From Clostridiales bacterium (GTDB lineage Bacteria > Bacillota_A > Clostridia > Saccharofermentanales > Saccharofermentanaceae): a stretch of 11,742 nt of DNA. Each line of letters opens with the position of its first letter. Positions within the stretch are counted from its first letter, which is position 1. The position numbers and the translations under genes are program-made. This document shows, piece by piece, positions 1-11,742 of this stretch. The notes beneath the pieces were generated by a model, which did no database searches, had not been told where the DNA came from, and was given only the letters and a program-made list of their open reading frames with translations. The stretch spans positions 1 to 11,742 of the forward strand of contig JAGCGE010000333.1 in the NCBI GenBank assembly GCA_017649745.1, written 5' to 3'.

Positions 1-3000
1 ACGGTTAGGTCTACACTTAACAAAATTATATCCCATGAGCAGATCCGAGTTAATGGTAAGTTCGAAAAGCCGTTCATGACTAAGGCCAACTGTATGCTCT
101 TTGTGGGTTCGAATGATCCCATCCAGTTAAGCCCGAATTCTGGTATGAAGCGTAGGCTTATTGATATTCGTCCAACCGGTAATTTGCTTTCCGCGGATAC
201 TTATGACGAATGTATGGAGCACATACCTTTCGAGAAGTCCGGTATTGCTTGGCGGTGTTATCAGACCTACAAGAAGTTAGGACGACACTATTATGACCAT
301 TATATTGCTGAAGACATGCTGGCAAGAACCTCACCTTTCCACAACTTCGTGGTCGAGAATGTCATGGAGCTTAAAGACGGAGTAAGTCTTGCAAGAGCCT
401 ATGACATGTATATCAAGTACGCTGAACTCTGTAAGTTTAAGAACGAACTTGTTAGATATAAATTTAGAGATACTCTTAAATTATATTTCGACAAGTATGA
501 AGATCAGAAGTTTAGCGGCTTCAGATGGGAAAAGATTGGAAAGAGTAAGCCTACAGAAATTTCACCGGTTCTGACATGGCTCTCATTCAATCAGTCACAT
601 TCGGATTTCGACCAGTTGTTCGAGTCTCAGCCTGCTCAGTACGCGAATAGGGACGGCTTGCCTGAGAGAAAGTGGGAGAACGTTACTACAAGACTTAGCG
701 ATCTCGATACTCACAGGTTGCATTATGTAAAGATGCCTGAGAATGTTATCTGTATCGATTTCGATATCAAGGATGATAATGGTAATAAGTCTTTGGAGCG
801 AAACATGGAAGCAGCATCGAAGTTCACACCAACCTATGCCGAACTTAGTAAGTCTGGCAGTGGCATTCATCTGCATTATATTTACACCGGCGGAGATCCA
901 AAAGATTTAAGTAGGGTTTTCGGAGATAATGTAGAGATTAAAGTATTCACTGGTAACTCATCTTTAAGAAGAAAACTTACACGTTGTAACGATCTTCCTA
1001 TAGCTCAGATGAGTTCCGGTTTACCAACTCGTGAAGTGAAAGGAGGAAACAAGTTGATAGATTGGGTGGGCTTTAAAACCGAGAAAGAACTTAGGAAACG
1101 AATTATCAATGCCATGCGTAATGCCGACAAGAATAATCCGGAAACCTATGGTAAGATTTATCCTAAGTTGGCACCTTTCCATAAACCTACAATAGACTTC
1201 ATCAATTCGCTTTTGGATGAGGCCTATGAATCAACATTATCCTATGATCTGAGAAACGATCTGGCACATACAATCCTGGCGTTCGCAATGGAGAGTCATA
1301 ACAAGTGCGATTATTGCGTATCCATTGTTAATGATATGAGGATGTGTTCCAAGGATATATTGGAGAAGGAAAAAGAAGATACTGTAGTTGATGAGAACGC
1401 TCCTATAGTTATATTTGATACCGAGGTGTCTCAGAGCTACAAACAGTATCTGGAGTATTGTAAGAAGAATAAGGTTCCGGTTAATCCAAAGATACCTGAA
1501 GATGCAAAAGCACACTTCCTGATTTGTTGGAAGTTCTTAGGTAAGGATAAAGAAGTCCAGAAGATGCTTGATCCTAAGCCTGAAGAAGTTGAGGCACTGT
1601 TTAAGTATGGTTTGATCGGTTTCAATAACCGTGACTACGATAACCATATGCTGTGGGCAGCCTCACAGGGTTATACAGCAGAAGAATTATATTCGCTTAA
1701 TAACCGTATCATAGCTGAGCATGATCCAAATGCTAAGTTTGGTCAGGCGTACAACATCTCTAAGACCGACATCTTAGACTTTGCATCAGCTGGAAACAAG
1801 AAGGGTCTTAAGAAGTGGGAGATTGAGCTTGGCGAAGACCATCTGGAATGGGATAGACCTTGGTATGAGCCTATACCGGATTCAAGGCTTCATGATTGGG
1901 TTACTTATTGTACGAATGACGTAGTAAGTACCGAACGGGTGTTTGAACATCTTCAGGAAGACTACGAAGCTAGAGAGATGCTTGCAAAGCTCGCTGGCGG
2001 CACCATGAACGATAAGACCAATTCTCTCACAATTAAACTTCTCACTCATGGTATAGATAATCCTCAGTCTCAGTACATCTATACCGATCTCAGTACTATC
2101 TTCCCGGGTTACGAATATCATCCCGAAGGCATTCCCAAAGAATTATATTCCACAGCACCAGGCACCAAGATCTCGAAATCCAGAAAGTCTATCTATATGG
2201 GTGAGGATCCGTCTGAAGGTGGTTTCGCTAACTGCCCTAAGCCTGGAGTATACTTCAATGTTTGGTTGTTTGACGTTGCTTCCATGCATCCGCATTCAGC
2301 TATCGCATTGAAGATCTTTGGCGATGTCATCACCAAGAGATACGAGAACCTAGTAGAAGCACGAGTTGCTATCAAACACATCAAAGAGATCGGAGACGCA
2401 GCATATCATGAAGCACTCAGGAGAATGGAAGCTATTAGAGAAGGTACTTCTAATATTATTGAGGGCATACTTAAAGGATTGTCTGGTGAGGCCCTCGAAA
2501 AGAAATGTAAAGCGATTGCTAATGCGCTTAAGACGGCTATCAATTCAGTATATGGATTGACAAGTGCCAAGTTTGATAATAAGTTGAGAGACCCGAGAAA
2601 CGTAGACAATATTGTTGCGAAGTATGGTGCTCTCTTCATGATCACTCTTAAGCACAAGTTGCAGGATATGGGTTGCACAGTTGTCCACATCAAGACGGAC
2701 TCAATCAAGATTGCTAACTGCAACGAAGAGATTGAGAAAGTTATTATGGACTTTGGTAAACAGTATGGATATACCTTCGAAAGAGAAGCGGTTTACTCAA
2801 AGATCTGTATTATTGATGACGCACAGTATATCGCTTACGAAGTCGAGAAGGATGGTAAGAGATTGGAGAAACCGTTCTGGACTGTAACAGGAGAAAAGTT
2901 TGCTCCTAACTACTTGTTCAAGAATCTCTTCTCACATGAGCCTGTTGAATTTAGCGACTATCCTGAGACTAAAGCCGTATCAGACGCAGCAATCTACATT

Positions 3001-3336
3001 GAGCGCGATGGATCTGAGAAGTTCATCGGAAGAGTCGGTTCGTTCGTGGCTGTAAAAGAAGGCCATGGCGGAAAGCTCTTACGTATCAATGGAGATAAGA
3101 GATCCGCAGTAACAGGAACAAAAGATTATATTTGGAACGAGGCCAATACCATCAAGGAACACCCTGAATGGCTTGACTACGACTATTATCGTTCCGAATG
3201 TGACAAAGCAGTTGACACTATTAATAAGTATTATCCGTTTGATCAGTTCGTCGAATGTGATCCGACGGATATTACTTTTGTACCGTACAACGAAGATGAA
3301 GTTGTACCATTTATGAATCCACCAGAAATTGCATAA
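1..3336 (+). CDS. Fused SF3 helicase (C-terminal end) - AEP primase - family B DNA polymerase, 5' partial
   Basis: The frame is open from the first base, so the true start lies upstream; 1111 codons are visible and are numbered here from nt 1. The order seen is as follows. The tail of an SF3 helicase has a sensor-1-like LFVGSND (nt 97-117) and an arginine-finger-like GMKRR (142-156), followed by a winged-helix-like stretch. An AEP primase has DFD (D253, D255; nt 757-765), SGSGIHLH (H290; 868) and VEIKVF (E312; 934). A family B polymerase has exonuclease motifs FDTE (D473, E475), GFNNRDYD (D547) and YCTND (Y636, D640). Its polymerase motifs are A, FDVASMHPHS (D758), B, K844 to NSVYG, and C, IKTDS (D900). 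It should unwind, prime and copy phage DNA with proofreading. Helicase Walker A and B would lie upstream of the window. Motifs A and B are only 86 residues apart, so the palm is compact. The polymerase is certain; the single-chain fusion is what the DNA shows, although separate products are possible (see the internal RBS). Confidence 0.87.
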   Translation, partial: TVRSTLNKIISHEQIRVNGKFEKPFMTKANCMLFVGSNDPIQLSPNSGMKRRLIDIRPTGNLLSADTYDECMEHIPFEKSGIAWRCYQTYKKLGRHYYDHYIAEDMLARTSPFHNFVVENVMELKDGVSLARAYDMYIKYAELCKFKNELVRYKFRDTLKLYFDKYEDQKFSGFRWEKIGKSKPTEISPVLTWLSFNQSHSDFDQLFESQPAQYANRDGLPERKWENVTTRLSDLDTHRLHYVKMPENVICIDFDIKDDNGNKSLERNMEAASKFTPTYAELSKSGSGIHLHYIYTGGDPKDLSRVFGDNVEIKVFTGNSSLRRKLTRCNDLPIAQMSSGLPTREVKGGNKLIDWVGFKTEKELRKRIINAMRNADKNNPETYGKIYPKLAPFHKPTIDFINSLLDEAYESTLSYDLRNDLAHTILAFAMESHNKCDYCVSIVNDMRMCSKDILEKEKEDTVVDENAPIVIFDTEVSQSYKQYLEYCKKNKVPVNPKIPEDAKAHFLICWKFLGKDKEVQKMLDPKPEEVEALFKYGLIGFNNRDYDNHMLWAASQGYTAEELYSLNNRIIAEHDPNAKFGQAYNISKTDILDFASAGNKKGLKKWEIELGEDHLEWDRPWYEPIPDSRLHDWVTYCTNDVVSTERVFEHLQEDYEAREMLAKLAGGTMNDKTNSLTIKLLTHGIDNPQSQYIYTDLSTIFPGYEYHPEGIPKELYSTAPGTKISKSRKSIYMGEDPSEGGFANCPKPGVYFNVWLFDVASMHPHSAIALKIFGDVITKRYENLVEARVAIKHIKEIGDAAYHEALRRMEAIREGTSNIIEGILKGLSGEALEKKCKAIANALKTAINSVYGLTSAKFDNKLRDPRNVDNIVAKYGALFMITLKHKLQDMGCTVVHIKTDSIKIANCNEEIEKVIMDFGKQYGYTFEREAVYSKICIIDDAQYIAYEVEKDGKRLEKPFWTVTGEKFAPNYLFKNLFSHEPVEFSDYPETKAVSDAAIYIERDGSEKFIGRVGSFVAVKEGHGGKLLRINGDKRSAVTGTKDYIWNEANTIKEHPEWLDYDYYRSECDKAVDTINKYYPFDQFVECDPTDITFVPYNEDEVVPFMNPPEIA
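1039..1056 (+). promoter_or_regulatory. Internal Shine-Dalgarno and in-frame TTG inside the replisome gene
   Basis: AAAGGAGG at 1039-1046 is followed after 7 bases by TTG at 1054, in the frame of the large gene. The surrounding GTGAAAGGAGGA resembles the real leaders of the SSB-like gene (GTGAAAGGAGAA) and the VRR-NUC gene (GTGAAAGGAGGA). It lies after the AEP motifs (last at nt 934) and before the first exonuclease motif (1417). It could therefore start a free family B polymerase of about 760 residues, or mark an old gene boundary. Codons for Lys-Gly-Gly can produce such a sequence by chance. Confidence 0.45.
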
Positions 3337-3355
3337 GTGAAAGGAGAACACTATT

Positions 3356-3889
3356 ATGAAGATCAGAATCGAGAGAGCAGCTAGAGCAGAGATGATGTTT
3401 GTTGAGGGAGCAGAGCAGAAAGATATTCTGCCCGGTTCTTTCAGAAACTTCAGAGGCGAGAAGAGAAGATACAACGACGAGGGTAAGAGGAACTTCAACC
3501 TCGCCCTCAACTTCCCTCAGGAAGAATTGGATAAGATCGCAGAGACAGGACTTCGCATAAAGGAACTTCCTGCAAGAGACGAGGAGTATGATGAGCCTCT
3601 GAGATTCGTTAAGGTTAATGTAGCGCTTGGAGGAAAGGTACCTCCGCAGTTGTTCTTGGTTAGCCCTAACGGTAAGCTGAAAGAACTGAACCAGAATGAG
3701 CTCGGGCTTCTTGATGGCGCAAGGTTCTCTAACGTAGATCTTGTCATCAGAACTTATCACCGTGACGAGAACACAACGTCATTATATTTGCAGAAGGGAT
3801 ACTTCACAATCGAGCAGGATCCAATCTCTGCTAAGTATGCTAACTACGATGAAGGTAACGATGAAGAGGATGAAATCCCTTTTGATTGA
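3356..3889 (+). CDS. Phage single-stranded DNA-binding-like protein
   Basis: A 177-residue acidic protein that probably coats single-stranded DNA at the phage fork. It resembles, from memory, a phage family with an N-terminal FRNF block (here GSFRNFRGEKRRYNDEG, residues 27-43) followed by a mixed beta region (to about 155) of OB-fold type. The tail is rich in Asp and Glu and ends in EEDEIPFD. That imitates the acidic DDDIPF-like tip through which bacterial SSBs recruit partner proteins. The gene starts 19 bases after the polymerase stop with an AAGGAG site 11 bases ahead, so it is probably co-transcribed with the replisome gene. All of its six or so glutamines use CAG, like the polymerase gene. 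The OB-fold is an inference; the acidic tip and the context are what can be seen. Confidence 0.7.
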   Translation: MKIRIERAARAEMMFVEGAEQKDILPGSFRNFRGEKRRYNDEGKRNFNLALNFPQEELDKIAETGLRIKELPARDEEYDEPLRFVKVNVALGGKVPPQLFLVSPNGKLKELNQNELGLLDGARFSNVDLVIRTYHRDENTTSLYLQKGYFTIEQDPISAKYANYDEGNDEEDEIPFD

Positions 3890-3898
3890 GGTTGACTT

Positions 3899-5116
3899 AT
3901 GAACACAGAGCTTTATCCGCATCAAATAGATGCTCTTAAAAAGATGCATAATGGCTGTGTACTATATGGAGGAGTTGGTTGTGGTAAAAGTAGAACCGCT
4001 TTAGCTTACACTTATATTTGTGAGTTAGGCGGTTCTCTTCGTATTAATGGTAAAGGTGTGTTTACAAAACCAGAAATAAAGAAGGATGTATACATTATCA
4101 CAACCGCAAAGAAAAGAGACACTATGGAATGGGAGGGAGAGGTTGCATACTTCTGTCTCCCATCTTCTATTAATGTTGTCGTTGACTCTTGGAATAATAT
4201 ACAAAAGTACAAGTCTGTGCATAGCGCAATGTTCATATTTGATGAGCAACGAGTTGTTGGTTCTGGCGCTTGGGTTAAAGCATTTCTAAAGATAGCAAGA
4301 CAAAACCATTGGATACTCCTGTCCGCAACACCTGGTGACCAATGGAAAGATTATATTCCGGTTATGGTGGCTAATGGCTTCTACAAAAACAAAACAGACT
4401 TCAATAATCAACATGTGGTTTATAAAGCTTATTTAAAGTTCCCAGCTATAGACCATTATGTAAATGTTAAGAAGTTGAAGTGGATAGCAAGTCAGATCCT
4501 AGTCAAGGTTGATTATGAACATGACATTATAAAACATAAGATTGACATTAAGTGTCACTATGATCAAAACCTATACCGGAAAGTAATGAAAGATCGGTGG
4601 GATCCGTTTGACAATTGTCCGATCGAGGAAACTGGGAAACTTTGCTATTTATTGCGGAAGGTTAGTAACTATGACAAGTCCAGATACACCGAGCTTGACA
4701 ATATACTAAAAACTTACAAGAAGAATAAGGTAATTATATTCTATAACTTCACGTATGAGTTAGTTGGTTTGAGAGAGTTCTTTGCCGAACGAGGTTACGA
4801 GATTGGGGAATGGAACGGCGAGGAACACACCGAGATACCCACTGGGGAAAAGTGGGCCTATCTATGTCAGTACACCGCAGCGTGTGAGGGATGGAACGCT
4901 ATTACCACTGACACCACAATATTCTTCTCACAAAACTACTCGTACAAAACACTTACCCAAGCTGAAGGCAGAATCGATAGACTTAATACTCCGTTCAAAG
5001 AATTATATTACTTTTACTTACGGAGTAACTCACCAATAGACCTGGCGATAAAAAGAGCATTACTACTGAAAAAGAATTTCAATGAGAAAATCTTTGTAAA
5101 GGGGGTTTCAGAATAA
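3899..5116 (+). CDS. SF2 (DEAD-like) DNA helicase / ATPase
   Basis: A 405-residue helicase of the compact SF2 type common in phages, expected to use ATP to move on or remodel DNA in replication or recombination. Visible motifs: YPHQ (6-9), Walker A GGVGCGKS (24-31, K30), Walker B FDEQ (114-117), motif III SAT (142-144) and motif VI QAEGRIDR (354-361, R358 and R361). IIFYNF (279-284) begins the second RecA-like domain. DEQR replaces the usual DEAH or DEAD, as in several phage relatives. The start is ATG, with GAGG from the preceding stop region 8 bases ahead. Its stop overlaps the next start (TAATG). Of 11 glutamines 9 are CAA, whereas the two upstream genes use only CAG. The exact substrate cannot be read from the sequence. 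Confidence 0.85.
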   Translation: MNTELYPHQIDALKKMHNGCVLYGGVGCGKSRTALAYTYICELGGSLRINGKGVFTKPEIKKDVYIITTAKKRDTMEWEGEVAYFCLPSSINVVVDSWNNIQKYKSVHSAMFIFDEQRVVGSGAWVKAFLKIARQNHWILLSATPGDQWKDYIPVMVANGFYKNKTDFNNQHVVYKAYLKFPAIDHYVNVKKLKWIASQILVKVDYEHDIIKHKIDIKCHYDQNLYRKVMKDRWDPFDNCPIEETGKLCYLLRKVSNYDKSRYTELDNILKTYKKNKVIIFYNFTYELVGLREFFAERGYEIGEWNGEEHTEIPTGEKWAYLCQYTAACEGWNAITTDTTIFFSQNYSYKTLTQAEGRIDRLNTPFKELYYFYLRSNSPIDLAIKRALLLKKNFNEKIFVKGVSE

Positions 5117-5451
5117 TGCTGGAGCAAATAAGGGATCATCAGAACTATTATGTGTCGGACGATGGGAGTGTCTACAGGAGGCGCAAGCAAGGCTTGTTTA
5201 AGTTAGCACCCGACTGGTCTAACAATTATGCAAGAGTTTGCTTGGACGGTAAAAACGAATCAATCGCAAGGTTGGTACTAAATACTTTTGACCCCATAGA
5301 CGATCCGACACTGATCGCTTTCCACATCGACGGTAATCATCACAACAACCATTTATCTAATCTGATCTGGATGACCGCATCGCAGGTTCAATTATATTCC
5401 GGTTACACTTTAGATTATCGTAAACAGGTTCTTACAAGAGGGCGCAGCTAA
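5116..5451 (+). CDS. HNH endonuclease (NUMOD4/HNH_3-like)
   Basis: A 111-residue protein with the two parts of small phage HNH nucleases. The N-terminal NUMOD4-like half reads YYVSDDGSVYRR (11-22), and the conserved IARLVLNTF is at 50-58. The zinc-less HNH core is FHIDGN..NN.L.NL.W (69-85), with H70, N78 and N82 as likely catalytic or metal residues. The position before H70 is Phe, where His, Asn or Asp is more usual. The protein probably nicks or cuts DNA, either as a free-standing homing enzyme or as part of the replication module. Translation is coupled to the helicase by a TAATG overlap, with AAAGGGGG about 10 bases ahead. The stop codon lies in the loop of the following terminator. The inserted-homing-gene idea is inference; no intron or intein is visible. 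Confidence 0.8.
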   Translation: MLEQIRDHQNYYVSDDGSVYRRRKQGLFKLAPDWSNNYARVCLDGKNESIARLVLNTFDPIDDPTLIAFHIDGNHHNNHLSNLIWMTASQVQLYSGYTLDYRKQVLTRGRS

Positions 5452-5472
5452 ATCGCGTCCTCTATTTTTTTT
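5437..5472 (+). terminator. Rho-independent terminator at the end of the HNH gene
   Basis: The arms AGAGGGCGC (5437-5445) and GCGTCCTCT (5455-5463) form a continuous 9-bp stem with one G-U pair and a 9-base loop. The stem is followed by A and eight T residues (5465-5472). The left arm is coding, and the HNH stop codon (5449-5451) sits in the loop, so the gene end and terminator are fused. It should end the replisome-SSB-helicase-HNH transcript. Confidence 0.88.
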
Positions 5473-5500
5473 AGACTTACCCCAGAGGTATCGTGGTAAA

Positions 5501-5550
5501 TACTATGACTATAGTAGAGAGGAAGGAAAAATCCACCTCTCTTGTCTTTT
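5501..5550 (+). promoter_or_regulatory. Two consecutive dyads upstream of the nuclease pair
   Basis: TACTAT (5501-5506) and ATAGTA (5511-5516) form a perfect 6-bp dyad around GACT. It is directly followed by AGAGAGG (5516-5522) and CCTCTCT (5536-5542), a 7-bp stem that can stack on an inner GGA/TCC pair, with TGTCTTTT after it. The first dyad is operator-like, and TATAGT (5510-5515) is a possible -10 without a convincing -35. The second may be a weak terminator or a leader hairpin. Because a strong terminator lies just upstream, some promoter for the downstream genes is expected here. Confidence 0.4.
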
Positions 5551-5568
5551 GTGAAAGGAGGACAAGCT

Positions 5569-5856
5569 ATGCTTGAAAGGGATTACCAAAAGAAATTGGT
5601 AAAAAAGCTGAAAGAAAAATTCCCGGGTTGTTACGTAATCAAAAACGACGCACAACTAAAACAAGGGATACCAGACTTGCTTGTATTATATTCCAACAAG
5701 TGGGTCGCACTGGAAGTCAAACAATCAGCAACCGCACATCACCAACCGAATCAGGATCACAACGTGGAGCGTATGAACGACATGTCATATGCTACTTTTA
5801 TTTATCCTGAAAACGAAGCCCAGGTCTTCAAGGAGTTAGAGGAGGTGTTTAGATGA
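5569..5856 (+). CDS. VRR-NUC domain nuclease
   Basis: A 95-residue stand-alone VRR-NUC protein of the PD-(D/E)XK fold, a class tied to cleavage of branched or Holliday-junction-like DNA. Visible residues: E3 in the first helix, GIPDLLVL (33-40, D36), ALEVK (47-51, E49 and K51) and a Gln-rich HHQPNQ stretch (57-62) where the family has its conserved Q. The chosen start is ATG 5569, with AAAGGAGG ending 6 bases ahead. An in-frame TTG at 5542 would add nine residues but precedes the ribosome-binding site and lies in the hairpin, so I reject it. The last codons overlap the next start as ATGA, so the two nucleases are translationally coupled. Confidence 0.82.
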   Translation: MLERDYQKKLVKKLKEKFPGCYVIKNDAQLKQGIPDLLVLYSNKWVALEVKQSATAHHQPNQDHNVERMNDMSYATFIYPENEAQVFKELEEVFR

Positions 5857-6497
5857 GCTTCACGTTCTTTGATCATAGCAGAGATATTCCTGCAGGATCA
5901 CACGCACTCTTAAGCGCTTCTAAATACTTCTGGACAAATTACGACAACGATAAGTTATACAACTACATCAGTTCGTCATATGCCCAAGAGATTGGAACAA
6001 TACTTCATGACCTGGCCGCAACAGCTATTAAATACAAAGTGAAGATCCCTAAACTCGCAGCTAGACCAATTATATTGCTTTGGCTGTTATCACATGGGAT
6101 ACCACGAGGAGTCATTGACGTTAGTAAGTACATCGACAACTTCTGTGCTTATGTCAACGACGCAATCGGCTTTGATATGACAGCTGAGCAACCACTTAAA
6201 TACTCAGGTAATGCATTCGGTACTGCAGACGCTATTCGTTTCAACGATAAGAAGATGCACCTCCGAATACACGACTTTAAATCCGGCGTAACTCAACCTT
6301 GCCTCAGGCAGTTAGAGATCTACGCCGCTTTATTTTGCCTCGAGTACAAAGTGAAGCCTAAGGACATAACTATTGAACTTAGGATTTATTGGCAGAACGA
6401 AGTCATAGTTGGTAATCCGACTGCAGCTGACATTCTACCACTTATGGACAAAATTATATCTTTTGACAAATTCATTAACACCGTAAAGGGGGATTAA
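5853..6497 (+). CDS. RecB/Cas4-family PD-(D/E)XK nuclease
   Basis: A 214-residue single-domain nuclease of the RecB/Cas4 (PDDEXK_1) type. In family order it shows EIGTILHDLA with H52, GTADAIRF with D126, HDFKSG with D141 and K143, and the family's Q-x3-Y motif as QLEIYAAL (Q153, Y157). All metal and catalytic positions are therefore present. The four-cysteine iron-sulfur cluster of many Cas4 and AddB proteins is not evident. Phage relatives are usually exonucleases working in recombination or DNA breakdown. It is coupled to the VRR-NUC gene by ATGA and ends four bases before the next gene, whose AAAGGGGG site is inside this coding region. A joint DNA-processing role with the SF2 helicase and VRR-NUC is inferred from order only. 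Confidence 0.82.
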   Translation: MSFTFFDHSRDIPAGSHALLSASKYFWTNYDNDKLYNYISSSYAQEIGTILHDLAATAIKYKVKIPKLAARPIILLWLLSHGIPRGVIDVSKYIDNFCAYVNDAIGFDMTAEQPLKYSGNAFGTADAIRFNDKKMHLRIHDFKSGVTQPCLRQLEIYAALFCLEYKVKPKDITIELRIYWQNEVIVGNPTAADILPLMDKIISFDKFINTVKGD

Positions 6498-6500
6498 GCC

Positions 6501-9500
6501 ATGGAAGATTATTTAATGCACTCAGGTAAAGCACATGACGAGAATCCTCCTGGACGAGGATCTGGTCGATACCCGTTTGGTTCGGGTAAGCGTAAGCATC
6601 AGCACGCATGGGATCTTAAGTCAAGGATTGACAAAATGAGAGCCGAGGGCAAAGAGCCTAAGGAAATTGCTAAAGAACTTGGCTGGACTATGGATCAGTA
6701 TAACAAGGAATCTCAGAAGTTTGAGAAGGTTGGAAATACATCCAGGTATAAAGCCGAGTTGGAAATAGCGAACCACGAGATCGCATTAGATAAGCATGAA
6801 GAGCTTTTATGGTATAGGTCACACAATGACCCTAAAACCGGAGAGCCATACACGACAACTGAGATTGCGAGACAGATGGGATTCAAGAATGAATCAACAC
6901 TTAGATCATTCGAGAAGTCTACAAAAAACTCTGAGGAATCTCCTGTATTCGTAGCCGCCAACAAGATTATGGAAGAGGCTAGTAAGACTGGCTACTTAGA
7001 TGTTGGTAAAGGCTCAGCATTATATTTGGACATTACAGAAGACCGAATGAAGACCGCTTTGCTCGTAGCAGAGAAAGAAGGCTTCAAGATCGCTAATGAT
7101 GTTCATGTAAAGCAGCTGAATGACTCGGACAACTTTACAACTCGTAAGATCTTAGTTTCTCCAGATGAGTTAAAAGCTAACCCTGACCTTAGTCCTATGC
7201 AGCTTGCTTATAAGGCAATTAAGGCCAATAACGTCGAGAGGTTCTATGACGAACAAGACACTAGGCTTGACGCTCAAAAAGATCCTACAATGCAGCATAT
7301 CGACCCAGTTAGAATAGACCCTTCAAGGATCAAAGTTCGTTATGCTGAACAAGGTGGAACCGCTAAAGATGGTATGATCGAAATCGCAGCCGACATTGAC
7401 AAAAATGGAAACATAGTACCACGAAACGCCGATCTTTCACTTGGCCTTCGTGCTGATGGAGAGTTCGCTCGTTACGCTCAGGTTCGTATCGCTGTTGATG
7501 GTGGTAAAGAACTTGCAGGTAAAGAGAATCCTACAGGTGGTATGTACATTAAAGGAATGGCTGTGTACAATGTCGATCTGCCAAAAGGAACCGACATCTT
7601 AGTTAACTCTAACAAGAGTGAAACTAAAGGATTGGCTAAAGCACTTAAACCAATGGAAGAAGCAAAAGACAATCCATTTGGAGCTTCTACGATACAAAGA
7701 TGGTACGAAGACCCTAAGACTGGGGAAAAGAAACTTAGTGCCGTTCAAATCGTAGGTGCTACAACCATGGACGACCATGACGCTCATGTTGAGGGAAGAT
7801 GGGCAGAATGGAGTAAGAATCTTCCTGCACAGTTCTTATCTAAACAGAACTTAGGCTTGGTTAAGCAGCAGCTCAAGGTTGATGTAATGAAGAACGAAGA
7901 TGAATTCGAAACCATTATGTCAATTAGCCAGCCAGTAGTTAAGAGGCAGCTCCTTATAGATTTTGCTGAATCTTGTGATAAAGCAGCAGAAGAACTTAAA
8001 GGTGCTCCGTTACCTGGACAGAAGACACACGTTCTCTTGGGCTCAGAGACACTCAAGGATAATGAATGCTTCTGTGCAAACTACGACACAGGAACAACTG
8101 TTGCTCTTGTACGATTCCCTCACGAAAGTCCATCTCAGATCCCTGTTCTTAAAGTTAATAATAGAAACAAAGAAGTCAAGGATATGGTAGGTAAAACACC
8201 TCTTGACGCTGTTGCTATTAATAAACATGTGGCGGATCAGATGTCGGGTGCAGACTTTGATGGAGATAACGTTCTGGTATTACCTATGTCAAGAAAGAAC
8301 GCTGATGGCAGCTTCGATAAGGCTTACAATATTAAAGCTCAGAAGATGCTTGATGACCTTAAAGGATTCGACACTGAGGAATACGGACTTAACAATCCTC
8401 GATACGCCCACATGGCTAAGAAGGATAAGGATGGCAACTTAACAGACGAGCCTACTTACTATTACCCTAAGACCGAGAAAGCAAAAGGAACGGAAATGGG
8501 TAAGGCTTCAAACCTCATTACAGATATGTACGCTAAAGGATGTGACGATCCTCATGAAATAGCAAGAGCGATCAAATATTCTATGACAGTTATCGACTCT
8601 AAGAAGCATAAACTCAACTACAAAGCAGCTTATGTGGATCTAGGGATCGATGAACTTAAGCGTAAATACCAGACTCAGCCTGACGGAAAGGTTGGAGGCG
8701 CTAGTACGCTGATCTCTAAATCTTCTTCTCCTGTCAATGTTAAGAGGATGGAATGGGATTATGGTAAGATCGACCCTAATACTGGTGAGAAGATCATGAG
8801 AACTCCTCAGCAGACTACCAAGATGAAGCGTAAACCTGTCTATGCTGAAGCTCCTGAAGGATACACTTACGAAGACGCAGCTGGTAAAACACATAAGTCT
8901 AAGTATTTCAAGGATAAGAACGGCAAGAACGTAGTCGCTACATACACAGGTAAGGTTGTAAAGAACAAAGATGGTTCTTACTCCTACGAACCTGGTAAAG
9001 GTAGGCAGCAATGGGTCGATGATAAGGAAGTTGACAGGACTATGGAAGTAAGCCGTATGTCCAGGGCCAAGGATGCATATGAACTGCTTTCTAAGAACCC
9101 TTCTAAGATCGAGGTTACTTACGCAGACTACGCTAACCATATGAAATCTATGGCTAACAACGCCCGTAAGGCAGCAGTCATGATCGATACTTCTTATCCA
9201 GTAGATCCGAAGATGAAGAAAGAATACGCTAACGAGATAGCATCTCTCGAAAAGAAGCTTATTAATTCTAAGAAGAACGCAGTTAGAGAAAGACAGGCTC
9301 AGACTCTGGCTACTTCAAGAGTTAATGCTGAGATTGATGCTAATCCCGGGATGTATGATGATGCATCTTCAAGGAAGAAGTTACGTGACCGCGCACAGAA
9401 GCAGGCTCGTTATGATTGCAATGCCCATAGAGATATGGTTACATTCACACCTTCAGAATGGGAAGCAATCGAGAAGAAAGCAGTATCAGCAACTAAGTTA

Positions 9501-9692
9501 AGGGAGCTCATGGCCCATGCAGATCAGGCTGACTACACAAGGATGGCACTTCCTCGTAGTAATAGTATCTCTTCAGCAAAGAAGTCAAGGATTCGTACTC
9601 TTGCAGCACAGGGATACACACAGGAAGAGATCGCAAAGATGGTCGATGGAGTTTCCACATCATCAGTAAGTAGCATACTTACAGGAGATTAA
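6501..9692 (+). CDS. Single-chain DFDGD RNA polymerase-like protein with helix-turn-helix ends
   Basis: A 1063-residue protein with SGADFDGDNVLVLP around 582-595 (D585, D587, D589). DFDGD is the magnesium-binding loop of the beta-prime double-psi barrel in cellular RNA polymerases, QDE-1, YonO of SPbeta and crAss-like phage enzymes. A Lys-rich QFLSKQNLGLVKQQL block (K448, K455) lies ahead and may belong to the partner barrel. By this reading it is a one-chain phage RNA polymerase. The N-terminus carries HSGKAHD...GRYPFGSG (7-29). HTH-like segments are KEIAKELGWTMDQY (54-67), TTTEIARQMGFKNESTL (118-134) and, at the C-terminus, GYTQEEIAKMVDG with a second helix (about 1039-1061). Residues about 930-1010 look helical and charged. 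The start has AAAGGGGG 8 bases ahead. Polymerase activity is not proven; a related two-barrel fold with another role is the alternative. Confidence 0.7.
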   Translation: MEDYLMHSGKAHDENPPGRGSGRYPFGSGKRKHQHAWDLKSRIDKMRAEGKEPKEIAKELGWTMDQYNKESQKFEKVGNTSRYKAELEIANHEIALDKHEELLWYRSHNDPKTGEPYTTTEIARQMGFKNESTLRSFEKSTKNSEESPVFVAANKIMEEASKTGYLDVGKGSALYLDITEDRMKTALLVAEKEGFKIANDVHVKQLNDSDNFTTRKILVSPDELKANPDLSPMQLAYKAIKANNVERFYDEQDTRLDAQKDPTMQHIDPVRIDPSRIKVRYAEQGGTAKDGMIEIAADIDKNGNIVPRNADLSLGLRADGEFARYAQVRIAVDGGKELAGKENPTGGMYIKGMAVYNVDLPKGTDILVNSNKSETKGLAKALKPMEEAKDNPFGASTIQRWYEDPKTGEKKLSAVQIVGATTMDDHDAHVEGRWAEWSKNLPAQFLSKQNLGLVKQQLKVDVMKNEDEFETIMSISQPVVKRQLLIDFAESCDKAAEELKGAPLPGQKTHVLLGSETLKDNECFCANYDTGTTVALVRFPHESPSQIPVLKVNNRNKEVKDMVGKTPLDAVAINKHVADQMSGADFDGDNVLVLPMSRKNADGSFDKAYNIKAQKMLDDLKGFDTEEYGLNNPRYAHMAKKDKDGNLTDEPTYYYPKTEKAKGTEMGKASNLITDMYAKGCDDPHEIARAIKYSMTVIDSKKHKLNYKAAYVDLGIDELKRKYQTQPDGKVGGASTLISKSSSPVNVKRMEWDYGKIDPNTGEKIMRTPQQTTKMKRKPVYAEAPEGYTYEDAAGKTHKSKYFKDKNGKNVVATYTGKVVKNKDGSYSYEPGKGRQQWVDDKEVDRTMEVSRMSRAKDAYELLSKNPSKIEVTYADYANHMKSMANNARKAAVMIDTSYPVDPKMKKEYANEIASLEKKLINSKKNAVRERQAQTLATSRVNAEIDANPGMYDDASSRKKLRDRAQKQARYDCNAHRDMVTFTPSEWEAIEKKAVSATKLRELMAHADQADYTRMALPRSNSISSAKKSRIRTLAAQGYTQEEIAKMVDGVSTSSVSSILTGD

Positions 9693-9702
9693 AGGAGATA
9701 TT

Positions 9703-11034
9703 ATGGCGTTATTTGTTTGCCCAAAGAAATACTTATCGGATGAGGTTGTCCCAGTTCCCGATCCGGAACCGACACCAACTCCTACACCAGATCCTGAACC
9801 CGAACCAGATATACCTACACCTGACCCGGAACCTAATCCCGATCCTGGTGCAGTGTATACTCAAGGATTCAGAGATCTTACAGTAATACCTGACTTATGG
9901 AACACTGGATGTGACGAGAGTAAGCTTGAGTACACCATAGGTACCGAGAATGTTGCTGATATGTATACACTTTTCGGTATCGATATGCGTGAGGATGGCC
10001 AGATCAGGTTCGCTAAAGCTAAAAACTTGGAACTGCCTACAGAAGTAGTAGTAGAGAATGTAAGGTTTACACTTAAACCTAACTACATTGCTGTTACAGC
10101 ATACAGTGAGTTGCATACTTTCATATTCAAGAATTGTAAGTTTGATGCAGGCTTCGCTACCGGATCAAAGACACCTGGCGCTACAAACATGGTGTTCACT
10201 AAGTTCTATGACTGTACATTCCCGAACTTCAGTGGTGTAGATGCTGAACTCCATAACTGTTTCATTGGTAACGGCGATCACCTTGATGGCTTAAGGATCG
10301 ACTACAACGTTAGCGTATACGACTGCTATGTAGCAAACCTGCTGCCAAGAGAGTCTAACACCTCTGGCGCACACGTTGACGGATGTCAGATCTATAACGC
10401 TAAACTGTCTGGTAACCAGGTTATTGATGGTAAGGACAGGTATGAAGCAGGTGACATTCACTTCTACAATACCCGTATCGAGATGCCTGACATTAACTAC
10501 CCTGTTAAGGGCGGTGGTGTAACAGGATGTCTCTATACCGAGAACCAGTCTGACTTCTTAGGTACATTTGAGGTACATGACTGTATCGTAAACGGTGGAT
10601 CCTACTGCCTCTACATCGGTAATTCTTCTTATGAATTGAACGGTGTGATGGAGAACGTATGGATAGGAGACGGACGGAGGTACGGTATGTTCTATCCTGT
10701 TCAGAACGACATCAGCAACATTACAAAAACTGATTGTATTGCAACGCCAACACTTTACGTTTCATCTGTTAAGAAAGAGAACGGAGAGATCCGGGCCCTT
10801 GTTACAAATGATACGAAGGTGGAGAGAACTCTTATGGTTCGTACAGATAGTGGCGATCGCACCTATACAATCCGTAAGTTCGATAACTTCGAGGACACTA
10901 CAGATTTCAAGGATATGTGGGACTACCCTATAGATATAGAGGTATCCATCCCTGAGGACAGCAGTTTCGTTGTCTTCTTCGATAACACGAACGGGGATAT
11001 GGCCCAGATCAGATATGTCCAGTTTGAGGGTTAA
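9703..11034 (+). CDS. Right-handed beta-helix protein with Pro-rich linker, probable tail spike
   Basis: 443 residues. A short N-terminus (MALFVCPKKYL) leads into a linker of repeated DPEP/PTP units (about 17-48). From about 100 to 345, short beta strands recur with the pattern h-x-(N/D)-C-x-h: FKNCKF (C145), FYDCTF (C171), LHNCFI (C186), VYDCYV (C208), VDGCQI (C228), VTGCLY (C276), VHDCIV (C294) and TDCIA (C345). This is a ladder typical of right-handed beta-helices (pectate-lyase-like, tail spikes). Residues about 350-443 read as a beta-sandwich-like end domain. It likely binds or cuts a surface glycan on the virion; no lyase or hydrolase active site is evident. It starts 10 bases after the preceding stop with AAAGGAG at 9692-9698. 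No signal peptide or membrane anchor is seen. A secreted adhesin is possible but less likely in this context. Confidence 0.65.
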   Translation: MALFVCPKKYLSDEVVPVPDPEPTPTPTPDPEPEPDIPTPDPEPNPDPGAVYTQGFRDLTVIPDLWNTGCDESKLEYTIGTENVADMYTLFGIDMREDGQIRFAKAKNLELPTEVVVENVRFTLKPNYIAVTAYSELHTFIFKNCKFDAGFATGSKTPGATNMVFTKFYDCTFPNFSGVDAELHNCFIGNGDHLDGLRIDYNVSVYDCYVANLLPRESNTSGAHVDGCQIYNAKLSGNQVIDGKDRYEAGDIHFYNTRIEMPDINYPVKGGGVTGCLYTENQSDFLGTFEVHDCIVNGGSYCLYIGNSSYELNGVMENVWIGDGRRYGMFYPVQNDISNITKTDCIATPTLYVSSVKKENGEIRALVTNDTKVERTLMVRTDSGDRTYTIRKFDNFEDTTDFKDMWDYPIDIEVSIPEDSSFVVFFDNTNGDMAQIRYVQFEG

Positions 11035-11041
11035 TTGTATA

Positions 11042-11182
11042 CCCTAATTCAAGGATTTGTAGCTAGTAAAAAGAATAGGTTTACCCTAGGTTTTGAAAAA
11101 ATATTTTAAAATAAAATCTAAGGTAAACCTATAGTTTTAGTACAGTATTTTAGGCGTTTTTATAGGCCCTAATTCAAGGATT
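11042..11182 (+). repeat. 16-base direct repeat CCCTAATTCAAGGATT
   Basis: Identical copies lie at 11042-11057 and 11167-11182, 125 bases apart, both in the gap between the beta-helix gene and the 92-residue gene and both preceded by a TATA-containing stretch. The second copy starts inside the left arm of the 11156-11210 hairpin and mostly occupies its loop. They could be binding sites for a regulator or RNA polymerase, or the edges of an old rearrangement. Confidence 0.8.
11075..11138 (+). terminator. Large AT-rich hairpin after the beta-helix gene, probable bidirectional terminator
   Basis: The arms 11075-11094 (ATAGGTTTACCCTAGGTTTT) and 11113-11132 (AAAATCTAAGGTAAACCTAT) pair over 20 positions with one C-A mismatch and one G-U. 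The 18-base loop is A/T-rich. On the plus strand TTTT follows two bases after the stem; on the minus strand TCTTTTT follows directly. It therefore could end transcription from either side. A leader RNA structure is the alternative. Confidence 0.6.
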
Positions 11183-11218
11183 GTTGACCAAATATAGGGT
11201 CTATAGAAACCTGCTTTT
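11156..11218 (+). promoter_or_regulatory. Leader hairpin upstream of the 92-residue gene
   Basis: GTTTTTATAGGCCCT (11156-11170) and AGGGTCTATAGAAAC (11196-11210) form a 15-bp stem with two G-U pairs and a 25-base loop. The loop carries most of the second direct repeat plus TTGACC. TTTT follows five bases later, and the ribosome-binding site AGGAGG (11233-11238) is just downstream. This may be an attenuator, a translation control element or an operator. No convincing -35/-10 pair could be assigned. Confidence 0.5.
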
Positions 11219-11245
11219 ATACAAGTACTTTCAGGAGGCTTCTGA

Positions 11246-11524
11246 ATGTCGACACAGAAACGAAAGAACATGTGGTTGACTACAATTGACAACCCTTTTA
11301 ACCCATTTACACAGTTCGATGACTGGTACGACTGGGACCTTAAGATGGGTTACGATACTTGTGGTCGAATCGCAAAGCTTGCGCCGACTTCTGATGAAAA
11401 CTTAACTGAATTCGAGAATGAAGAATTGATTAATGAAGCAATTAATTTGATTTTAGATCAGTTCGATGACGAAGTTTACAAGTTAGTGTTCGAGGAAGAA
11501 GTTTCACAAGCAGAAAAAGAATAA
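11246..11524 (+). CDS. Small acidic conserved phage protein of unknown function
   Basis: 92 residues with a strong start: AGGAGG ends 7 bases before the ATG. The N-terminal half is aromatic and compact (MWLTTIDNPFNPFTQFDDW at residues 9-27, then WDLKMGYDTCGRIAKLA). The C-terminal half is an acidic helix with many Glu and Asp. From memory, similar WLTT.DNP..PFTQ..DWY..D...GY proteins are frequent in phages of gut Gram-positive bacteria and have no assigned role. No catalytic motif, zinc site or membrane segment is visible. It is set apart from the preceding gene by two large hairpins and a direct repeat, so it is probably transcribed separately or under special control. The function is not known to me. 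Confidence 0.75.
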   Translation: MSTQKRKNMWLTTIDNPFNPFTQFDDWYDWDLKMGYDTCGRIAKLAPTSDENLTEFENEELINEAINLILDQFDDEVYKLVFEEEVSQAEKE

Positions 11525-11559
11525 ATTTTATGTGAATTTTAAAAGGTTTTCGGTGATTT

Positions 11560-11634
11560 ATGGATTTGTCTTTGCTGTTACTAGATGTTTTACTTTGTAT
11601 TTTAGTTTTAGAATTGCTAAAGCATGAAGAATAA
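11560..11634 (+). CDS. Possible 24-residue leucine-rich membrane peptide
   Basis: A short reading frame starts at ATG 11560 and stops at TAA 11632-11634. About half of the 24 residues are Leu. Nearly all the rest of positions 3-20 are Val, Ile or Cys, interrupted by Asp-9 and Glu-18, and the end is charged (Lys-His-Glu-Glu). That is the look of a single membrane helix such as a small holin-like, toxin-like or stress peptide. The ribosome-binding site is weak (GGTGA five bases ahead, or AAAAGG further off). The A/T-rich surroundings make a chance frame quite possible. Confidence 0.25.
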   Translation: MDLSLLLLDVLLCILVLELLKHEE

Positions 11635-11660
11635 GAATTAAAAGTCAGTTTTATTTGCAG

Positions 11661-11720
11661 AAAAACGGACTAAACCCACCTATAGGTATCACAAAACTGG
11701 TACCTAGGGAGGGGGTCCGT
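11661..11720 (-). terminator. GC-rich hairpin, probable leftward intrinsic terminator
   Basis: On the plus strand ACGGAC (11665-11670), CCC, CCT and TAGGTATC (11683-11690) pair across the loop ACAAAACT. Their partners are GGTACCTA (11699-11706), GGG, GGGG and GTCCGT (11715-11720). This gives about 20 base pairs with small bulges. Read on the minus strand the stem ends in CCGTTTTT, an intrinsic-terminator tail; on the plus strand no T-run follows. It would end transcription coming from genes right of the window. A competing stem exists (next entry). Confidence 0.5.
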
Positions 11721-11739
11721 AGAAAAGACACCCCCTACG
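11710..11739 (+). other. Competing inverted repeats at the window end
   Basis: AGGGGGT (11710-11716) is perfectly complementary to ACCCCCT (11730-11736). CGTAG (11718-11722) also matches CTACG (11735-11739). These use the same bases as the right arm of the larger hairpin, so the structures exclude one another. The window ends here, so the element may continue. Confidence 0.5.
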
Positions 11740-11742
11740 CAT

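What the first reader, a model, noticed from the sequence alone, without database searches (positions are those of the whole stretch)
25..7027. A strand-specific ATTATAT word scattered through the early genes
Sixteen plus-strand copies in 7 kb (14 of them ATTATATT) compare with roughly one expected from base composition, with none on the minus strand and none in the last 4.7 kb. They lie in all three codon phases and in seven different genes, so the encoded residues (LY, YI, II) do not explain them. Several spacings are near 384 bases (4350-4733, 5002-5391, 5685-6069, 6069-6453). A DNA or RNA signal is likely: priming sites for the AEP primase, a loading site on one strand, an RNA-processing or anti-termination site, or a start site for the phage RNA polymerase.
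Basis: seen in the sequence. Interest (0 to 1): 0.72.

Follow-up and report, generated by a model that had tools for sequence, protein, structure and literature searches.

The report
Stage-specific address words in phage genes
A family of bacterial viruses carries short DNA words, nearly always on the gene-reading strand and with a different word in different gene regions, kept by selection in a spaced-out scatter, which looks like an unknown signal read while or after these genes are transcribed.

Summary
In detail: 16 sense ATTATAT, 0 antisense; codon-preserving shuffles average 3.9, maximum 10 of 300. A second sense-only word, TCAAGGAT (11:0), takes over across the RNA-polymerase gene. The pattern recurs in relatives. 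Core ATATT is the most enriched of 1024 5-mers in the early zone of 11 of 18 related phages of Firmicutes and Actinobacteria, and upstream of the polymerase gene in 22 of 47 further, partly overlapping loci. Nearest relatives show three zones: ATATT early, TCAAGGA middle, TCAAAAT late. Synonymous codons inside ATATT words are conserved (534 of 732 identical, 354.7 expected; 12 ordered pairs). In three genomes words exclude each other: 0 of 450 neighbour gaps under 50 nt, 68.5 expected. Three unrelated phages of the same host genera lack the enrichment. There is no 384-base period. Priming sites are unlikely: a characterised homologous replicase prefers CCAAC. Best reading: class-specific signals read on the non-template strand or nascent RNA.

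The parts
25..31 (+). early word ATTATAT
299..305 (+). early word ATTATAT(T)
480..486 (+). early word ATTATAT(T)
875..881 (+). early word ATTATAT(T)
1409..1415 (+). early word variant TTATATT
1686..1692 (+). early word ATTATAT(T)
2142..2148 (+). early word ATTATAT(T)
3125..3131 (+). early word ATTATAT(T)
3781..3787 (+). early word ATTATAT(T)
4012..4018 (+). early word variant TTATATT
4350..4356 (+). early word ATTATAT(T)
4733..4739 (+). early word ATTATAT(T)
5002..5008 (+). early word ATTATAT(T)
5391..5397 (+). early word ATTATAT(T)
5685..5691 (+). early word ATTATAT(T)
6069..6075 (+). early word ATTATAT(T)
6453..6459 (+). early word ATTATAT
7019..7025 (+). last early word ATTATAT(T), inside the RNA polymerase gene
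767..773 (+). middle word TCAAGGA(T)
3152..3158 (+). middle word TCAAGGA
5828..5834 (+). middle word TCAAGGA
6621..6627 (+). middle word TCAAGGA(T)
7323..7329 (+). middle word TCAAGGA(T)
8053..8059 (+). middle word TCAAGGA(T)
8176..8182 (+). middle word TCAAGGA(T)
8908..8914 (+). middle word TCAAGGA(T)
9369..9375 (+). middle word TCAAGGA
9585..9591 (+). middle word TCAAGGA(T)
9861..9867 (+). middle word TCAAGGA(T)
10907..10913 (+). middle word TCAAGGA(T)
11049..11055 (+). middle word TCAAGGA(T), intergenic
11174..11180 (+). middle word TCAAGGA(T), intergenic
1..3336 (+). helicase / AEP primase / family-B DNA polymerase fusion, 5' end cut by the window (phrog_4210; domain reading from motifs and from homologue GP55)
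3356..3889 (+). ssDNA-binding / single-strand annealing protein
3899..5116 (+). helicase
5116..5451 (+). HNH endonuclease
   Evidence: (just under Pfam's cut-off)
5542..5856 (+). endonuclease (phrog_93); a family that the window shares with Gravy gene 90, annotated VRR-Nuc
5853..6497 (+). exonuclease (phrog_3953); a family that the window shares with Gravy gene 91, annotated Cas4 family
6501..9692 (+). single-chain RNA polymerase with GADFDGD motif; the early-to-middle word switch falls on this gene

Best explanation
The words are selected, orientation-specific nucleic-acid signals that mark the transcription units of successive gene regions in this phage family. SHOWN: the early region carries ATATT-type words on the sense strand (ATTATATT in the window); in the near relatives the region around the RNA-polymerase gene carries TCAAGGA(T); the structural-gene region of several members carries TCAAAAT(G). 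The early words sit in all codon phases and in non-coding gaps, their synonymous codons are conserved, in the three cleanest genomes neighbours are never closer than 53 nt, and they recur on average every 215-465 nt without regard to gene boundaries. INFERRED: a factor that travels with the transcribing polymerase, or binds the emerging transcript, recognises the class-specific word on the non-template strand or RNA and acts locally (pausing, anti-termination or processing) about once per few hundred nt. INFERRED: the switch of words follows a switch of transcription machinery. TATAAT promoter-like elements precede early genes in five relatives; the enzyme YonO transcribes late genes in SPbeta. 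The early/middle/late labels rest on gene content and position; I had no expression data.
For: Codon-preserving shuffles. ATATT is rank 1 of 1024 5-mers in the early zone of 11 of 18 genomes, pooled 1301 vs 892, S 27.8; the next word not overlapping it is ACAAC, S 7.0. Rank 1 in 22 of 47 further loci upstream of the RNA polymerase. Three-zone profile: in 8 near relatives TCAAGGA 87 sense (about 34 expected), 1 antisense, from -12.5 to +5 kb of the RNAP start, and TCAAAAT 48 sense (about 30 expected), 8 antisense, from +5 to +30 kb; in 7 actinobacteriophages TCAAAAT 41 sense (about 26 expected), 0 antisense, from +5 to +27.5 kb. Synonymous conservation: ATATT 534 of 732 vs 354.7 over 12 ordered pairs that are not independent; TCAAGGA in four pairs 10/13 vs 6.6, 17/22 vs 12.1, 6/9 vs 2.8, 17/29 vs 13.3. 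Exclusion: 0 gaps under 50 nt vs 68.5 for 453 sites; 20 control AT-rich 5-mers median ratio 0.94, and the four lowest overlap the word. Not per gene: genes without a site are not significantly fewer than after circular shifts in any of 13 genomes. Unrelated phages of the same host genera, phiC31, GTE2, Mushu, at expectation on the coding strand (2/3.4, 8/7.8, 9/9.0). In SPbeta a different word, TACATA, is enriched on the sense strand of both + and - genes (80/51, 36/18), not antisense (19/20.8, 15/12.4), in all phases, so there a word follows transcription direction. Repeated TATAAT promoter-like elements before early genes. YonO transcribes late genes (PMC5467207).
Against: No reader protein was found; no gene family matches presence or absence of the word. 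Transcript reading is not proven in this family because I found no reliable minus-strand genes in the early zones. Antisense ATATT is also depleted, which an RNA reader would not require: 4 vs 21.2 in a post-hoc set of 5 late zones, but only 27 vs 47.3, rank 30 of 1024, in a set of 10. Word sites are not more accessible in predicted RNA folds (0.616 vs 0.604, p 0.53). ATATT is not confined to the early zone everywhere: it is also enriched in the late zone of TieDye (35/15.7), Kardashian (21/7.2), BitterVaud1 (44/29.7) and Camille (16/8.1) among 17 late zones. Mudcat and 1706 lack the early enrichment, P078 (z 2.7) and CapnMurica (z 4.1, rank 3) are weak. Mutual exclusion is weaker outside the three cleanest genomes: ratio 0.35 at 0-25 nt and 0.79 at 25-50 nt in six gut-type genomes, 0.03 and 0.68 in seven others. 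TCAAGGA is at expectation outside the near group, and TCAAAAT taken singly is clear only in oengus (z 7.1), 2.5-3.2 in Shepard, Scap1 and D_HF4_2, lower elsewhere. MT835485 has TGATATTT 31:2 although no related RNA polymerase was found in it. The host NusG motif TTNTTT is not enriched (290 vs 316). TCAAGGA and ATATT are uneven over codon phases (49/14/15; 613/283/398).
Confidence: 0.4

Rival explanations
1. RNA-level class tags: a phage-encoded RNA-binding protein or sequence-specific ribonuclease recognises AUAUU in early mRNAs, and other factors recognise UCAAGGA and UCAAAAU in later ones, controlling stability or translation. It works like T4 RegB, which processes early mRNAs (RegB from recall).
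For: Sense-only and tied to gene regions, independent of codon phase and gene boundaries. SPbeta word follows the sense strand in both orientations.
Against: No accessibility signal. Antisense depletion (partly post hoc). A cleavage site would not obviously need spacing of at least 53 nt. Three different readers would be needed.
Confidence: 0.28
2. Stoperator-like silencing: a repressor binds the words on dsDNA and stops host RNA polymerase in one orientation, as in cluster A mycobacteriophages.
For: Dispersed asymmetric sites oriented with transcription, as described for L5 stoperators (PMC9283540). Antisense depletion fits a dsDNA reader. oengus carries an integrase.
Against: 5-8 bp rather than 13 bp, mostly inside genes and up to about 150 sites in an early zone against more than twenty in L5; a different word per region is unexplained.
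Confidence: 0.12
3. DNA-strand polarity signal for replication, recombination or packaging (primase site, Chi, KOPS or nickase type).
For: Strand-specific, codon-phase independent, spaced along the DNA rather than per gene. The helicase-primase-polymerase and HNH genes are in the same module. Four genomes carry ATATT in the late zone too.
Against: Different words in early, middle and late zones on the same strand in the near relatives; ATATT is at expectation in the late zone of Gravy and Untouchable. Homologous primase prefers CCAAC. SPbeta word flips with gene orientation.
Confidence: 0.14
4. Codon, codon-pair or mutational bias without function.
For: ATATT and TCAAGGA are uneven over codon phases. 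T7 shows that strong 7-mer excess can come from codon pairs: CG[CT]TAAG 36 vs 10.6, all 36 in one phase.
Against: All phases and non-coding gaps used, synonymous conservation, mutual exclusion, same-host-genus controls.
Confidence: 0.04

Closest known systems
Stoperators of cluster A mycobacteriophages (L5, TipsytheTRex)
   Same: Dispersed asymmetric sites oriented with transcription across a phage genome (PMC9283540, passages).
   Different: 13-bp sites, more than twenty, in promoters and short intergenic spaces, read by one repressor; here 5-8 bp, mostly inside genes, up to about 150 per early zone, a different word per region.
ops element / RfaH and NusG-dependent pause motif TTNTTT
   Same: Short sequence read on the non-template strand during elongation (PMC12288461, passages; RfaH papers seen as listing only).
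   Different: ops acts for distal genes of long operons; TTNTTT is not enriched here. No phage NusG-like reader was identified.
Primase recognition sites of phage replicases (GP55 of 1706; NrS-1 PrimPol)
   Same: The window encodes a homologue of GP55; short strand-specific template motif.
   Different: GP55 strong site is CCAAC, not ATATT, with loose specificity (PMC12205980). Zoned words do not fit a genome-wide priming need.
T4 RegB sites in early mRNAs
   Same: Short motif tied to an early transcript class (RegB from recall; papers seen as listing only).
   Different: RegB acts mainly near ribosome-binding sites (recall); here words are spread through genes with mutual exclusion.
Chi and KOPS (recalled)
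   Same: Short, strand-oriented, dispersed, codon-phase independent.
   Different: Genome-wide polarity from ends or origin; no switch of word between gene regions.

Membership tests
Stoperator system | Asymmetric dispersed sites oriented with transcription | tested here: met
   (orientation relative to genes that nearly all run one way)
Stoperator system | Long (about 13 bp) conserved site, in promoters and intergenic gaps | tested here: not met
   No further strongly conserved flank positions in 765 sites; the window's 16 ATTATAT are all in ORFs
Stoperator system | Bound by an immunity repressor that stops elongation | not testable with these tools
   needs binding and reporter assays
NusG-dependent pause sites | TTNTTT in the non-template strand | tested here: not met
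   290 vs 316 expected in 10 genomes
Primase (PrimPol/GP55) priming sites | Word equals the known strong priming site of the family's replicase | tested here: not met
   CCAAC in GP55; 1706 itself lacks ATATT enrichment
Promoter of the phage RNA polymerase | Extended conserved promoter around the word | tested here: not met
   No strong second conserved element within -60..+65 of 765 words
Host-derived composition or codon effect | Also present in unrelated phages of the same host genera | tested here: not met
   phiC31, GTE2, Mushu at expectation on the coding strand (the Streptomyces host of phiC31 is recalled); other strand of Mushu 16/11.3
Replication-strand signal (Chi/KOPS type) | Same word along the whole replicated strand | tested here: inconclusive
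   Words differ by zone in near relatives, but TieDye, Kardashian, BitterVaud1 and Camille carry ATATT in the late zone too
Transcript-sense signal | Orientation follows the gene when genes are inverted | tested here: inconclusive
   No reliable minus genes in early zones; a different word in SPbeta does follow

The most novel reading that the evidence does not exclude
A sequence-based licence for transcription elongation. Each class of transcribing complex must meet its own word, in the right orientation, once every few hundred nucleotides to continue, so that phage genes of the right class are read while host DNA, antisense strands and other classes are not. This would be a sequence-coded counterpart of the way T4 Alc spares modified phage DNA (recalled). 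It would explain sense-biased words, antisense depletion, spacing of at least 53 nt, independence from gene boundaries, and a change of word near the polymerase gene.
Probability: 0.15. Interest if true: 0.95.

Novelty: categorically new. Interest (0 to 1): 0.84.

Why it matters
If right, phage genes carry a second, nucleic-acid-level code: short words that differ by gene region, superimposed on coding sequence and conserved at synonymous sites in phages of two bacterial phyla. It would expose an unknown reader protein, give a sequence rule for gene class in phages with single-chain RNA polymerases, and be testable at once with RNA-seq or elongation mapping in cultured members such as Gordonia phage Gravy. 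I found no description of such words in 10 full-text searches of the open PMC library (aimed at it directly); most subscription papers and preprints were not covered.

Tried and rejected
384-base periodicity: rejected, pair distances show only short-range exclusion. Per-gene tag (every gene needs one site): not supported by circular shifts. RNA accessibility: no difference. Promoter element: no second conserved element. NusG TTNTTT: not enriched. Primase site: CCAAC in the homologue; raw CCAAC strand counts show no matching pattern. Host effect: three controls of the same host genera negative. Minus-strand gene test inside the family: failed, since 91 of 98 minus ORFs called lacked a Shine-Dalgarno-like sequence or were under 180 bases and are probably spurious. 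Sense-antisense exclusion: not informative, 0.51 and 0.61 at 25-75 nt in one group on 6 and 8 pairs, 1.29 and 1.02 in the other. Late word as one conserved word across all members: not supported; TCAAGGA is enriched only in the near group, and TCAAAAT is at expectation in 1706 and P078. The reverse-strand column printed is faulty and was ignored. The minimum-gap test against codon shuffles was set aside because the shuffles keep many original sites; Poisson, jitter and control 5-mers were used instead. Of 80 loci (a capped list), 47 were scored (chosen for upstream sequence; one, L138, has only 580 bases upstream; L120 has the length of phage Mudcat, already used; L145 and L147 gave the same counts and look like near duplicates; L101, L103, L106, L107 are parts of the genomes G002-G005). 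Genes were called by a simple longest-ORF rule in the scripts, not from annotation.


Full report
OBSERVATION. The window holds 16 ATTATAT on the + strand and none on the - strand, 14 of them ATTATATT. Dinucleotide shuffles give a mean of 2.93, maximum 8 of 200. Shuffling synonymous codons within genes, keeping the protein, codon usage and the following base, gives a mean of 3.9, maximum 10 of 300, so coding does not explain the excess. The copies fall in three phases (4/4/8) and seven ORFs. The absence from the last 4.7 kb cannot be judged from the window alone, because the shuffle expects 0.24 there.

A SECOND WORD. A k-mer count of the window shows a second sense-only word: TCAAGGAT, 11 on +, 0 on - (codon-shuffle mean 3.2, maximum 6). 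Ten of the 11 lie at 6621-11181, in and after the gene at 6501-9692. That gene encodes a single-chain RNA polymerase: PHROG 4291, invariant GADFDGD in 13 aligned relatives, and a predicted model (mean pLDDT 81.9) whose best PDB matches are plant RDR2 polymerases (E 2.1e-4, probability 1.00, but TM-score only about 0.21). Relating it to YonO rests on recall, not on a direct alignment. The remaining genes form a replication module: a helicase/AEP/PolB fusion whose homologue in phage 1706, GP55, has been characterised, an ssDNA-binding protein, helicase, HNH, endonuclease and exonuclease.

FAMILY-WIDE EARLY WORD. The closest relative found, G001 (RNA polymerase 72% identical), shows the same two words in the same order: ATTATAT 40:2, the last at 22.2 kb, and TCAAGGAT 14:0 from 13 kb on, densest around the polymerase. 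Faecalibacterium phage oengus has TGATATTT 28:0 in its early region and TCAAAATG 17:1 in its late region. I then scored every 5-mer against codon-preserving shuffles in 18 family genomes. ATATT is rank 1 of 1024 in the early zone of 11 of 18 (pooled 1301 vs 892, S 27.8; the next word not overlapping it has S 7.0); Shepard and Scap1 rank 2, CapnMurica 3, the window 6, P078 14, Mudcat 728, 1706 1020. Curtobacterium phage Pippin15 is also positive. In 47 further loci around the polymerase gene (not all independent: they include parts of G002-G005, Mudcat and a near-duplicate pair) ATATT is rank 1 upstream in 22 and rank 2 in 4. Unrelated phages of the same host genera are at expectation on the coding strand: phiC31 2/3.4, GTE2 8/7.8, Mushu 9/9.0. 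Enterococcus phage phiSHEF2, T7, the first 19 kb of lambda, and SPbeta do not show it. So the signal belongs to the phage lineage, not to the host.

THREE ZONES. In the nearest relatives (G002-G005) the map has three parts: ATATT/TATATT upstream, TCAAGGA around the DNA and RNA polymerase genes (sparse in G005), and TCAAAAT over the structural side. Aligned on the RNA-polymerase start, 8 near relatives give TCAAGGA 87 sense (about 34 expected) and 1 antisense from -12.5 to +5 kb, and TCAAAAT 48 sense (about 30 expected) and 8 antisense from +5 to +30 kb; in 7 actinobacteriophages TCAAAAT is 41 sense (about 26 expected) and 0 antisense from +5 to +27.5 kb. In the near and actinobacterial groups the ATATT excess falls off at or just after the start of the polymerase gene. 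Limits: in 4 of 17 late zones (TieDye, Kardashian, BitterVaud1, Camille) ATATT is enriched as well, TCAAGGA is at expectation outside the near group, and TCAAAAT taken singly is clear only in oengus and at expectation in 1706 and P078. I call the zones early, middle and late from gene content only; the early label is supported by repeated TATAAT promoter-like elements before early genes in Gravy, Untouchable, ReqiPoco6, P078 and D_HF4_2 and by YonO transcribing late genes in SPbeta (PMC5467207).

SELECTION ON THE WORDS. Codons that overlap ATATT and encode a conserved residue keep the same codon more often than the same codons elsewhere: pooled 534 of 732, 354.7 expected, over 12 ordered genome pairs, which are not independent; window to G001 26 of 31 vs 16.7, Gravy to Untouchable 81 of 101 vs 49.1. 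For TCAAGGA four pairs give 10/13 vs 6.6, 17/22 vs 12.1, 6/9 vs 2.8 and 17/29 vs 13.3. The words also avoid each other. In Gravy, Untouchable and ReqiPoco6 no neighbour gap is under 50 nt (0 vs 68.5 by Poisson for 453 sites; smallest gaps 56, 53 and 57), while 20 control AT-rich 5-mers have a median ratio of 0.94 and the four lowest overlap the word. The exclusion is weaker elsewhere: 0.03 and 0.68 at 0-25 and 25-50 nt in seven other genomes, 0.35 and 0.79 in six gut-type genomes, against 0.84 and 0.86 in six negative genomes. Scanning all 5-mers for avoidance near ATATT returns the word and its overlaps, and also ATATC (3 vs 21.4), so the recognised core is probably ATAT followed by T or C. 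Gaps show no longer period and are not arranged per gene. The T7 genome gives a useful contrast: its enriched CG[CT]TAAG (36 vs 10.6) is in one codon phase in all 36 cases, a codon-pair effect.

WHAT READS THEM. Three facts argue for something tied to transcription: the words are on the sense strand, the word changes between gene regions in the near relatives, and in SPbeta, which has genes in both directions, a different word (TACATA) is enriched on the sense strand of both + and - genes (80/51 and 36/18) but not on their antisense strand. SPbeta lacks the mutual exclusion (8 gaps under 50 nt vs 4.8 expected in its + block), so it is a parallel, not a member. Within the family the test by inverted genes could not be done, since I found no reliable minus-strand genes in the early zones. 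Depletion of antisense ATATT hints at reading of DNA rather than RNA, but it is strong only in a post-hoc set (4 vs 21.2) and moderate in a wider one (27 vs 47.3). No RNA-fold context was seen. I favour a factor that reads the non-template strand or nascent RNA during elongation, with an RNA tag or RNase next. No gene family matches the presence of the word.

KNOWN SYSTEMS. Stoperators share dispersed, transcription-oriented asymmetric sites but are 13 bp, more than twenty in number, found in promoters and intergenic gaps, and read by one repressor (PMC9283540). The NusG pause motif TTNTTT (PMC12288461) is not enriched. The primase of the homologous replicase prefers CCAAC, with loose specificity (PMC12205980). 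RegB, Chi, KOPS and T4 Alc were compared from recall. For papers: PMC12205980, PMC5467207, PMC9283540, PMC12288461 and PMC10986025 (an unrelated Rhodococcus phage, not used) were seen as passages found by search terms; the others only as search listings. Ten full-text searches turned up no description of such words; those aimed at it directly were.

VERDICT. That the early words are selected nucleic-acid signals is well supported (I would put it near 0.85). How they act is open (0.40 for the elongation or nascent-transcript reading).

Noticed in passing
window 11034-11246: Intergenic stretch with the repeated block CCCTAATTCAAGGATT (11042 and 11167) and a further ACCCTA; possible promoter or terminator of the unit after the polymerase gene.
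   Followed up: partly
Gravy 28800-37648, Untouchable 31820-39284, ReqiPoco6 41445-50299, P078 23014-39568, D_HF4_2 16874-19768: Repeated early-promoter-like element around CCTATAATGA (in Gordonia and Rhodococcus phages followed by GACCCCTAYGAAAGGA) before many small early genes, alike in phages of Gordonia, Rhodococcus and Lactococcus and in a phage contig from saliva.
   Followed up: partly
SPBc2 (NC_001884), whole genome: Sense-strand TACATA enriched in genes of both orientations, all codon phases; the motif contains UACAU, which from recall is the cleavage site of a B. subtilis MazF-type toxin.
   Followed up: partly
T7 genome: CG[CT]TAAG 36 vs 10.6 expected, all in one codon phase: a codon-pair preference.
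   Followed up: yes
Gravy and Untouchable: The palindrome GGATCC is strongly over-represented in Gravy (both zones) and GGGATCC in Untouchable.
   Followed up: no
BitterVaud1: GATCG is strongly depleted in both zones (6/29.3 and 10/33.7), as could arise under restriction or methylation pressure.
   Followed up: no
oengus 6089-10641; Gravy 34031-40066: DUF6353 proteins (Pfam hits on three tested members), a family found in 19 of 22 genomes compared, 39 members in all, function unknown.
   Followed up: no
window 11246-11524: Small acidic protein (phrog_4303) after the polymerase gene; the family of the small protein downstream of the polymerase in Gravy (59127-59375) is in 14 of 22 genomes, the window included.
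   Followed up: no
MT835485: 70-kb faecal phage scaffold with the homologous DNA polymerase and TGATATTT 31:2 but no detectable relative of the RNA polymerase.
   Followed up: partly
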